Below, in pieces: positions 1-64,000 of a DNA stretch of 64,000 bases. Within the stretch, counting starts at the first letter, position 1. Each line of letters starts with the position of its first letter. The DNA is from Flavobacterium eburneipallidum (GTDB lineage Bacteria; Bacteroidota; Bacteroidia; Flavobacteriales; Flavobacteriaceae), in NCBI RefSeq assembly GCF_027111355.2, contig NZ_CP114291.2:496001-560000 (forward strand), given 5' to 3'. The position numbers and the translations under genes are program-made. A model generated the notes under the pieces. The model was not told the origin of the DNA, made no database searches, and saw only the letters and a program-made list of their open reading frames with translations.

Positions 1-552
1 GAATTATTGGAAGGCGAATGGGTTAAAAGTGAATACGGAAGTCCGAGTATTCGAGTTGAAACTCCAAAAGTTTTGGTACGAACTGATTTGAAAAAAATAC
101 TTCCAAAAGACGGTTTGGCTTTGATTAAGGATATGCAATCGTTCACTTACGGTAGCTTTAGCGATAATTTTTATATCATGCTTTCGACCTTGCAATACAA
201 GCAAGACCCGAGCGATAGCGAACAGGCGAAGCAAACCAAAATTGATTTGGCAAAATCATTAGAATCTGCTTTACAATCTTTAGAAGCGCAAGGAGCACAA
301 AATATGATTGTTAAGCAAGAAGATTTTCAAACCAATGAAGGTGCTGTAAAAGGAGTTAAAGGCTACGGAACGTTTTCTAAAATTGATGGAGAAAATCAGA
401 GCAGTACAAAATACTATTATGAAACATTGATTTTTAGTCAGGATGGCGGATTACAGCAAATTATAATTGTTCACGAAGAAGGCGATCAATACGCTAATGA
501 AATTTCAGATAAAATATTGAACTCTGTCGAACTTCAAAATGCACAACAATAA
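1..552 (+). CDS. Hypothetical protein, 5' end outside the window
   Basis: The frame is open from base 1 to the TAA at 550-552, about 183 codons, with no convincing start; the TTG at 7 is only the first start-like codon, so the N-terminus probably lies upstream. The visible part is soluble in character, alternating charged helix-like stretches (around residues 70-95) with strand-like segments, and has no membrane segment or motif that I recognise. The stop overlaps the batA start by one base (TAATG), which argues for co-transcription and translational coupling with the bat operon. I infer a role linked to that locus; the function is unknown. A signal peptide, if there is one, would be outside the window. 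Confidence 0.7.
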   Translation, partial: ELLEGEWVKSEYGSPSIRVETPKVLVRTDLKKILPKDGLALIKDMQSFTYGSFSDNFYIMLSTLQYKQDPSDSEQAKQTKIDLAKSLESALQSLEAQGAQNMIVKQEDFQTNEGAVKGVKGYGTFSKIDGENQSSTKYYYETLIFSQDGGLQQIIIVHEEGDQYANEISDKILNSVELQNAQQ

Positions 553-1553
553 TGGGAGAAATCACTTTTTTAAACCCAGAGTTTTTTTGGTTGTTCCTTT
601 TGGTTCCGATAGCTGTTGCTTGGTTATTTTGGAAAAAAAACGAGCAATCGGCAACTTTGAAAATGAGTTCCACACAAGGATTCAAAGGATCGGAAAGTCT
701 GGCAGTAAAATTGAAACCAGCTTTGAACGTTTTGCGATTACTAGCCTTAAGTTCTTTAATTATTGCTATGGCAAGACCAAGAACAGTTGACATCAGCAAT
801 CAGACCAAAACAACAAAAGGAGTTGATATTGTAATTGCAATGGACGTTTCAGGAAGTATGCTTGCAAGAGATTTGAAACCAAACCGAATGGAAGCGCTAA
901 AAGAAGTGGCTGCCGATTTCGTTGAAGAAAGACCAAACGACAGAATTGGATTGGTACTTTATGCGTCTGAAGCCTATACAAAAACTCCTGTAACGAGTGA
1001 TAAAGCAGTAGTTCTTGAAGCGATAAAAAGTGTCAAATACGACAATGCTTTACAAGACGGAACAGGAATCGGAATGGGATTGGCAACAGCCGTAAACCGT
1101 TTGAAAGATAGTAAAGCCAAAAGTAAAGTGATTATTTTGCTGACAGATGGTGTCAATAACGCTGGTTTTATTGAGCCGGAAACAGCCGCTGATATTGCTA
1201 AACAATACGGAATAAAAGTATATACAATCGGTATCGGAACCAATGGAATGGCAGAATCACCTTATGCTTTATCGCCGAGTGGAGAGATTTTGTTCCAAAT
1301 GGCAAAAGTAGAAATCGATGAACAATTGATGCGAAATATAGCCCGTAAAACAGATGGAAAATATTTCAGAGCAACGAGCAACAGTAAACTAGCCGAGATT
1401 TATGGCGAAATAAATAAACTGGAAACCACCGAAATTGAAGAATTGAAATTCTATGATTACGACGAAAAATTTAGATCTTTTGTGTGGTTTGCATTGGCTT
1501 TGATTTTGGTTGAAGTGGGATTACGAAACACGGTTTATAGAAGTTTTATTTAG
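552..1553 (+). CDS. batA: BatA, membrane-anchored von Willebrand factor A protein
   Basis: 333 residues. Two hydrophobic segments lie near residues 10-26 and 59-74, a vWA domain at about 90-285, and a closing hydrophobic segment near 307-325. The metal-ion-dependent adhesion site is intact: DVSGS at about 98-102, with a later LTDG strand near 195. The layout matches the Bat (Bacteroides aerotolerance) family, whose members are thought to form an envelope complex that helps cells withstand oxygen or other stress. The start overlaps the stop of the preceding gene by one base. batB would normally follow directly, but a roughly 500-bp inverted-repeat cassette separates the two here. Confidence 0.93.
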   Translation: MGEITFLNPEFFWLFLLVPIAVAWLFWKKNEQSATLKMSSTQGFKGSESLAVKLKPALNVLRLLALSSLIIAMARPRTVDISNQTKTTKGVDIVIAMDVSGSMLARDLKPNRMEALKEVAADFVEERPNDRIGLVLYASEAYTKTPVTSDKAVVLEAIKSVKYDNALQDGTGIGMGLATAVNRLKDSKAKSKVIILLTDGVNNAGFIEPETAADIAKQYGIKVYTIGIGTNGMAESPYALSPSGEILFQMAKVEIDEQLMRNIARKTDGKYFRATSNSKLAEIYGEINKLETTEIEELKFYDYDEKFRSFVWFALALILVEVGLRNTVYRSFI

Positions 1554-1557
1554 AGGT

Positions 1558-2056
1558 TTAACCACAAAGTACACAAAGGAAACACAAAGTTAAAGATGAG
1601 AAAATAAAGTAAGAATGATTGAGAATGATATATCAAAAATTGTTTTTGAAAGTGCTTTAAAAGTGCATCAAACTTTAGGTCCCGGTTTATTAGAAAGTGC
1701 TTAAGAAGAGTGTTTGTTTTATGAACTAAAAAAATATAATTTAAAAGTTGAAAAACAAAAACAATTACCTCTGGTTTATGAAGACGTGAAATTGGATGTG
1801 GGTTATAGGATTGATATTATTATAGAAGAAAAATTTATAGTTGAAGTTAAATCAGTTGAAGCTTTGAATGATGTTCATTTAGCACAATTGTTAACTTACT
1901 TAAAATTATCAAATTGTAAATTAGGATTGTTAATTAACTTCAATGTTAATTTATTAAAAAACGGTGTTAAAAGAGTAATAAACGGAACATTATAAACAAG
2001 AGTTTGCAATTAGCTTTGTGATCTTTGTGAAAAACTTTGTGCCCTTCGTGGTTAAA
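1558..2056. repeat. Inverted-repeat-bounded cassette A (CACAAAG-type ends)
   Basis: The left end (about 1558-1592) is a run of degenerate CACAAAG units starting TTTAACCACAAAG. The right end (about 2013-2056) is the same motif inverted and ends CTTCGTGGTTAAAT. Between them lies a broken GxxExxY gene in the orientation of the host operon. The cassette fills the batA-batB spacer exactly. Comparable ends bound a second, shorter copy between batD and batE. No transposase is present and I cannot define a target-site duplication. Confidence 0.7.
1615..1995 (+). pseudogene. GxxExxY protein gene broken by a nonsense codon
   Basis: Reading from ATG at 1615 gives the N-terminus of a GxxExxY family protein (PD-(D/E)XK nuclease-like fold), but codon 30 is TAA (1702-1704) where the paralogue at 5749 has TAT (Tyr). 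The stop falls exactly on the Tyr of the family signature, GLLESAY. The downstream frame stays open to 1995 and keeps the probable nuclease core, including a GYRIDIII stretch and EVKS. Without the stop the product would be 126 residues. An internal ATG at 1714 could give a 93-residue protein that keeps the core but lacks the signature. I call it a recent pseudogene; a sequencing error at one base is the main alternative. Confidence 0.85.
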
Positions 2057-2059
2057 TAA

Positions 2060-3097
2060 ATGGAATTAGACGAATCAAAATATTTATATCTTCTTTTTAT
2101 ATTGCCAGTTTTGGCGTTGCTATTTCTTTACAATCAATATTGGAAAAGAAAAAAACAGCGTGAATTTGGAGATTTGGATTTGATTAAAAAATTAAGTCCA
2201 GAAAGTTCTGTTTTCAAACCTATTTTGAAACTTTCGGTGATACTTTTGGCACTGACTGGATTGATTTTAGGATTAGTAAATCCAAAAATGGGTACTAAAA
2301 TAGAAACGGTAAAACGAGAAGGAATTGATATCGTTTTTGCTTTGGACGTTTCCAAAAGTATGTTGGCGGAAGACGTTGCACCAAGCCGATTGGAAAAAAG
2401 CAAACAAATTGTTTCGCAAATCATCAATCAATTAGGAAGTGACAGAATTGGAATTGTGGCTTATGCTGGAAGTGCTTTTCCTGTCTTGCCTATAACCACT
2501 GATTACAGTGTTGCCAAAATGTTTTTGCAAAGTGCCAATACCGATATGGTTTCTTCACAAGGAACTTCTTTGGACGAAGCCATAAAATTGTCGGCGACTT
2601 ATTTTGATGAAAAAAGTAAAACCAGCAAATTGCTGATTATGATTTCGGATGGAGAAGATCATTCAGAAGGAGCAGAATCGGCTGCCGAAGAAGCGAATAA
2701 ATTGGGGATGAAAATCATTACCATTGGCGTTGGAACCGAAAAAGGAGGTCCAATTCCATTACGTGGTGCAAATGGTATTGTTGAAAGTTTTAAAAGAGAC
2801 GGCAACAATCAAGTGGTGATAACAAAGCTGAATAAAGACGGTCTGACAAGTATTGCCAAAGCAACAAAAGGGGGTTATGTGGATGGAAGCAATACCAAAG
2901 AAGTATTAGATTATGTGAAAAACGCTTTGAATAATATTCAAAAAACAGAATTCGAATCGACACAAATGGCTGATTTCCAATCGCAGTTTCAATGGTTTTT
3001 GAGCTTTGCATTTGTCTTATTATTTTTAGACATTTTCTTGTTGGAAAGAAAAACCAATTGGGTCAAAAAGTTGAATTTATTTAACGAAAAAGAATAA
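2060..3097 (+). CDS. batB: BatB, membrane-anchored von Willebrand factor A protein
   Basis: 345 residues, similar in plan to BatA: an N-terminal membrane segment near residues 9-24, a second near 57-73, a vWA domain at about 88-290 and a C-terminal hydrophobic stretch near 312-330. The MIDAS motif reads DVSKS at about 96-100, and the MISDGEDHS loop lies near 195-203. BatA and BatB are thought to interact in the periplasm. The start sits four bases after the right end of the upstream cassette, so the cassette now supplies the leader. The stop overlaps the batC start by one base (TAATG). Confidence 0.93.
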   Translation: MELDESKYLYLLFILPVLALLFLYNQYWKRKKQREFGDLDLIKKLSPESSVFKPILKLSVILLALTGLILGLVNPKMGTKIETVKREGIDIVFALDVSKSMLAEDVAPSRLEKSKQIVSQIINQLGSDRIGIVAYAGSAFPVLPITTDYSVAKMFLQSANTDMVSSQGTSLDEAIKLSATYFDEKSKTSKLLIMISDGEDHSEGAESAAEEANKLGMKIITIGVGTEKGGPIPLRGANGIVESFKRDGNNQVVITKLNKDGLTSIAKATKGGYVDGSNTKEVLDYVKNALNNIQKTEFESTQMADFQSQFQWFLSFAFVLLFLDIFLLERKTNWVKKLNLFNEKE

Positions 3098-3840
3098 TGA
3101 AGAATTTTATCTTATATATAGTATTAATGCTTTCTTTTGCAATTTCTGCACAGGAAAAGGATAAAACCTTGCCCAAAGCGAACGCGGAATATGCAGATAA
3201 GAAGTTCGTGGAAGCAGAAGCTAATTATAGAATTTCGAATTCTAAATTTCCTAAAAGAACAGTTTCTGCTTATAATTTAGGAAATGCTATTTATAGGCAA
3301 AACCAAATTGCAGAAGCAAAATTAGTTTATGTAAAAGCGATTGAAAACATAAAATCAAGACCTCAAAAACACAAATTGTATCATAATTTGGGGAATGTTT
3401 TTATGAAGGAAAAAAATTATTCGAACGCTGTTGAAGCCTATAAAAATGCTTTGCGCAATAAACCATCGGACGAAGAAACCCGATATAATTATGCTTTGGC
3501 AAAGCAAAAATTAAAAGAAAATCCTCCAAAAGGAGATGATAAAAAAGATAAGAAAGACGATAAAAAGAAGGACGACAAGGACAAGAAAGACGATAAAAAA
3601 GATAAAGACAAAGAAAAAGAGGACGATAAAGGAAAAGACAAACCTTCTGACAAAGGAGATAAAAAGGAGGAAAAACCTCAAGAGCAAGGGAAACCAAAAC
3701 CAACTCCTGGTGGAATTTCTCAAGAACGATTACAAAATCTTTTGGATGCCGTAAATAACGAAGAGAAAAAAGTTCAAGACAAGGTAAATGCTACCAAAGG
3801 AAGAAAAGGTAAGCCAGTTCAGACCGAGAAAGATTGGTAA
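3097..3840 (+). CDS. batC: BatC, secreted tetratricopeptide-repeat protein
   Basis: 247 residues. A signal peptide (about 1-18) is followed by tetratricopeptide repeats from about 25 to 140, with typical YNLGNAIYRQ and YHNLGNVFM helices. A very low-complexity Lys/Asp tract spans about 142-205. The C-terminus ends in a short helix carrying NLLDAVNNEEKKV. TPR proteins of this locus are taken to scaffold the vWA partners. The charged tract is made of imperfect KKDDK-type units and could vary in length between strains; it also produces spurious reading frames on the opposite strand. Confidence 0.9.
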   Translation: MKNFILYIVLMLSFAISAQEKDKTLPKANAEYADKKFVEAEANYRISNSKFPKRTVSAYNLGNAIYRQNQIAEAKLVYVKAIENIKSRPQKHKLYHNLGNVFMKEKNYSNAVEAYKNALRNKPSDEETRYNYALAKQKLKENPPKGDDKKDKKDDKKKDDKDKKDDKKDKDKEKEDDKGKDKPSDKGDKKEEKPQEQGKPKPTPGGISQERLQNLLDAVNNEEKKVQDKVNATKGRKGKPVQTEKDW

Positions 3841-3937
3841 AAAAATGTTTAATCGGGGATTTGTCTATTAGTTAATTCGATTCTAGTGTTCAGAAAAAGC
3901 CGATTCAACAATTCAACAAAAAACGATTACACCAGTA

Positions 3938-5695
3938 ATGAAAAGATATTTGATTTTAGTATTAATAAGTTTTCAATCACTTTTGGCTCAAGTACAATTT
4001 GAAGCAAAAGTGAGCAAAACTACGCTTGGATTGAACGAAAGACTTCGTATTGATTTTGTGATGAATATGGACGGAGACAATTTTAATCAACCGTCTTTTG
4101 AAGGATTTAGAATTATTGCTGGACCAAGTCAACAAGTGAGTCAGTCTTGGATTAATGGAAGAAGTTCATTCGAAAAAGTCTATTCTTACTATCTTCTACC
4201 AGTTCAAAAAGGAAATATAATTATCAAACAAGCCACCATAGAATACAACGGTCAGATTTACAAGACATCTCCGATAAAAATTCATGTTACAAATGCAGTT
4301 CAAGAGGCAAGAAATCCAGATGATGCACCTCAAATTTCGGCTGATGATAATATTTATTTGGTTGCCGATATTTCTAAAACCAGTCCTTACATCAACGAAC
4401 CCATTACAGTAGTTTACAAACTGTATTTTAATCCCAATATCGGAATTACAAATTCACGTGAATTAAACAAACCCAAATACAATGATTTCTGGAGTCAAAA
4501 TATTCCAATCAAGCAGTTTGTTCCAGAGGAAGGAATGTTTCGTGGAAAAAGATATGGAGTTTTTGTATTAAAAAAAATTGTTTTATATCCACAAAAATCA
4601 GGCAAATTGGTCATCGAACCTTTGTCTTTAGATATTGATGTACAATTACCTACGAACCGTGCAGATATGTTTGGTAGAGTTATTTTTACAAACGATAACA
4701 AAAGAGTTTCAGCAGGAGCCAAAACAATAAACGTAAAAGCACTTCCCGAAGCAGGAAAACCAGCCGATTTTTCGGGAGCTGTAGGTAAATTTGATTTTAG
4801 AGTAACACCATCCAAAACGAATTTAAAGAGTGGTGAAAGCTTGGATTTAGTAGTTAGTGTTAGCGGAAGCGGAAACATGAAATTGTTCAATTTGCCAAAA
4901 CCCGTTGTACCTAATTCATTAGAAATGTATGATCCTGTTCACGACGAAAAAGTGAATACTTCTTTGTCTGGAATGTCAGGAAAAATTTCGGATAAATACA
5001 CGATTATTCCACAATTCAAAGGAAATTATCCAATCAAACCATTGCAGTTTTCGTATTTCGATTTAGGAACAGGCAAATACAAAACTATAACGTCTCAAGA
5101 AATAGTTGTGAATGTTTTAGAAGGACCAACCGCTGATAATCAAGTTGCGGCAACAACACCTGGAGTCCAGAAAAACACCATTTCAAAGAACGAACAATTC
5201 AAATTTATCAAGCGAGAAACTAATTTAGTATCCTCAAAAAAAGACGATTTCTTGGGATCTAATTTGTTTTATGGTTTGTTGCTTTTGCCGTTTTTAATAC
5301 TGCCATTGATTGTTGTTTTCAAAAAGAAAAAAGACGCTATAGATGGTGATGTTTTTGGAAATAGAATAAAAATGAACAACCGATTGGCCAAGAAATATTT
5401 ATCGGAAGCCAAAAAACAAATCAACAACAAAGAACCGTTTTACGTGGCTTTGGAAAAAGCAATGCACAATTTCTTGAAAGCCAAATTGCATATTGAAACT
5501 TCCGAAATGAGTAAAAGCAATATTCAGGAATTGTTGTTGTCAAGGAAAGCAAGTCCAGAAACAGTAACAGATTTTATCAATCTTACCGAAAATTGTGAAT
5601 TGGCGCGTTATGCCTTAACATCGAGTTCAACTATTCAAAAGGATTTTGAAAAAGCAGTGGAAATAATCTCGGATTTGGAAAAACAAATCGCTTAA
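3938..5695 (+). CDS. batD: BatD, periplasmic beta-rich oxygen-tolerance protein
   Basis: 585 residues. An N-terminal signal peptide (about 1-17) is followed by a long beta-rich region (about 20-430) with the domain features of BatD family proteins. One membrane helix lies near 440-462, followed by KKKKD, and a helical cytoplasmic tail runs to the end. The gene lies about 100 bases after batC in a spacer where I see no promoter. A second cassette follows it before batE. The family is known from Bacteroides aerotolerance loci; the biochemical role is not settled. Confidence 0.9.
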   Translation: MKRYLILVLISFQSLLAQVQFEAKVSKTTLGLNERLRIDFVMNMDGDNFNQPSFEGFRIIAGPSQQVSQSWINGRSSFEKVYSYYLLPVQKGNIIIKQATIEYNGQIYKTSPIKIHVTNAVQEARNPDDAPQISADDNIYLVADISKTSPYINEPITVVYKLYFNPNIGITNSRELNKPKYNDFWSQNIPIKQFVPEEGMFRGKRYGVFVLKKIVLYPQKSGKLVIEPLSLDIDVQLPTNRADMFGRVIFTNDNKRVSAGAKTINVKALPEAGKPADFSGAVGKFDFRVTPSKTNLKSGESLDLVVSVSGSGNMKLFNLPKPVVPNSLEMYDPVHDEKVNTSLSGMSGKISDKYTIIPQFKGNYPIKPLQFSYFDLGTGKYKTITSQEIVVNVLEGPTADNQVAATTPGVQKNTISKNEQFKFIKRETNLVSSKKDDFLGSNLFYGLLLLPFLILPLIVVFKKKKDAIDGDVFGNRIKMNNRLAKKYLSEAKKQINNKEPFYVALEKAMHNFLKAKLHIETSEMSKSNIQELLLSRKASPETVTDFINLTENCELARYALTSSSTIQKDFEKAVEIISDLEKQIA

Positions 5696-5991
5696 CCACA
5701 AAGGGCACAAAGAAAGCACGAAGGGTACAAAGTTTTTAAAATATACAAATGACTGAAAACGAAATTTCAAAAATAGTATTTGAATGTGCTTTGAAAGTGC
5801 ATAAAACTTTAGGATCTGGATTATTAGAGAGTGCTTATGAAGAGTGTATGTTTTATGAACTTAAAAAATCTAATTTAAGAGTTGAAAAGCAAAAAGCTTT
5901 ACCATTAATTTACGAAGAAGATAGAAGAGTGGTCAACGGAATACTTTAAATAGTGAACTTTGTGCCTTCTTTGTGTTCTTTGTGTTTAAAC
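5693..5991. repeat. Inverted-repeat-bounded cassette B (CACAAAG-type ends)
   Basis: The left end (about 5693-5735) carries ACCACAAAGGGCACAAAG followed by further CACAAAG-like units. The right end (about 5952-5991) carries the inverse, CTTTGTGCC and CTTTGTGTT units. A deleted GxxExxY gene lies inside. The left end begins at the batD stop codon and the right end stops about 8 bases before the batE start, so the cassette replaces the whole spacer, as copy A does between batA and batB. Confidence 0.7.
5749..5949 (+). pseudogene. GxxExxY protein remnant with an internal in-frame deletion
   Basis: The 66-residue frame starts MTENEIS and keeps the intact signature GLLESAY. It jumps from LIYEED straight to the C-terminal RRVVNGIL. 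Compared with the copy at 1615-1995 it lacks exactly 180 bases (60 codons), covering the whole presumed PD-(D/E)XK core with the Asp and the ExK motif. The reading frame is kept, so a short peptide could still be made, but it cannot be a nuclease of this fold. I treat it as a degraded gene; a retained function for the short N-terminal part cannot be excluded. Confidence 0.85.
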
Positions 5992-5998
5992 TTTTTTT

Positions 5999-6742
5999 AT
6001 GAAAAATTTACTTTTTATATTATTATTAACCTCACAGTTTTTCTTTGCTCAAAGTGGTTTTGAAAAAGGAAATGACTTGTACCAAAAAGGAAAATACGAA
6101 CTCGCAATTAAGGAATATGAAAGCATTTTGGCAGGTAAAAAAGAGTCGGCAGAATTGTATTTTAATCTAGGAAATTGCTATTATAAATTGAATAAAGTAG
6201 CTCCCGCTATTTACAATTATGAAAAAGCATTGGTACTCAATCCGGATGATGCTGAAATAACGAACAACTTGAAATTTGCTCAAAAACTACAAATCGACGA
6301 GATAAAAGTAGTTCCAACTGTTGGTTTTTCAAAAATGATTCAAGACTTTACTTCTGTCTTTCATTACAATACTTGGGCTTGGATAGCAGTTGGATTTTCA
6401 GTATTATTTTTAGGGTTTTTTGTAGGTTATTATTTTTCGCAAACTACATTGTCAAAAAGGATATTTTTTATAGCAATGTTTGTGTTGCTTTTATTCTTAT
6501 TAATTAGTGTTTCAGCGGGAATCTCCGAGAAAAATGACTTCGAAAATGACAAGCCCGCTATTGTTTTTGCAGCAGTTATTGAAATTAAAAGCGAACCACA
6601 AAAAAGCAGTAATACTATTTTTAGTCTCCACGAAGGAACCAAAGTTTTTGTTTTGGAAACACTTAACAATTGGAGGAAAATTCAATTAACCGACGGAACC
6701 GAAGGCTGGATTGAAAAAACAGCTATTAAAGAAGTGAAATAA
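5999..6742 (+). CDS. batE: BatE, TPR and SH3-like membrane protein
   Basis: 247 residues. A signal peptide (about 1-18) is followed by TPR repeats at about 20-105, with YFNLGNCYYKLNK as the clearest helix. Two membrane segments follow near 122-145 and 150-175. A C-terminal SH3b-like domain (about 190-247) contains the HEGTKVFVLE and GTEGWIEK strands typical of bacterial SH3 folds. It closes the bat operon; the next gene starts 178 bases later behind its own promoter-like box. Confidence 0.88.
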   Translation: MKNLLFILLLTSQFFFAQSGFEKGNDLYQKGKYELAIKEYESILAGKKESAELYFNLGNCYYKLNKVAPAIYNYEKALVLNPDDAEITNNLKFAQKLQIDEIKVVPTVGFSKMIQDFTSVFHYNTWAWIAVGFSVLFLGFFVGYYFSQTTLSKRIFFIAMFVLLLFLLISVSAGISEKNDFENDKPAIVFAAVIEIKSEPQKSSNTIFSLHEGTKVFVLETLNNWRKIQLTDGTEGWIEKTAIKEVK

Positions 6743-6880
6743 ATTTAATGTTTTGATGCTTATAACCTGTTTTTTATGGAAATAAGGTTTTTATTGAAGA
6801 TTTTTTCTCAAAATGAAAGGTTTAGCTAATTAATTATCAATATATTAATACAAAAAGCCTGTTTTTTTAATTTTTTAGTT

Positions 6881-6888
6881 TAAATTTG
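6881..6888 (+). promoter_or_regulatory. Promoter -7 box (TAnnTTTG) of the LamG/T9SS gene
   Basis: TAAATTTG lies 32 bases before the ATG at 6920 in an AT-rich spacer, matching the Bacteroidota -7 consensus TAnnTTTG. I do not see a clear -33 TTG at ideal spacing. Confidence 0.5.
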
Positions 6889-6919
6889 CAAAAAATATAA
6901 ACTAATCTGATTAAAATTT

Positions 6920-9247
6920 ATGAAATTTAAACACTACTTAACGCTGATAGCTATTTTTAGTTTCAGCATTATGCGTTCTCAATCAGGAACTCATTTAAAC
7001 TTTGACGGAGTTGATGATTATGTTGAGATACCAAATGAATCAAATTTTGATTTTACTAATCAAATAACTGTTGAATTTTGGATAAATTCTAGTGAAACTC
7101 CTCAACAATGGGATGCTTTAGTAGCCAAAGGAGATGATAGCTGGCGTGTAGCCTTAACATCTGATGGAACTGTTGCGTTTGCAGGAACAGGTGCTTTTTC
7201 TGATTTTTATTCTACAACTGCAGTGAACGATGGTAACTGGCATCATGTTGCAGCTACTTACAATGGAGCAAATGCAATCATTTATATTGATGGAGTTCTA
7301 GAAAATAGTATTGAAGCTACAGCTAATATTGATAATTCAGCTTTTAATGTTTCATTAGGAGAAAATTTACAACAAACAGGTAGATTCTTTTCTGGTAACC
7401 TAGAAGATGTTCGTATCTGGAATGTAGCCAGAACAGAAGAACAAATTAATGCTAGCAAAAGATGTGAATTATTAGGTAGTGAATCAGGCTTACTAGCTTA
7501 CTATAAATTCAACCAAGGTTTAGACAATCAAGATAATACAGCAATAACTAGTTTGACTGACGCAACAGTTAATGCAAATAATGGGACATTAACTAATTTT
7601 GAATTAACAGCTGCTACTTCAAACTGGAAAAGCGGATCACTAATAATTACAGGTCAAAACTGTTGTACAAGTGTAACAACTTGGAACGGTTCAGCTTGGT
7701 CTAATGGAACTCCAGATGCTACAAAAACAGCAATTTTTACAGGAAACTATACTGGTCTTGGTTTTGACGCTTGTTCTGTTCAAGTAAATGGTACTGCAAA
7801 TGTTAGTATTAATTCAGGTGAAAATTTAGAAATTCAAAATGAAGTTCAAGTTGCATCTGCTGCTTCTTTCTCTTTAGAAAACAATACTAATTTAGTTCAA
7901 GTAAGTGATAGAGATAATTTAGGTAATGCTATTGTAAAAAGAAATAGTACTCCAATGATTCGTTTAGACTATACTGCTTGGAGTTCGCCAGTTGCCGGTC
8001 AAAAATTATTGAGTTTTTCGCCAAATACTTTAACAAATCGTTTTTACAGCTATAGTCCTTCAGGAGTTGATACTGCTTCAGCTTGGATTCCAGTAAGTGC
8101 TCCAAGCACAACTGATTTTGCAGAAGGTAATGGTTATTTGATTAGAGTAGATAACACATGGTCAGCCAGTACAGCTGCTCCTTATTCAGGTCAGTTTTCA
8201 GGGGTGTTAAATAATGGTCCAGTAACTGTTGCAACTACAACTGGATATAATTTAATTGGAAATCCATATCCATCTACAGTTAGTGTTGCTGACTTTATAA
8301 GTGCAAATAGTACATTAGGAGTAAGTACTTTATACTATTGGACACACACAATTCCTGCATCTGGAGGAGTTTATGCTCAAAACAATTACGCATCAAGAAC
8401 AACACTAGGAGGAGTTGCTTCCGCAGCAGGTGGTGCTATACCAAATGCATTTATCCAAGTTGGACAAGGATTTTTTACCCAAACAACTTCAGATGGAGAC
8501 CTTGTATTTAACAATACAATGAGATCAAATGACACTAGTAATCAATTTTTCAAAACTGCTGCAAAAGCACCTAAAAATAAAAGCAGTAGATTTTGGTTAA
8601 ATCTTAACGGAGTTTCTGCTAACTATAACCAAATTTTAGTTGGTTATGCAACAGGAGCTACAAATGATTACGATCAAGGTGTTGATGGAAAACTTTTAAC
8701 CAATTCAAAAAGCTATATCGCTTCAAAAATTAATGGTGATAATTATGTAATTCAAGGTCGTGCCGAAGCTTTTGATATTAATGATGAAGTAGCTGTAGGT
8801 TTTACAGCAAATCAAGATGGTGATTATACTATTGCTTTAGATTCTTTTGATGGATTGTTTACAAATCAAGATATTTTCTTATGGGATAAATTGTCTAACA
8901 CAAAGCACAATTTAAAACAATCAGCTTATACTTTTAAAGCGGTTGCAGGAACTAATGACAGTCGATTTACAGTAGTTTACAAAACAGATGCTACTCTAGG
9001 AACTGATACTTTTACAAAAGACAGTCAAGTAGTTTATGTAGATGCCAACAATTACATACAAATAGAAAATTCAAACCAACTTATCTCTAAAGTTGATGTT
9101 TATGACGTTTCGGGTAAAGTTTTATATTCAAAGACTAATATTCAAAAAAATCAAGTAACAGTGCAAAAATCCATAAAAAACCAAGTAGTATTGGTTAAAA
9201 TTACATTGCAAGATGGATCTACTAACACACAAAAAATCATTAAATAA
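6920..9247 (+). CDS. Secreted LamG-domain surface protein with T9SS sorting tail
   Basis: 775 residues. A signal peptide (about 1-20) is followed by a LamG/concanavalin-like domain at about 25-195, with NFDGVDDYVEIPN at its start and the GNLEDVRIWNVARTEEQI strand near its end. A middle region opens with TTWNGSAWSNGTPD and continues as a long beta-rich module. The last 80 or so residues form a type A T9SS sorting domain with VYDVSGKVLYSK and the closing QKIIK. It is expected to cross the outer membrane by T9SS and be anchored or released. Its C-terminal module resembles that of the 1406-residue protein at 49110. Ligand unknown, perhaps a glycan or protein. Confidence 0.88.
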   Translation: MKFKHYLTLIAIFSFSIMRSQSGTHLNFDGVDDYVEIPNESNFDFTNQITVEFWINSSETPQQWDALVAKGDDSWRVALTSDGTVAFAGTGAFSDFYSTTAVNDGNWHHVAATYNGANAIIYIDGVLENSIEATANIDNSAFNVSLGENLQQTGRFFSGNLEDVRIWNVARTEEQINASKRCELLGSESGLLAYYKFNQGLDNQDNTAITSLTDATVNANNGTLTNFELTAATSNWKSGSLIITGQNCCTSVTTWNGSAWSNGTPDATKTAIFTGNYTGLGFDACSVQVNGTANVSINSGENLEIQNEVQVASAASFSLENNTNLVQVSDRDNLGNAIVKRNSTPMIRLDYTAWSSPVAGQKLLSFSPNTLTNRFYSYSPSGVDTASAWIPVSAPSTTDFAEGNGYLIRVDNTWSASTAAPYSGQFSGVLNNGPVTVATTTGYNLIGNPYPSTVSVADFISANSTLGVSTLYYWTHTIPASGGVYAQNNYASRTTLGGVASAAGGAIPNAFIQVGQGFFTQTTSDGDLVFNNTMRSNDTSNQFFKTAAKAPKNKSSRFWLNLNGVSANYNQILVGYATGATNDYDQGVDGKLLTNSKSYIASKINGDNYVIQGRAEAFDINDEVAVGFTANQDGDYTIALDSFDGLFTNQDIFLWDKLSNTKHNLKQSAYTFKAVAGTNDSRFTVVYKTDATLGTDTFTKDSQVVYVDANNYIQIENSNQLISKVDVYDVSGKVLYSKTNIQKNQVTVQKSIKNQVVLVKITLQDGSTNTQKIIK

Positions 9248-9249
9248 TT

Positions 9250-9447
9250 ATGAAAAATAAACTAAAATTTATCCTGGTATTTTGCTTAATTAGTCAAATT
9301 ATTTTTGCCGATCCTATTGATCCGCCAGGAGAAGATGAGCCAGCACCATTACCTATTAATAATTGGCTAATTTATTTAGCAATAGTAGGTTTAGTATATT
9401 CTTTTCTTTTCTTGAAAAAGAAATTGAAAAATTCTCTAGATAATTAA
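9250..9447 (+). CDS. Small secreted protein with a single C-terminal membrane segment
   Basis: 65 residues: a signal peptide (about 1-20), a short Pro/Asp/Glu-rich linker with DPPGEDEPAP, then PINN, a hydrophobic segment (about 39-56) and a lysine-rich end. This layout resembles short proteins often found beside T9SS cargo in flavobacteria, whose tail (PID or PIN, then a membrane span, then basic residues) looks like an exosortase-type sorting signal. The ATG lies two bases after the stop of the LamG gene, so the two are probably co-translated. The function is unknown, and the sorting-signal reading is an inference. Confidence 0.7.
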   Translation: MKNKLKFILVFCLISQIIFADPIDPPGEDEPAPLPINNWLIYLAIVGLVYSFLFLKKKLKNSLDN

Positions 9448-9474
9448 TTAGAGAACAATAGAATATAAAGACTA

Positions 9475-9512
9475 AAAAATCCGTCTCAAATTTTGTTTTG
9501 AGACGGATTTTT
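9475..9512. terminator. Bidirectional hairpin terminator
   Basis: The 16-base arms 9475-9490 and 9497-9512 pair perfectly around a six-base loop (core ATCCGTCTCAAA) and end in A and T runs on both sides. It lies between two converging genes, and the stop codon of the minus-strand CvpA gene falls on its right edge. Confidence 0.9.
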
Positions 9513-10041
9513 ATTTTTTCTTCAAACCCTCATACCATTTTTCAATTGAAGGATAAATAAGTCCTGCTGTTTTTTGAATTGGTCTATAAAATAAGGAATT
9601 GTCCAAGGTCTCTTTTTTAGCAAAAGTGTTATTAAAATTTATCTTTTCAAAAAGATTCAAAAAAATGCTCACAATCAATATCGTTTTTAAAAGTCTGAAA
9701 AAGCCACCGCCTAGTTTATTAATCCACCCCAATTGAGCAAAATCAGCAATCCCAGTCAAGAATTTTGCCAATAGCGATATTCCGATGACAACTAAAATAA
9801 AGGTCAAAATAAAAGCGGTAATCTGAATGGTTTTTGGATTCCAATGTACAATACCAGAAAGGACATCAGCGGTTAGAATTGAAAATTTCACAGCAAAATA
9901 AATCCCCAATAGTAAGGAAATCAAGGAGGAAACTTCTACAAAAAGTCCGTTTTTAATACCTTTATACAAACCAAAGGCTAATAAACTGCCCAAAATAATA
10001 TCTAAAAAACTCATAACAGTAAATAAAATTATAAAAGACAA
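9511..10041 (-). CDS. CvpA family membrane protein
   Basis: 176 residues with four hydrophobic segments (about 8-26, 30-50, 68-92 and 105-130), in the order typical of the CvpA/colicin V production family. The motif GFFRLLKTILIVSIFL sits in the last span. Family members are inner-membrane proteins linked to envelope homeostasis and, in enterobacteria, to colicin V production; no toxin gene is nearby. It is a single gene, divergent from the suf operon and ending in a shared terminator. Confidence 0.85.
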   Translation of the reverse strand: MSFIILFTVMSFLDIILGSLLAFGLYKGIKNGLFVEVSSLISLLLGIYFAVKFSILTADVLSGIVHWNPKTIQITAFILTFILVVIGISLLAKFLTGIADFAQLGWINKLGGGFFRLLKTILIVSIFLNLFEKINFNNTFAKKETLDNSLFYRPIQKTAGLIYPSIEKWYEGLKKK

Positions 10042-10142
10042 AGGTAAAATTACAAATGAAGATTTTTTGTTTGAATCAGTTTTATTTATGAGCCAATTAG
10101 TTATAAAAATGTTATCTGTTATGCAAAAAGATTTTTATGCAC

Positions 10143-10150
10143 TATCTTTG
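10143..10150 (+). promoter_or_regulatory. Promoter -7 box of the suf operon
   Basis: TATCTTTG lies 31 bases before the sufA ATG and fits TAnnTTTG. No recognisable repressor site is visible nearby. Confidence 0.5.
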
Positions 10151-10180
10151 CGGTTAATTTAGACAAAATCAATACTAACA

Positions 10181-10510
10181 ATGATAAAAGTTTCTGATAC
10201 GGCCAAAAAGAAAATCATCGACTTGATGAAAGATGATGGTTTTGATGCCGCAGTCGATTATGTAAGAGTTGGCGTAAAAAGCGGCGGATGCTCTGGATTG
10301 TCTTATGATTTAAAATTTGACAAAAACAAGGGCGATGATGATAAGATATTCGTAGATAACGATATAACAATTGCAGTCGAAAAAAAATCGTTCCTTTATT
10401 TAGCCGGAACAATATTAGAGTTTTCAGGCGGATTAAACGGAAAAGGATTTGTGTTTAACAATCCTAATGCTAGTAGAACTTGTGGTTGCGGAGAGAGTTT
10501 CTCTTTGTAA
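10181..10510 (+). CDS. sufA: HesB/IscA-type Fe-S carrier, first gene of suf operon
   Basis: 109 residues, the usual length for A-type carriers. The three conserved cysteines are present: one in GGCSGLSY (near residue 38) and two in the C-terminal TCGCGESFS. A-type carriers receive Fe-S clusters from the SufBCD scaffold and pass them to target proteins. It sits 18 bases ahead of sufB behind its own promoter-like box. Confidence 0.92.
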   Translation: MIKVSDTAKKKIIDLMKDDGFDAAVDYVRVGVKSGGCSGLSYDLKFDKNKGDDDKIFVDNDITIAVEKKSFLYLAGTILEFSGGLNGKGFVFNNPNASRTCGCGESFSL

Positions 10511-10528
10511 AACATTTAAACAAAAATT

Positions 10529-11977
10529 ATGTCAAAATATACCGAAGACGACTTAAAAATTGAACTCGAAACCAAAGAGTATGAATATGGATTTTATACC
10601 GAATTGGAATCGGAGACCTTTCCTATTGGTTTAAATGAAGATATTGTTCGTGCTATTTCAAAGAAAAAAGAAGAACCACAATGGATGACCGACTGGCGCA
10701 TTGAGGCTTTTCGTGCTTGGGAACAAATGATTGAACCAGAATGGGCAAATGTAAAATATACCAAACCTGATTTTCAAGCCATTTCCTATTATTCTGCTCC
10801 AAAAGCAGTTGATCCTAATAAAACATTAGACGATGTAGATCCTGAACTTTTGGAAATGTACAAAAAGTTAGGCATCTCTGTCGATGAACAAAAAATGATG
10901 AACAATGTCGCAATGGATATTGTAGTCGATTCAGTTTCAGTGGCAACGACTTTCAAGAAAACTTTGGGCGAAAAAGGAATCATTTTTATGAGTATTTCCG
11001 AAGCAATTAAAGAACATCCTGAATTAGTTCGTAAACATTTGGGTACGGTTGTTCCTCAAAAAGATAACTTTTACGCAGCATTAAATTCAGCTGTTTTCTC
11101 TGATGGAAGTTTCTGTTACATTCCAAAAGGGGTAAAATGTCCAATGGAATTATCAACCTATTTCCGTATTAATCAGGCAGGAACAGGACAATTCGAAAGA
11201 ACTTTATTAGTGGCTGACGAAGGAAGTTATGTTTCGTATCTTGAAGGATGTACAGCTCCAAGTCGTGACGAAAATCAATTACACGCAGCAGTTGTAGAAT
11301 TAATCGCTTTAGAAGGTGCCGAAATTAAATATTCTACAGTTCAAAACTGGTTTCCTGGAAACAAAGAAGGTTTAGGAGGAGTTTATAATTTCGTGACAAA
11401 AAGAGGAATGTGCGAGAAAAACGCAAAAATCTCTTGGACACAAGTTGAAACAGGATCTGCCATAACTTGGAAATATCCATCGGTTATTTTGAAAGGAGAT
11501 AATTCAGTAGGCGAATTTTATTCGATTGCGGTAACTAATAATTTCCAACAGGCTGATACAGGAACAAAAATGTTTCACATTGGAAAAAACACAAAATCAA
11601 CCATTATTTCCAAAGGAATTTCTGCTGGAAAATCACAAAATAGTTATAGAGGATTAGTGAAAATTGGTCCAAATGCAGAGAATGCAAGGAACTTTTCACA
11701 ATGTGACTCTTTATTAATGGGGAACAATTGTGGAGCGCATACTTTTCCATATATCGAAAGTAAAAATCCAACAGCCAAAATAGAACACGAAGCGACAACA
11801 AGTAAAATTGGAGAAGATCAGGTTTTCTATTGCAACCAACGTGGAATCCCAACTGAAAAAGCGATTGCTTTGATTGTGAACGGTTTCAGTAAAGATGTAT
11901 TGAATAAGTTGCCAATGGAATTTGCGGTAGAAGCACAGAAATTATTGGAAATTTCACTTGAAGGTTCAGTAGGATAA
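10529..11977 (+). CDS. sufB: SufB, Fe-S cluster scaffold subunit
   Basis: 482 residues, close to typical SufB length. The right-handed beta-helix core region has the family hallmarks [19 protein letters not shown] and the C-terminal [19 protein letters not shown]. SufB assembles clusters in the SufBC2D complex. The second gene of the operon, with sufC starting 32 bases after its stop. Confidence 0.95.
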
Positions 11978-12009
11978 TAATAAAATAAGTATAAAAACAC
12001 ATTCGAAAA

Positions 12010-12762
12010 ATGTTATCAATAAAAAATTTACACGCCTCTATCGGAGACAAAGAAATATTAAAAGGAATCAATCTTGAAGTAAAAGCAGGAGAAGTTCACG
12101 CCATAATGGGACCTAATGGTGCTGGAAAAAGTACGTTATCAGCTGTAATTGCTGGAAACGAAAATTATGAAGTAACAGAAGGTGAAGTAATTTTGGACAA
12201 TGAAGATCTTGCTGATTTGGCTCCAGAAGAAAGAGCACACAAAGGCGTTTTTCTTTCGTTCCAATATCCAGTTGAAATTCCTGGAGTATCGGTTACTAAC
12301 TTTATGAGATCGGCAATTAACGAAACTCGCAAAGCCAAAGGTCAAGAGGAAATGCCTGCCAATGAAATGTTGAAATTGATTCGTGAAAAATCAGAATTAT
12401 TGGAAATTGACCGTAAATTTTTATCCCGTTCTTTAAACGAAGGATTTTCAGGAGGAGAGAAAAAACGTAACGAGATTTTCCAAATGGCAATGTTAGAACC
12501 AAAATTGGCTATCCTTGACGAAACCGATTCTGGATTAGATATTGATGCACTTCGTATCGTGGCTAATGGAGTAAACAAATTGAAAAGTGACAAAAACGCA
12601 GTAGTTGTAATTACACACTACCAAAGATTGTTGGATTATATCGTTCCTGATTTTGTTCACGTATTGTACAACGGTCGAATTGTAAAATCTGGTGATGCAT
12701 CTTTGGCTCACGAGTTAGAAGAAAAAGGATACGACTGGATTAAACAAGAACAAGAAGCGTAA
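12010..12762 (+). CDS. sufC: SufC, ATPase of the SufBCD scaffold
   Basis: 250 residues with a complete ABC ATPase: Walker [10 protein letters not shown] near 35-43, the Q-loop region FLSFQYP, signature FSGGEKKR near 148-155, and Walker [13 protein letters not shown] near 171-182. The D-E-T-D sequence in place of the usual D-E-P-D is the known SufC variant. ATP hydrolysis drives the conformational change of SufB and SufD. The gene is followed not by sufD but by an inverted-repeat-bounded cassette. Confidence 0.95.
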
Positions 12763-12766
12763 AGTT

Positions 12767-13264
12767 AGTTTCAAGTTTCAGGTTTTTTAGTTTCAAGTTG
12801 TAGAACCTGAAACTTGAAGTTTGAAATAAATTTATAATATGGCTACAATAAATAGATTTGAAGATTTAGATATTTGGAATGAAGCAAGACGGTTAGCAAA
12901 AGAAATACATATAATTTCTGTTGAAACTGGATTGAAAACGGATTTTAAATTTAAAGAACAAATCAAATCTTCTTCAGGTTCTGTAATGGATAACATTGCT
13001 GAAGGATTTGAAAGAGATGGTAATATAGAATTTAGACAATTTTTATCTATTGCAAAAGGTTCTGCAGGAGAAACAAGGTCACAATTATATAGAGTTTTTG
13101 ATTTTGGTTATATAGATGAGCAAAAATTTGAACTTTTAAAAAAAGATTATGAAAACTTAAGTGGTAAAATAAAAAACTTTATCACTTATCTAAACAAGAA
13201 GGACTTCAAAGGAAATAAGTTCCAATAGGCAAAACCTGAAACTTTAAACTTTAAACCTGAAACA
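12767..13264. repeat. Inverted-repeat-bounded cassette C (AACCTGAAACTT-type ends)
   Basis: The left end (12767-12826) holds CAAGTTTCAGGTT at 12772-12784 and its inverse AACCTGAAACTTG at 12804-12816, forming a hairpin. The right end (13231-13263) holds two more copies of the AACCTGAAAC unit. Between them lies a four-helix-bundle gene in operon orientation. The cassette fills the spacer between sufC and sufD, which in most flavobacteria is short, so I read it as an insertion. No transposase is present. Confidence 0.65.
12839..13228 (+). CDS. Four-helix-bundle protein (23S rRNA intervening-sequence protein type)
   Basis: 129 residues, almost all helical. It has family features such as FEDLDIWNEARRLAKEI at the start, QIKSSSGSVMDNIAEGF around 40-58, and FRQFLSIAKGSAGETRSQL around 63-81. 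The family (four-helix bundle, S23) was first seen in 23S rRNA intervening sequences, and relatives include the Avd accessory protein of diversity-generating retroelements. No such RNA or retroelement is visible here. It is flanked by inverted repeats and sits inside the suf operon. Its function is unknown, but the frame is intact. Confidence 0.88.
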   Translation: MATINRFEDLDIWNEARRLAKEIHIISVETGLKTDFKFKEQIKSSSGSVMDNIAEGFERDGNIEFRQFLSIAKGSAGETRSQLYRVFDFGYIDEQKFELLKKDYENLSGKIKNFITYLNKKDFKGNKFQ

Positions 13265-13270
13265 AAACAA

Positions 13271-14590
13271 ATGGAATTGAAAGAAAAATTACTATCGTCT
13301 TTTATGGCTTTTGAAGAAAAAATCGATGTTCATTCAGAACTACACGATGTTAGAACTTCGGCTATAAAAAACTTTGAAAATAAAGGTTTCCCAACCAAAA
13401 AAGAAGAATCATGGAAATATACTTCGTTAAACGCCATCCTAAAAAATGACTTTACGGTGTTTCCAAAAAGTGAAAATGAAGTTGTTAAGTATTCGGATGT
13501 TAAAAAATACTTTTTACACGAAATCGACACCTATAAATTGACTTTTGTTGACGGTGTATTTTGTTCTCATTTGTCTTCTACAACTCACGAAGGAATTGAC
13601 GTTTGTTTGATGTCATCGGCATTGAACAAGCCAAAATACAAAATGATTATCGATACGTATTTCAATCAAATTGCTAGCAAGGACGAGAGTTTAACGTCTT
13701 TAAATACGGCTTTCGCCAATGAAGGAGCTTATATCAACATTCCAAAAAGTAAAGTCGCAGACAAACCTATTGAGATTATGTATTTCTCCACTGGAAATGA
13801 AGCCGCACTTTTGGTACAGCCTAGAAATTTGATTATTGTTGGTGAAAATTCACATGTTCAAATTATCGAAAGACACCAAAGTTTAAACGAAAATCCTGTT
13901 TTAACGAATTCTGTTACCGAGATTTTTGCACAAAAACGTGCTATTGTTGATTATTATAAAATCCAAAATGACAATCACGGAGCGAATTTAATTGACAATA
14001 CTTACGTTTCTCAAAAACAAGAAAGTCACGTTTATGTTCACACCTTCTCTTTTGGAGGAAATTTGACCAGAAACAATTTGAATTTCTATCATTTTGGAGA
14101 AAGATTGACAAGTACACTAAACGGAATCACCATTATTGGCGACAAACAACACGTAGATCACTATACTTTAGTGAACCACGCTACGCCAAATTGCGAAAGT
14201 TTCCAAGATTACAAAGGAATTTTTTCAGATAACTCAACAGGTGTTTTCAACGGAAAAGTTTATGTAGAAAAAGAAGCGCAAAAAACGAATGCTTTTCAAA
14301 AAAGCAACAACATTTTGCTAGGCGATAAATCTACAATAAATGCTAAACCACAATTAGAGATTTTTGCCGATGACGTAAAATGCTCTCATGGTTGTACAGT
14401 TGGACAATTAGACGAAACTGCATTGTTCTATATGCAACAACGTGGAATCCCAAAGAAAGAAGCTAAAGCTTTATTGATGTACGCATTCTCGAATGCCGTA
14501 ATCGAAAGTATCAAAATACCGGAATTGAAACAAAGAATTACCAAAATCATCGCTATGAAATTAGGCGTTAAATTGGGATTTGATTTGTAG
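13271..14590 (+). CDS. sufD: SufD, Fe-S scaffold subunit
   Basis: 439 residues, homologous in its C-terminal half to SufB. KCSHGCTVGQLDETALFY and the MQQRGIPKKEAK stretch near 375-405 are characteristic. SufD pairs with SufB and is needed for iron delivery during cluster assembly. Its start follows the four-helix-bundle cassette by seven bases. The usual next genes, sufS and sufE, are absent; a hairpin and a Uma2-like gene follow instead. Confidence 0.94.
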   Translation: MELKEKLLSSFMAFEEKIDVHSELHDVRTSAIKNFENKGFPTKKEESWKYTSLNAILKNDFTVFPKSENEVVKYSDVKKYFLHEIDTYKLTFVDGVFCSHLSSTTHEGIDVCLMSSALNKPKYKMIIDTYFNQIASKDESLTSLNTAFANEGAYINIPKSKVADKPIEIMYFSTGNEAALLVQPRNLIIVGENSHVQIIERHQSLNENPVLTNSVTEIFAQKRAIVDYYKIQNDNHGANLIDNTYVSQKQESHVYVHTFSFGGNLTRNNLNFYHFGERLTSTLNGITIIGDKQHVDHYTLVNHATPNCESFQDYKGIFSDNSTGVFNGKVYVEKEAQKTNAFQKSNNILLGDKSTINAKPQLEIFADDVKCSHGCTVGQLDETALFYMQQRGIPKKEAKALLMYAFSNAVIESIKIPELKQRITKIIAMKLGVKLGFDL

Positions 14591-14622
14591 TTTTCAACTA
14601 TAAAGAATTCAAAGATTTATAT

Positions 14623-14660
14623 AAAGGGCACAAAGTTTATTATTGAACTTTGTGCCCTTT
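14623..14660. terminator. Hairpin after sufD built from a CACAAAG-type inverted repeat
   Basis: The arms AAAGGGCACAAAGTT (14623-14637) and AACTTTGTGCCCTTT (14646-14660) match perfectly around an eight-base loop, and the right arm runs into T residues. It could terminate the suf transcript. The motif is the same as the ends of the two bat cassettes. Confidence 0.65.
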
Positions 14661-14690
14661 TATTATAAAAGCAACATATAAAAAAATATG

Positions 14691-14698
14691 TATCTTTG
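14691..14698 (+). promoter_or_regulatory. Promoter -7 box of the Uma2-like gene
   Basis: TATCTTTG lies 21 bases before the ATG at 14719 and after the hairpin, so this gene has its own transcript start. Confidence 0.5.
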
Positions 14699-14718
14699 AG
14701 TAATTAAAGCAAAGTATT

Positions 14719-15315
14719 ATGGCTACAATAACAGACATCAACAGTTTAGACCTTACAAAATCCTACACTTATGCGGATTATCTTACTTGGAATTTCCAAG
14801 AAAGATTAGAGATTTTGAAAGGGAAAATTTTCAAGATGAGTCCTGCTCCAAGTAGAAAACATCAGGACATTTCAGCAAAAATATTTCGAAAATTGGATCG
14901 TTATTTCGAAAATAAGACGTGTAATATATATTATGCTCCATTTGATGTACGCTTAATTAATTATAAAAAAAGCACTTCCGACAAAGAAATTACAACCGTA
15001 TTTCAACCTGATATTTGTATTATTTGTGACAAAGAAAAACTAGACGACCGAGGCTGTCTTGGAGCACCGGATTTAATTATCGAGATTCTTTCTCCAGGAA
15101 ATTCCAAAAAAGAAATGGACATTAAGTTTGATTTATACGAAGAAAACGGTGTAAAAGAATATTGGATAGTAGAACCTTTCCAAAAATCAATTTTAATTTA
15201 CACCCTTCAAAATGACAGATACATCGGACTGAAACCCATTGCCGAAGAGGGATTAGTACACAGTCCGCTATTTCCAGAATTGAGTTTTAATGTGGAAGAA
15301 ATTTTTATAGATTAA
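14719..15315 (+). CDS. Uma2 family protein, putative PD-(D/E)XK nuclease
   Basis: 198 residues. The Uma2 (DUF820) fold is suggested by the YLTWNFQERLEILKGKIF opening, the PDICIICDKEKLDDRG segment near 94-109, and PDLIIEILSPGNSKKEMD near 114-131. The Asp of APDLIIEI and the following Glu fit the D-x(n)-E-x-K nuclease arrangement, but activity cannot be judged from sequence. Uma2 proteins are common in cyanobacteria and Bacteroidota; their role is mostly unknown. It has its own promoter-like box and terminator and may be an insertion after sufD. Confidence 0.85.
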   Translation: MATITDINSLDLTKSYTYADYLTWNFQERLEILKGKIFKMSPAPSRKHQDISAKIFRKLDRYFENKTCNIYYAPFDVRLINYKKSTSDKEITTVFQPDICIICDKEKLDDRGCLGAPDLIIEILSPGNSKKEMDIKFDLYEENGVKEYWIVEPFQKSILIYTLQNDRYIGLKPIAEEGLVHSPLFPELSFNVEEIFID

Positions 15316-15333
15316 CTCTAAAATTACAATAGT

Positions 15334-15367
15334 AACCCGATAGTTTTTAAAAGCCATCGGGTTTTTT
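15334..15367 (+). terminator. Hairpin terminator after the Uma2-like gene
   Basis: AACCCGAT (15334-15341) pairs with ATCGGGTT (15356-15363), with A/T-rich bases flanking the loop and a T run afterwards. Confidence 0.75.
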
Positions 15368-15489
15368 ATTGCTATAATTTTCTAAAGAAAAACATAAAAA
15401 AAATTCCTTTTGCATTATTTTCCTTTTCTTTATAATCAAGATTCTAAATACCTTTATTTTAGAATTTTTATTAAAAGAGAAAACAAGTT

Positions 15490-17451
15490 ATGAGAACCCG
15501 AAAGCAGAAAATAATTTTAGCTTTAAAAATAATTGCATTAGTTTTTATCGCAATTGTTGTAGGACTTTTTGTTTTTAGAGAAGCATTATTACAACAAACT
15601 ATTGACAAGGTTTCCCATAAAATGGAAGAGGATTACAACAGTGATTTTTCTGTAAAAAAAGCTTCTTTTGTTGGTCTTTCTGGTCTTGATTTTTCGGAAA
15701 TTATTTTGGTTCCCAAAGATGCAGATACGTTGTTTCATATTCAAAAAATGAAAACCAGCGTCAATTTATGGCGTTTGCTGGTAGGAGATGTTCAATTAGG
15801 AACACTAGAAATTGAGAATGGTTATGTACAATTGGTCAAAAATAAATACGGTCGCAATTTTGATGATTTTCTAAAAAAGGACGAAGCAGTTTCAGATTCT
15901 AACGAAAAAAGAGATTATGCTAAAATAGCCTACAACCTTATTTCAAAAGTATTGAATTTAATACCAACGGATATGAAAGTAGAAAATCTAGAATTCCGAT
16001 TGGACGATAATGGCAAAAAAACAACCGTTAATTTTCAAAAACTACGATTGATTAACAAGCAATTGGAAACTTCTGTTGAAGTAGCAACTAAAGCTTATTC
16101 TCAACGAATCCGAATTGAAGGTTTTGCTGACCCTAGAAATAAAAAAGCTGACATTCGCTTCTTCAATATTGATACTGGTGCAATTAAAGTACCTTATTTT
16201 GACGAGCGTTTTAGTCTAAAATCAAGTTTTGATTCCATTCGGATAAAAGTTGAAAACATTGATAAATCTGGTGGCGAATTGCATATTGATGGCTTTGCTT
16301 CGATTGCCAATTTGATGATTAATCATAAAAAAATTGCCAGCAAAGACGTGGTCATCAAAAATGCAAAATTCGATTATCGATTCTTGTTGGGTTCCAATTT
16401 TATTTCCATTGATAGTAGCTCTACGGTTGAATTTAACAAAATAAAATTCCATCCTTATCTGGCATACGAAACAGAGGAAGACACGATTTACAAACTCAAA
16501 GTGGCGATTCCAAAGATGAAAGCGCAAGATTTTATTGTATCGCTTCCCGATGGCTTGTTCACTCATTTTCAAGGCATGGAAGCCGAAGGTAATTTCGAGT
16601 ACAATTTGGATTTTATGTTCAATAAGAACAAGCCGAACCAATTGATCTTTGACAGTAAATTAAATAAAGAAAATCTAAAAATTACCAAATACGGTGAAGC
16701 CAATTTGACTAAACTCAACGGCGAATTCATCTATCGAGCAATTATCGAAAATGTGCAACAGCGTCCTGTTTTAGTAGGATCGACCAATCCAAATTACACT
16801 CCTTTGGATCAAATTTCGCCTTATTTACAAAAATGTGTTTTAACCTCTGAAGACCCTTCTTTTTTCTCGCATCGTGGTTTTATCAACGAAGCCTTCAAGC
16901 AATCGATTCTTAAAAACATTCGAACCAAGAAATTCTCTCGTGGCGCCAGCACGATTAGTATGCAATTAATCAAAAATGTATTTCTTACTCGCGAAAAAAC
17001 CTTATCCCGAAAAATGGAAGAAATTTTATTGGTTTATATCCTTGAAAACAACCGAATTGCCAGCAAAGAACGAATGCTGGAAGTTTATTTCAATATTATC
17101 GAATGGGGACCAAATGTGTATGGAATTGGCGAAGCGGCACAGTTTTATTTCCAGAAAAGTCCAATAGATTTGAACCTGAAAGAATGTCTGTTTTTGGCGA
17201 CTATTGTTCCAAAACCAAAGAAATTCATGTGGCAATTTGACAATGCAGGAAATCTAAAATCATACGCTACTCAACAACAAAAATTCTTAAGCAATTTGAT
17301 GCTGCGAAGAGGACTTTTAACTGCAGAAGATACCATTGGACAGTCCACTCCGATACAACTTACTGGAAAAGCCCATTCGTTTTTGAATATAAAAGTACAA
17401 GATTCCATTCCAGCAGATTCCTTGGCGGTGGAACTCCCTTTTGAGTTTTAA
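15490..17451 (+). CDS. Membrane-anchored GT51 peptidoglycan glycosyltransferase
   Basis: 653 residues. One membrane helix near 10-30 is followed by a beta-rich region of about 400 residues that I do not recognise in detail. A GT51 domain follows at about 445-600. The catalytic region reads SEDPSFFSHRGF (Glu near 453), followed by GASTISMQLIKNVFL near 485-500 and NIIEWGPNVYGIGEAA near 535-550. There is no penicillin-binding transpeptidase domain, so it should only polymerise glycan strands. It is larger than the single-domain MtgA enzymes because of the N-terminal region. Stands alone between the Uma2-like gene and yicC. Confidence 0.88.
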   Translation: MRTRKQKIILALKIIALVFIAIVVGLFVFREALLQQTIDKVSHKMEEDYNSDFSVKKASFVGLSGLDFSEIILVPKDADTLFHIQKMKTSVNLWRLLVGDVQLGTLEIENGYVQLVKNKYGRNFDDFLKKDEAVSDSNEKRDYAKIAYNLISKVLNLIPTDMKVENLEFRLDDNGKKTTVNFQKLRLINKQLETSVEVATKAYSQRIRIEGFADPRNKKADIRFFNIDTGAIKVPYFDERFSLKSSFDSIRIKVENIDKSGGELHIDGFASIANLMINHKKIASKDVVIKNAKFDYRFLLGSNFISIDSSSTVEFNKIKFHPYLAYETEEDTIYKLKVAIPKMKAQDFIVSLPDGLFTHFQGMEAEGNFEYNLDFMFNKNKPNQLIFDSKLNKENLKITKYGEANLTKLNGEFIYRAIIENVQQRPVLVGSTNPNYTPLDQISPYLQKCVLTSEDPSFFSHRGFINEAFKQSILKNIRTKKFSRGASTISMQLIKNVFLTREKTLSRKMEEILLVYILENNRIASKERMLEVYFNIIEWGPNVYGIGEAAQFYFQKSPIDLNLKECLFLATIVPKPKKFMWQFDNAGNLKSYATQQQKFLSNLMLRRGLLTAEDTIGQSTPIQLTGKAHSFLNIKVQDSIPADSLAVELPFEF

Positions 17452-17506
17452 TGATTTTAAATTCATCCCTAAAACTATAATAAACTAGATTTTTACAGAA
17501 AGAATT

Positions 17507-17528
17507 CTGAATACTGAACACTGCAAAC
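17507..17528. repeat. CTGAACACTGAATACTG-type intergenic repeat
   Basis: CTGAATACTGAACACTGC lies in the spacer before yicC. Related units sit at 32541-32572, 46651-46675 and 48409-48441, each at the 3' end of a minus-strand gene. Confidence 0.6.
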
Positions 17529-17535
17529 TTTTAAT

Positions 17536-17543
17536 TATCTTTG
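17536..17543 (+). promoter_or_regulatory. Promoter -7 box upstream of yicC
   Basis: TATCTTTG lies 20 bases before the yicC ATG and matches TAnnTTTG. Confidence 0.5.
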
Positions 17544-17562
17544 AGCTCTTTTAGAAAAATAT

Positions 17563-18423
17563 ATGATACAATCAATGACTGGATTTGGTAAAGCAAGCTT
17601 GCAATTACCAACCAAAAAAATAACGGTAGAAGTAAAATCCCTAAACAGTAAAGGCTTGGATTTAAGCGTGCGAATGCCTTCTGCTTATCGCGAAATGGAA
17701 TTGGGTTTACGCAACCAAATTGCCTTGAAATTAGAAAGAGGAAAAGTAGATTTTTCGATTTTTATTGAAAGTACTGCCGAACAAACTTCTACAAAAGTGA
17801 ATGTGCCGATTGTAAAAGCTTACATCAATCAATTGCGTGAAGTTTATCCTGATGCTGATGAAACGGAATTGATGAAAATGGCGATTAGAATGCCAGACAC
17901 GTTGAAAACCGAAAGAGAAGAAATTGACGAAAATGACTGGGCTGAAATTCAAAAAGTAATTTTGGAAGCCTTGGATTATATTGGCAATTTCAGAAAAGAC
18001 GAAGGTGCTTCATTAGAAAAAGAATTCCAGTTGCGTATTGGAAATATTCGTCAATATATGAATGATGCTTTGGCACTTGATCCAGAACGTGTTCAGGCGA
18101 TAAAAGACCGTTTGCAAACTGCGATTTCTGAATTAAAAGTCAATGTAGATGAAAATCGTTTTGAACAGGAATTGATTTATTACCTAGAAAAATTAGACAT
18201 TACTGAAGAAAAAGTCCGTTTGACCAATCACTTGGATTATTTCTTGGAAACCATCAACGGATCGGAAGCTAATGGTAGAAAACTAGGTTTCATTACTCAA
18301 GAAATGGGACGTGAAATCAACACTATGGGTTCCAAATCCAATCACGCTCAAATGCAAAAATTAGTCGTGATGATGAAAGACGAATTGGAAAAAATTAAGG
18401 AACAGGTTTTGAATGTGTTGTAA
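17563..18423 (+). CDS. yicC: YicC family endoribonuclease
   Basis: 286 residues, the usual length. It opens with MIQSMTGFGKASLQL, the family hallmark, and closes with the DUF1732 region: GSEANGRKLGFITQEMGREI near 233-252 and NTMGSKSNHAQMQKLVVMMKDELEKIKEQ at the end (family residues 253 onwards). YicC proteins act as endoribonucleases that help turn over small RNA or mRNA. It is directly upstream of gmk, as in many Gram-negative genomes. Confidence 0.93.
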   Translation: MIQSMTGFGKASLQLPTKKITVEVKSLNSKGLDLSVRMPSAYREMELGLRNQIALKLERGKVDFSIFIESTAEQTSTKVNVPIVKAYINQLREVYPDADETELMKMAIRMPDTLKTEREEIDENDWAEIQKVILEALDYIGNFRKDEGASLEKEFQLRIGNIRQYMNDALALDPERVQAIKDRLQTAISELKVNVDENRFEQELIYYLEKLDITEEKVRLTNHLDYFLETINGSEANGRKLGFITQEMGREINTMGSKSNHAQMQKLVVMMKDELEKIKEQVLNVL

Positions 18424-18427
18424 AATT

Positions 18428-18479
18428 TAACCACGAGTTACACAAATTAATTCGTGAGAATCTGTGTAATTTGTGTTTA
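18428..18479. repeat. CACAAAT-type imperfect inverted repeat
   Basis: AACCACGAGTTACACAAAT is followed by its imperfect inverse, TGTGTAATTTGTGTTTA, in the yicC-gmk spacer. It belongs to the same loose family as the cassette ends. Confidence 0.55.
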
Positions 18480-18533
18480 AAAAATAAAATAAAAGGAGGA
18501 TGGGATTGCTTCGTTCCTCGCAATGAATTTAAA

Positions 18534-19106
18534 ATGAAAAAAGGAAAATTAATAGTTTTTTCGGCACCATCGGGTTCAGGAAAAACGACCATCGTTAGGC
18601 ATTTATTAAAGCAGGAAGACTTGAATTTGGAGTTTTCAATTTCGGCAGCAACGCGAGAAGCTCGTGGCGAAGAAGTAAGTGGAAAAGATTATTACTTTAT
18701 GTCGCTCAAAGAATTCAAAACCCACATCAAAAACGAAGATTTTGTAGAATGGGAAGAAGTCTATAGAGATAATTTCTACGGTACTTTAAAAAGCGAAGTA
18801 GAACGCATTTGGGCTCAAGGAAAAAATGTGATTTTTGACATTGATGTTGCTGGCGGTTTGCGAATCAAACATAAATTTCCTGAAGAAACTTTAGCCGTTT
18901 TTGTAAAACCACCCAGCGTGGACGAACTCAAAAGAAGACTCAAAGAACGTTCTACCGAAAGCGAAGAAAAAATCAATATGCGCATTGCCAAAGCCCACGT
19001 AGAATTGGCTACGGCACCACAATTTGACGTTATAATTAAGAATTACGATTTGGATATTGCTTTGGAAGAAGCGTATCAGTTGGTAAAGGATTTTGTAAAC
19101 AAATAA
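18534..19106 (+). CDS. gmk: Guanylate kinase
   Basis: 190 residues from the chosen ATG at 18534. The P-loop FSAPSGSGKTT lies at about residues 8-18, and the SAATREARGEEVSGKDYYF region fits GMP binding. It catalyses ATP + GMP to ADP + GDP. An upstream in-frame ATG at 18471 would add 21 residues, but they are encoded by intergenic repeat sequence (GGATTGCTTCGTTCCTCGC type), and the family normally starts a few residues before the P-loop, so I reject it. Confidence 0.95.
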   Translation: MKKGKLIVFSAPSGSGKTTIVRHLLKQEDLNLEFSISAATREARGEEVSGKDYYFMSLKEFKTHIKNEDFVEWEEVYRDNFYGTLKSEVERIWAQGKNVIFDIDVAGGLRIKHKFPEETLAVFVKPPSVDELKRRLKERSTESEEKINMRIAKAHVELATAPQFDVIIKNYDLDIALEEAYQLVKDFVNK

Positions 19107-19110
19107 TTAT

Positions 19111-19206
19111 CACACAAAGATTCACAAAGAAAAACACAGAGACACGCAAAATTTTTTAAAATTGCTTTGTGAATCTTCGTGAAAACTTTGTGAATCTTTG
19201 CGAAAC
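19111..19206. repeat. CACAAAG-type repeat cluster in the gmk-nadD spacer
   Basis: Several CACAAAG-like units (CACACAAAGATTCACAAAG and AAACACAGAGACACGC) face inverted TTTGTGAATCTTCGTG and TTTGTGAATCTTTGCG units around an AT-rich centre. It fills nearly the whole spacer and contains no gene. Confidence 0.6.
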
Positions 19207-19214
19207 AAAACAGT

Positions 19215-19796
19215 ATGAAAATCGGTCTCTATTTCGGAACATTCAATCCTATTCACATGGGGCATTTGATTATTGCTAATCATTTTGCCGAACACACTAG
19301 TTTGGATCAAATTTGGATGGTCGTAACGCCACACAATCCGTTGAAAAAGAAAGAGACTTTGTTGGACGATTACCAACGATTACAACTAGTTACTTTGGCT
19401 ACCGAAGATTATCCAAAAATTAAACCTTCGGATATTGAGTTCAAATTGTCGCAGCCGAATTATACGGTAAATACTTTGGCACATTTGCAGGATAAATTTC
19501 CGCAGCATGAATTTTCGTTAATTATGGGTGAAGACAATCTCAAGTCGTTGCACAAATGGAAAAATCACGAGGTCATTTTACAAAATCATGAAGTTTATGT
19601 TTATCCTCGCATTTCATCAGAAAGTGAAAATTTAGAACTCAAAAAGCATCCTAAAATTCATTTTATTGCTGCACCTGTCGTTGAAATTTCATCTACTTTT
19701 ATTCGGAAAAACATCAAGGAAAACAAAAATGTACAACCGCTTTTGCCTTCCAAAGTTTGGGAATATATTGACCATAATAATTTATATAAGAAATAG
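19215..19796 (+). CDS. nadD: Nicotinate-nucleotide adenylyltransferase
   Basis: 193 residues. The nucleotidyltransferase motif GTFNPIHMGHL lies near 8-18 and the SSTFIRKNI motif near 160-168. It makes deamido-NAD from nicotinate mononucleotide and ATP in NAD synthesis. The gmk-nadD order is common in flavobacteria. A terminator hairpin overlaps its end. Confidence 0.93.
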   Translation: MKIGLYFGTFNPIHMGHLIIANHFAEHTSLDQIWMVVTPHNPLKKKETLLDDYQRLQLVTLATEDYPKIKPSDIEFKLSQPNYTVNTLAHLQDKFPQHEFSLIMGEDNLKSLHKWKNHEVILQNHEVYVYPRISSESENLELKKHPKIHFIAAPVVEISSTFIRKNIKENKNVQPLLPSKVWEYIDHNNLYKK

Positions 19797-19828
19797 AAAA
19801 AGGCTAAATGAAACATTTAGCCTTTTTT
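19797..19828. terminator. Bidirectional hairpin terminator between nadD and the helicase gene
   Basis: AAAAAGGCTAAATG (19797-19810) pairs with CATTTAGCCTTTTTT (19814-19828) around a three-base loop. It separates two converging genes. Confidence 0.88.
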
Positions 19829-19840
19829 ACTTTGTGAATT

Positions 19841-22800
19841 TTATTCCTTAAAATATTCCTTCGACAGTTTCTGTGCAATTAGTTTTCGTTTTTCTTTTAT
19901 AGCATCATTTTCGCTTTCAAATGCTTTTACCATTCGCTGTCCTTTGGTACCAATCCTACCGTATTGGACAATGACATTTTGGTTTTCTATAACAATTTCC
20001 CAAAACTTATTACTTCCGTTGGATGTATTAATATATCTTTCAAAATCAGTGTTTTCAGCAGTTTCAGGTTGAATTTGTTCTTCGATAATGTCTTCATTTT
20101 CTATTTCAACAGCACTGTTTTCAAATTCAACTTCATCAAAAAACAGTTCTTTATTCAATGAAGCACCAATCATTTTAAGAACTCTTGGTTTGTTCTCTAT
20201 CCAATCCTTCGAATAAATTTGACAAATAGTCCAACCGTTTGTTTTTAAAATTTCTGGTCTCAAAAGATATTGTTCCAAAATATCATTGTTCGAATAATGC
20301 AAATCATCATCAATCATAATTCCTAAAACAAATTCCTCATCGTCTGCCGATTTTTTAATTCCTAAATGACATTTGAACTTACTTTGACCAATATTTCGTG
20401 TAGCAAAATATCCCATTTTTTCGATTTCGGTTTGTATTTGATCTGTAATTTGACTTGATTCCTGAATGCTGTTTTTACTGTTGATGGAATTCAAAACATT
20501 ATTCGCCGATTCCAATTCTCCCAAACTAATTAATTCTGCATACTGAAGGTATTTTCTAAAATAATTTGCCCCTTCATTGTATTCATTTTTAATATCAAAA
20601 TATTTTATAGAACTCACCACACACATACTTTTCTTTGCTCTGGAGAAAATTACATTCAATCTTTTTTCTCCGCCTCGTTTGTTAATTGGACCAAAATTCA
20701 TCAACATTTTTCCATTCGGATTATAACCGTAACAAGTACTCATAATGATTATATCACGTTCGTCTCCTTGCACATTCTCCAAGTTTTTTATAAAAAGCCC
20801 AACAAATTGATTGTTTTCAATACGTTTGTATTCTTCTTCAATTAGATTTTCAAAAACTTTATCTTCAATACAAATCGCTTCAATTGCTGTTTCGATTTCG
20901 TTTTGCTGTTCCATCGAAAAAGCTACTATTCCAATGCTTTGCTCCTTATTTTGAGTTAAAATTTCACGAACCATATTAGCGATATATTGCGCTTCTTTTA
21001 CATTCGACCTCGCATTATATACTCCTTTTTCAATATAATGATAGGATATTGGCTTTGAAAATAAATGATCCAAATTGGCTTTGGCATCCTGGACATCTGT
21101 TACAATTATGGGTTTTGCTATTTTGTTGTGATCTTTCAAATCAGGAATTGTCAATAATTTACTGTCATAAAAAGAAGCATTCGAGAAACCAATTAAAGCT
21201 TCATGCTTGCTTCGATAATGCCAACCCAACATAATCGACGGAAATTTACGTGCGCCTTGTGTCAGGAAACTATCGGCATCTAATGAAAAAGAATCATTGT
21301 CCTCTGCCGTTGCATCTGCCCATAAATCGTCCTGATTGCCTGAAGAACTTCCAAAGAAATTACTTGGAGGCATCTGCATTTCGTCTCCCACAATTATGGT
21401 TTGTTTTGCTCTGTAGATAGGAACAAGTCCTTCTTCGAGCGTAATTTGACTCGCTTCATCAAAAATCACAACATCAAAGTAATTTTCATCAACCGGCAAA
21501 GTATCCGAAACACTCAAAGGGCTCATCAGCCAAACCGGTTTTATTTCACGAATAATCTGACCCGAATCTGAAGAAGCCAATTCGCGAATAGATTTGAATC
21601 GGATGCTTTTACTAAATTCATTTTCCAGAATTTTTCTGCCTTCTGTTATTGATTTTTTTCTTTCTTTCTGTTCCGCTGTCATTCCCGCAACTGACATTTC
21701 AGAAGTTAAAATCAAGCTTTTGAGGTTGCTAATTTGTTTGGCTATGATATATTTCCCATTCAGTTCTAATAAGTCTACATGCATTTTTTTGACTTTCTGA
21801 ATCGAGGTATGCAACAAATCCATGTTGTATCTCTTATGCAAATAATGTGTCGCATAATATTTCTCTAATGATTTTTCGGCCAAAGTAATTTTCAAATGCT
21901 TCAGCGGAATTTTTTTAGTTTTCAATAATTGAAAAATAGACGGATTCAAATCCTGAATTTCCTCAAAGAATGAAGCATATAGATTAAAAAAGGCTTTTTT
22001 ACTGTTAATTTGAATAAGCCCATTTTCAATTTCGGATAAACTTAAATCCTCATAGTTTTCAATACTTTTTGATAATAAATAATCTACTTTGGAAAACAGC
22101 TTTTCAATTTCCGAAACTTCTTTACGATCCGATTCATTTAAGTTTTTAACAAAATTTAAAATACTGGAATCTAATTCGCTTTTAAGAATTTCTGTTTTAT
22201 TCTTTAATTCAAATAAATCTCCTAGGTGGTATTTCTTTTCAAAATTGATTTTCGAATTATTGTATTTTTCTTCTAATTCAAATTGAGCGTGTTGATTTTC
22301 TAATATGCTTGTAAGGCTTGGTTTTACAGTATGTTTATTAATTTTATAAACTGCTAAAATTTCACTTTTTATTTTTTTATAATTAGAATTAAAGAAATTA
22401 AAAAAGCTCTTCTCGTTTTTACCAATAACTTCCAAAGCCATTTTTGCATCCGTTTCAGATATTTTTTTGGTCCAATATGGAAACTGTTTGGCTAACTTCT
22501 CAATATCTTTTTGCAATTCTAATAAAGTCAGTATGTCATTTTCCAATGAATGATAAAGAGTTGTATCGGGAAACAATAAATCGGAAACATTCTTGTCAAA
22601 AAATGGAAAAGTATCCTCTGATTTTCGTAAAAAGTCCTGAATTGTAAAAAAGGTGTCCACATTGGTCGGAAGTGAAACAAAATCTAACCTTTCAGAGATA
22701 TTTTCGAGTGTTTCTTTGCTGTCTTCTATTTCATTTTTCAGATCAGTCAGGTTTTCATATCTGGTAAAAGCATCTATTTGCAAAAAGCGGAAAGGATGCA

Positions 22801-25249
22801 CAGAAAAAAATTCCGATTGATTGGTTTCTTCATTGATAGCAAATAATTTCTCAAAAGATTCCTGATAATTTACCCAATCCTGCAATCCTGCTTTTTCATC
22901 AAGAATATTCAAACTATCTAATAAAGCTTTGTGTGAATCGGAAATCAAAGCATCAAAAAGCGATTTGATGGTGAGATTGCTTTCTGAATCAATTTTGGCG
23001 TTCATAAAATCATGAAAACCGGAAACTTTCTGAATTTCATCATCAATTTTCTGAACCAAATTATTGCGATTATTTTCTATAGACTGAAAACTGTTTTTTG
23101 ATGCTGTGAAGTCGTAAAAAGTCTTTTTCAAATCAAAAATAAACTCCTTTTTGTCGGCTTGTGAATCGTGAATTAAACTACACAAGTCATCTAATCCCTG
23201 GTTTTTTAATCGATAGAAAACCACATCCAAGGCGGCACGTTTCTCACAAACAAAGAGTACTTTTTTGCCATTAGCGACGTAATTGGCAATCAAATTGGCA
23301 ATAGTTTGCGATTTTCCTGTTCCTGGAGGCCCCTGAATAATATAGCTTTCTCCAGTTTCCGAATATTTTACTGCATTATTTTGTGTAGGATCGCTCGCAA
23401 CAACATTGAAAGTCTTGGTAAAACTATTGCTAGATTCTAACTCATTTTTAAAGTCTTTTTTTGCCAATGAATTGAACAAATTTTTAAAAACATTGCTTTC
23501 GACATCATTTTCAATAACTTGATTGTAATCCCGAACCAATGACATTTTTTTATAATTAAAATTGCCTAAAACCAAATTACAAGTATCAAATTCCCAACGA
23601 AAAGGATTGGTTTCTCCTTCATCAAGATGATAAAATTCTCGTTCTATGGTTTTATTTGGATTAAAAAACTGTGGATTGCTTTTAATATCACTGTTTATCA
23701 AATATTCTAAAGACGAAGCTTGTGTAAAAACGTAATTTCTGAAAAGTTCTAAACCATACGGTTGAAAATTTTCCTGCTGGTAAGAATAATTTAAATTTCT
23801 TTGATCCTGAATGACTTCTCTCTTTTTAGAACGCTTATTAAACTGGGTCAGGATTTGTTTTGCCTGTGAATGAATGAGTTTAATTTTAGGCTTGTTGCTG
23901 TAATCAAGGACAATTCCGGAATTATTTTTCTCTACTTGTAGTTTCAATAATTCATAAATATCCTCTATTTTAGTTTCAGAAAGTTGAATCCGTTCCGGCA
24001 AACGAATGTCGTATAACTCCTTTAGCATATTCGCTAAAACTGGATTTATCTCCACTTCAGAATCTAAAAATTCCAATGAATATTGGTCTTTCACGCCTTT
24101 TTTCTTGGTCAAGGCTACCGAAACTAAAAGCAAAGGTGAAACTATTTTTTCGGAACTATTTTCTTTGGTATTGAACCAATTCAAATTACATAATGCTAAT
24201 TTTAATTGGCTAAAACCATATTCGTTAATGTCTTTATTTGCCTCTAAACGGATTTTATCTAACGTAGGAATGATGTATGGATTGTCTCCAATTTCCAAAT
24301 ATTTATTGAGTGAAATTGTGCTGTTGTTGCTGATTTTTTTAGAAATTTCGGGATTCCAATAAAAAATAGAATTAGGATCTATATTCTCATAATTCAAAAC
24401 CTGCGGAACCGATGAAATCGTAAGATTCAGGAATTTCAAATTCGGCTGAAAATACAAAAGACGATTACGTTTACTATTGTCAAAAAGGCGATTGCGGAGT
24501 TTTTCGTGAATAAATTGATTCCTATTTTGTGTTTTAGTAACCACTAAACTTGATAAATCATATTCCGTTTCCGGATTATAATCTCTATAATTTTTAAGTT
24601 TTTCGGTGATTTCATTTAAATCTTTCCAACGATTTTCCCGATTCAATTCGGTCATTCCGAGAATAATATTGGCAATAGCAGGATTCATATTGCTATTCAA
24701 AAAATACATTTTTTTGCGATATTCCACAAAACGCTTCACATCATCAATATCTGTAAAATCAAATTGCAAAGCAATACTCGCCAAAATCATTCCCAAAATA
24801 AAAATATCTGTTAATGGATCATGATGGTCAAATTCGAGTTCAAAACAACTGTAATCTTTTACATAAACAGGCTTTTTTACACTGTCTGCATCATTATCAG
24901 AAACACTTTTATCTTCATATTCACTATTTATATCATCGCCAATTTCAACAATATTGTGATGTTCTCCTGTAATTTCAAATACAGAACTTTTACTTTTAAA
25001 AAATGGGGCAATCGCTTTTGTATTTTGTCTTATTTCGAACGCATTATCCGTTATATGAAAATGTTGATTTTCGATATAAATAGTTGAAATATCTTGTAAA
25101 GAGGCTACTTTTCCTTGATTATGAATTCCCGAAACTGTCTTCAACAACGGCATCATTATAGCAATAATATCGTCGTTGGCAAAAGTTCCTTTCTGAAAAT
25201 TTTCGGTAATAAATTGATAAAAAGCCGATTCCTTTATTGGTATAATCAT
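19841..25249 (-). CDS. Giant pseudokinase-DUF4011-SF1 helicase-nuclease-like-WGR protein
   Basis: 1802 residues. The N-terminal 30-220 resembles a protein-kinase C-lobe: HDPLTDIFILGMILA looks like the DxxSLG helix region and ENRWKDLNEI like the end of the lobe. The catalytic HRD and DFG motifs are not seen, so it is probably a pseudokinase. A DUF4011-type segment follows (LRNRLFDNSKRNRLLYF near 251-267). The SF1 helicase core has Walker A GPPGTGKSQT near 640-650, Walker B VVIFDEASQ near 1258-1268, DEMQMPPSNFF, and the C-terminal VIFSRAKK near 1532-1539. About 1600-1680 resembles the Vsr-like nuclease domain of COG1112 proteins but lacks its usual Asp and Glu. A WGR-type domain ends the protein (about 1740-1802). 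Its start lies one base after the upstream protease stop, so translation is coupled. Mokosh-like defence helicases share the kinase-helicase order; a PLD partner is absent. Confidence 0.85.
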   Translation of the reverse strand: MIIPIKESAFYQFITENFQKGTFANDDIIAIMMPLLKTVSGIHNQGKVASLQDISTIYIENQHFHITDNAFEIRQNTKAIAPFFKSKSSVFEITGEHHNIVEIGDDINSEYEDKSVSDNDADSVKKPVYVKDYSCFELEFDHHDPLTDIFILGMILASIALQFDFTDIDDVKRFVEYRKKMYFLNSNMNPAIANIILGMTELNRENRWKDLNEITEKLKNYRDYNPETEYDLSSLVVTKTQNRNQFIHEKLRNRLFDNSKRNRLLYFQPNLKFLNLTISSVPQVLNYENIDPNSIFYWNPEISKKISNNSTISLNKYLEIGDNPYIIPTLDKIRLEANKDINEYGFSQLKLALCNLNWFNTKENSSEKIVSPLLLVSVALTKKKGVKDQYSLEFLDSEVEINPVLANMLKELYDIRLPERIQLSETKIEDIYELLKLQVEKNNSGIVLDYSNKPKIKLIHSQAKQILTQFNKRSKKREVIQDQRNLNYSYQQENFQPYGLELFRNYVFTQASSLEYLINSDIKSNPQFFNPNKTIEREFYHLDEGETNPFRWEFDTCNLVLGNFNYKKMSLVRDYNQVIENDVESNVFKNLFNSLAKKDFKNELESSNSFTKTFNVVASDPTQNNAVKYSETGESYIIQGPPGTGKSQTIANLIANYVANGKKVLFVCEKRAALDVVFYRLKNQGLDDLCSLIHDSQADKKEFIFDLKKTFYDFTASKNSFQSIENNRNNLVQKIDDEIQKVSGFHDFMNAKIDSESNLTIKSLFDALISDSHKALLDSLNILDEKAGLQDWVNYQESFEKLFAINEETNQSEFFSVHPFRFLQIDAFTRYENLTDLKNEIEDSKETLENISERLDFVSLPTNVDTFFTIQDFLRKSEDTFPFFDKNVSDLLFPDTTLYHSLENDILTLLELQKDIEKLAKQFPYWTKKISETDAKMALEVIGKNEKSFFNFFNSNYKKIKSEILAVYKINKHTVKPSLTSILENQHAQFELEEKYNNSKINFEKKYHLGDLFELKNKTEILKSELDSSILNFVKNLNESDRKEVSEIEKLFSKVDYLLSKSIENYEDLSLSEIENGLIQINSKKAFFNLYASFFEEIQDLNPSIFQLLKTKKIPLKHLKITLAEKSLEKYYATHYLHKRYNMDLLHTSIQKVKKMHVDLLELNGKYIIAKQISNLKSLILTSEMSVAGMTAEQKERKKSITEGRKILENEFSKSIRFKSIRELASSDSGQIIREIKPVWLMSPLSVSDTLPVDENYFDVVIFDEASQITLEEGLVPIYRAKQTIIVGDEMQMPPSNFFGSSSGNQDDLWADATAEDNDSFSLDADSFLTQGARKFPSIMLGWHYRSKHEALIGFSNASFYDSKLLTIPDLKDHNKIAKPIIVTDVQDAKANLDHLFSKPISYHYIEKGVYNARSNVKEAQYIANMVREILTQNKEQSIGIVAFSMEQQNEIETAIEAICIEDKVFENLIEEEYKRIENNQFVGLFIKNLENVQGDERDIIIMSTCYGYNPNGKMLMNFGPINKRGGEKRLNVIFSRAKKSMCVVSSIKYFDIKNEYNEGANYFRKYLQYAELISLGELESANNVLNSINSKNSIQESSQITDQIQTEIEKMGYFATRNIGQSKFKCHLGIKKSADDEEFVLGIMIDDDLHYSNNDILEQYLLRPEILKTNGWTICQIYSKDWIENKPRVLKMIGASLNKELFFDEVEFENSAVEIENEDIIEEQIQPETAENTDFERYINTSNGSNKFWEIVIENQNVIVQYGRIGTKGQRMVKAFESENDAIKEKRKLIAQKLSKEYFKE

Positions 25250-25250
25250 C

Positions 25251-26453
25251 TTAATATGTATTTTCTTTGTCAGATTCTAAAATGCTATTTAATGTAGTCG
25301 TGCAATTTTGACAGAATGATTTATATGTTTTTTCAGTAAGATTCAGCTCTTTTTTCAAAATCGTTTTCATATTCTCTTCCAAACCTAATTGTTCAGAAAT
25401 ATCAAGAATATGACCTATAAAACCTTCTTTCAAATCGGGATCGCAAAGTGCAAAATCAAGCATGATGTAGGCATAATAGTCTTTTAGATTTTTCTTACTG
25501 TTTTCGATTTTTAATTTAAAAGCATCGTCAATAAAGGCATTGTTGTTTTTATCAGCACTTGAAAAATATTGTTTGTAGAGTGTGGTGCAATATTCAGATT
25601 GAGTCCATTTTGGTTTTATAATAATCGAGATTAACTCTTTTGTGATGTCAAAAACCAATGTTTTAGTAAACAAGTTTAATTGATGTAAATCCGTTTTGCC
25701 CGAAATAATTTTTTCTATTCTTGAATAGAAATTAGTATTATCCGTTTCAAAAATTTGCAAAGATTTGGCACGAATGAAATTTTCCGGATGCGTTTCTCCT
25801 TCGGAACCTTCATTGATTCTTTCTAAAATTTCATTGGCTTGTTTTAAGTAACTTTCTGTTGAAACTTTTTCTAAACCGGTATTTAATTTAACCAAAGTAT
25901 TGATAGTAGTTTCTAAACTTCCACTCACTTTCAATGCTCCTAAATCACAAAATAGTTCCGTGTATAATTGATATAATCTTGCCGTTTCGTAATAAAACAA
26001 TTCGCTTCTGTTATCACTGGCAATTGTATTGATAATTCTGTTTGTTATTTCGAAATCACCATTTTCTAAATTGAATAATAAAATGTGCGACAATTCATGA
26101 GCAAATAAAACCAATAATTCGTCATCGTTTAGCAATTTCAAAATCGTTCCTGATAAAATAATATGCGCTTCATTTTCAAAGAAAACTACTCCTGCATTAT
26201 TAGTATCAATGGTTTGTGATTGATAAATCGTAATCGGAATAATGATGCCTAATTTATCTTTTGCGATGCCTAAAATATCATACACTTTTGGTTCAGTTTC
26301 CGGATCTAATCTATAGGCATTTTTTAATAAATCGGTTTTATACGCTTCTTGCAGTTCTTCTTTTACTTTTTCTTCAGAAAACCAAGACCAAGTTTTAGCT
26401 TGCTTTTTGAAATGATTTCTTAAATCGAAATGGAATGGAAATGGCTTTATCAT
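25251..26453 (-). CDS. Soluble M48-like zinc metalloprotease
   Basis: 400 residues without a signal peptide or membrane segment. The zinc site HELSH is at about 119-123, and the third ligand is probably the Glu of ELFCD at about 166-170. Classic M48 proteases (HtpX, Ste24) are membrane proteins, so a soluble version is unusual. The rest is helical and unrecognised. It is the first gene of a two-gene operon; its TAA is one base upstream of the ATG of the giant helicase. I infer that the protease and helicase work together, perhaps in defence or stress response, but the sequence alone does not show that. Confidence 0.8.
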   Translation of the reverse strand: MIKPFPFHFDLRNHFKKQAKTWSWFSEEKVKEELQEAYKTDLLKNAYRLDPETEPKVYDILGIAKDKLGIIIPITIYQSQTIDTNNAGVVFFENEAHIILSGTILKLLNDDELLVLFAHELSHILLFNLENGDFEITNRIINTIASDNRSELFYYETARLYQLYTELFCDLGALKVSGSLETTINTLVKLNTGLEKVSTESYLKQANEILERINEGSEGETHPENFIRAKSLQIFETDNTNFYSRIEKIISGKTDLHQLNLFTKTLVFDITKELISIIIKPKWTQSEYCTTLYKQYFSSADKNNNAFIDDAFKLKIENSKKNLKDYYAYIMLDFALCDPDLKEGFIGHILDISEQLGLEENMKTILKKELNLTEKTYKSFCQNCTTTLNSILESDKENTY

Positions 26454-26568
26454 TGTGTGGTTATTATAGCTCGATTACCTTGGTTGGAATATTAATTGAT
26501 TGATATCAAATTGCAATTATCTATTTAAACTAAATGCATTTAATTATTATAAATACCTATGATTTACA

Positions 26569-26576
26569 CAAATATA
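26569..26576 (-). promoter_or_regulatory. Possible promoter -7 box of the protease-helicase operon
   Basis: Read on the minus strand, TATATTTG lies about 116 bases upstream of the protease ATG in an AT-rich spacer of about 170 bases. The long leader makes this a weak assignment. Confidence 0.35.
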
Positions 26577-26627
26577 AAAATAGTTTTACAATTTAAAGAT
26601 TAGTTGAAATAAATCAGAATAATTTAG

Positions 26628-27524
26628 TTAATCCAACGCTTTTTTCAACTCCGATTCAATATTTTGAAAAATTTCGGTGATATTTTCTTTTTTTCCTGAC
26701 AATAAAAAAACTTCGGTAGCTGGCATTTCCTTGGAATCCCACAATAGTTGAACTTTTTTTTCGGTGATAAAATTCCTTGCATTACAATTCCAAACTACTG
26801 CAACTCCTGTGTTTTTAGACAGCAAATTTAACATTTCATATTCTGATGGAATAATATAATTAGGAACCATTGAGGGTCTTTTTTTATTAAAAACATGCAA
26901 CCAAAACAATTTAATATGCGGAATTCCAGAATCGTGACTGAACCATTTTTGGTTGTTTAACCAATTTTCGGTTGTTGTCAAATCGTTGTTTTTTAGACTT
27001 GTCTTGAACTCTTTGGCATCAATTGTATTGGAACCAATTATAACCTGCTTTATTTCGCCTACTTTTTTTTGAATTGTATCAAAGGTGTCGTACTTTTTCG
27101 TCATAATAGCAAAATCGAGTTTTTTAGAATTGACCAATTCAAAAAGCTGATCGTTGGTATAGAACGAAAAATCGATAAAGTCGTACATCGAAAGCAATAC
27201 ACTTCCTAAACTAGACATCAAATGTTTGGAAATCCCGACCGAAATTAATCTATTGGCGTTGAAAGCTTTGGCTCGAAAACCATTTTCCACATTTTCCAGT
27301 CGGTCTAAAGCTTCAATGATTAAATTATTGAGTAACTTGGCGTATTCTGTTGGCTCCACTCCTTTCGATTTCCTATTGAAAAGTGTATAACCCACATGCG
27401 CTTCTAACATTGATATTTGCTGACTTACCGCAGGCTGGCTAATAAATAATTCTTTGGCAGCCAAAGAGAAATTTCCGTTTTTGTAAACCGATTTAAAGGT
27501 ACGGTACCATTCGAGATTTACCAT
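26628..27524 (-). CDS. LysR family transcriptional regulator
   Basis: 298 residues. The N-terminal winged helix-turn-helix (about 1-60) has AAKELFISQPAVSQQISMLE, the standard LysR recognition region. The rest is an effector-binding domain. It is divergent from the DJ-1-like and alcohol dehydrogenase genes, with only 86 bases between starts, the usual sign that a LysR protein controls its neighbour. The co-inducer is unknown; an aldehyde or other electrophile is plausible given the target genes. Confidence 0.9.
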   Translation of the reverse strand: MVNLEWYRTFKSVYKNGNFSLAAKELFISQPAVSQQISMLEAHVGYTLFNRKSKGVEPTEYAKLLNNLIIEALDRLENVENGFRAKAFNANRLISVGISKHLMSSLGSVLLSMYDFIDFSFYTNDQLFELVNSKKLDFAIMTKKYDTFDTIQKKVGEIKQVIIGSNTIDAKEFKTSLKNNDLTTTENWLNNQKWFSHDSGIPHIKLFWLHVFNKKRPSMVPNYIIPSEYEMLNLLSKNTGVAVVWNCNARNFITEKKVQLLWDSKEMPATEVFLLSGKKENITEIFQNIESELKKALD

Positions 27525-27585
27525 GATATAAATATATTTATCACAAACATAATTTAAATTATTTTTACTGATAGCAGATTCGCCT

Positions 27586-27593
27586 TAAATTTG
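27586..27593 (+). promoter_or_regulatory. Promoter -7 box of the DJ-1/alcohol dehydrogenase operon
   Basis: TAAATTTG lies 18 bases before the ATG at 27611, in the divergent spacer shared with the LysR gene, where the regulator probably binds. Confidence 0.5.
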
Positions 27594-27610
27594 TAGAAAT
27601 AAAACAAATC

Positions 27611-28375
27611 ATGAAAAAAATTGTAGCACTACTTATTGTAACATTCATTGCAACTAGCCTAATACTAACGGCACAAAACAAAAAGAAAAAAGACATGAAA
27701 AAAGTATTATTTGTGGTTACCAGTCACGATAAATTGGGAAACACAGGAAAAAAAACAGGTTTTTGGACAGAAGAATTAGCAGCTCCTTATTATGCTTTGG
27801 TTGACAAAGGAATTCAAATAGACATTGCCACGCCACTTGGCGGACAACCTCCAATTGATCCTAAAAGTGAAGATCCATCAGCAGCAACGGAAGACACCAA
27901 AAGATTTGATACCGATAAAGTGTTATTAGAAAAACTTAAAAACACTAAAAAATTATCTGAAGTGAATGAAGCCGATTACGATGCTGTTTTTTATCCTGGT
28001 GGTCACGGGCCGCTTTGGGATTTAGCCGAAGATAAAACATCTGCCGATTTGATTGTTGCTTTTTACACGCACAACAAACCTGTTGGTTTTGTTTGTCACG
28101 CACCTGGAGTACTCAAAAACGTGAAAATTAATGGCGAATTTTTGGTAAAAGGAAAAAAAGTGACTGGCTTTGCTAATTCAGAAGAAGAAGCGGTTGGTTT
28201 AACGAATATTGTTCCATTTTTACTGGAAGATGTATTACAAAAAAACGGCGCAACATACAGCAAAGTAGAAGATTGGCATCCTTTTGCTGTAGAAGATGGT
28301 TTGTTAATCACAGGACAAAATCCAGCATCGTCTAAACTGGTTGCCGAAAAATTATTAGAACAATTAAACAAATAG
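27611..28375 (+). CDS. DJ-1/PfpI superfamily protein, possibly exported
   Basis: 254 residues. The first 20 residues look like a signal peptide (hydrophobic stretch ending near TAQ). The DJ-1/PfpI (Hsp31-like) domain follows, with the nucleophile in GFVCHAPGVL near 160 and an upstream YPGGHGPLWD. Family members act as glyoxalases or protein and aldehyde detoxifiers. An internal ATG (MKKVLFVV, about residue 29) could start a cytoplasmic form without the leader. It precedes the alcohol dehydrogenase gene by three bases, so the pair is co-translated and probably regulated by the divergent LysR protein. Confidence 0.88.
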   Translation: MKKIVALLIVTFIATSLILTAQNKKKKDMKKVLFVVTSHDKLGNTGKKTGFWTEELAAPYYALVDKGIQIDIATPLGGQPPIDPKSEDPSAATEDTKRFDTDKVLLEKLKNTKKLSEVNEADYDAVFYPGGHGPLWDLAEDKTSADLIVAFYTHNKPVGFVCHAPGVLKNVKINGEFLVKGKKVTGFANSEEEAVGLTNIVPFLLEDVLQKNGATYSKVEDWHPFAVEDGLLITGQNPASSKLVAEKLLEQLNK

Positions 28376-28378
28376 ATT

Positions 28379-29536
28379 ATGCTTAACTTCGAATTATACA
28401 ATCCTACCAATTATGTTTTTGGAAAAGGACAAATAGAAAAATTGGCGACTTTAACGCCAAAAAATGCAAAAATTTTATTGGCTTATGGCGGTGGAAGTAT
28501 CTTTAAAAACGGCGTTTACGACCAAGTAAAGAAAGCATTAACTGATTTTGAAATTGTAGAATTTGGCGGAATCGAACCCAATCCTCGTTTTGAAACTTTG
28601 ATGAAAGCGGTAGAAGTTATCCGAGAACAAAACATCGATTTTATATTGGCTGTTGGTGGCGGAAGTGTGATTGATGGTGTAAAATTCGTTTCGGCTGCCG
28701 TACATTTTGATGGAAATCCAATCGATATTTTACAAAAAAGATTGTTGATCAAAGAAAACGCCATGCCTTTTGGAACCGTTTTAACCTTACCTGCAACGGG
28801 AAGCGAAATGAATTCGGGATCGGTAGTAACTATTGATGCTACGCAAGAAAAATTAGCTTTTGGCGGTAGTGCTATGTTTCCGAAATTCTCTATTTGTGAT
28901 CCAACGGTGGTTCAATCTCTACCTAAAAGACAAATTGAGAACGGAATCGTAGATGCTTTTACACACGTGATGGAGCAGTATTTAACCTACCCACACGATG
29001 CTTTATTGCAAGACCGTTTTTCAGAAGGTATTTTGCAAACCTTAATCGAAATTGGACCAAAAGTAGTTGAAAATCCATCGGATTATAAATTGGCTTCAAA
29101 CTTTATGTGGTGCGCCACAATGGCTTTGAACGGATTAATTCAAAAAGGAGTTCCAAACGATTGGGCAACACACATGATTGGACACGAATTAACGGCTCTT
29201 TACGAAATTGATCACGCTAGAACTTTAGCGATTATTGCTCCTAATTTATATAGAGTGATGTTCGAAACCAAAAAAGGAAAATTAGCACAATACGGAAAAC
29301 GTATTTTCAATTTAACGGGAACTGACGATGAAATTGCTAACGAAGCCATCAACAAAACCGTTGCTTTTTTTGAAACTATGGGAATGCCAACAAAATTATC
29401 AGATTGCACGAAAGATTTCGAAAAAACGGCTGATTTTATTGCCACACGTTTTGAAGAAAGAGGTTGGTTTGCTATGGGCGAAAAACAAAATATCACTCCC
29501 GAAAAAGTGAGAGTCATTGTAGAAATGAGTTATTAA
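28379..29536 (+). CDS. Iron-containing alcohol dehydrogenase (YqhD-like)
   Basis: 385 residues. The NAD(P)-binding GGGS motifs fall near 38-41 and 93-96. The metal-binding His residues lie in GIVDAFTHVMEQY near 188-200 and GHELTALYEIDHARTL near 264-279. The GGGSVIDGVKFV segment and the overall length match the YqhD/BDH group, which reduces aldehydes with NADPH. Paired with the DJ-1-like gene and a LysR regulator, it suggests an aldehyde detoxification unit. Confidence 0.92.
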   Translation: MLNFELYNPTNYVFGKGQIEKLATLTPKNAKILLAYGGGSIFKNGVYDQVKKALTDFEIVEFGGIEPNPRFETLMKAVEVIREQNIDFILAVGGGSVIDGVKFVSAAVHFDGNPIDILQKRLLIKENAMPFGTVLTLPATGSEMNSGSVVTIDATQEKLAFGGSAMFPKFSICDPTVVQSLPKRQIENGIVDAFTHVMEQYLTYPHDALLQDRFSEGILQTLIEIGPKVVENPSDYKLASNFMWCATMALNGLIQKGVPNDWATHMIGHELTALYEIDHARTLAIIAPNLYRVMFETKKGKLAQYGKRIFNLTGTDDEIANEAINKTVAFFETMGMPTKLSDCTKDFEKTADFIATRFEERGWFAMGEKQNITPEKVRVIVEMSY

Positions 29537-29561
29537 AAACCACTCCTTCAAATTATTATTT

Positions 29562-29620
29562 AACACGGATTTCAAGATTTTAATCTTTTAGATTTTAAAT
29601 CAATGAAATCCGTGTTTTTT
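29562..29620 (+). terminator. Hairpin terminator after the alcohol dehydrogenase gene
   Basis: AACACGGATTTCA (29562-29574) pairs with TGAAATCCGTGTT (29604-29616), followed by a T run. Confidence 0.75.
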
Positions 29621-29881
29621 ATTTTGACATAAATCCATTAAAAAAGGCGTCCCCAAAATTACTTTCAAGCACGCCTCTTTCAAAAATACTAAAACAAAAC
29701 TAACTAATTCAATCTACTAAATATTTATAAAAAACCAATTAACAGATAGTTACAACGATGTAACAATAAATATATTGTATGAAAATAAAATATTTTTAAT
29801 TATTTTTTTAAAGTAGTTTTTTAAGGCTTTTAAAAATCTATTTCTGCACGGTATTTATTGCTTTATTAGTGTAATTTTAAG
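29621..29881. other. Gene-free AT-rich spacer before gpsA
   Basis: After the terminator this spacer holds an imperfect GGCGT/ACGCC pair near 29645-29677 and otherwise A/T-rich DNA with no supported frame. The gpsA promoter elements lie at its right end. Confidence 0.6.
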
Positions 29882-29889
29882 TACTTTTG
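29858..29889 (+). promoter_or_regulatory. gpsA promoter with -33 TTG and -7 TAnnTTTG
   Basis: TTG at 29858-29860 and TACTTTTG at 29882-29889 are 21 bases apart, a good match to the Bacteroidota promoter layout. The gpsA ATG follows 21 bases later. Confidence 0.55.
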
Positions 29890-29909
29890 GCTTTAAAATT
29901 TATAAAATA

Positions 29910-30905
29910 ATGACCAAAAATCTAAAATTTGCAGTAATTGGAGGCGGAAGTTGGGCAACCGCTATTGCCAAAATGCTTTGTGTAAATCTAAAAGAAATCA
30001 CATGGTATATGCGAAACGAAGATGCCATCGAACATATAAAAATCCATCATCATAATCCAAATTACTTAAGCTCTGTTGAATTTGACATTAAAAAAATACA
30101 ACTAACTAGCGACATCAACGAAGCGGTGGCTTATGCCGATTATATTATTTTTGCTATTCCTTCGGCTTTTTTAGGTGATGAACTTCAAAAATTGACCGAA
30201 AGCCTAGATAATAAAGTGATTTTTTCTGCTATCAAAGGAATCGTTCCTGAAACCAGCTTGATTGTTGGTGAACATTTCAATAGCACTTACCATATTCCTT
30301 TTGAAAATATTGGCGTAATTACTGGCCCTTGCCACGCCGAAGAAGTAGCTTTGGAACGTTTGTCGTATCTAACTATAGCTTGTGGTGATGCCGAAAAAGC
30401 CAAAATAGTAGCCAAAAGCTTGTCTAGCAATTATATTAAAACCAAAATCTCGGACGATATCATTGGTACAGAATATGCCGCTATGCTCAAGAATATTTAT
30501 GCCATTGCAGCAGGAATTGCTCACGGATTGGGTTATGGCGATAATTTCCAATCGGTTTTGATGAGTAACGGCATCCGAGAGATGAAAAAATTCATCCGAA
30601 AAGTACACAAAATGAAACGAAACATCAATGATTCAGCTTATTTGGGGGATTTATTGGTAACGGGATATTCTGTGTTTTCCAGAAACAGAATGTTCGGAAA
30701 TATGATTGGAAAAGGCTATACCGTAAAATCTGCCATGATGGAAATGAGTATGGTTGCCGAAGGGTATTACGCAACAAAAAGTGCTTACAACCTTAATCTA
30801 AATTATGGGGCTAAAACACCAATTATAGATGCCGTTTACAGCATTTTGTACGAAGGAAAATCTGCGAAAAAGGTTTTTGAAAGACTAACGGAGAAGTTGG
30901 ATTAA
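29910..30905 (+). CDS. gpsA: Glycerol-3-phosphate dehydrogenase [NAD(P)+]
   Basis: 331 residues. The N-terminal Rossmann motif GGGSWATAIAK (about 11-21) binds the cofactor. The catalytic Lys lies in SAIKGIVPE near 108-116, and the substrate-binding region is GTEYAAMLKNIYAIAAG near 190-206. It converts dihydroxyacetone phosphate to sn-glycerol-3-phosphate for phospholipid synthesis. A strong bidirectional terminator follows. Confidence 0.95.
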   Translation: MTKNLKFAVIGGGSWATAIAKMLCVNLKEITWYMRNEDAIEHIKIHHHNPNYLSSVEFDIKKIQLTSDINEAVAYADYIIFAIPSAFLGDELQKLTESLDNKVIFSAIKGIVPETSLIVGEHFNSTYHIPFENIGVITGPCHAEEVALERLSYLTIACGDAEKAKIVAKSLSSNYIKTKISDDIIGTEYAAMLKNIYAIAAGIAHGLGYGDNFQSVLMSNGIREMKKFIRKVHKMKRNINDSAYLGDLLVTGYSVFSRNRMFGNMIGKGYTVKSAMMEMSMVAEGYYATKSAYNLNLNYGAKTPIIDAVYSILYEGKSAKKVFERLTEKLD

Positions 30906-30921
30906 ATTTTCAGAATAAAGA

Positions 30922-30971
30922 AAAAAGAGAATAGAATAAAGACTAATCTTCTTTATTCTATTCTCTTTTTT
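30922..30971. terminator. Long bidirectional hairpin terminator
   Basis: The 20-base arms 30922-30941 and 30951-30970 pair perfectly around a nine-base loop (core GAGAATAGAATAAAG) with a T run on the plus strand and an A run on the other side. It lies between converging genes. Confidence 0.88.
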
Positions 30972-30980
30972 CTTTTCTTT

Positions 30981-31388
30981 TTACCTTACAATGACCCCAT
31001 CCACAAACAAAAGCGGCACTTCCTCTACATAATCTGGTGTGATGGAATTGGCTCTAAAAATATATTTTCTGTCGTATAAGGTGTTACCTATAAAGAACGT
31101 AACCATAAACTCATTGTTGAGTGCCAAAACACTTTTTTCAACCATTTCTACTTTTACAAAAGTAACCGATGGAACTTCCATAAAAGCGTGACGCAAAAGT
31201 GAGGTTTTTTTCATTTCGCCATTGATAGTTCCAAAAGCTTTAGAAACAATCATTACACTATCCAACTGAAAATCGCTGTCGTTTACTAAATAAATGTACC
31301 AAACTTTTTCCATAAAATCGTCGCTCCATTCTTGGACTGCGGCAAGGAAAACGTTTTCCACTTCGGGAATGATGATGTCTTTTTTCAT
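30981..31388 (-). CDS. Conserved hypothetical protein beside pheS
   Basis: 135 residues of mixed alpha/beta character, no signal peptide or membrane segment. The C-terminal half has strand-like stretches such as VVALNN-type sequence and FFIGNTLYDRKYIF. The start follows the pheS stop by about 49 bases on the same strand, so it may be co-transcribed with pheS. I do not recognise the family; I suspect it is a conserved flavobacterial protein. Confidence 0.65.
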   Translation of the reverse strand: MKKDIIIPEVENVFLAAVQEWSDDFMEKVWYIYLVNDSDFQLDSVMIVSKAFGTINGEMKKTSLLRHAFMEVPSVTFVKVEMVEKSVLALNNEFMVTFFIGNTLYDRKYIFRANSITPDYVEEVPLLFVDGVIVR

Positions 31389-31436
31389 TTTTAAAAATCT
31401 TTGTCAAAGTTCTAAACTTTGACAAAGTTGAATTAT

Positions 31437-32462
31437 TTATATACTTGCTCTGAATTGCTCTAAAAAACGAACGTCATTTTCGTAGAACATACGGATGTCA
31501 CCAATTTGATACAACAACATGGCAATTCTTTCGATTCCCATTCCAAAAGCAAAACCGGTGTATTCCTCTGGGTTAATGTTACAATTTTTCAAAACATTTG
31601 GATCGACCATTCCGCAACCACCAATTTCCAGCCAACCGGTTCCTTTGGTGATTCTATAGTCGGTTTCGGTTTTCAAACCCCAGTAAATGTCAATTTCGGC
31701 ACTTGGTTCTGTGAATGGAAAATAAGAAGGACGAAGACGGATTTTTGATTTCCCAAACATTTCTTTGGTGAAATATAAAAGTGTTTGCTTCAAATCGGCA
31801 AAAGAAACGTCTTTGTCAATATATAATCCTTCCACTTGGTGAAAAATACAATGCGAACGCGATGAAACGGCTTCATTACGGAAAACTCTTCCTGGAGAAA
31901 TCGTTCTAATTGGCGGTTTGTTATTTTCCATATAACGCACTTGCACGGATGAAGTGTGGGTACGCAACAAAATATCGGGATTGGTTTGAATGAAAAAGGT
32001 ATCCTGCATATCACGCGCCGGATGGTATTCCGGCAAGTTCAATGCGGTGAAATTATGCCAATCGTCCTCAATTTCCGGTCCTTCGGAAACGTTGAAACCA
32101 ACATTGGAAAAGATGTCGATAATTTGGTTTTTGACCAATGATATTGGATGACGTGAGCCAATGATTACTGGCTCTGCTGAACGTGTTAAATCACCATAAA
32201 CTCCTTTGCTTTCTTCTTTACTTTCTAAAGATTCCTGAATGGATTTTACTTTTTCTTCTGCAGAAGATTTCAGCAAATTGATTACTTGTCCGAATTCCTT
32301 TTTTTGGTCGTTTGGTACGTTTTTGAATTCGGCGAAAAAATCTTTCAAAAGTCCTTTGCTTCCCAGAAATTTGATTCTAAATGCTTCTAGTTCTTCTTTG
32401 TTTTGTGTTGAAAAAGCTTGTGCTTCGCCAATATATTCTTTTATCTTGTCTATCATTTTCAT
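31437..32462 (-). CDS. pheS: Phenylalanine--tRNA ligase alpha subunit
   Basis: 341 residues, near the family norm. A coiled-coil N-terminal arm (about 1-85) is followed by the class II core, with GSRHPISL near 103-110, the EGPEIEDDWHNF region, TVRFRPSYFPFTEPS-type motif 2/3 region (here RLRPSYFPFTEPSAEID near 247-263), and the final GFAFGMGIERIAMLLY. It charges tRNA-Phe together with PheT. Preceded by a -7 box and a heptamer repeat tract. Confidence 0.95.
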   Translation of the reverse strand: MKMIDKIKEYIGEAQAFSTQNKEELEAFRIKFLGSKGLLKDFFAEFKNVPNDQKKEFGQVINLLKSSAEEKVKSIQESLESKEESKGVYGDLTRSAEPVIIGSRHPISLVKNQIIDIFSNVGFNVSEGPEIEDDWHNFTALNLPEYHPARDMQDTFFIQTNPDILLRTHTSSVQVRYMENNKPPIRTISPGRVFRNEAVSSRSHCIFHQVEGLYIDKDVSFADLKQTLLYFTKEMFGKSKIRLRPSYFPFTEPSAEIDIYWGLKTETDYRITKGTGWLEIGGCGMVDPNVLKNCNINPEEYTGFAFGMGIERIAMLLYQIGDIRMFYENDVRFLEQFRASI

Positions 32463-32478
32463 CCAATAATTGAGTGTG

Positions 32479-32486
32479 CAAATTTA
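32479..32486 (-). promoter_or_regulatory. pheS promoter -7 box
   Basis: On the minus strand, TAAATTTG lies 17 bases upstream of the pheS ATG and fits TAnnTTTG. Confidence 0.5.
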
Positions 32487-32490
32487 GGTA

Positions 32491-32527
32491 AAAGTTAGAA
32501 GTTAGAAGTTAGAAGTTAAAAGTTTTT
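32491..32527. repeat. AGTTAGA heptamer tandem repeat
   Basis: Three to four copies of AGTTAGA lie just upstream of the pheS -7 box. Their 7-bp period is not a multiple of three, so it is not coding. Confidence 0.7.
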
Positions 32528-32540
32528 CTGAAATTCTTAA

Positions 32541-32572
32541 CTGATTACTGCTACTGAACACTGAATACTAAT
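32541..32572. repeat. CTGAACACTGAATACTG-type repeat overlapping a stop codon
   Basis: CTGATTACTGCTACTGAACACTGAATACTA ends inside the stop codon (32568-32570) of the following minus-strand gene. It is one of three such repeats abutting a gene's stop. Confidence 0.6.
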
Positions 32573-32924
32573 CTATAAGTTCCTTTTCGATAAAATAATT
32601 CACAATGGCTTCTTTCATCAAAACGGATTGTTCTCCTGCTTTTAGCGGTGGTAATTCTTCTTTTACCTTGTAATGTGGCCAACCATCTTCATCAAAAAAT
32701 TCGAATTCATAAAAACCATACGGTTCTAATAATCGACAAATAGCGATGTGCATTAGGTTCAGCTTTTCGTCTTTGGCATAGGTTTGATGCACTTTTCCTA
32801 ATTCCTGAACACCAATTAAATAAATGATGGCGTCTAAATCTAAATCTTCGCCTTGCGAAAATTGATCAGAAAGTATTGTTACAAGTTTTTCCCAGCGTTC
32901 TTTAAGTTGTATATCTCTTGACAT
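32568..32924 (-). CDS. Conserved hypothetical protein (118 aa)
   Basis: 118 residues, acidic, mostly helical, with an aromatic cluster YGFYEFEFFDEDGWPHY around 70-86. No signal peptide or membrane segment and no motif that I recognise. The stop codon sits in a CTGAACACTG-type repeat, and its 5' leader carries a TTTTAGA heptamer array. Function unknown; probably a conserved flavobacterial protein. Confidence 0.65.
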   Translation of the reverse strand: MSRDIQLKERWEKLVTILSDQFSQGEDLDLDAIIYLIGVQELGKVHQTYAKDEKLNLMHIAICRLLEPYGFYEFEFFDEDGWPHYKVKEELPPLKAGEQSVLMKEAIVNYFIEKELID

Positions 32925-32928
32925 TATG

Positions 32929-32952
32929 ATTTTAGATTTTAGATTTTAGATT
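32929..32952. repeat. TTTTAGA heptamer array in the leader of the 118-aa gene
   Basis: Three to four copies of ATTTTAG begin a few bases upstream of the ATG at 32924 (minus strand). A shorter run lies at about 62757-62776 upstream of asnS. Confidence 0.6.
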
Positions 32953-33076
32953 GTTGATTACAGATTTTTTAATCTAAAAAATTGAAATTTCAACTCTAAA
33001 AATACTCGTGTAAAGATACCAACATAATTGCACAATTGAAGATTTTTTCAAAATGAACAAACTAAATTTCTGAATC

Positions 33077-33170
33077 TTATTGTTTGATTATTTTTTGAGA
33101 ATAGGTATGATCTTCATTTTCAATGTTCAAAATATAAATTTCATTGGATATTTTTTTAAAATATAATGAT
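33077..33170 (-). pseudogene. Remnant of a T9SS sorting tail
   Basis: The minus-strand frame here reads SLYFKKISNEIYILNIENE followed by a stretch ending SQKIIKQ and TAA at 33079-33077. It is a complete T9SS type A sorting-tail end, nearly the same as the tail of the delta-60 protein at 35492, but it has no upstream gene. It lies just after the stop of the 401-residue protein in a different reading frame. I read it as the last part of a lost gene or an exchanged tail. Confidence 0.75.
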
Positions 33171-34376
33171 TTACTTTTTAATTATTTTTTTTGATATCGC
33201 ACCATTGGATGTTTTTATCTGCAACAAATACATACCTGTGGCGAGATTGCTTACATTCAACTGTTGTAAATTATTGGATTGTTCAAACACCATTTTTCCT
33301 GTGCTGTCAATAATTTTAATATGTTCGAGGGTTTCGTTAGGCAAGGATAGATTCAAAATATCAGTAACGGGGTTAGGATAGAGTTTAAGATTTTCAAAAT
33401 TTAGATTACCCACCGAGAGTGAAGTTTCAAACTCTGGTCGTCCGTACAAACTCCATTTGCCGTCGTTTCGTTTTACACGCAAGTGCAAAACGTGGTCGCC
33501 TTCTTTAAGGTTTTGAGGGATGGTAATATTAAGCACTTCATCCACGCTTTGACCTTGTGTAATCGCTATGGGTGTGGCTGCGCCTACGCCAGGATCTTCG
33601 TCAATAAAATATTCGGCGGCAATAAGTTCATTGCCTAAAACTTTTGGTGATTTGTAGAATACCTGCCGTGCATACATTCCCCACTGGTTCGAATTATTTT
33701 TTACACGAATGTGAAGTATGTGAACACCTTCTGAAACTGCTGTTAAGGGTATTGAAAGAAATTCATTTAATTGAACACCTTGAGAAATAGGCAAAACTTC
33801 GCCATTTCCAACTCCTGGATCCGCATCTAGGAAATACTCTGCGGCAACAATGTTGTTACCCAAAATCTGTGGTGATTTATAAAATGCCTGTCGAGCGTAT
33901 AATCCCCACTGGTTTAAATTATTCTTCACTCGAAGATGTAAGATGTGAATTCCTGTTGCTACAGAAGTTAAAGGAATCGCAAACCTAGTATCCAAATTTG
34001 ACCCAGAAGAAATGTTCAATACTGTGGCATTTCCAGTTCCAGGATCGGTATCGAAAAAATATTCTGCTGCGATTATGGTATTATTTAAAGCAGCACTGAA
34101 ATTGGCAATATAGAATGGTTGTCTTCCATAAAGACTCCATTTATTAGCTTCATTTTTACTCCTCATGTGCAAAATATGAATCCCAGAACTTAAGCTGTTT
34201 ATGGATAAAGTCACATTTTCGTTGAGTGTTGGAGTGCTGGAGACAGCTACATTAGTTGCATTTCCAACCCCAGGATCGGTATCAAAAAAATATTCTATGT
34301 TTGATATTTTAGACTGTCCCATCATTGCAAAACAAGAGAGGAGACAGTATGTTATAATAAAGGAATAACTTCTCAT
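33171..34376 (-). CDS. Secreted protein with four EYFFDTDPGVG repeats and T9SS tail
   Basis: 401 residues. A signal peptide is followed by four repeats of about 75 residues, each opening AEYFFDTDPGVGNAT-like and closing with HILHLRVKNNxNQWGLYARQ-like sequence, with YKSP linkers between. A type A T9SS sorting domain ends the protein (about 325-401), closing with KKIIKK. The repeats contain conserved Asp and Gly residues (DxDPGxG) that might bind calcium. The gene starts five bases after the beta-helix gene and belongs to one operon. Confidence 0.85.
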   Translation of the reverse strand: MRSYSFIITYCLLSCFAMMGQSKISNIEYFFDTDPGVGNATNVAVSSTPTLNENVTLSINSLSSGIHILHMRSKNEANKWSLYGRQPFYIANFSAALNNTIIAAEYFFDTDPGTGNATVLNISSGSNLDTRFAIPLTSVATGIHILHLRVKNNLNQWGLYARQAFYKSPQILGNNIVAAEYFLDADPGVGNGEVLPISQGVQLNEFLSIPLTAVSEGVHILHIRVKNNSNQWGMYARQVFYKSPKVLGNELIAAEYFIDEDPGVGAATPIAITQGQSVDEVLNITIPQNLKEGDHVLHLRVKRNDGKWSLYGRPEFETSLSVGNLNFENLKLYPNPVTDILNLSLPNETLEHIKIIDSTGKMVFEQSNNLQQLNVSNLATGMYLLQIKTSNGAISKKIIKK

Positions 34377-34381
34377 CAGAT

Positions 34382-35473
34382 TTAATTTTTGACGTTAGCT
34401 TCTGCCTTAAAATTAACTTGAAGCGTGCCTCCTGCTTCTACAACGGCATTGGTAATGTTGATTTGTTTAGGATAAGGCAAATCGAACGGATACCCATTCA
34501 TTTGAAACAAAAAGCCTTGACCATATATCCCTAAATCATCGCCATCAGAACCAGCATCAATAGCAGGAGAACCTGTTGCTAGTTTATAATTGTTGGTATA
34601 TAAAAATCCTGGATTTGAAGGTGTGCCAATAGTAACAAATTGTGGATTGGTATTGTTTAGGTTATTCGTTCCAGAAAGTGTGGCAACAGACCCTCCTCCA
34701 TAATCAAAAGTCAAACAGTTTTGAAAGTTGATAGTACTGTTGTTAGCAGTGATTGATGATATTACGGCAGTCGTTCCCAAAACAAACATATTGTTGTTCA
34801 TAGTAGGGTTTAAGCAATTATTAAAAAAGGTGTTGGTGGCACCATTGAAGTTCATAATTATTAAATTATTTGAAACGGTATCAGAGGCTATCAAATAATT
34901 AAAAATAGCAGAAGTTGGACTTGTATTTGAAACCATATTGAAAATATTGTGCGAAATAATATTGTTGGCATGTGCGGTACTATTAAAATAGATTGAAAAT
35001 CCACCAGTAGAATTAAATAGATTCCCTTGAATAATATAATTGTAGGCTTGATAAAAATTCAAATAACCGGTAATGCGATTATTTTGTATCAGTATGTTGT
35101 TGAAAGCAAACTCGTTTTGATCACTAATTGTCCCGATTTCTAGTCCAGATATTGATGAGCCAGATGCGTTCGTTGCTTCTGTTGCATTTCTAGATAGTGA
35201 AATAGAAGGTAAGATAGCGTGCTCACCATTTGCCAATTCAGGACCATGACCAATGCCTCTTAAGTGAATTTTCTTTTTAATAGATAATCCACCATAACTA
35301 TTTGGAGATGGATGAATGTAGATAAAATCCCCTGCTTGAGCAGCATCATGTGCCGCTTGTACAGAGCTAAATTGTGCGGTGGTTCCAGGTCTGTTATCCA
35401 CAGTCCAAGTAGTTTGTGCAAAACTGGCGACGCTTACAAGCATCAAGCCAACATAAAGTGTAATTGTTTTCAT
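34382..35473 (-). CDS. Secreted right-handed beta-helix protein
   Basis: 363 residues. A signal peptide (about 1-19) is followed by a beta-helix-like region with repeated NNIIxNNxF-type turns and many Asn/Ser residues, as in polysaccharide-binding or lyase-like parallel beta-helices. The SIKKKIHLRGIGHG segment near 62-75 starts the helix. It lacks the sorting tail seen in the two neighbouring operon genes, so it may stay in the periplasm or be exported with a partner. The 18-base gap to the upstream gene suggests co-transcription. Confidence 0.8.
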   Translation of the reverse strand: MKTITLYVGLMLVSVASFAQTTWTVDNRPGTTAQFSSVQAAHDAAQAGDFIYIHPSPNSYGGLSIKKKIHLRGIGHGPELANGEHAILPSISLSRNATEATNASGSSISGLEIGTISDQNEFAFNNILIQNNRITGYLNFYQAYNYIIQGNLFNSTGGFSIYFNSTAHANNIISHNIFNMVSNTSPTSAIFNYLIASDTVSNNLIIMNFNGATNTFFNNCLNPTMNNNMFVLGTTAVISSITANNSTINFQNCLTFDYGGGSVATLSGTNNLNNTNPQFVTIGTPSNPGFLYTNNYKLATGSPAIDAGSDGDDLGIYGQGFLFQMNGYPFDLPYPKQINITNAVVEAGGTLQVNFKAEANVKN

Positions 35474-35491
35474 AATTTTTTAATTTATTTG

Positions 35492-38032
35492 TTACTGTTT
35501 GATAATTTTTTGAGCATAATTATAGCCTTCATTTTCAATATTCAGAATGTAAATTCCGTTTTGAGAATGGGTTAAATCCAATACTTTGTTTTCCGAAATT
35601 TTTCTCGATTGATGAATTATTCTTCCGTTTAAATCAAAAACTTTTATGGAAGCATTTTCTATATTTTGATTTGAACTAATGTTGAAAATTCCTGAAGATG
35701 GATTGGGATAAACAGTTAAAGATTGTTTTATAAATTCTTCGGTTGATAATGCTGTTAACTCACCTGGTAATATTCTTGCAATGCGACCCACTGTAACGCC
35801 GTTATAAAGAATAAAAACTCCTGAAATTAAAATTTTTCCGTCTGGCTGAATTATAATATTGTCAACACCGCTGCTTATTCCTTGATTGTTAGCAGTCCCC
35901 GTTCCTGCAATAAAAGAAGTATCAAGGGTTCCGTCGGTATTGAGTCGGGCTATATTTAAAATTGGAGTACCTCCATAAGAAGTAATAGTTCCTCCTATTA
36001 TGATTTTTCCATCCGATTGTATTTCCATCGAAGAAGGATTAGTATATGGATTTGTTCCTGTATTTGTAAAAAACATTGATTTTGCTACAAAAGTAGGGTC
36101 TAATGATCCATCTGCATTAAGACGTGCCAGTCCTGGTGGTGGACTATTCACACCAGTATAACCAACGAAAGTTCCAGAGATTAACAATTTTCCATCAGAC
36201 TGTATTTTAACTACATCTACACTCCATTGAACTGAAATTCCTAGATTAAATGTTGTGTCAATTGTCCCATTAATATTGAGTCGGGCTATACATTCTTTAG
36301 ATGTGCCATTATATTTTTTAAAATTTCCTGCAATTATGATTTTTCCATCTTTTTGTAGAACTATGGAATAAATGACATTATCTGGTCCAGTTCCCGGGTC
36401 AAAAGTGGTATCAAGTGTACCATCAATATTAAGCCGGGCAAACCTATTTCTTGTAATGCCATTAAAAGTGGTAAATAGTCCTGAAATCAAAATTTTTCCA
36501 TCAGTTTGTACAGCAATTGAATAAATACTGTTATTTAGTCCTGTTCCTATATTGAAACTAGTATCCAATGTTCCATCAGTATTAATTCGGGCTATACCAT
36601 TTCTTGAAACACCATTATAATTGGCAAATCGTCCTCCAATTAAAATTTTCCCATCAGATTGTGTTGTGATGGCATAAACAGAACTACTGGGTCCTGTTCC
36701 CGTATTAAAACTAGTATCGAGCGTTCCATCAGCGTTCACACGAACTAATCTTTTTGTTGCAATACCATTATAAGAATTGACATATTCTCCTGTGATTAAA
36801 GTTTTTCCATCGGATTGTAATGCCATACAACTAATTGATTGAGTAGATCCACTCCCAAATCCTCCCGGATTTAAGAAACTAGTATCAAGCTTTCCGTCAG
36901 CATTCAGTTGGGCAAGTCTGCCTATTAAAGTATTGTTATAAGAAGTAAATCTTCCTCCAATTACAATTTTTCCATCTGTTTTTATAGCGATGGAAGAAAT
37001 ACTTTCATTTGCACCCGTTCCTGAATCAAAAGAGTTGTCTAATGTCCCATCTGTATTTAATCTTGCTATACTGTTTTTGGCAGAACCATTATAGGTTGTA
37101 AATACACCTCCAATCAAAATTTTTCCGTCGGACTGAATTGCGATACTTTCAATAGTTGAATTAGTCCCAGTTCCCATATTAAAAGTGTTGTCTAATGTTC
37201 CATTAGGATTCAGTCTTGCTAGACAGCTTCTTGGTGTAAAATTGTAAGCGGAAAAGTATCCGCCAATTAAAATTTTTCCGTCAGCCTGAATGGCAACGGC
37301 TTCTATTCCATAGGCTCCATTTCCTGAATAAAAAGAGGTGTCAAGCGTTCCATCAGTATTTAGTCGGGCAATATTTTTACTAGTCATACCATTATAGGAG
37401 GAAAAATAACCTACTATTATAATTTTCCCATCACTTTGAATAGCTAATTTAGTGACTCCTCCATTTGGTCCTGTTCCATTGTCAAATGTAGTGTCAAGTG
37501 CTCCATCGGGTTCTAATCTTACAATTTTAGTTGCTCCAAAACCATTGCTGGCAGTATAAGTTCCTGCAACAAGAATATTTCCGTTTGCTTGTACTACAAA
37601 AGAAGAACAAGAATTTAAACCAGTGGCTGGAATAAAACTGGCATCAACTGTTCCATCTGTATTTAGTCGGGCAATCTTATTTTTGGTAATACCATTAAAT
37701 GCAGTAAAACCTCCTATGATTAAAATTTTCCCGTCTGATTGTAACGCTATTGAAGAAATATTTCCGTTAGCTCCAGTTCCTATATCAAAAGAGCTGTCTA
37801 GTGTTCCATCAGCGTTCAGTCGCATGATACGGTTTTTGGACTTATAATCATAACTCGTAAATTCTCCTGCTACAATTATTTTTCCATCTGCTTGTTCTAT
37901 AACAGATTTTACAGCACCGCTTGCACCTGCACCTATTATAGCATTAAAGGTTTTATCGATTTCTCCAGGTTGTGCATACATTCCTCCAATGATAAGGAAT
38001 GAGAATAAATTTATGAGTAGTTTTTTTTTCAT
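35492..38032 (-). CDS. Secreted delta-60 repeat protein with T9SS tail
   Basis: 846 residues. A signal peptide is followed by about 14 delta-60 repeats of roughly 50 residues, recognisable by SDGKILIGGxFxxYNG units and the RLNTDGTLDTSFxxGTG linker. A type A T9SS sorting tail (about 770-846) closes with NIENEGYNYAQKIIKQ. Delta-60 repeats probably form a beta-propeller-like fold. It is first in the three-gene operon and lies behind a 16-bp palindrome shared with the response-regulator operon. The repeats give the DNA a periodic look that should not be mistaken for CRISPR. Confidence 0.88.
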   Translation of the reverse strand: MKKKLLINLFSFLIIGGMYAQPGEIDKTFNAIIGAGASGAVKSVIEQADGKIIVAGEFTSYDYKSKNRIMRLNADGTLDSSFDIGTGANGNISSIALQSDGKILIIGGFTAFNGITKNKIARLNTDGTVDASFIPATGLNSCSSFVVQANGNILVAGTYTASNGFGATKIVRLEPDGALDTTFDNGTGPNGGVTKLAIQSDGKIIIVGYFSSYNGMTSKNIARLNTDGTLDTSFYSGNGAYGIEAVAIQADGKILIGGYFSAYNFTPRSCLARLNPNGTLDNTFNMGTGTNSTIESIAIQSDGKILIGGVFTTYNGSAKNSIARLNTDGTLDNSFDSGTGANESISSIAIKTDGKIVIGGRFTSYNNTLIGRLAQLNADGKLDTSFLNPGGFGSGSTQSISCMALQSDGKTLITGEYVNSYNGIATKRLVRVNADGTLDTSFNTGTGPSSSVYAITTQSDGKILIGGRFANYNGVSRNGIARINTDGTLDTSFNIGTGLNNSIYSIAVQTDGKILISGLFTTFNGITRNRFARLNIDGTLDTTFDPGTGPDNVIYSIVLQKDGKIIIAGNFKKYNGTSKECIARLNINGTIDTTFNLGISVQWSVDVVKIQSDGKLLISGTFVGYTGVNSPPPGLARLNADGSLDPTFVAKSMFFTNTGTNPYTNPSSMEIQSDGKIIIGGTITSYGGTPILNIARLNTDGTLDTSFIAGTGTANNQGISSGVDNIIIQPDGKILISGVFILYNGVTVGRIARILPGELTALSTEEFIKQSLTVYPNPSSGIFNISSNQNIENASIKVFDLNGRIIHQSRKISENKVLDLTHSQNGIYILNIENEGYNYAQKIIKQ

Positions 38033-38126
38033 AATTATTGTTTTTTAGAATTTTGGGTATCTTTAAAATCAGGTGTTCAATTAGAATTTACACTGTAAAG
38101 TTCAAATAAAATGAAATGTCTTACAA

Positions 38127-38142
38127 TACGCAATTAAGAGTA
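38127..38142. promoter_or_regulatory. Candidate operator, TACGCAATTAAGAGTA
   Basis: A 16-bp near-palindrome sits 94 to 110 bases upstream of the delta-60 gene start. It matches 15 of 16 bases of the site at 40710-40725 upstream of the response regulator. It may be a binding site for that NarL-type regulator. Confidence 0.45.
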
Positions 38143-38225
38143 CTGCCGAATGTGATTTTAGGAGTTGTAAATCACTAAAAATCAATGTCTAGATGATTTG
38201 ACCTAATTCGATTTGTTATCGGGGC

Positions 38226-38252
38226 AAAAAAAAATACGCCCAATGGCGTATT
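38226..38252 (-). terminator. Hairpin terminator of the response regulator/kinase operon
   Basis: AATACGCC (38233-38240) pairs with GGCGTATT (38245-38252), followed on the minus strand by a run of nine T residues. It ends the operon that terminates at 38282. Confidence 0.85.
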
Positions 38253-38281
38253 CACTTTTCTTACATCTATTTTTGGTTGTA

Positions 38282-40030
38282 TTAAAAAGGAATTTTGATA
38301 CTGATTTTCAATCCATTATTGGATTCCATTTTCAAATCGCCTTTTAGATTGTTGATTCTTTTTTTAATGTTTACCAATCCATTACCGAATTTATTGGCTT
38401 TCTGCATCCCTTTACCGTTGTCCTCAATGGTAATTAAAAGAGCTTTTTTGTCTAGCGACGAAATGGTAATTATTATTTTAGTGGCATCAGCGTGTTTGAT
38501 AGAGTTATTCAGTATTTCTTTGATGGTAAAAAACAAATTTTTTCGAGTATTTCCGTTCAATATTTTAGTCGAAATACCTTCAATATCATCCGAAAAAAGC
38601 AATTTAATTTCAGTGCCATCTAGGAATTTGTAAGCATACTGTTTTACATATTCCGAAAAATTTTGAACGTTATTGTTATCGGTATTTAATGACCAGATAA
38701 ACGCATTGAGACGTTGGGAAATTTCAGAACTGGTATTGCTGATTTTGTCAATCAATATTTTTTGTTTGTCATTGGGATCGTAATTTTTCAATAAATTAGT
38801 GTTGATTAAAATGCTACTTAATTCACTACCAATATCATCGTGAAGGTCTTTACTAATTTCATTTTTCTGATCTAAAATGATTTTTTGCAACCTGTTTTTT
38901 CTTCTAATGATAACAATGATTAATATTAAAATGAATCCGAAAAAAATTGTAGCCAGAAGTTGTAAAACTTTGATGTTTTTCTGTTTATCCAGTTCATTGA
39001 TTTTGGATTGCAGTAATTTGTTTTCACTATTGATGTATTGATCTGTAATGTTTTGAATGTAAAAATTCCCGTTTTGATTGATGTTTTTTTCCAATTCCAA
39101 TAACTTTCCTTGGGTTGATAGCAATAAGTTTTTGTCATTTAGAGCTTGAAATTTAGCTAACGATTGCTCGTAAAAAAGTTTTTGAAAAGAAGCATTTACA
39201 GCGTGTTTTTTTATTAATTCTTCTCCTTTTTCAAAATAATATTTTGCCATTTGAGATGGATCAGAACAACATTCCATCAAATTTCCGTAACCCAACAAAG
39301 CAGTATCATAAATAGCCGCATTCAATGAAGTTGCGACGGTTTTTTTGAAATAAAATGTAGCAGAATCTTTTATGTTTTGTTTTAAAAATAACTCGCCAAA
39401 AGTGCGTTCCACATTAGCAATACATCTTTTGTCATTAAAATTTTTAGCAAAATCATAAGCTCTTTTATTATAAAAATAAGCCGAATCCAGTTGCTTGGTT
39501 TTGATTTTTAATTGGGCAAGATCATTGTAAATGTATTCTTTATTGATTTGGTATCTTTTACGACTGATATCCATTTTGACTGGAAAATAGTGCTTGGCTT
39601 TATGGAAAGAAGTTTCGGCTTTGGTTAATTTTCCCATTTCAAACCAGTTGATTCCTTCTATTAAATAAGCGTTAGAAAGATGCAAACTGTCCTTGGAAAT
39701 TTTGGCTAATGCAATAGCTTTTTGAGCTTCGTGTAAACCAAATTGATACAAACCTGAATAATAAAACAATTCTGACTGCAAGCTGTTTACATAATATTGC
39801 TGCTGGTCATCAGGATTTTTCAGAAGCATTTTTTTAGAATAATCCAGCCATTTTTGGGCTTCTTCAATTTGGTCGATTTCTAAATATTCTTCGGAAATTG
39901 CGGTTGCATTAGCGATTTTGCAACTGCTGGATTCACATTTTGCAAATGCCTTTTTTTGCTCTGAAATTGTTTTTTGAGGAAAAACAAAAACAGCGTAAAA
40001 TAGAAAAAATAAGAAGTAAATCCATTTCAT
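38282..40030 (-). CDS. Membrane TPR sensor histidine kinase
   Basis: 582 residues. A signal sequence is followed by a TPR-rich periplasmic region (about 25-340), a membrane helix near 353-376, and a LytS/NarX-type kinase. The H-box DLHDDIGSELSSIL (phospho-His near 395) and the ATPase EILNNSIKHADATKI / IEDNGKGM motifs are intact. It is encoded four bases after the response regulator and should phosphorylate it. The input signal is unknown; similar proteins occur in many flavobacteria. Confidence 0.9.
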   Translation of the reverse strand: MKWIYFLFFLFYAVFVFPQKTISEQKKAFAKCESSSCKIANATAISEEYLEIDQIEEAQKWLDYSKKMLLKNPDDQQQYYVNSLQSELFYYSGLYQFGLHEAQKAIALAKISKDSLHLSNAYLIEGINWFEMGKLTKAETSFHKAKHYFPVKMDISRKRYQINKEYIYNDLAQLKIKTKQLDSAYFYNKRAYDFAKNFNDKRCIANVERTFGELFLKQNIKDSATFYFKKTVATSLNAAIYDTALLGYGNLMECCSDPSQMAKYYFEKGEELIKKHAVNASFQKLFYEQSLAKFQALNDKNLLLSTQGKLLELEKNINQNGNFYIQNITDQYINSENKLLQSKINELDKQKNIKVLQLLATIFFGFILILIIVIIRRKNRLQKIILDQKNEISKDLHDDIGSELSSILINTNLLKNYDPNDKQKILIDKISNTSSEISQRLNAFIWSLNTDNNNVQNFSEYVKQYAYKFLDGTEIKLLFSDDIEGISTKILNGNTRKNLFFTIKEILNNSIKHADATKIIITISSLDKKALLITIEDNGKGMQKANKFGNGLVNIKKRINNLKGDLKMESNNGLKISIKIPF

Positions 40031-40034
40031 TTTT

Positions 40035-40661
40035 CTATCGTTTTAGATACATATTTACCGCTTCGACTCTAGTATTTACTTGTAGTTTTTCATAAATATG
40101 TTGAATGTGTTTCCGAACCGTTCCACCACTTATTTGAAGACTGTCGGCTACTTCTTTGTTCATTTTTCCAGTTGCCAAAAGTTCTAAAATTTCGTTTTCA
40201 CGAGGGGTTAATAAAAGTACACTTTCGTCAATAGCTTCAAATTTCGAAAAACTCGCTACCACTTTTCGGGCAATACTACTACTCATCGGACTTCCTCCAT
40301 CGAATAAATCGTTCAGCGCATCGATGATTTTGGTTGGACCTTCGGTTTTTAAAATATAGCCGCTGGCACCTGCTTTCAGACTTTTGAAAATAATCTCATC
40401 GTCTTCATACGAAGTACACATTAAAAAAAGAAGTTTAGGTTTTTTAGTTTTTAAAATCGAAACACATTCATAGCCATTATAGCCTGGTAAATTCACGTCC
40501 ATAAGTAGTGCATCAATTTCTATGGTAGGTACAATTTCTATGGCGGTTTCTGCATTTTCGAAAGTTCCAACGAGTTCAAACTGATCCGTAAACTGAATCA
40601 TCATAGCCATTGCTTCTCTCAAATCACGGTTATCTTCAACAATGCCTATCTTCTTTTTCAT
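40035..40661 (-). CDS. NarL-type response regulator
   Basis: 208 residues. The receiver domain (about 1-120) has the acidic pocket around IVEDN and the phospho-acceptor Asp near 55 in LLMDVNLPG, and Lys near 107. A LuxR-type helix-turn-helix follows (about 145-205), with LTPRENEILELLATGKMNKEV and QISGGTVRKHIQHIYEKL. It is the first gene of the operon with the kinase. A 16-bp palindrome lies 48 bases upstream of its start and recurs before the surface-protein operon, so self-regulation and control of that operon are plausible. Confidence 0.92.
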   Translation of the reverse strand: MKKKIGIVEDNRDLREAMAMMIQFTDQFELVGTFENAETAIEIVPTIEIDALLMDVNLPGYNGYECVSILKTKKPKLLFLMCTSYEDDEIIFKSLKAGASGYILKTEGPTKIIDALNDLFDGGSPMSSSIARKVVASFSKFEAIDESVLLLTPRENEILELLATGKMNKEVADSLQISGGTVRKHIQHIYEKLQVNTRVEAVNMYLKR

Positions 40662-40698
40662 CTTGCAAATTCTTTAAACAATATTAAAAATAATAAAC

Positions 40699-40706
40699 CA
40701 AATCTA
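40699..40706 (-). promoter_or_regulatory. Promoter -7 box of the response regulator operon
   Basis: On the minus strand, TAGATTTG lies three bases downstream of the palindrome and about 38 bases before the ATG, so a bound regulator would sit against the promoter. Confidence 0.5.
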
Positions 40707-40709
40707 AAA

Positions 40710-40725
40710 TACGCAATTAAGCGTA
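40710..40725. promoter_or_regulatory. Candidate operator, palindrome TACGCAATTAAGCGTA
   Basis: The outer arms TACGC and GCGTA are perfect inverses around AATTAA. The same motif with one change occurs at 38127-38142. Its place beside the -7 box suggests regulation of the response-regulator operon, most likely by its own product. Confidence 0.5.
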
Positions 40726-40753
40726 GGGAATACAAGATATTCATTTAAAATTT

Positions 40754-40883
40754 TTAGCCACGAATTACACAAATGAACACGAATTATGAATTGTATTAAT
40801 TACACGAATTATTAAAATTTATAGAATCGGAGTAATTCAATTTTGATAAAAATTAGTGACAATTGGTGTAATTCGTGGCTAAC
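40754..40883. repeat. Inverted repeat with TTAGCCACGAATTACAC ends
   Basis: The 17-base arms TTAGCCACGAATTACAC (40754-40770) and GTGTAATTCGTGGCTAA (40866-40882) are perfect inverses around 95 bases of AT-rich DNA with no frame. It resembles the cassette ends but holds no gene, so it may be an empty or very degraded element. Confidence 0.65.
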
Positions 40884-40959
40884 TTTTTTTTAAAAGCGAA
40901 TGTTTTACAAGGAATAAAATTAAACTATTAAATTGCATTAAATTACAATTAGTCCACAA

Positions 40960-41814
40960 ATGAAACTTTACCCTATAGAAACTGGAAATTTCAAGCTCGA
41001 TGGCGGAGCTATGTTTGGCGTTGTTCCTAAAACCATTTGGAACAAAACTAATCCTGCCGACAATAACAACCTGATTGATTTAGCTGCACGTTGCTTGCTT
41101 ATCGAAGACGGAAACCGCCTAATTCTGATTGATAACGGAATGGGAAACAAACAATCCGAGAAGTTTTTTGGTTATTATTCGCTTTGGGGAACTCATTCTT
41201 TAGACAACTCTTTGGAAAAGTATGGTTTTCACCGTGATGATGTTACCGATGTTTTTTTGACTCATTTGCATTTTGACCATTGTGGCGGAAGCGTCAATTG
41301 GAACAAAGATAAAACAGGTTATGAACTCGCTTTCAAAAACGCCAACTATTGGACGAATGAAAATCATTGGGAATGGGCAACAAAACCCAATGCCCGTGAA
41401 AAAGCTTCCTTTTTATCCGAAAATATTCTGCCTATTCAAGAAAGCGGACAATTGAATTTTATTGATAAACCAACTTCAGATTTTGAAATTTGTAATTTGG
41501 GATTTTATATTTTTTATGCTGATGGTCACACCGAAAAACAAATGATTCCACAAATCCAATATCAGGATAAAACCATTTGTTTTATGGCAGATTTGTTGCC
41601 AACCGTTGGGCATATTCCTTTGCCTTACGTGATGGGATACGACACCAGACCATTATTAACTATGCCCGAAAAGTCTAAATTTCTGAACACAGCCGCCGAA
41701 AATAATTATTATTTATTTTTGGAACACGATGCACACAACGAAATCATAACCGTTGAACAAACAGAAAAAGGGGTTCGATTGAAAGAGATTTTTAAGTGTG
41801 AGGACATTTTTTAA
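40960..41814 (+). CDS. Metallo-beta-lactamase-fold hydrolase
   Basis: 284 residues. The zinc-binding motif LTHLHFDHCGG (about 102-112) has the HxHxDH pattern, with further ligand candidates in YADGHTEKQ near 187-195 and FLEHDAHNE near 254-262. The substrate is not evident from the sequence; the family includes lactonases, glyoxalase II and quorum-quenching enzymes. It lies in a spacer with an inverted repeat, without a close operon partner. Confidence 0.88.
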   Translation: MKLYPIETGNFKLDGGAMFGVVPKTIWNKTNPADNNNLIDLAARCLLIEDGNRLILIDNGMGNKQSEKFFGYYSLWGTHSLDNSLEKYGFHRDDVTDVFLTHLHFDHCGGSVNWNKDKTGYELAFKNANYWTNENHWEWATKPNAREKASFLSENILPIQESGQLNFIDKPTSDFEICNLGFYIFYADGHTEKQMIPQIQYQDKTICFMADLLPTVGHIPLPYVMGYDTRPLLTMPEKSKFLNTAAENNYYLFLEHDAHNEIITVEQTEKGVRLKEIFKCEDIF

Positions 41815-41900
41815 TTTAGAAGTATTAACTAGTTATAGAATTATGATTAAAACATTTTTTGCTTTTTAACCACAATTCCTTTAGTTTTGAAAAAAAACGA

Positions 41901-43043
41901 ATGAAAGTATTTGATGTCGCCATAATTGGTAGTGGACCTGCAGGAGCTTCGGCAGCACTGGAATTGTCTAAAAGCGGAATTTCGACAGTAATTATTGAGA
42001 AAGAAATTTTACCAAGATATAAAACTTGTGGCGGCGGTTTCGTTTATCGAGGAAGAAAGAGTATGCCTTTTGATATCGCTTCTGTGGTAGAAAAAGAATT
42101 TTTTGAAGTAGATACTTATTTTGCCAATACCAATCTCAAATATACAACCCAAAGAAATCAACCCATTATCAGTATGATTATGCGGGATACTTTTGATAAT
42201 TTGATTGTAGAAAAATCAAAAGAAAACGGAGTTACGCTGTTGCAAAATCATAAGGTTTTAGATATTACATTTGGTGATATTCAAACCATTCACACATCCG
42301 AAGGCGATGTTCAAGCCAAGTTTATCATTGCTGGCGATGGTGCTTTAAGTCCTGTAGCCAAAATAGCGGGATGGAAAGAAACCCGAACCATAATTCCCGC
42401 ATTAGAATATGAAGTAGAAGTTCCTGCAGCCGATTTTGAACGATTGTCAAAAAATGTTCGCTTTGATGTAGATGCAATTCCTTTGGGTTATGGCTGGTGT
42501 TTTCCTAAAAAAAATCATTTATCCATTGGTGTTGGTGTTTTTGTCAAGACAAAACAAAAGATAGATTTAAAAAAATACTATGCCGATTATCTAAAAATTT
42601 TAGGCATTACTGAAATTATTAGCGAACAAGCTCATGGTTTTGTCATTCCTGTTTCGCCAAGAACAGATACTTTTGTTCAAAAGAATGTATTTTTGATAGG
42701 AGATTCAGCAGGATTTGCCGATCCATTAACGGCCGAGGGGATTTCGAATTCTATATTAAGTGGCGTTTTAGCGGCACAATCTATTGTCGAAAGTAATCTT
42801 GATTCAGCACAAGCGGCAACATTGTATCAACAAAAATTAGAGGATGGTATTCTGCCTGAAATTAAAACAGGAGTTCTTTTGTCTAAACTTTTCTATGAGA
42901 AAAAAAGAATGAGAAACCTTTTTCTCAAAAAATTTGGGCAACATTTAGCCGAAGCCATGACCGATGTTTTTATGGGTGATAGAAGTTATCCTAAAGATTA
43001 CAAAGCGTCTATTCGAAGAAAAATCAAGGAGGTTTTGTTTTGA
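41901..43043 (+). CDS. Geranylgeranyl reductase-type FAD-dependent oxidoreductase
   Basis: 380 residues from the ATG at 41901. The FAD motif IIGSGPAGASAA lies near 7-18, the YKTCGGGFVYRGR segment fits this family, and the second dinucleotide motif GDSAGFADPLTAEGI is near 265-279. The family reduces isoprenoid chains or prepares substrates in lipid and pigment pathways; the exact substrate is unknown. An upstream TTG at 41859 would add 14 residues before the FAD motif, without support, so the ATG is preferred. Confidence 0.88.
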   Translation: MKVFDVAIIGSGPAGASAALELSKSGISTVIIEKEILPRYKTCGGGFVYRGRKSMPFDIASVVEKEFFEVDTYFANTNLKYTTQRNQPIISMIMRDTFDNLIVEKSKENGVTLLQNHKVLDITFGDIQTIHTSEGDVQAKFIIAGDGALSPVAKIAGWKETRTIIPALEYEVEVPAADFERLSKNVRFDVDAIPLGYGWCFPKKNHLSIGVGVFVKTKQKIDLKKYYADYLKILGITEIISEQAHGFVIPVSPRTDTFVQKNVFLIGDSAGFADPLTAEGISNSILSGVLAAQSIVESNLDSAQAATLYQQKLEDGILPEIKTGVLLSKLFYEKKRMRNLFLKKFGQHLAEAMTDVFMGDRSYPKDYKASIRRKIKEVLF

Positions 43044-43638
43044 TTTAAGCAATGGTCAATATTTAATTTCCATACAAATTCATCCAAAATATAATTTGAG
43101 GAACTGTCAGTAAAGTGGGCAACAAAAACTGCCAATTTGAAAAATCAAAGTCACGTCATGAAAACTGTTTTTTCCAAACAAAAACTTCTCACACATACTC
43201 TTTAAGAAAGACAATAACCAATAAAAAACATTCTTTTAAATTTTTTAGCCAAATTTAAATCCTTAAATATCAATCTCTTTGAGATAAATTAACTCGTTGG
43301 GTGTAATTCATTTTTTTTTAAAACACATAGAAACATAGTTTTTTTATTAGTTCATTCTAGACGCTTCGCTTGATTTTAGTAAATCATAGCTATGTGAATC
43401 CAAGTATTGGTCTATCTAACTCTTTTTTCTATGATTCTATGCGTTTCAATTTTTACTATTTCTAAAAATTTAATAAATTACACCCAACGGGTTAAATTAA
43501 TACTACACAAGGTATTCTATGAGATACAACATTAAACAACTTAAAATTTGAATACAGTTTTTTTTTTTGTAACTAATTTAAAATGTAAATCCAAAATTAA
43601 AATTAAAACGTAACTTTAAAAGATACAATTTAATAATA
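43044..43638. other. 595-base spacer with nested inverted repeats
   Basis: No frame of useful length or motif is visible. It contains the inverted repeat at 43290-43494 and AT-rich DNA on both sides. Confidence 0.6.
43290..43494. repeat. Inverted repeat with CGTTGGGTGTAATT ends
   Basis: The left end TAACTCGTTGGGTGTAATT (43290-43308) is the near-inverse of AATTACACCCAACGGGTTA (43476-43494). Inside, ACATAGAAACATAG (43325-43338) faces CTATGATTCTATG (43430-43442). The unit is about 205 bases and contains no gene, so it may be an empty cassette or a MITE-like element. Confidence 0.65.
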
Positions 43639-44388
43639 ATGAGAACGATATTGATATTACTAATGTCCTTTTTTTTTCTCGCTACAATCACAAGTTGCAG
43701 CAGCGAAAATCCAAGTGCTAAATCTGAAACAAATCCAATAGTGTCAGATTCATCGCCAGAAGTTTTAACCCAATCTGCAACCATAACCTATTTAGCTCTT
43801 GGCGACAGTTATACTATAGGTCAAAGCGTATGCGAAAGTTGTAGATTTCCAGAGCAACTCATAAAATCTTTAAAAAATTTGAATGGAGAAAATAATTTTT
43901 CTGTTGAAATAATTGCTAGAACAGGTTGGACAACAACTAATTTAATTAATGCTATTGATCAACAAAAACCAAGTAATAACTATGATTTAGTTACCTTATT
44001 AATTGGTGTAAACAATCAATATCAGGGTGTGAATTTTAGTGTTTACGAAAAAGAATTTCCAGAATTAATAACTAAAGCCATTGGCCTTGCTAAAGGAGAT
44101 AAAACAAGATTAATTGTGGTTTCTATACCCGATTATGCTTATACACCTTTTGGACAGAGTTTCGGGAATCCAGCTTCAATTTCGACCGAAATTGACCGTT
44201 ACAATACCTTTGCAAAATCATATTGTCAAAATAACGGAATTCTTTTTATTAACATTACCGATATTACCCGCAATGGGCTAAACAATCCAATACTAGTAGC
44301 TAATGATGGACTACATCCGTCGGAAACTGCTTATTATTATTTTGTCGAAAGAATGGTACCTAAAGCGGTGGCTATTCTAAAAAAATGA
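43639..44388 (+). CDS. SGNH hydrolase lipoprotein
   Basis: 249 residues. A lipoprotein signal ends at TITSC (lipid-modified Cys near 20). The SGNH core follows, with the block I nucleophile GDSYTIG near 55-61, the Gly region around ARTGWTT, the Asn region GVNNQY, and the closing NDGLHPSE near 230-237. It probably hydrolyses an ester in the envelope, either lipid or acetylated glycan. Stands alone, ending in a bidirectional terminator. Confidence 0.88.
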   Translation: MRTILILLMSFFFLATITSCSSENPSAKSETNPIVSDSSPEVLTQSATITYLALGDSYTIGQSVCESCRFPEQLIKSLKNLNGENNFSVEIIARTGWTTTNLINAIDQQKPSNNYDLVTLLIGVNNQYQGVNFSVYEKEFPELITKAIGLAKGDKTRLIVVSIPDYAYTPFGQSFGNPASISTEIDRYNTFAKSYCQNNGILFINITDITRNGLNNPILVANDGLHPSETAYYYFVERMVPKAVAILKK

Positions 44389-44407
44389 TGGTGAATCCAA
44401 TAAAAAA

Positions 44408-44438
44408 AACCTCAAATAATTTAAAACTATTTGAGGTT
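44408..44438. terminator. Bidirectional hairpin between SGNH lipoprotein and ferredoxin genes
   Basis: AACCTCAAAT (44408-44417) pairs with ATTTGAGGTT (44429-44438), with A and T runs on the two sides. Confidence 0.8.
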
Positions 44439-44459
44439 ACTTTTTTTAAATTGAAATTC

Positions 44460-44777
44460 TTAATATTCAGGAGCCAGTTCTAACTCTAAACCTTCTAATT
44501 CTACAGTAATAGGAATTTGGCAACCCAAACGACTATTCGACTTTACATAAAAAGCTTCTGATAGCATAGCTTCTTCATCATCGCCCATTTCTGGTAAGGC
44601 AACATCATTCAGCACATAACACTGACAAGAAGCACACATTGCCATTCCGCCACAAGTTCCTTCAACAGGAAGCTCGTAGGCTTTACACAACTCCATAATA
44701 TTCATTGCCATATCCGTTGGAGCTTGTAATTCGTGAACAACTCCTTCTCGGTCTTTAATTTTTATTAATACATCCAT
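44460..44777 (-). CDS. 2Fe-2S ferredoxin
   Basis: 105 residues. The cluster-binding cysteines follow GTCGGMAMCASCQC (three Cys, near 41-54) and the later GCQI (near 86). It is close to the adrenodoxin-type ferredoxins that serve in Fe-S assembly, and it lies next to a NifU-like gene and Mrp, which supports that role. It is followed on the minus strand by the terminator at 44408-44438. Confidence 0.9.
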   Translation of the reverse strand: MDVLIKIKDREGVVHELQAPTDMAMNIMELCKAYELPVEGTCGGMAMCASCQCYVLNDVALPEMGDDEEAMLSEAFYVKSNSRLGCQIPITVELEGLELELAPEY

Positions 44778-44833
44778 TGTAACCTAGTAATTGGGTAATT
44801 TATTATTCGTTTTTTTGCAGGAATGATTTAATC

Positions 44834-44841
44834 CAAAGTTA
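44834..44841 (-). promoter_or_regulatory. Promoter -7 box of the ferredoxin gene
   Basis: On the minus strand, TAACTTTG lies about 57 bases upstream of the ferredoxin ATG and fits TAnnTTTG. Confidence 0.4.
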
Positions 44842-44855
44842 TCGTGTTGCTTCAG

Positions 44856-45095
44856 TTATGCAACGTTGACAACAGTTTCTATTTGCGGAACATACTTTTT
44901 GATAGTCGTTTCTACACCTGCTTTTAGCGTCATGTGGCTTACGCTACAACTATTACAAGCTCCTTCAAGACGAACTTTTACATGTTTTCCGTCTTCAACA
45001 GAAACCAATTGAATGTCGCCTCCATCAGAATTCAAAAAAGGTCTGATTTCTTCCAGTGCCTTTAAGATATTTTCGTTTATTTCTTCTGCTGTCAT
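44856..45095 (-). CDS. NifU-like Fe-S scaffold domain protein
   Basis: 79 residues, a single NifU C-terminal-type domain. The CxxC motif lies in GACNSCSVS near 45-53. Such proteins bind a cluster and pass it on. It follows the mrp gene by about 35 bases on the same strand, so the two are co-transcribed. It is short, as in other Nfu-like proteins without the N-terminal domain. Confidence 0.9.
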   Translation of the reverse strand: MTAEEINENILKALEEIRPFLNSDGGDIQLVSVEDGKHVKVRLEGACNSCSVSHMTLKAGVETTIKKYVPQIETVVNVA

Positions 45096-45129
45096 TTTTT
45101 TATGTTTTTTTCTCGTTTAACGAGTTTGA

Positions 45130-46257
45130 TTATTTTTTCACTGCCGAACAACCAGCCATTGTGGTGATTTTTACAGCTTCAGTCGCGGGTAAACTTTCGT
45201 TTCTGCTAACTACTTCCTGAACTACATTTCGGGTAATTTCTTCGAAAACTGTTTCAAGAACTGTACCTGTTTGCATCGCTGCTGGACGACCATAATCTCC
45301 TGCTTCACGGATAGATTGCACTATTGGAACTTCTCCCAAGAAGGGAACATCTAAATCTTCTGCTAGGTTTTTAGCCCCTTCTTGTCCAAAGATATAGTAT
45401 TTGTTGCTTGGTAATTCTTCTGGTGTAAAATACGCCATATTTTCGATAATTCCCAAAACAGGAACATTTATCGCTTCAGACATAAACATTGCCACTCCTT
45501 TTTTAGCATCAGCAAGTGCTACCGCTTGTGGGGTACTAACTACAACTACACCTGTAATAGGTAAAGCCTGAACGATAGATAAGTGAATATCACCTGTTCC
45601 TGGAGGTAAATCCAGCAATAAGAAATCTAATTCGCCCCAATCGGCATCAAAAATCATTTGGTTCAATGCTTTGGAAGCCATTGGTCCACGCCAAATAACG
45701 GCTTGACTTGGAGAAGTAAAAAATCCTATAGAAAGTATTTTCACATCATAATTTTCAATAGGTTTCATTTTTGATTTTCCGTTAACCTCAACTGAAATTG
45801 GTTTTTCAGATTCGACATCAAACATGATAGGCATGGATGGACCATAAATATCAGCGTCTAAAACGCCTACTGAAAATCCCATTTTAGCTAGTGTTACTGC
45901 CAAGTTTGCGGTAACAGTAGATTTTCCAACGCCTCCTTTTCCAGAAGCAACTGCTACAATATTTTTGATTCCCGGAATAGATTTTCCTTTGATCTCTGGT
46001 TTTTCAGGAGTTTCAATCTTTACATTGATTTTAATTTTAGCTTCTGGAGAAACTAATTCTAAAATTGTTTTTTTGATATCGTCTTCGGCACGTTTGCGAA
46101 TGTGCATTGCTGGGGAATGAAGTACTAAATCTACTACTGCTTCATCTCCAAAAGTGATTACGTTTGCAATGGCTCCGCTCTCTACCATATTTTTTCCTTC
46201 GCCAGCAATAGTAATGGTTTCTAGTGCTTTAAGGATTTCTTTTCTGTCTAATTTCAT
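45130..46257 (-). CDS. Mrp/NBP35-type P-loop ATPase
   Basis: 375 residues. A DUF59-type domain (about 1-90) precedes the P-loop ATPase with GKGGVGKSTVTAN (about 109-121), DADIYGPSMP near 137-146 and LLDLPPGTGD near 210-219. Mrp proteins act in cytosolic Fe-S assembly or delivery. It opens the operon with the NifU-like gene; the ferredoxin is next but has its own promoter-like box. Confidence 0.93.
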   Translation of the reverse strand: MKLDRKEILKALETITIAGEGKNMVESGAIANVITFGDEAVVDLVLHSPAMHIRKRAEDDIKKTILELVSPEAKIKINVKIETPEKPEIKGKSIPGIKNIVAVASGKGGVGKSTVTANLAVTLAKMGFSVGVLDADIYGPSMPIMFDVESEKPISVEVNGKSKMKPIENYDVKILSIGFFTSPSQAVIWRGPMASKALNQMIFDADWGELDFLLLDLPPGTGDIHLSIVQALPITGVVVVSTPQAVALADAKKGVAMFMSEAINVPVLGIIENMAYFTPEELPSNKYYIFGQEGAKNLAEDLDVPFLGEVPIVQSIREAGDYGRPAAMQTGTVLETVFEEITRNVVQEVVSRNESLPATEAVKITTMAGCSAVKK

Positions 46258-46340
46258 AACTACTTATGATTTTCAATCGTGAATTCACAATCAAAAAAAC
46301 TATGTTTATTTATACTAATTCTAGTGTTATTTTTAAAGTG

Positions 46341-46348
46341 CAAAGATA
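46341..46348 (-). promoter_or_regulatory. mrp promoter -7 box
   Basis: On the minus strand, TATCTTTG lies about 84 bases upstream of the mrp ATG. Confidence 0.45.
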
Positions 46349-46439
46349 GTATGAAAAGTTCTTATTATAAAGTTTTTAGATTGTATTTATTGATAGCGGA
46401 ATTGCGTGGTTTTATTTAGAGAAGCACAAGAGTTATTAG

Positions 46440-46595
46440 CCGCTGATTCGCTTTTAAAACAAAAGCCGCATTAAATGCAAAATCATACCGCAGATTCGCA
46501 GATTTTCACAACATAAATCAGATGAAATTAACGTAGATTTTTGAATTAGTGAAATACAAAAGTACTGTTTATTTTTAAAATCAGCGAATCAGCGG
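46440..46595. repeat. Inverted repeat with CCGCTGATTCGCT ends
   Basis: CCGCTGATTCGCT (46440-46452) is the perfect inverse of AGCGAATCAGCGG (46583-46595); the unit between is about 130 bases and contains two further CGCAGATTCGC-type fragments. No gene is inside. Confidence 0.65.
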
Positions 46596-46650
46596 TGGAA
46601 TTTTAAAAGCGAATACCGTGCGAATCAGTCGCTATTTTGAAAAATGCCAA

Positions 46651-46675
46651 CGGATTACTGAATACTAATCTCTGG
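46651..46675. repeat. CTGAATACTAATCTCT-type repeat forming a gene's C-terminus
   Basis: This CTGAACACTG-family unit supplies the last codons (EISIQ) and the stop (46655-46657) of the minus-strand alkyltransferase-like gene. Confidence 0.6.
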
Positions 46676-46990
46676 TTCCCAAAAGTGTTTTTCAAAATCT
46701 ATAATTTGATTATCTACGACTTGAATCCCTTCGTTTTCTAATAATTGTTGCATCAGGTTTGTTCCGTCAAAATGGTGTTTTCCAGTAAGTAAACCTTTTC
46801 GGTTTACCACTCGATGCGCTGGAACATCTTCCATATTGTGACAAGCATTCATTGCCCAGCCTACCATTCGAGCCGATCGGGCAGTTCCTAATGCTTTAGC
46901 AATAGCTCCATAAGAAGTAACTTTACCGTAAGGAATTTGTCGGGCGATTGTATAAACTCTTTCAAAAAAATTGTCGTTTTCCTTTGCCAT
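46655..46990 (-). CDS. Alkyltransferase-like protein (Cys-less MGMT family)
   Basis: 111 residues. The fold and the helix-turn-helix-type YGKVTSYGAIAKALGT region match the MGMT family, but the active-site PCHR is PAHR (near 57-60): the methyl acceptor Cys is replaced by Ala. Alkyltransferase-like proteins with this change bind alkylated bases and flag them for nucleotide excision repair instead of repairing them. The C-terminus runs into a repeat. Confidence 0.85.
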   Translation of the reverse strand: MAKENDNFFERVYTIARQIPYGKVTSYGAIAKALGTARSARMVGWAMNACHNMEDVPAHRVVNRKGLLTGKHHFDGTNLMQQLLENEGIQVVDNQIIDFEKHFWEPEISIQ

Positions 46991-46994
46991 TTCC

Positions 46995-47627
46995 TTACCA
47001 ATAATAATTGATGATATTAATTAATGTAACGATAGAAACTAATCCAGTGATACACCCAATAATGGTATTCATGTTTTTCATCAGATAATCTGTTTTGTTT
47101 TCTATTCGGCTCAAGAAAGAAATATAAAAATAAAAAACCAAAAATGAGCCTAATACAGCTCCGCCTACAAAGAGGAAAATGGATGTAGGCTCGAACGAAA
47201 ATAATTGATAAGAAGCCAAACTAATGCTGATAAAAACATAGTAAGGAATAGGAAAAAAGTTGAGAGCAGAAAGTAACATTCCTAAAAAAAAGCGTTTTGT
47301 TTGGCTGGTTTTCTTTAGCTTTTTTGATTTAGTTTTGGGTGATTTTGCAATTCCTAAAAAATAAATAGTCAATATCGTAAATATTCCCAATCCAATTTCT
47401 CGTAATAAAGTAACTAAATCGGGACGGCGATTAATAATTTTTGCAAACAAAATAGCAAAGAAAACTTGAAAAGTGATAACTAATACTGCACCTAAAACAA
47501 ATCCTATTGCGTTTCGTTTTCCTTCTTTATGATTTACTTTAGCAGCCGTCATATTGATTAATCCTGGAGGAATAATCCCTATAAAAGCAGTAATAAAACC
47601 GAAAAAAAGTGGTGTTATGTAAATCAT
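46995..47627 (-). CDS. LysE family exporter
   Basis: 210 residues with six hydrophobic segments (about 4-26, 44-65, 77-95, 113-135, 145-170 and 184-205). The IPPGLINMTAAK segment near 19-30 matches the LysE/RhtB family, which exports amino acids or similar small molecules. The substrate is unknown. It lies four bases upstream of the alkyltransferase-like gene and is probably co-transcribed with it and trmB. Confidence 0.85.
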   Translation of the reverse strand: MIYITPLFFGFITAFIGIIPPGLINMTAAKVNHKEGKRNAIGFVLGAVLVITFQVFFAILFAKIINRRPDLVTLLREIGLGIFTILTIYFLGIAKSPKTKSKKLKKTSQTKRFFLGMLLSALNFFPIPYYVFISISLASYQLFSFEPTSIFLFVGGAVLGSFLVFYFYISFLSRIENKTDYLMKNMNTIIGCITGLVSIVTLINIINYYW

Positions 47628-47637
47628 TTACGAAGAG

Positions 47638-48315
47638 CTATTCTTTGATTTTAAATCGAATATAAGTAATGGCTTTGTTGATTTCTAGATATTGTTTTTC
47701 GTAAAAAGTTTGAAAAGCAGTTACTTCCTCTGGACTTCCTTCATTTACATAAACATTATGATTGGCATACAATACCTCGTGTCCTTCGCCGTGTAATAAT
47801 CCAAGCGTGTAACCGTGCATGAATTCGCTATCGGTTTTCAGGTTGACTATACCGTCTTTTTTGAGGATTTTTTTATACAATTGCAAAAATTCCGAATTGG
47901 TCATTCGGTGTTTGGTACGTTTGTATTTGATTTGTGGATCAGGAAAAGTAATCCAAATTTCGTCCACTTCGTTTTCGGCAAAAATATGATTGATGAGTTC
48001 GATTTGGGTACGAATAAAAGCGACATTATGCAATCCTGTTTCTACAGCTGTCTTGGCTCCACGCCAAAAACGCGCTCCTTTGATGTCGATTCCAACAAAG
48101 TTTTTATTCGGGTATTTTTCGGCAAGACCAACAGAATATTCGCCTTTTCCACATCCTAATTCGATAACAATTGGATTGTCATTTTTGAAAAAATCAGCGT
48201 TCCATTTGCCTCTTAACGGAAATAAATCACCTACTACTTCTTCTCTTGTTGGTTGAAAAACATTGTTGAATGTTTCGTTTTCCTTGAATCTCTTTAATTT
48301 ATTTTTACTTCCCAC
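47638..48315 (-). CDS. trmB: tRNA (guanine-N7-)-methyltransferase
   Basis: 225 residues. The SAM-binding motif ELGCGKGEYSVG lies near 53-64, and the TFPDPQIKYKRTKHRM segment near 123-138 is characteristic of TrmB. It makes m7G46 in tRNA. The gene starts 11 bases before the LysE gene on the same strand. Confidence 0.92.
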   Translation of the reverse strand: MGSKNKLKRFKENETFNNVFQPTREEVVGDLFPLRGKWNADFFKNDNPIVIELGCGKGEYSVGLAEKYPNKNFVGIDIKGARFWRGAKTAVETGLHNVAFIRTQIELINHIFAENEVDEIWITFPDPQIKYKRTKHRMTNSEFLQLYKKILKKDGIVNLKTDSEFMHGYTLGLLHGEGHEVLYANHNVYVNEGSPEEVTAFQTFYEKQYLEINKAITYIRFKIKE

Positions 48316-48334
48316 GTTTTTTAAAAAATTTCAG

Positions 48335-48342
48335 CAAAATTA
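48335..48342 (-). promoter_or_regulatory. trmB promoter -7 box
   Basis: On the minus strand, TAATTTTG lies about 20 bases upstream of the trmB ATG and fits TAnnTTTG. Confidence 0.45.
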
Positions 48343-48408
48343 AGGAAATAAATCATAGGTTTTAGGAATATAAAAAGAGCATTCGTTTTTTAAAAGCGAT
48401 GTTGTGCC

Positions 48409-48441
48409 ACTGATTACTGAAAACTGTTCACTGTTCACTGC
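48409..48441. repeat. CTGAAAACTGTTCACTG-type repeat overlapping the recX stop
   Basis: ACTGATTACTGAAAACTG continues with TTCACTGTTCACTGC. The recX stop (48428-48430) lies inside it, so the last recX codons are repeat-derived. Confidence 0.6.
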
Positions 48442-48904
48442 TTTCCAATTCTTTCAATTTATCATAAACCAAATTACTTTCAAAACCTCGACGAAGGAGG
48501 TAGTCACAGAATTTTTTCCGTTTTTTCAAGGAATTGGTTTCTTTAATCGATTCCCAATGTTTTTCGGATAATGAGTGAAAAGTTTCTAGGTATTCTTCGG
48601 TTGTGATTTCTTTGAGAGCAATATTGATAAGGGTTTGTGAAATGTTTTTAAACTTCAATTCGTTGACAATTCTAATTTTTCCCCAATGTTTCATACGGTG
48701 TTTTCCTCGGGCAAAACTGCAAGCAAAACGTTCTTCGTTCAGAAAATTTTCTGCTAAAAGATGCACCATGATTTGGTCAATTTCATCCGAATCCATTTTC
48801 ATTGTTCGTAATTTGGCGACCACTTCTTCGTGACAGCGTTCTTGATAGGCACAGAAATATTCTATTTTTTGTGTTGCTTCTTTTATGGTGAAAATGTCTT
48901 TCAT
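48428..48904 (-). CDS. recX: RecX family regulatory protein
   Basis: 158 residues, close to typical. The helical repeat motifs are visible, including LAENFLNEERFACSFARGK near 49-66 and LKFKNISQTLINIAL near 83-97. RecX inhibits RecA filament extension. recA is not in the window. The C-terminus ends in a repeat. Confidence 0.88.
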   Translation of the reverse strand: MKDIFTIKEATQKIEYFCAYQERCHEEVVAKLRTMKMDSDEIDQIMVHLLAENFLNEERFACSFARGKHRMKHWGKIRIVNELKFKNISQTLINIALKEITTEEYLETFHSLSEKHWESIKETNSLKKRKKFCDYLLRRGFESNLVYDKLKELESSEQ

Positions 48905-49109
48905 TTGGCGTTGTATTCAGTTGTCAAATATCGTTTTTTTATTCGTTTTTTCTACTTGTGTTTTCATTTTTCAGACAATTAATATCGTTGTACAACAGAT
49001 AATAAAGTCTTTTGTCGAGGTTTTTTGTTAGCCAGTTTTTCAACTACTAATTTTATCTACAATTTTTATTTAAAAACAGTGCCCCATCACAAATAAAACT
49101 TTCTTTTTT

Positions 49110-52100
49110 ATGAATAATTTTTACTCCAATTCTATAAAAAATACTTCTACAACATTACGTTCAATTGGCTTTTTGATGCTGGTTTTGATGGTCAATATAG
49201 CGAATGCTGCTGATTTTACGTCTAATAATTCTGGAAATTGGAATAACCCAGCAATTTGGACAATTACAAGTGGTACCGATGGAGATGGAATTCCTGATGC
49301 TGGTGATAACGTAATTATAGCTAATGGAAACACTGTTACTGTTAATATTGCGGCTTTATGTACCACACTTACGATTAACAATGGGAACGCAGCAAGCGGT
49401 GTTACAATTAGCGGAACAAATTCACTTACTGTTTCTGGTGCAGTGTCTATTTTAGCAGGATCAGGTACAGGCGATCATAAAATTTTGAATGTTGCAGCGG
49501 GTAGCTTAACAGCAGCATCTATTTCAATGGCACCAACAGGAAATGATAATAGATATTCTAGATTATCAATTTCTACAGGGACGGTAAATGTTTTTGGTAG
49601 TATAACAATGAATGATGGAGATGTTGACAGGAATCAAGTAACTTTTTCAGGATCTGGGACATTGAATGTAGGTGGTACAATTACGGGCGGAGCATTAACA
49701 TCTGCTACAGGCACTGTGAATTATAATAATGCTGGTGCGCAAAACATTGGAAATTATACTTACAACAATCTTACTCTTTCAGGTTCAGGGACTAAAACAT
49801 TTACAACTGCGGTAACTACCACCAATAATTTTTCTATTGCCACAACTGCAATTGCTAATTTGGGTTCGGGTTTAACTCATTCTGCCGGTATTTTAACTCT
49901 TGGAGGAGAAGGAACGGTTTCTGGTTCTTGGGGATCAACTACCTCTGGTGCAACAAATCAAACCAATACTTATTTTTCAGGCACAGGTAGAGTAAACAAC
50001 AGTTGTACTGCTCCAACAATATCTACACAACCTGCAGCTTTGACTATTTGCGAAAATTCAGGAGGAACTTTTAGTGTGGCGACTTCTGCAACCAGTCCAA
50101 CCTATCAATGGCAATATTCATCGGACAATATAAACTGGATAAATACAGATGCTTCTTTGGCGCCTTATGTTTCGGGTTATACAACAGCAACTTTATCATT
50201 AAGTAATACGCCATTATCTTATTCTGGCAATTATGTAAGATGTATTGTGTGGTCAAGTACGGGTTGTCGTACGAATTCTAACTCGGTTCAGTTAACAGTA
50301 AGTCCAGCTCTTTCGGCTCCTACAGTAGGAACTATCACACAGCCAACCTGTTCTACAGCTACAGCTAGTGTTGTCTTGAATGGTTTGCCTACAGGTTCAT
50401 GGGTGTTGACCAGAAATCCAGGAAGTGTTACAACAACAGGAAATGGGACAAGTACAACCATATCAGGACTTGCCGCAGGATCAACATATACTTATTCCGT
50501 AAATGGCTTGAGTAATGGTCTAAAAGGGGAGTATTACAATAATATGAATCTTACAGGTTCTCCAGCACTAACACGTACTGATGCCACAGTTAATTTTGAT
50601 TGGGGTAATGGAAGTCCAGAAGCTTCAATTCCTAACGATGGCTATTCAGTGCGATGGACGGGTCAAGTTCAACCAGTCACTACCGGAGTTCATACTTTTT
50701 CAACAAATAGTGATGATGGTATTAGGCTTTGGGTCAACGGTGTACAAATTATTGATAACTGGACGAATCATGCACCAACAGTAAATACGGGTAACATAAC
50801 ACTTACTGCTGGAGTAAAATACAACATTGTTTTAGAATATTATGAAAGTTCAGGTGGTGCAGTTGCTCAATTATCGTGGAGTTATCCGAGTCAACCTTTG
50901 CAAATTATACCAACAACACGTTTGTTTCCAATTGGCAGTTGTGCCTCTCCAGCTTCTGCAAATATTGTTATTGATCCACAACCTAGTGGACCAACAGCGC
51001 CAATAGTTGGAACCATAACCCAACCAAATTGTTCAATAGCTACCGGTAGTGTTGTGTTAAATGGTTTGCCAACGGGTTCTTGGATATTGACGAGAACTCC
51101 CGGAAGTGTTACAACATTAGGAACAGGAACAAGTACAACTATTTCAGCACTTACCCCTAATACATACACTTATTCTGTAAATGGTTTGACTAATGGTCTA
51201 AAAGGAGAATATTATACTAATATGAATCTTACAGGTTCGCCAGCACTAACACGAACTGATGCTACAGCTGGTTTCAATTGGGGAGGCGGCAGTCCAGATC
51301 CTTCAATTCCTAATGACGGTTTTTCTGTACGTTGGTCAGGTTATGTACAGCCACTTTATAGTGAAACTTACACTTTTTCAACCAGCAGTGACGATGGTAT
51401 AAGATTATGGGTAAACGGTGTTCAAATTATTAACAATTGGACTAATCATGGAGTTACTGTTGATAATGGTAATATAACGCTTACCGCAGGAGTGAAATAT
51501 AGTATTGTATTAGAATTTTTTGAAAATGGAGGAGATGCCATTGCTCAATTATCATGGAGTAGTCCAAGTCAAGCTTCCCAAATTATTCCGCAATCGCAGT
51601 TGTATTCTATGGATACATGCGGTGCTTCTGCTAGTTCATCAAATATTGTTATCAACTCACCAGTTACAAATACATGGAATGGTGCTGCTTGGTCCACTGG
51701 TGCTGTTCCGTCAAGTTCAGAAGCTATTGTGTTTAACGGAAATTATCCTCCAGCAATAGACCCAAATGTAGATATTACAGGTTGTTCGTGTACCGTAAAT
51801 ACAGGAAGAAATGTTACTATAAATTCTGGAAGAACTTTAACAATAACCAATAGCGTTACTGTATCAGGATCGGGTACTTTGACTTTTGAAGACACCGCCA
51901 GTTTAGTACAAATTAATGATGCTGCAGTTAATTCAGGGAATATTATCTACAGACGAAGTACGGCACAAGTGATTTCTTCTGATTATACCTATTGGTCTTC
52001 GCCAGTGGCTAATCAGACCTTGAATATCTCCCCTTCTTATGCTTCGGGATTGTATTATTCTTATGATGATTTTGCAACACCCGAAAATTGGAAACAAGAA

Positions 52101-53330
52101 TCATTAGCAACTACAATGGCAGTTGGAAAAGGCTATATTATGAGAGGAACTTTAAGTCCTACTCCGTCACCGCCAACTTTTTTCGCAGCTACTTTTACAG
52201 GTGTTCCTAATAATGGGGCAAAAACTTTAGCCATTGGACCATCAGGAGTATCAGTGCTTCTAGGAAATCCGTATCCGTCTGCTTTGGATGCCGAAACTTT
52301 TTTAGACTATAATGCAGCTGTTTTAGAAGGAACTATTTATTTCTGGACACATAAAACAGCTATTCAAGCAGCCTCGAATCTGCCAGCAGGAACAGCAGGG
52401 TCTGGAATTTATGCCTATACGTCAAATGATTATGCTGCTTATAATGCTTTGGGAGGTGTAACAGTTGGTTCTGGATCTCCTTCAGCAAGTGGAAGTCTTA
52501 CACCATCAGGAAAAATTGCTGCTGGACAAAGTTTTTTTGCTACTAGTACAGCTACTGGGAGTTCAGTTGTATTTAATAATAGTATGCGTGTAGCTGCTAA
52601 TAACACCCAATTTTTTAGAACCAAAAATGATACTAAAAACAAAACTACAGCAAGAGAAAAACACCGCATTTGGTTGGATGTAAGCAATAAAGAAGGTGCT
52701 TTCAAACAAACGTTGATAGGTTATATTACTGATGCTACGAATAATTACGAAGACCGTTTTGATGGAGTAACTTTTGACGGAAATGAATTTATTGATTTTT
52801 ATAGCATCAATCAGGATAAAAATTTGGTCATTCAAGGTCGTGCTTTGCCATTCGATGAAAATGACGAAGTGCCATTGGGTTTCAAAACCGCTATCACTGG
52901 AGCATTTACAATTAACATCAATCATGCCGATGGATTGTTAACCAATCAATCGGTATTTTTGGAAGACAAATTGACCAATACGGTTTCGAATCTAAAAACA
53001 GGTAATTATACGTTCAATACAACAGCAGGAACTTTCAACGATCGTTTTGTTTTGAAATTTACCAACAAAACACTAGGAACAGGAGAGTTTGATGATACTA
53101 AAAACCAAGTTGTAGTTAGTCTTAAAAACAAACAAATTAAAATTAATTCTTTTGCTGAAACTATTGCTAAAGTGGCAATTTATGATTTGTCAGGGAAACT
53201 AATTTATCAAAAATTGAATGTTAATGCTAATGAATTAGTTTTAATTGATTTTACCACAAAGGAACAAGTATTGATTGTAAAAACTACTTTAGAACATGGA
53301 ACAATAGTTAACGATAAAGTTGTCTATTAG
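49110..53330 (+). CDS. Giant secreted protein with tandem PA14 domains and T9SS tail
   Basis: 1406 residues. A signal peptide (ending near ANAA) is followed by a G8-like beta region (about 35-295), an Ig-like domain (about 300-400), and two PA14 domains. The PA14 cores carry GLKGEYYNNMNLTGSPAL and SDDGIRLWVNGVQII (first about 470-610, second about 695-840). A module opening NTWNGAAWSTGAVPS (about 855) and a type A T9SS tail at the end complete it. The tandem PA14 units come from a duplication of about 680 bp. PA14 often binds glycans. The C-terminal module resembles that of the LamG protein at 6920. Confidence 0.9.
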   Translation: MNNFYSNSIKNTSTTLRSIGFLMLVLMVNIANAADFTSNNSGNWNNPAIWTITSGTDGDGIPDAGDNVIIANGNTVTVNIAALCTTLTINNGNAASGVTISGTNSLTVSGAVSILAGSGTGDHKILNVAAGSLTAASISMAPTGNDNRYSRLSISTGTVNVFGSITMNDGDVDRNQVTFSGSGTLNVGGTITGGALTSATGTVNYNNAGAQNIGNYTYNNLTLSGSGTKTFTTAVTTTNNFSIATTAIANLGSGLTHSAGILTLGGEGTVSGSWGSTTSGATNQTNTYFSGTGRVNNSCTAPTISTQPAALTICENSGGTFSVATSATSPTYQWQYSSDNINWINTDASLAPYVSGYTTATLSLSNTPLSYSGNYVRCIVWSSTGCRTNSNSVQLTVSPALSAPTVGTITQPTCSTATASVVLNGLPTGSWVLTRNPGSVTTTGNGTSTTISGLAAGSTYTYSVNGLSNGLKGEYYNNMNLTGSPALTRTDATVNFDWGNGSPEASIPNDGYSVRWTGQVQPVTTGVHTFSTNSDDGIRLWVNGVQIIDNWTNHAPTVNTGNITLTAGVKYNIVLEYYESSGGAVAQLSWSYPSQPLQIIPTTRLFPIGSCASPASANIVIDPQPSGPTAPIVGTITQPNCSIATGSVVLNGLPTGSWILTRTPGSVTTLGTGTSTTISALTPNTYTYSVNGLTNGLKGEYYTNMNLTGSPALTRTDATAGFNWGGGSPDPSIPNDGFSVRWSGYVQPLYSETYTFSTSSDDGIRLWVNGVQIINNWTNHGVTVDNGNITLTAGVKYSIVLEFFENGGDAIAQLSWSSPSQASQIIPQSQLYSMDTCGASASSSNIVINSPVTNTWNGAAWSTGAVPSSSEAIVFNGNYPPAIDPNVDITGCSCTVNTGRNVTINSGRTLTITNSVTVSGSGTLTFEDTASLVQINDAAVNSGNIIYRRSTAQVISSDYTYWSSPVANQTLNISPSYASGLYYSYDDFATPENWKQESLATTMAVGKGYIMRGTLSPTPSPPTFFAATFTGVPNNGAKTLAIGPSGVSVLLGNPYPSALDAETFLDYNAAVLEGTIYFWTHKTAIQAASNLPAGTAGSGIYAYTSNDYAAYNALGGVTVGSGSPSASGSLTPSGKIAAGQSFFATSTATGSSVVFNNSMRVAANNTQFFRTKNDTKNKTTAREKHRIWLDVSNKEGAFKQTLIGYITDATNNYEDRFDGVTFDGNEFIDFYSINQDKNLVIQGRALPFDENDEVPLGFKTAITGAFTININHADGLLTNQSVFLEDKLTNTVSNLKTGNYTFNTTAGTFNDRFVLKFTNKTLGTGEFDDTKNQVVVSLKNKQIKINSFAETIAKVAIYDLSGKLIYQKLNVNANELVLIDFTTKEQVLIVKTTLEHGTIVNDKVVY
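50326..51660. repeat. Internal tandem duplication of about 680 bp in the PA14 gene
   Basis: The unit from about 50326 to 51005 recurs at 51006 to about 51660 with many silent and a few coding changes. Each copy encodes a GTITQPxCS linker, NGLPTGSW, GTSTTIS and one PA14 domain. Confidence 0.8.
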
Positions 53331-53338
53331 AAATATTT

Positions 53339-53362
53339 GTCAGTTCGAGCGCAGTCGAGAAC
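53339..53362. repeat. TTCGAGCGCAGTCGAGAAC-type repeat
   Basis: This short repeat follows the PA14 gene stop. Sequences of this kind are scattered in flavobacterial genomes; here it is a single copy. Confidence 0.4.
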
Positions 53363-53421
53363 CTCAATAACATCTAGACCTCGATGGGACAATTGAAATA
53401 TTACCCATTTCTAAATGAAAC

Positions 53422-53466
53422 AAAAAAAGCAAATTTCGCTAATTGTTAGCGAAATTTGCTTTTTTT
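53422..53466. terminator. Bidirectional hairpin terminator after the PA14 gene
   Basis: The arms 53422-53441 and 53447-53466 are perfect inverses (core GCAAATTTCGCTA), with A and T runs at the two ends. It separates converging genes. Confidence 0.9.
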
Positions 53467-53487
53467 ATTGGGGTTAAAAACTAAAAT

Positions 53488-54270
53488 TTAAGCCATTTCA
53501 GTTTTCAATAAAATTTGCTCTTCGATAGCGTCCCAAAGACCAATTCTTATTTCTAATGCTTGAATAGAAACGGCTTCGACTTCTGCCCATTTTTGAGCAT
53601 CTGTTCCGCAAAGTTCGGTTATCATTTGCATTGCCATTGGGCCGTGTTCATCAGCATCGAGTTCGATATGTCTTTCGAAATAGTAAATCAGTTTACTCAA
53701 GTCGGCTTTTGGAAAATTAGCCTGAAAATTTCTCAGAATTACGGTAAACATACTTGGAATCAAATCTTCTCTTCCAAAGGTAAACGCCGCCGCAATTTCG
53801 TGTGTTTTTCCCTCGTCAATTACTCTGAAAGTGAAGTCCAAAAAGGCTTTGATATTGGAGTGTAAATTACTTTTCTTGATAGCCACATAAATATTTTGAA
53901 GCGAATTCAATTCGGATAAAAAGTGATGAATACCTGTCGTATCTGCGCCACAAGCTTCCATTGCTTCAACATACATTTCAAAGTGGCTCTGACGACGACC
54001 ATCAATACTTAAATCTGTTTCTTCAGCAAGTACAATTTCATTTATTAAATAGCGTGTTTCTGGATTTTCTGTGGCTATCCAAGGAGTAGTAGTACAGGTT
54101 AGCTTAGATTGTAATGCTTTTAATAACGACATAAAATCCCAAACGGCATACACATGACTTTCCAGAAAGGAATTCAAATCCTCAATAGTTTTTACCTTTT
54201 CATACAAAGAATGATTTAATAATAAGTCTTTTTGAGGTTTGATGCTATTGTTTATTGCTGCTATATTCAT
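53488..54270 (-). CDS. DUF3050 protein, heme-oxygenase-like fold
   Basis: 260 residues, all helical. Candidate metal ligands are spaced as in heme-oxygenase-like diiron proteins: the Glu of NEIVLAEE near 77-84, the His of SHFEMY near 94-99, the THEIAAAF segment near 155-162, and ERHIELDADEHG near 199-210. The domain is known as DUF3050; a diiron oxidase role is only an inference. Stands alone, behind the PA14 gene terminator. Confidence 0.8.
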   Translation of the reverse strand: MNIAAINNSIKPQKDLLLNHSLYEKVKTIEDLNSFLESHVYAVWDFMSLLKALQSKLTCTTTPWIATENPETRYLINEIVLAEETDLSIDGRRQSHFEMYVEAMEACGADTTGIHHFLSELNSLQNIYVAIKKSNLHSNIKAFLDFTFRVIDEGKTHEIAAAFTFGREDLIPSMFTVILRNFQANFPKADLSKLIYYFERHIELDADEHGPMAMQMITELCGTDAQKWAEVEAVSIQALEIRIGLWDAIEEQILLKTEMA

Positions 54271-54292
54271 TTTTTAATTTTTTTATAAAAAT

Positions 54293-54322
54293 AAAAAAGC
54301 TTCTTGAAAACCAGAAGCTTTT
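54293..54322 (-). terminator. Hairpin terminator of the acyl-CoA dehydrogenase gene
   Basis: AAAAGCTTCT (54295-54304) pairs with AGAAGCTTTT (54313-54322), with a T run on the minus strand. Confidence 0.75.
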
Positions 54323-54356
54323 ACTATCAATTTTATGAATAGTTTAATAGTTGTTT

Positions 54357-55535
54357 TTATTTGAAAGCCGAAATCCCTGTGATGTCCATTCCTGTAATCA
54401 ACAAATGAATGTCGTGCGTGCCTTCATAAGTAATCACTGATTCCAAATTCATGATATGGCGCATTATTGAATATTCGCCTGAAATCCCCATTCCGCCTAA
54501 TATTTGTCGGGCTTCACGAGCAATAGTGATAGCCATATTGACGTTGTTTCTTTTCGCCATCGATATTTGTGCGGTGGTTGCTTTTCCTTCGTTTCTCAAA
54601 ACTCCCAAACGCCAAGTCAGCAATTGTGCTTTGGTGATTTCGGTAATCATTTCGGCTAATTTTTTCTGTTGCAATTGCATTCCTGCAATGGGTTTGTCAA
54701 ATTGAATGCGTTCTTTTGCATAACGCAAAGCCGTGTCGTAACAATCCATTGCGGCACCAATAGCTCCCCACGCAATGCCATAACGAGCCGAATCTAAACA
54801 GCCCAAAGGTGCGCTTAATCCCGATTTATTAGGCAATAAATTTTCTTTTGGAACTTTGACATTATCAAAAATCAACTCTCCTGTTGCCGACGCCCGAAGC
54901 GACCATTTGTTATGCGTTTCTGGTGTGGAGAAACCTTCCATGCCTCGTTCTACGATTAATCCGTGAATTCTTCCAGCTTCGTCTTTTGCCCAAACGATGG
55001 CAATGTCGGCAAAAGGCGCATTTGAAATCCACATTTTGGCACCATTCAAAAGATAATAATCGCCTTTGTCTTCAAAATGAGTAATCATACTTCCCGGATC
55101 AGAACCATAATTGGGTTCGGTTAAGCCAAAGCAACCCATCATTTCTCCCGAAGCCAGTTTGGGTAAATAGTTCAAGCGTTGTTCTTCGTTTCCGTATTTC
55201 CAAATGGGATACATCACCAACGAAGACTGAACCGAAGCCGTAGATCTAACACCTGAATCGCCTCTTTCTATTTCCTGCATAATCAAACCATAAGAAATCT
55301 GATCCAAGCCAGCACCGCCATATTCAGTGGGAATATAAGGGCCAAAAGCACCAATATCAGCCAAGCCTTTGATGATTTGCGTTGGAAATTCAGCCTTTTG
55401 AGCATAGTCTTCTATGATAGGAGAAACTTCTCGTTTAATCCATTCCCTTGCTGCATCACGAACCAATTTATGTTCGTCCGTCAATAATTCATCAAGGTTG
55501 TAATAATCTGGAGCTTGAAATAAGTCTGGTTTCAT
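54357..55535 (-). CDS. Acyl-CoA dehydrogenase, probably glutaryl-CoA dehydrogenase type
   Basis: 392 residues. The N-terminal, central and C-terminal acyl-CoA dehydrogenase domains are complete. The FAD-binding GCFGLTEPNYGSD segment lies near 134-146. The catalytic Glu lies in YEGTHDIHLLITG near 373-385, whose sequence is typical of glutaryl-CoA dehydrogenase. It would oxidise and decarboxylate glutaryl-CoA in lysine or tryptophan breakdown. No neighbours support that pathway, so the substrate is an inference. Confidence 0.88.
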   Translation of the reverse strand: MKPDLFQAPDYYNLDELLTDEHKLVRDAAREWIKREVSPIIEDYAQKAEFPTQIIKGLADIGAFGPYIPTEYGGAGLDQISYGLIMQEIERGDSGVRSTASVQSSLVMYPIWKYGNEEQRLNYLPKLASGEMMGCFGLTEPNYGSDPGSMITHFEDKGDYYLLNGAKMWISNAPFADIAIVWAKDEAGRIHGLIVERGMEGFSTPETHNKWSLRASATGELIFDNVKVPKENLLPNKSGLSAPLGCLDSARYGIAWGAIGAAMDCYDTALRYAKERIQFDKPIAGMQLQQKKLAEMITEITKAQLLTWRLGVLRNEGKATTAQISMAKRNNVNMAITIAREARQILGGMGISGEYSIMRHIMNLESVITYEGTHDIHLLITGMDITGISAFK

Positions 55536-55730
55536 GATTTGGAAATTGAAGGTCTAACAAAGCTACGGAAAGAAAGGGAAGAAAAAGGAAAGTTTTTGGA
55601 GTTTTATAAGGATATTCAAAGTTTGCTTGTCATAAAACAAGTTTTTTGGGGAGAGTCTGATATATGATTAAAAACTTTCTTTCTTCTAAATTTACAAATG
55701 GATAGTGATGTGTGTTGAGTTTATTTTTAA

Positions 55731-56186
55731 CTATATTTTAAACCAGTTTGAGTAGTATTTTTTTCCATATGTATCAATAATTATAGTTTTAATTTCTGAA
55801 ACACCAGTTTTTTTGAAATTATGATCTATAGCTTTAGAATTAACTTTATATGTATATTTGTCCCCAGGTTCCAAAGCTTTCGGGAATTTTTCTGTTGTAT
55901 TAAAATCTAAAAAATTAAAATATTCTTTTCCATTAATTTTAGTGTCTAATTTAAATCTCGGAATTTCAATTTGACGCTTGTTTTTACCAAGGTTTATAAT
56001 TGTAACAACGAAAAATGTCTCATCGGTACCAATTTTTTGATTTGAATCTATAGGAAATTGAGTGATATAACTATTAGAGATTTTTAGCTTTCCTCTTCGA
56101 TCTAAATAAAACTCATATAGACGCCAGAAAAATACGATTGTTGAAATAATTGCTGCATAAATTGATACCCAAAATTTGTAATCCAT
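55731..56186 (-). CDS. Small membrane-anchored protein, hypothetical
   Basis: 151 residues. One membrane segment near residues 5-25 is followed by a soluble beta-rich domain with strand-like stretches such as FVVTIINLGKNKRQIEI near 60-76. No family recognised. It stands alone, and its base composition is somewhat more AT-rich than the flanking housekeeping genes, so it could be accessory. Confidence 0.6.
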   Translation of the reverse strand: MDYKFWVSIYAAIISTIVFFWRLYEFYLDRRGKLKISNSYITQFPIDSNQKIGTDETFFVVTIINLGKNKRQIEIPRFKLDTKINGKEYFNFLDFNTTEKFPKALEPGDKYTYKVNSKAIDHNFKKTGVSEIKTIIIDTYGKKYYSNWFKI

Positions 56187-56298
56187 AGTTTCTAGTTTAA
56201 TCGATTAGTTTTCTAAAAATCTCATTCAACTACCTGTTTGTAGTTGTTTAGTCTCAAATTTAAGAAATTATTTATAAATCTAAATTGATTTAAGAATT

Positions 56299-57012
56299 TT
56301 ACATCTTCAAATAAAAATCCTTTGTCAAAGCAATGTATTCTGGAGTATAAATATGTCGTGCGGTTTCGATGATTAATTCATCAATAGGAAAGTTGTCAAT
56401 TTCATTGCGGCTAAAAGCCAAAAGACTGCGTTTGATTTCGGAGGTTGGAGTTCCTTTTACTCGGGTAATTTTTAGGGGATACAATTCGCATTCATTGGCA
56501 AGAGCCAAGAAATTTTCTTCTTCTTTAAAAGGAATAATAACAGAGAAGATTCCGTTTTCAGAAAGTAATAAAGCGGCTGCTTCAACCAAATCTTCAAAAG
56601 GCATAGCGTCCTGAAAACGTGCTAAATCTCGTTGTTCATTGTCCGATTTATAATCTTCGCTGTAAAAAGGAGGATTGGAAACTATTAAATCGTATTCGTC
56701 TTCGGGTTCTTCTACAAATTCGTCCAAACCAGCGTGAAAACAAAACAAGCGGTCATTCCAAGGAGAATTTTCAAAATTATCTGTCGCTTGTTCATAGGCA
56801 TCTTCGTCAATTTCTAAAGCATCGATTTGTTCAGCTGAAGTTCTTTGCGCTAACATCAAGGCAATGATTCCTGTTCCTGCGCCAATATCCAAAACACTAA
56901 ACGGATTATTTTCGATAGGAGTCCAAGCACCCAATAAAACGCCATCGGTTCCAATTTTCATGGCACAACGGTCTTGTTCGAGGGAAAATTGCTTAAACTG
57001 GAATTTAGACAT
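56299..57012 (-). CDS. tRNA1(Val) (adenine(37)-N6)-methyltransferase-like protein
   Basis: 237 residues. The SAM-binding motif VLDIGAGTGIIALMLAQR lies near 39-56, and the NPPFYSED motif of N6-adenine methyltransferases near 109-116. The length and motifs match the TrmN6 (YfiC) group, which makes m6A37 in tRNA-Val. A repeat of TTAATCGG type lies in the leader between it and rimM. Confidence 0.88.
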   Translation of the reverse strand: MSKFQFKQFSLEQDRCAMKIGTDGVLLGAWTPIENNPFSVLDIGAGTGIIALMLAQRTSAEQIDALEIDEDAYEQATDNFENSPWNDRLFCFHAGLDEFVEEPEDEYDLIVSNPPFYSEDYKSDNEQRDLARFQDAMPFEDLVEAAALLLSENGIFSVIIPFKEEENFLALANECELYPLKITRVKGTPTSEIKRSLLAFSRNEIDNFPIDELIIETARHIYTPEYIALTKDFYLKM

Positions 57013-57029
57013 AAAGAATTCAGATTTTT

Positions 57030-57063
57030 TCGATTAAACGAATAAACAAATAACCGATTAACC
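57030..57063. repeat. TTAATCGGTTATTTGTTTA-type repeat
   Basis: CGATTAAACGAATAAAC and AAATAACCGATTAACCC lie in the spacer between rimM and the methyltransferase gene. The same family occurs at 59700-59733 and 61251-61316. Confidence 0.55.
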
Positions 57064-57067
57064 CTTT

Positions 57068-57595
57068 TTACAAATACATTTCAATCAAACCTTCTGGCAA
57101 GTCCATGATGATTTTTTTGTTTTCGCGATCTACTTTAACCAAGAAATGGTCAATCATTGGAATTAGAATTTCTGCTCCGTCTTTATTAATAACTTCAAAA
57201 AGTGGTTGCGCAGTTGTGTCGTTGACTGATTGGATTTCTCCAACAATTCCCAGACGTTTGTCTTCTACTTCAAAGCCAATTACTTCGTGGAAATAGAATT
57301 TGTTACCCGTAAGTTTGGGCAACATTCTTAATGGAAGGTATAAATCGTTGCCCAATAAGGCATCGGCTTCGTCTTCGGTTTTTACATCTTCAAAACGAAT
57401 GCGAAGGAAATCGTTTTTGTGAAGGGAACTACTTTCAATAAAAAAAGGAACCAAGTGTTTGTTGCATTCAACAAACACTGATTCCAAGTTTTCGTATAAC
57501 TCTGGTTCGTCCGTGTCTAAATAGGCAAGAACTTCTCCTTTGAAACTAAATTTTTTGGCAATTTTACCTAAATAGAAACAATCCTCTTTACGCAT
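57068..57595 (-). CDS. rimM: Ribosome maturation factor RimM
   Basis: 175 residues. The N-terminal RimM domain opens CFYLGKIAKKFSFKGEV near 6-22, and the PRC-barrel-like C-terminal half has EVIGFEVEDKRLGIVGE near 101-117. It helps assemble the 30S head, binding ribosomal protein S19. It lies 15 bases after rpsP on the same strand, as in most bacteria. Confidence 0.93.
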   Translation of the reverse strand: MRKEDCFYLGKIAKKFSFKGEVLAYLDTDEPELYENLESVFVECNKHLVPFFIESSSLHKNDFLRIRFEDVKTEDEADALLGNDLYLPLRMLPKLTGNKFYFHEVIGFEVEDKRLGIVGEIQSVNDTTAQPLFEVINKDGAEILIPMIDHFLVKVDRENKKIIMDLPEGLIEMYL

Positions 57596-57610
57596 TTTTG
57601 CCTTCTAAAA

Positions 57611-58174
57611 TTATGCTTCTGTTTCGTTATTTTCTTCAGCAGCTGGAGCTTCTTCAGTTTCAGCAACTACTTCTTCAGTAGCTTCTTCTTCTGCAGGAGT
57701 TGCAGCAGCAATTGCGTCAGCTTCAGCTTGTGCAGCAGCAGCTAAACGTTTTGCATTTACTTCTTGTTCTGCTTTGAAAGCTTTAGCTTTAGCATCAGCT
57801 TGCGCTTTTGATAAACCATCTTTTTTAGCATCCACTTTTCCAGCTTTAGCTTCTAACCAAGCTGCTAATTTTGCATCAGCTTGTTCTTGAGTCAAAGCTC
57901 CTTTACGAATACCTCCATCAAGGTGGTGTTTCAATAAAGCTCCTTTGTAAGAAAGAATTGCTTTTGCAGTATCAGTTGGTTGAGCACCATTGTGCAACCA
58001 TTTTACAGCACTATCCAAGTTTAATTCGATAGTTGCAGGATTTGTGTTTGGATTGTAAGTACCAATTTTTTCTAGGTATTTACCATCTCTTTTTGAGCGA
58101 GCATCTGCTGCTACAACCCAGTAAAACGGTTTTTGTTTTTTACCGTGTCTTTGTAATCTAATTTTTACTGACAT
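57611..58174 (-). CDS. rpsP: 30S ribosomal protein S16 with long acidic tail
   Basis: 187 residues, about twice the length of E. coli S16. The S16 core (about 1-80) has IRLQRHGKKQKPFYWVVAAD near 5-24. A helical, Lys-rich and then Ala/Glu-rich extension of about 100 residues follows, as in other Bacteroidota S16 proteins. It is transcribed with rimM. Confidence 0.95.
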   Translation of the reverse strand: MSVKIRLQRHGKKQKPFYWVVAADARSKRDGKYLEKIGTYNPNTNPATIELNLDSAVKWLHNGAQPTDTAKAILSYKGALLKHHLDGGIRKGALTQEQADAKLAAWLEAKAGKVDAKKDGLSKAQADAKAKAFKAEQEVNAKRLAAAAQAEADAIAAATPAEEEATEEVVAETEEAPAAEENNETEA

Positions 58175-58223
58175 AATCTAATGATTAAATTTTGAGGTAC
58201 TCGACCTCGATTAATTAAGGGTG

Positions 58224-58231
58224 CAAAGATA
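58224..58231 (-). promoter_or_regulatory. rpsP promoter -7 box
   Basis: On the minus strand, TATCTTTG lies about 50 bases before the rpsP ATG and fits TAnnTTTG. Confidence 0.5.
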
Positions 58232-58402
58232 CATTTTTTATCAATATATACTAATTTGATTTATAATTTAATTCAAGGAAAATCAACTGTTTAAAAACAG
58301 AAGCATCGGCTCACAAAAATAAGGCTTGAATAAAAGTTTTATTCGCATAAAGCAGTTTTTTAGGTTGTGTTTTTTTGTAATTTTATCCCATAAAATAATA
58401 AT

Positions 58403-59098
58403 ATGCGTTTATTGCTCCAAATATTTCTTCTATTTGCTGTTGTTGATGGTTTTTCGCAAGAGGCAACTCCTGAATTGACTCCAGTAAAAATAGATTCATT
58501 GTATAGAGAAGATCAGTTTTATATTTCGGTTTCGCTCAACTCTTTGCAAAACAAACCTATTGGATTGACACAAGAAAAATTTTCTCCTGGATTTACTTTT
58601 GGTTTCCTTCGAGATATGCCTATAAACAAGAAAAGAACTTTTGCTATTGCTCCAGGACTTGGTTTTAGCTTTAATAATTACAATCAAAATTTAGCTATTA
58701 CAAAATCAAACGGAGTTTCAGTTTACAATGTTTTGGATTCCGATGTGGCGTATAGCAAAAATAAATTCTCGCAATTGTCGGTTGAGGTTCCTTTGGAATT
58801 GAGATGGCGTTCCTCGACTTACGAAAGTCATAAATTTTGGCGTATTTACGGTGGTTTCAAGATGAGTTATTTGATTTATGATAAGTCAGTTTTTCAGGAT
58901 GGACAAGGGAAGATTGTTGTTAGTAATAATAAAGATTTTACCAAATTCCAATACGGAGCTTATATTGCATCAGGATATAACACCATCAATGTGTATGCTT
59001 ATTACGGATTGAATCCATTATTTGAATCGGCAAAAAATAGTACAGAATCTATAGATATGAACTCCATCAATTTTGGTGTTATTTTTTATGTGCTATAA
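58403..59098 (+). CDS. PorT-like outer membrane beta-barrel protein
   Basis: 231 residues. A signal peptide (about 1-18, ending GFSQ) is followed by an outer membrane beta-barrel pattern of alternating strands, with WRIYGGFKMSYLIYDK near 150-165 and NVYAYYGLNPLFE near 198-210. It ends with the aromatic/hydrophobic strand NFGVIFYVL. PorT proteins are needed for T9SS, but barrels of this kind are hard to tell apart, so this assignment is moderate. The 3' end overlaps the converging gene by six bases. Confidence 0.65.
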   Translation: MRLLLQIFLLFAVVDGFSQEATPELTPVKIDSLYREDQFYISVSLNSLQNKPIGLTQEKFSPGFTFGFLRDMPINKKRTFAIAPGLGFSFNNYNQNLAITKSNGVSVYNVLDSDVAYSKNKFSQLSVEVPLELRWRSSTYESHKFWRIYGGFKMSYLIYDKSVFQDGQGKIVVSNNKDFTKFQYGAYIASGYNTINVYAYYGLNPLFESAKNSTESIDMNSINFGVIFYVL

Positions 59099-59698
59099 CC
59101 AAAAACGGAACAAGAGCAATTGCGGAATAATTCCTATAACGAGTCCAATAATTAATTCTTTTACTGTGTGAGCTTTCATTTCTAATCTTGAAGAAGCCAC
59201 TACACCATTCATTAACACCAAAAAAGCAATCATATTGGTACTTTGAGTTTGATTGTGAATGCTCAAGCCAATAATAAAAAAGGTTAAACCACTTATGGTC
59301 ATTAAATGAAGACTGGCTTTGGTTTTCAAAAATAATAATACTAATGCCAGTACAGTACTGACTAATCCTCCTAAAAAGAAAAAGTGAAGTTCCGGAAACC
59401 GTTCAAAGGTGATGCTTTTTTTGACCAATAAAATAATTAAAAAACAAAGAAATACTAACGGGATTTTGCGTTGGGAAACATCGGCAATCATCATTGAATC
59501 TATCTGTCCAAAAGAACGTAAAACGAAGAAAAACAAGACAGGAAGTACAATCGTAACCACTCCAATTTGTATAAGTGCAAAGTATTTTTCTGGATTTGAA
59601 AAATAAGAATCATTCAAAAAAAAGAAAAATAAAGCCGCATACATCGGAATAAATATCGGATGAAATAGATAGGAAAAAAAAGGAAGTATTTTTTTCAA
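59093..59698 (-). CDS. Multispanning membrane protein with a PAP2-like C-terminal motif
   Basis: 201 residues with about six hydrophobic segments. The C-terminal SSRLEMKAHTVKELIIG near 168-184 resembles the PAP2 SRxxxxxHxxxE arrangement. Only the last PAP2 motif is clear, so it may be a degenerate relative. It may act on lipid phosphates. Its 3' end overlaps that of the PorT-like gene by six bases. Confidence 0.6.
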   Translation of the reverse strand: MKKILPFFSYLFHPIFIPMYAALFFFFLNDSYFSNPEKYFALIQIGVVTIVLPVLFFFVLRSFGQIDSMMIADVSQRKIPLVFLCFLIILLVKKSITFERFPELHFFFLGGLVSTVLALVLLFLKTKASLHLMTISGLTFFIIGLSIHNQTQSTNMIAFLVLMNGVVASSRLEMKAHTVKELIIGLVIGIIPQLLLFRFWL

Positions 59699-59699
59699 G

Positions 59700-59733
59700 G
59701 GTTTATTTGGTTATTTGTTTAATCGTTTATTTG
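59700..59733. repeat. TTTATTTGGTTATTTGTTTAATCG-type repeat
   Basis: A variant of the TTAATCGGTTAATTG family lies just upstream of the PAP2-like gene on its strand and after the rpoN stop. Confidence 0.5.
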
Positions 59734-59764
59734 AAAGCTGCGCTGCAATCTGCAATCTCAATTC

Positions 59765-61240
59765 TTAAATCTTCTTCCTCATTCTAGCCACAGGAATATC
59801 CAGTTGTTCACGGTATTTTGCAATGGTTCTTCTAGCAATAGGATAGCCTTTTTCTTTAAGAATTTCTGCTAATTGATCGTCTGGAAGCGGTTTGCGTTTG
59901 TCTTCTTCTTCGATGGTGTTTTTTAGAATTTTCTTGATTTCAAGGGTCGAAACATCTTCGCCTTGGTCGTTTTTCATGGCTTCCGAGAAGAATTCTTTAA
60001 TCAGTTTTGTGCCATAAGGTGTTTCTACATATTTGCTATTGGCCACACGAGAAATGGTCGAAATGTCTAAACCAACCATATCGGCGATGTCTTTTAATAT
60101 CATTGGTTTTAGCTTGGTTTCGTCGCCTTCCAAGAAGTATTCTTGTTGATAGTGCATAATGGCATTCATGGTTACATAAAGCGTTTCCTGACGTTGTTTG
60201 ATGGCATCAATAAACCATTTGGCTGAATCCAGTTTTTGTTTGATAAACTGCACCGCATCTTTTTGAGCCGTCGATTTGTCACGTGAACTTTTATAGGTTT
60301 GCATCATTTCCTGATAATCTTTGGAAACGTGTAGGGAAGGGGCATTTCTTCCGTTCAGCGTCAAAACCAATTCATCATCTTCTATTCGAATAGAAAAATC
60401 AGGAACAACATGCTCGGTAATTTTATTGCTTCCTGTAAAAGAACCCCCTGGTTTTGGGTTCAGTTTTTCAATTTCGTTGATGGCTGTTTTGAGTTGCTCA
60501 TTCGAAACTGCATATTTTTGCAACAGTTTGTCGTAATGTTTTTTGGTAAAAGCATCAAACTGATTTTCGATAATATCAATGGCCAATGCGATATATTCTG
60601 TAGGTGTTTTGTGTTTCAATTGCAACAACAAACATTCCTGTAAATCTCGTGCGCCAACGCCAGAAGGTTCCAATTCGTGGATAACATGCAACATTCTCTC
60701 AACGTTTTTCTCATCGGTGTAAATACCTTGAGTAAACGCCATATCATCAACCAAATCCTGCGTGCTACGGCGGATATAACCCATGTCGTCAATGCTTCCT
60801 ACTAAAAATTCGGCAATTTCACGCTCGTCATCATTCAGCATAAAAGTATTCAGCTGATTGATTAAATCCTGATGAAAACTGATTGGAGCAACCAATGGCG
60901 ATTCGCGTTCCTCATCGTCATCACTGTAATTATTGGCTTGGGTTTTGTAATCGGGCGTTTCGTCGCTGCTTAAATATTCGTCAATGTTGATGTCGCTAAT
61001 GTCTTCGCTATCGTTATCATCATAATCATCGAATTCATCATTAGCATCATCGTTGTTGAATTCGTCATTATCGTAAATTTCTTCCTCATCGGTACCCGAC
61101 TCCAATGCCGGATTCTCGTTCATTTCTTCCAACAATCGTTGTTCGAAGGCTTGCGTAGGCAATTGAATTAACTTCATCAACTGAATTTGTTGTGGAGATA
61201 ATTTTTGAGAAAGTTTAAGATTTAGAAATTGCTTGAGCAT
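59765..61240 (-). CDS. rpoN: RNA polymerase sigma-54 factor
   Basis: 491 residues. The N-terminal activator region (about 1-50) has the Gln- and Leu-rich QKLSPQQIQLMKLIQLPTQ segment. An acidic linker (about 55-105) is followed by the core-binding region and the C-terminal RpoN box ARRTIAKYREQLDIPVA near 470-486, which contacts the -24 element. It directs transcription that depends on AAA+ activators. The leader has a strong repeat, and asnS ends 81 bases upstream of its start on the same strand. Confidence 0.95.
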   Translation of the reverse strand: MLKQFLNLKLSQKLSPQQIQLMKLIQLPTQAFEQRLLEEMNENPALESGTDEEEIYDNDEFNNDDANDEFDDYDDNDSEDISDINIDEYLSSDETPDYKTQANNYSDDDEERESPLVAPISFHQDLINQLNTFMLNDDEREIAEFLVGSIDDMGYIRRSTQDLVDDMAFTQGIYTDEKNVERMLHVIHELEPSGVGARDLQECLLLQLKHKTPTEYIALAIDIIENQFDAFTKKHYDKLLQKYAVSNEQLKTAINEIEKLNPKPGGSFTGSNKITEHVVPDFSIRIEDDELVLTLNGRNAPSLHVSKDYQEMMQTYKSSRDKSTAQKDAVQFIKQKLDSAKWFIDAIKQRQETLYVTMNAIMHYQQEYFLEGDETKLKPMILKDIADMVGLDISTISRVANSKYVETPYGTKLIKEFFSEAMKNDQGEDVSTLEIKKILKNTIEEEDKRKPLPDDQLAEILKEKGYPIARRTIAKYREQLDIPVARMRKKI

Positions 61241-61250
61241 TTAGGTTAAT

Positions 61251-61316
61251 TGTTTAATCGGTTAATTGTTTAATTGGTTAATCATTTAAACAAATAAACA
61301 ATTAACCGATTAAACA
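61251..61316. repeat. Inverted repeat with TGTTTAATCGGTTAATTGTTT arms
   Basis: The 21-base arms 61251-61271 and 61296-61316 are perfect inverses. It fills the asnS-rpoN spacer and could terminate asnS or shape the rpoN leader. Confidence 0.75.
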
Positions 61317-61320
61317 TTTT

Positions 61321-62754
61321 TTAAAATTCTGCATTTTGTGGCGTTCTCGGAAAAGGAATTACGTCACGAATATTGGTCATTCCTGTTACAAAAAGGACTA
61401 ATCTTTCGAAACCTAATCCAAAACCAGAGTGAACTGCTGAACCAAATCTTCTAGTGTCCAAATACCACCATAATTCTTCTTCGTCGATTCCTAGAGCTTT
61501 CATTTTTTCGACCAAAACGTCAAAACGCTCTTCTCTTTGTGAACCTCCCACGATTTCTCCAATTCCTGGAAAAAGGATATCCATTGCACGAACCGTTTTT
61601 CCGTCTTCGTTCAAACGCATATAAAACGCTTTGATATTGGCCGGATAATCAAACAAAATTACGGGAGATTTAAAATGTTTTTCTACCAAATAACGTTCGT
61701 GTTCCGATTGTAAATCAGCTCCCCATTCGTTGATGATGTATTGAAATTTTTTCTTTTTGTTGGGAGTAGAATCTCTTAAAATATCAATCGCTTCGGTGTA
61801 AGAAACCCGTTTGAAATTGTTCTCCAACACAAAGTTCAGTTTTTCAAGCAAAGTCATTTCGCTTCTTTCGGCTTGTGGTTTTGATTTTTCTTCTTCCAAT
61901 AATCGTCCTTCCAGAAATTTCAAATCGTCTGCACAATTGTCTATCGCATATTTGATTACGTACTGAATAAAATCTTCGGCCAAGTCCATATTGTCATCCA
62001 AATTATTGAAAGCCACTTCAGGTTCAATCATCCAAAATTCAGCTAAATGACGAGAAGTGTTCGAATTCTCCGCTCGGAATGTGGGTCCAAAAGTATAAAT
62101 CTGTCCCAAAGCCATCGCAAAAGTTTCTCCTTCTAATTGACCAGAAACGGTTAAGTTGGTATGTTTTCCGAAGAAATCTTTTTTATAATCGATGTTGCCT
62201 TCTTCATTTTTGGGTAAATTATCTAATGGCAACGAAGTCACTTGGAACATTTCTCCAGCTCCTTCTGCATCGGCTCCAGTGATAATTGGTGTATTCACAT
62301 AGACAAAACCTTTTTGCTGAAAATAGCTGTGAACGGCGAAAGACAAAACTGAACGCACCCGCATAATCGCTCCAAAAGCATTGGTTCGAACTCTTAAATG
62401 TGCGTTTTCACGCAGGAATTCCAAGGAATGTTTTTTAGGTTGCATCGGGAATTTTTCTGCATCCGAATCGCCAAGGATTTCGATTTTTTTAACCTGAATT
62501 TCATATTTCTGACCTGCACCTTTACTTTCTACCAAATCTCCTGTAACCGAAATTGCTGCTCCAGTGGTGATTCTTTTCAGTATTTCTTCGGACGTATTTT
62601 CAAAATCGACGACACATTGTATGTTATTGATGGTCGAACCATCGTTCAACGCAATAAATTGATTGTTTCTAAAAGTTCTTACCCAACCTTTTGCATTGAC
62701 TTCGTGAAGTAATGTTGGGCTGTTTAGTAAGTCTTTAACTCTGGTGTGTCTCAT
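61321..62754 (-). CDS. asnS: Asparagine--tRNA ligase
   Basis: 477 residues. The N-terminal OB-fold anticodon domain (about 15-105) contains the [18 protein letters not shown] segment. The class II core has the [19 protein letters not shown] motif 2 near 223-241 and the final [15 protein letters not shown] motif 3. It charges tRNA-Asn. The upstream leader has a TTTTAGA heptamer tract. Confidence 0.94.
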
Positions 62755-62818
62755 TTTAATTTTAGATTTTAGAATGCTGATTTTAGTTTATTGAAAAATA
62801 AGGGTTTCAATCGAATTA

Positions 62819-62826
62819 CAAATATA
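62819..62826 (-). promoter_or_regulatory. asnS promoter -7 box
   Basis: On the minus strand, TATATTTG lies 65 bases upstream of the asnS ATG and fits TAnnTTTG. Confidence 0.4.
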
Positions 62827-62960
62827 ATCGATTTGTTTGGAAAGTCATTGGATGAATTGCTCTATTCAGGAGGTATTCCTCGCTTTTCATTATTTTATTC
62901 CATTAAAAAACATTTCAATATTTAGCTGTATTTTTCTGTAAGAAATAGCATTAATAATTA

Positions 62961-62968
62961 TATATTTG
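62961..62968 (+). promoter_or_regulatory. Promoter -7 box of the HNH-like gene
   Basis: TATATTTG lies 25 bases before the ATG at 62993. It includes the TTG that would be the start of a longer frame, which supports choosing the ATG. Confidence 0.5.
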
Positions 62969-62992
62969 AAAACCCAATATGAATGTTCCAAC

Positions 62993-63427
62993 ATGATTGA
63001 CCCAAATCGTCCGTATAGCAGACTAGCTATTGATAAAATTTTCACCAAAACCAAAGCTACAATGCAACAAGCCGCACTTATTCGTGGCGGAGATGGATTA
63101 GCACTTTACACAGATGTTTACACAGGCAAAATTTTGCGTGGCGGCGATCTTTACGACTACGAACACTTGCGTTCCTCCGAAGCAGTTCACACCCAATTCA
63201 AATTTCACTTAACTGATGACCAAATAGCTTTAGTAGTTAATTGTCCCGAAAATGTGGGCGTTACTTTAAGAAGCATCAATCAATCCAAAGGAAAACGAAA
63301 AATGGAAGATTGGTTGAGTAATCCTGCTAATATAACTATTTATGGAATTGATTTGAAATTGACTTTAGCGAATTTGAAAAAAGCAGATGAGGGGATTGAG
63401 AGAATGGTTAGGAGTTTTAGAAAATAA
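62993..63427 (+). CDS. Putative HNH-type nuclease protein
   Basis: 144 residues from the ATG at 62993. The core GGDLYDYEHLRSSEAVHTQF, then LTDDQIALVVNCPENVGVTL, SINQSKGKRKMEDW matches the HNH-type fold found in polymorphic toxins and mobile-element nucleases. The usual DxH of DHIRSSE is YEH here, so the catalytic Asp is missing or replaced. No signal peptide and no obvious immunity gene are seen. A TTG at 62966 would extend it by nine residues, but it lies within the -7 box. It is the first gene of a possible accessory stretch. Confidence 0.65.
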   Translation: MIDPNRPYSRLAIDKIFTKTKATMQQAALIRGGDGLALYTDVYTGKILRGGDLYDYEHLRSSEAVHTQFKFHLTDDQIALVVNCPENVGVTLRSINQSKGKRKMEDWLSNPANITIYGIDLKLTLANLKKADEGIERMVRSFRK

Positions 63428-63432
63428 GTAAA

Positions 63433-64000
63433 ATGAAAAAAGAAAAAGATCATAAATCTATAATTACATTAATAGCTGTTTATATAATTACTGCTGATAA
63501 GCAAATAGATAATAAGGAACTTGATACTATTTACGCATATAATAAAAATTGTATTGATATTGAAAACGAAATAAATAATATTTTTTCTGATGATGATAAT
63601 AAAATTCTTTTGAGTGATTTGGTAAAAGAATTATCTTTTTTTCCTGACACTATAATTTATGAGGCTTATAATTTGTTCCTAGATATTATATATTCTGATG
63701 GATTTTGTCATATAAAAGAGCAAGAAAAATTAAACGAGATAAAAAAAATACTACCTTTTAATGATTCAAGTTTAGCTATTTTAGAATTATCTTTTCTTGA
63801 AAAATCAAAAAAGTCTCTTTACAAAGAAGAAAAAAAGAAAGACGATAAGTTTTATAAAAAGGCAATTAACAATTCTGATCAATCAGATAAAAAAGAGAAA
63901 GAAATTTTATTGAATGGTCCTCAATTTGTGCAAAAAATAAAGCAAATTTCAAAGACAGCAAAGTTTGATTTAAAATTTGTTGAAGAGGTAATTTCCGAAT
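63433..64000 (+). CDS. TerB-like domain protein, 3' end outside the window
   Basis: The frame opens with ATG at 63433, five bases after the HNH-like gene stop, and stays open to the window edge (189 codons plus one base). The N-terminal third resembles a TerB/DjlA-type helical domain: ITADKQIDNKELDTIYAY near 19-36 and the IIYSDGFCHIKEQEKLNEI segment near 88-106. A charged, Lys-rich region follows. The base composition is more AT-rich than the window average. Function unknown. The short spacing suggests co-transcription with the HNH-like gene. Confidence 0.7.
   Translation, partial: MKKEKDHKSIITLIAVYIITADKQIDNKELDTIYAYNKNCIDIENEINNIFSDDDNKILLSDLVKELSFFPDTIIYEAYNLFLDIIYSDGFCHIKEQEKLNEIKKILPFNDSSLAILELSFLEKSKKSLYKEEKKKDDKFYKKAINNSDQSDKKEKEILLNGPQFVQKIKQISKTAKFDLKFVEEVISE

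Follow-up and report, generated by a model that had tools for sequence, protein, structure and literature searches.

A soluble M48 metalloprotease and a giant DUF4011 helicase form a conserved accessory gene pair with a probable antiphage role

In the window, which is the whole 64,000-nucleotide stretch of Flavobacterium eburneipallidum DNA analysed here, a gene for an M48 metalloprotease and a gene for a giant helicase protein follow each other on the minus strand (19841-26453), with one base between the stop of the former and the start of the latter. Comparison across genomes revealed that the two genes are a real conserved unit under purifying selection and that the pair is accessory. The annotation of its relatives, together with its accessory, moving distribution, indicates that the pair probably has an antiphage role, and we put the probability that it is an accessory two-protein immune module, with an M48 protease gated by the helicase, at about one half. 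The features of the locus are collected in Table 1.

Table 1. Features of the protease-helicase locus, in window coordinates
Feature	Position	Strand	Remarks
M48-type soluble zinc metalloprotease, 400 aa	25251..26453	-	
HELSH zinc-binding motif, residues 119-123	26085..26099	-	H119, E120, H123 identical in 82/82 rows (81 distinct)
E166, predicted third zinc ligand (within TELFCD, E166 + D170)	25956..25958	-	identical in 82/82 rows
Giant helicase protein, 1802 aa	19841..25249	-	ORF; at 80/80 M48 loci (whole, contig-end-cut or split)
Pseudokinase C-lobe, residues 1-225	24575..25249	-	
DUF4011 domain, residues 254-409	24023..24490	-	47.7 bits, cut-off 22.2
SF1 helicase AAA_11, Walker A GPPGTGKSQT, residues 620-753	22991..23392	-	domain match
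SF1 helicase AAA_12, residues 1335-1547	20609..21247	-	72.1 bits, cut-off 27
MTES_1575 restriction-endonuclease-like domain, residues 1603-1694, probably inactive	20168..20443	-	49.3 bits, cut-off 38.2
WGR domain, residues 1740-1799	19853..20032	-	62.3 bits, cut-off 22
Terminator-like hairpin between convergent helicase and nadD genes	19797..19827	.	pattern match alone

Conservation and distribution of the pair

Searching the genome collection with a profile of the protease returned at least 97 relatives, 80 of which were kept, spanning Bacteroidota, Planctomycetota, Lentisphaerales and Pseudomonadota. At all 80 loci the helicase gene lies downstream of the M48 gene on the same strand, and the two are adjacent everywhere except at L041, where a 596-aa ORF separates them. 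The helicase gene is cut by a contig end at three loci (L017, L043 and L045) and split into two frames at three (L024, L039 and L046); in each split case, the start of the locus is covered by a protease match. The spacing between the genes is -58 to +117 nt in 70 of the 74 pairs with a helicase ORF longer than 1600 aa, the outliers being the insertion at L041 and three helicase ORFs extended upstream by the ORF-calling script, and the genes overlap by 4 or 13 nt in 28 of the 74. The evolutionary distances of the two proteins correlate at 0.97 over 75 pairs, a value that none of 999 Mantel permutations reached, and at 0.98 and 0.99 within Flavobacterium (14 pairs) and Pseudomonadota (27 pairs), respectively. 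For both genes, comparison of the window with L005, L008 and L016 gave a dN/dS of approximately 0.07 (dN 0.06-0.12, dS 0.9-1.7), and two further locus pairs gave 0.04-0.08. That the two genes are chance neighbours in one genome is refuted by the 80 loci and by the distance correlation, and we give this explanation practically no credence. A possible extension to Bacillota through L061, whose contig is titled Oceanobacillus, was rejected because a GC content of 71.7% is not plausible for that genus; the contig is probably mislabelled or contaminated, and L061 was not counted as Bacillota, yet remained among the 80 loci and in the alignments.

Within the phylum, the protease was found in three of 395 genomes and the full-length helicase in the same three; the helicase was matched in part only in 60 other genomes, and the other 392 held no full-length relative of either protein at the limits used. 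In a set of 60 genomes of relatives, the full-length protease occurs in the genome of the window and in one congener, with two weak matches over residues 44-128. The original prediction was to fall if the two genes were not co-conserved elsewhere or if the pair was core to all close relatives and tied to a known housekeeping pathway; they turned out to be co-conserved at every one of the 80 loci and present in just 3/395 genomes.

We also surveyed 37 genomes with NadD and the DJ-1-type protein for empty sites. In 10 of them, the window included, both lie within 20 kb on one contig. The space between them is occupied by LysR alone in five, which count as empty sites, by an NAD+-salvage cluster without the pair in three, by the cluster with the pair in one, and by the pair with LysR in the window. 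The nadD-LysR/DJ-1 site (window 19797-26627; L146-L154) is an insertion hotspot in Flavobacterium, which can be empty or hold the NAD+ cluster, the pair or both. Stops interrupt the DJ-1 gene beside the hotspot in one congener (G004:C9:119267-120029). Flanks are common to L070 and L075 among the 13 Pseudomonas loci, and L064 shares one neighbour family, while the others have mostly unrelated immediate neighbours, which fits the expectation for a moving module.

Domains of the two proteins and their catalogued relatives

The first protein matches the M48 family (PF01435) at 28.5 bits, above the curated Pfam cut-off of 20.3, and has no evident membrane segment, bearing out the original prediction of a soluble M48-like protease one base away from an 1802-aa protein. 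HELxH, E166 and D170 are kept in all 82 aligned protease rows (81 distinct); the role of E166 as third zinc ligand is presumed from knowledge of the M48 family. On these grounds the protein is a predicted zinc metalloprotease with putative proteolytic activity. In a Foldseek search its structure was closest to Ste24/BepA, and the rows included 6mdw ('Mechanism of protease dependent DPC repair') with a probability of 0.60 and an E-value of 1.2. The SprT-like family (PF10263) was matched at 21.3 bits, below its curated cut-off of 25.6, and a SprT-like Pfam match is precomputed for many of the homologues. NCBIfam gave HtpX models alone, all far under cut-off, and no PADLOC model matched the window protease at an E-value of 0.1. 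Unlike ZMPSTE24/Ste24, BepA and HtpX, the window protein is tied to a helicase gene, shows no evident membrane segment and has a helical C-terminal region of approximately 140 residues that the matches barely cover. A TerB-like fold suspected by eye in this C-terminus was discarded after Pfam scans of this stretch in five homologues, which yielded neither TerB nor any other match above cut-off. At L066 (217-4390), a second, shorter protease frame of 170 aa lies upstream of an intact pair, from which a 713-aa ORF separates it.

The helicase protein begins, within its first residues, with a fold like the C-lobe of a kinase, and the N-lobe is absent. The positions equivalent to HRD and DFG (52 and 67, assigned by eye) are variable over 75 homologues; the lobe is without catalytic residues and is a pseudokinase. 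In the motor, the Walker A residues G643, T644, G645 and K646 are identical in all 75 homologues. The C-terminal WGR, a DNA-binding domain elsewhere, is absent from four of the 75. Residues 1-560 match 575 proteins at an E-value of 0.001, and among the 120 listed of these, seven are without a WGR model and one is without a DUF4011 model.

The MTES_1575 domain has a mixed record. Six of its residues (G1613, G1621, D1647, L1668, W1673 and W1683) are identical in all 75 aligned sequences. At position 1628, the Asp site, 33 sequences have D, 21 have S, 18 have H (the window protein among them) and three have another residue; Asp is found in 30 of the 32 sequences of a set made up of Pseudomonadota, Planctomycetota and L061, and in three of the 43 others, a Bacteroidota-like set. 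At the Glu site, position 1645, 69 of the 75 carry L or M. The shorter relatives L156 and L160 have the Asp, with ECDG in L156 and SCDG in L160, and ProA-type relatives also are without the nuclease Glu, though catalogued as antiphage. Judged from these residues, the window domain likely has weak or no nuclease activity. The domain calls of the original prediction thus survive for the pseudokinase lobe, DUF4011, the SF1 helicase and WGR, and the nuclease-like domain is degenerate.

The helicase core has several catalogued relatives. PDC-S37, a PADLOC candidate for which the library gives no cut-off, matches at 682 bits over profile positions 217-1367 of 1550. A full-length match to it (L160) reaches 2042 bits over positions 1-1545, whereas the window protein leaves the profile ends unmatched and has a partner gene. 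ProA (NF058533) matches residues 551-1734 over profile positions 576-1737 of 1903 at 649 bits, under its cut-off of 1500, with ProA-type relatives L155 and L157 scoring 1971 and 2004. The SF1 helicase and MTES_1575 core and DUF4011 are common to ProA and the window protein, but the latter has WGR where ProA has DUF3320, a pseudokinase N-terminus and an M48 partner gene; the transglutaminase-like N-terminus and DUF3320 C-terminus of L155, L157 and L158 are not found in it. The transglutaminase-like N-terminus of the ProA-type relatives (L155, L157, L158 and L159) is a sub-threshold Pfam match with E-values of 0.007-0.09, and suggests that DUF4011 helicases may have gained a peptidase-like partner on more than one occasion. 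Hhe (NF042953), a DUF4011 anti-phage protein, has the helicase core in common and matches at 443 bits, below its cut-off of 2000, with the best stretch in the C-terminal core. Taken together, the profile matches place the window helicase in the same superfamily as PDC-S37, ProA and Hhe, outside the definition of each.

Type I Mokosh systems combine a kinase-like domain with the PLD nuclease partner MkoB. Against MkoA, the window helicase scored 129 bits, and the best stretch was confined to the C-terminal half of the helicase, suggesting a common helicase core; the conserved partner here is M48 rather than a PLD nuclease, and Pfam found no PLD domain in seven window proteins (the pair, LysR, DJ-1, Fe-ADH, Transgly and YicC). 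The original comparison with Mokosh was right in setting the pair apart from that system, although the catalogued families closest to the helicase are PDC-S37, ProA and Hhe. A precedent for such a pairing is Hachiman HamAB, described as a two-gene system of sensor helicase and effector (PMC12278908); the logic is alike, but the HamAB effector is a nuclease. In Pseudomonas aeruginosa, core defence hotspot 1 is reported to have a large DUF4011 gene at its flank (PMC10250203).

Genomic setting of the pair

The housekeeping surroundings that the original prediction gave for the pair do not extend to 12 relatives of the Flavobacterium group (L005-L016), where the pair sits in an NAD+-salvage/ADP-ribose operon. 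At all 12 loci, NrtR lies upstream of the protease and PRPP synthetase downstream of the helicase, the pair is co-oriented with the NrtR operon, and NADAR, KptA, ADP-ribosylglycohydrolase (ARH), macrodomain proteins (by eye) and NAMPT follow further on in varying sets. An NrtR-headed operon was also observed at L146, L148 and L149 (Prs, NADAR, KptA, ADP-ribosylglycohydrolase, a macrodomain-like protein identified by eye, DUF4291, metallophosphatase and NAMPT); it is an NAD+-salvage and ADP-ribose-removal cluster of variable content. Outside Bacteroidota, NrtR, NAMPT and Prs adjoin the pair on the opposite strand in Denitromonas (L072, 272-3907). This is the one exception among the 66 loci outside the Flavobacterium group, as BLAST found no NAD+-operon genes in the other 65. 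None were found in L020, in L017 (a short contig, with no NrtR upstream) or beside the window pair, and a NAMPT query in the genome of the window gave an empty answer, without a positive control. This distribution points more to co-option in a single lineage than to a general function.

The defence-island context of the pair is weak, with few neighbour matches. We scanned 163 of 184 neighbour proteins against PADLOC at an E-value of 1e-10, leaving out 21 short ones (151-212 residues). The first set (77 proteins) matched 98 models, and the 25 listed were mostly GajB, plus mads_3 (two members), DRT, dGTPase, DrmD, PDC-S48, BrxH, HmaA, DpdE and DEDDh; the second set (86 proteins) matched 19 models (PtuA/AriA, TnsB, subtilase and PDC-M01A). 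None of 10 neighbour proteins picked by guess matched defence models. Phage records (one query) and plasmid records (two queries) gave no match, and IMG/VR gave one weak protease match (27% over residues 62-139), in a locus where the helicase was not matched. As for expression signals in the window, sites like the terminator-like hairpin occur at least as often in shuffled sequence, and the Bacteroidota-type promoter motif had six matches versus 7.7 in shuffles, i.e. not above chance, and none upstream of the M48 gene.

A candidate helicase-gated protease module and its rivals

None of the defence and family libraries scanned names the pair, and a literature search, with subscription papers and preprints largely outside its scope, returned no title or abstract start suggesting it. 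The proposal of an undescribed defence system is upheld in that no library scanned contains it; defence itself is inferred from family resemblance and patchy distribution, the island context being weak. In the mechanism that we favour, the giant SF1 helicase would be sensor and motor, engaging abnormal or invading nucleic acid through its helicase, DUF4011 and, where present, WGR domains, and the dead kinase C-lobe would serve as an internal scaffold or as a docking or switching domain. The soluble M48 protease would be held by the helicase, set free or activated upon target recognition, and cut a target protein, so that phage replication is stopped or the cell arrested. We infer a physical complex, gating by nucleic acid, the protease as effector, phage as the trigger and a substrate for the protease. 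With a kinase lobe without catalytic residues and a degenerate nuclease-like domain, M48 is the only clearly intact hydrolytic effector and hence the likeliest one. A more specific version, in which M48 is the sole effector and placement in the NrtR operon of Flavobacterium makes helicase-gated proteolytic immunity a second line after NAD-consuming defences or toxins have fired, is tentative and, as a whole, rather unlikely.

The roles could also be reversed, with the MTES_1575 domain as the effector of a helicase-nuclease defence protein like PDC-S37, ProA or Hhe and M48 as its regulator, for example in inhibitor removal or helicase processing. A helicase core of the type found in catalogued antiphage proteins, the retention of the domain in 75 sequences with six invariant residues, D1647 included, and Asp1628 in 33 of them, 30 of these among the 32 outside the Bacteroidota-like set, all favour such a protein. 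We nevertheless regard it as unlikely, as 39 of the 75, the window too, have H or S at position 1628 and 69 have L or M at the Glu position, whereas the protease site is invariant. SPRTN digests proteins stuck on DNA, and a comparable role in removing crosslinked or DNA-bound proteins, in repair or in stripping an invader's guard proteins, can be imagined if the helicase and WGR track DNA and M48 digests what is stuck there. The presence of WGR and an SF1 helicase, the SprT-like match, seen in many homologues as well, and the 6mdw row would agree with this, but that match is under its cut-off, unlike the M48 match, the structure is closest to Ste24/BepA, and a general repair machine is not expected in just three of 395 genomes; we rank this doubtful explanation below the reversed roles.

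The placement inside the NrtR operon at 12 loci makes NAD stress a serious alternative, in which a module co-expressed with that operon would deal with proteins or nucleic acids that NAD-dependent toxins have damaged. The flanking NrtR and PRPP synthetase genes at L005-L016 and the Denitromonas locus speak for it. It is opposed by the absence by BLAST of the operon genes from 65 of 66 other loci, from L020, from the short contig of L017 and from the window neighbourhood, and by the empty NAMPT query, without a positive control, in the window's genome, and we consider it improbable, placing only chance neighbours lower.

Catalogued antiphage proteins with a nuclease-like domain at their end are repeatedly built around a DUF4011 helicase. 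In the pair described here this domain has decayed, whereas the neighbouring M48 gene is strictly conserved across several phyla. Should the protease prove to be the effector, helicase-controlled proteolysis would join the known effector types, and the pair would provide a compact two-gene system for a direct test of the role of the pseudokinase lobe. Its nesting in the NrtR operon would tie the pair to NAD+ status.
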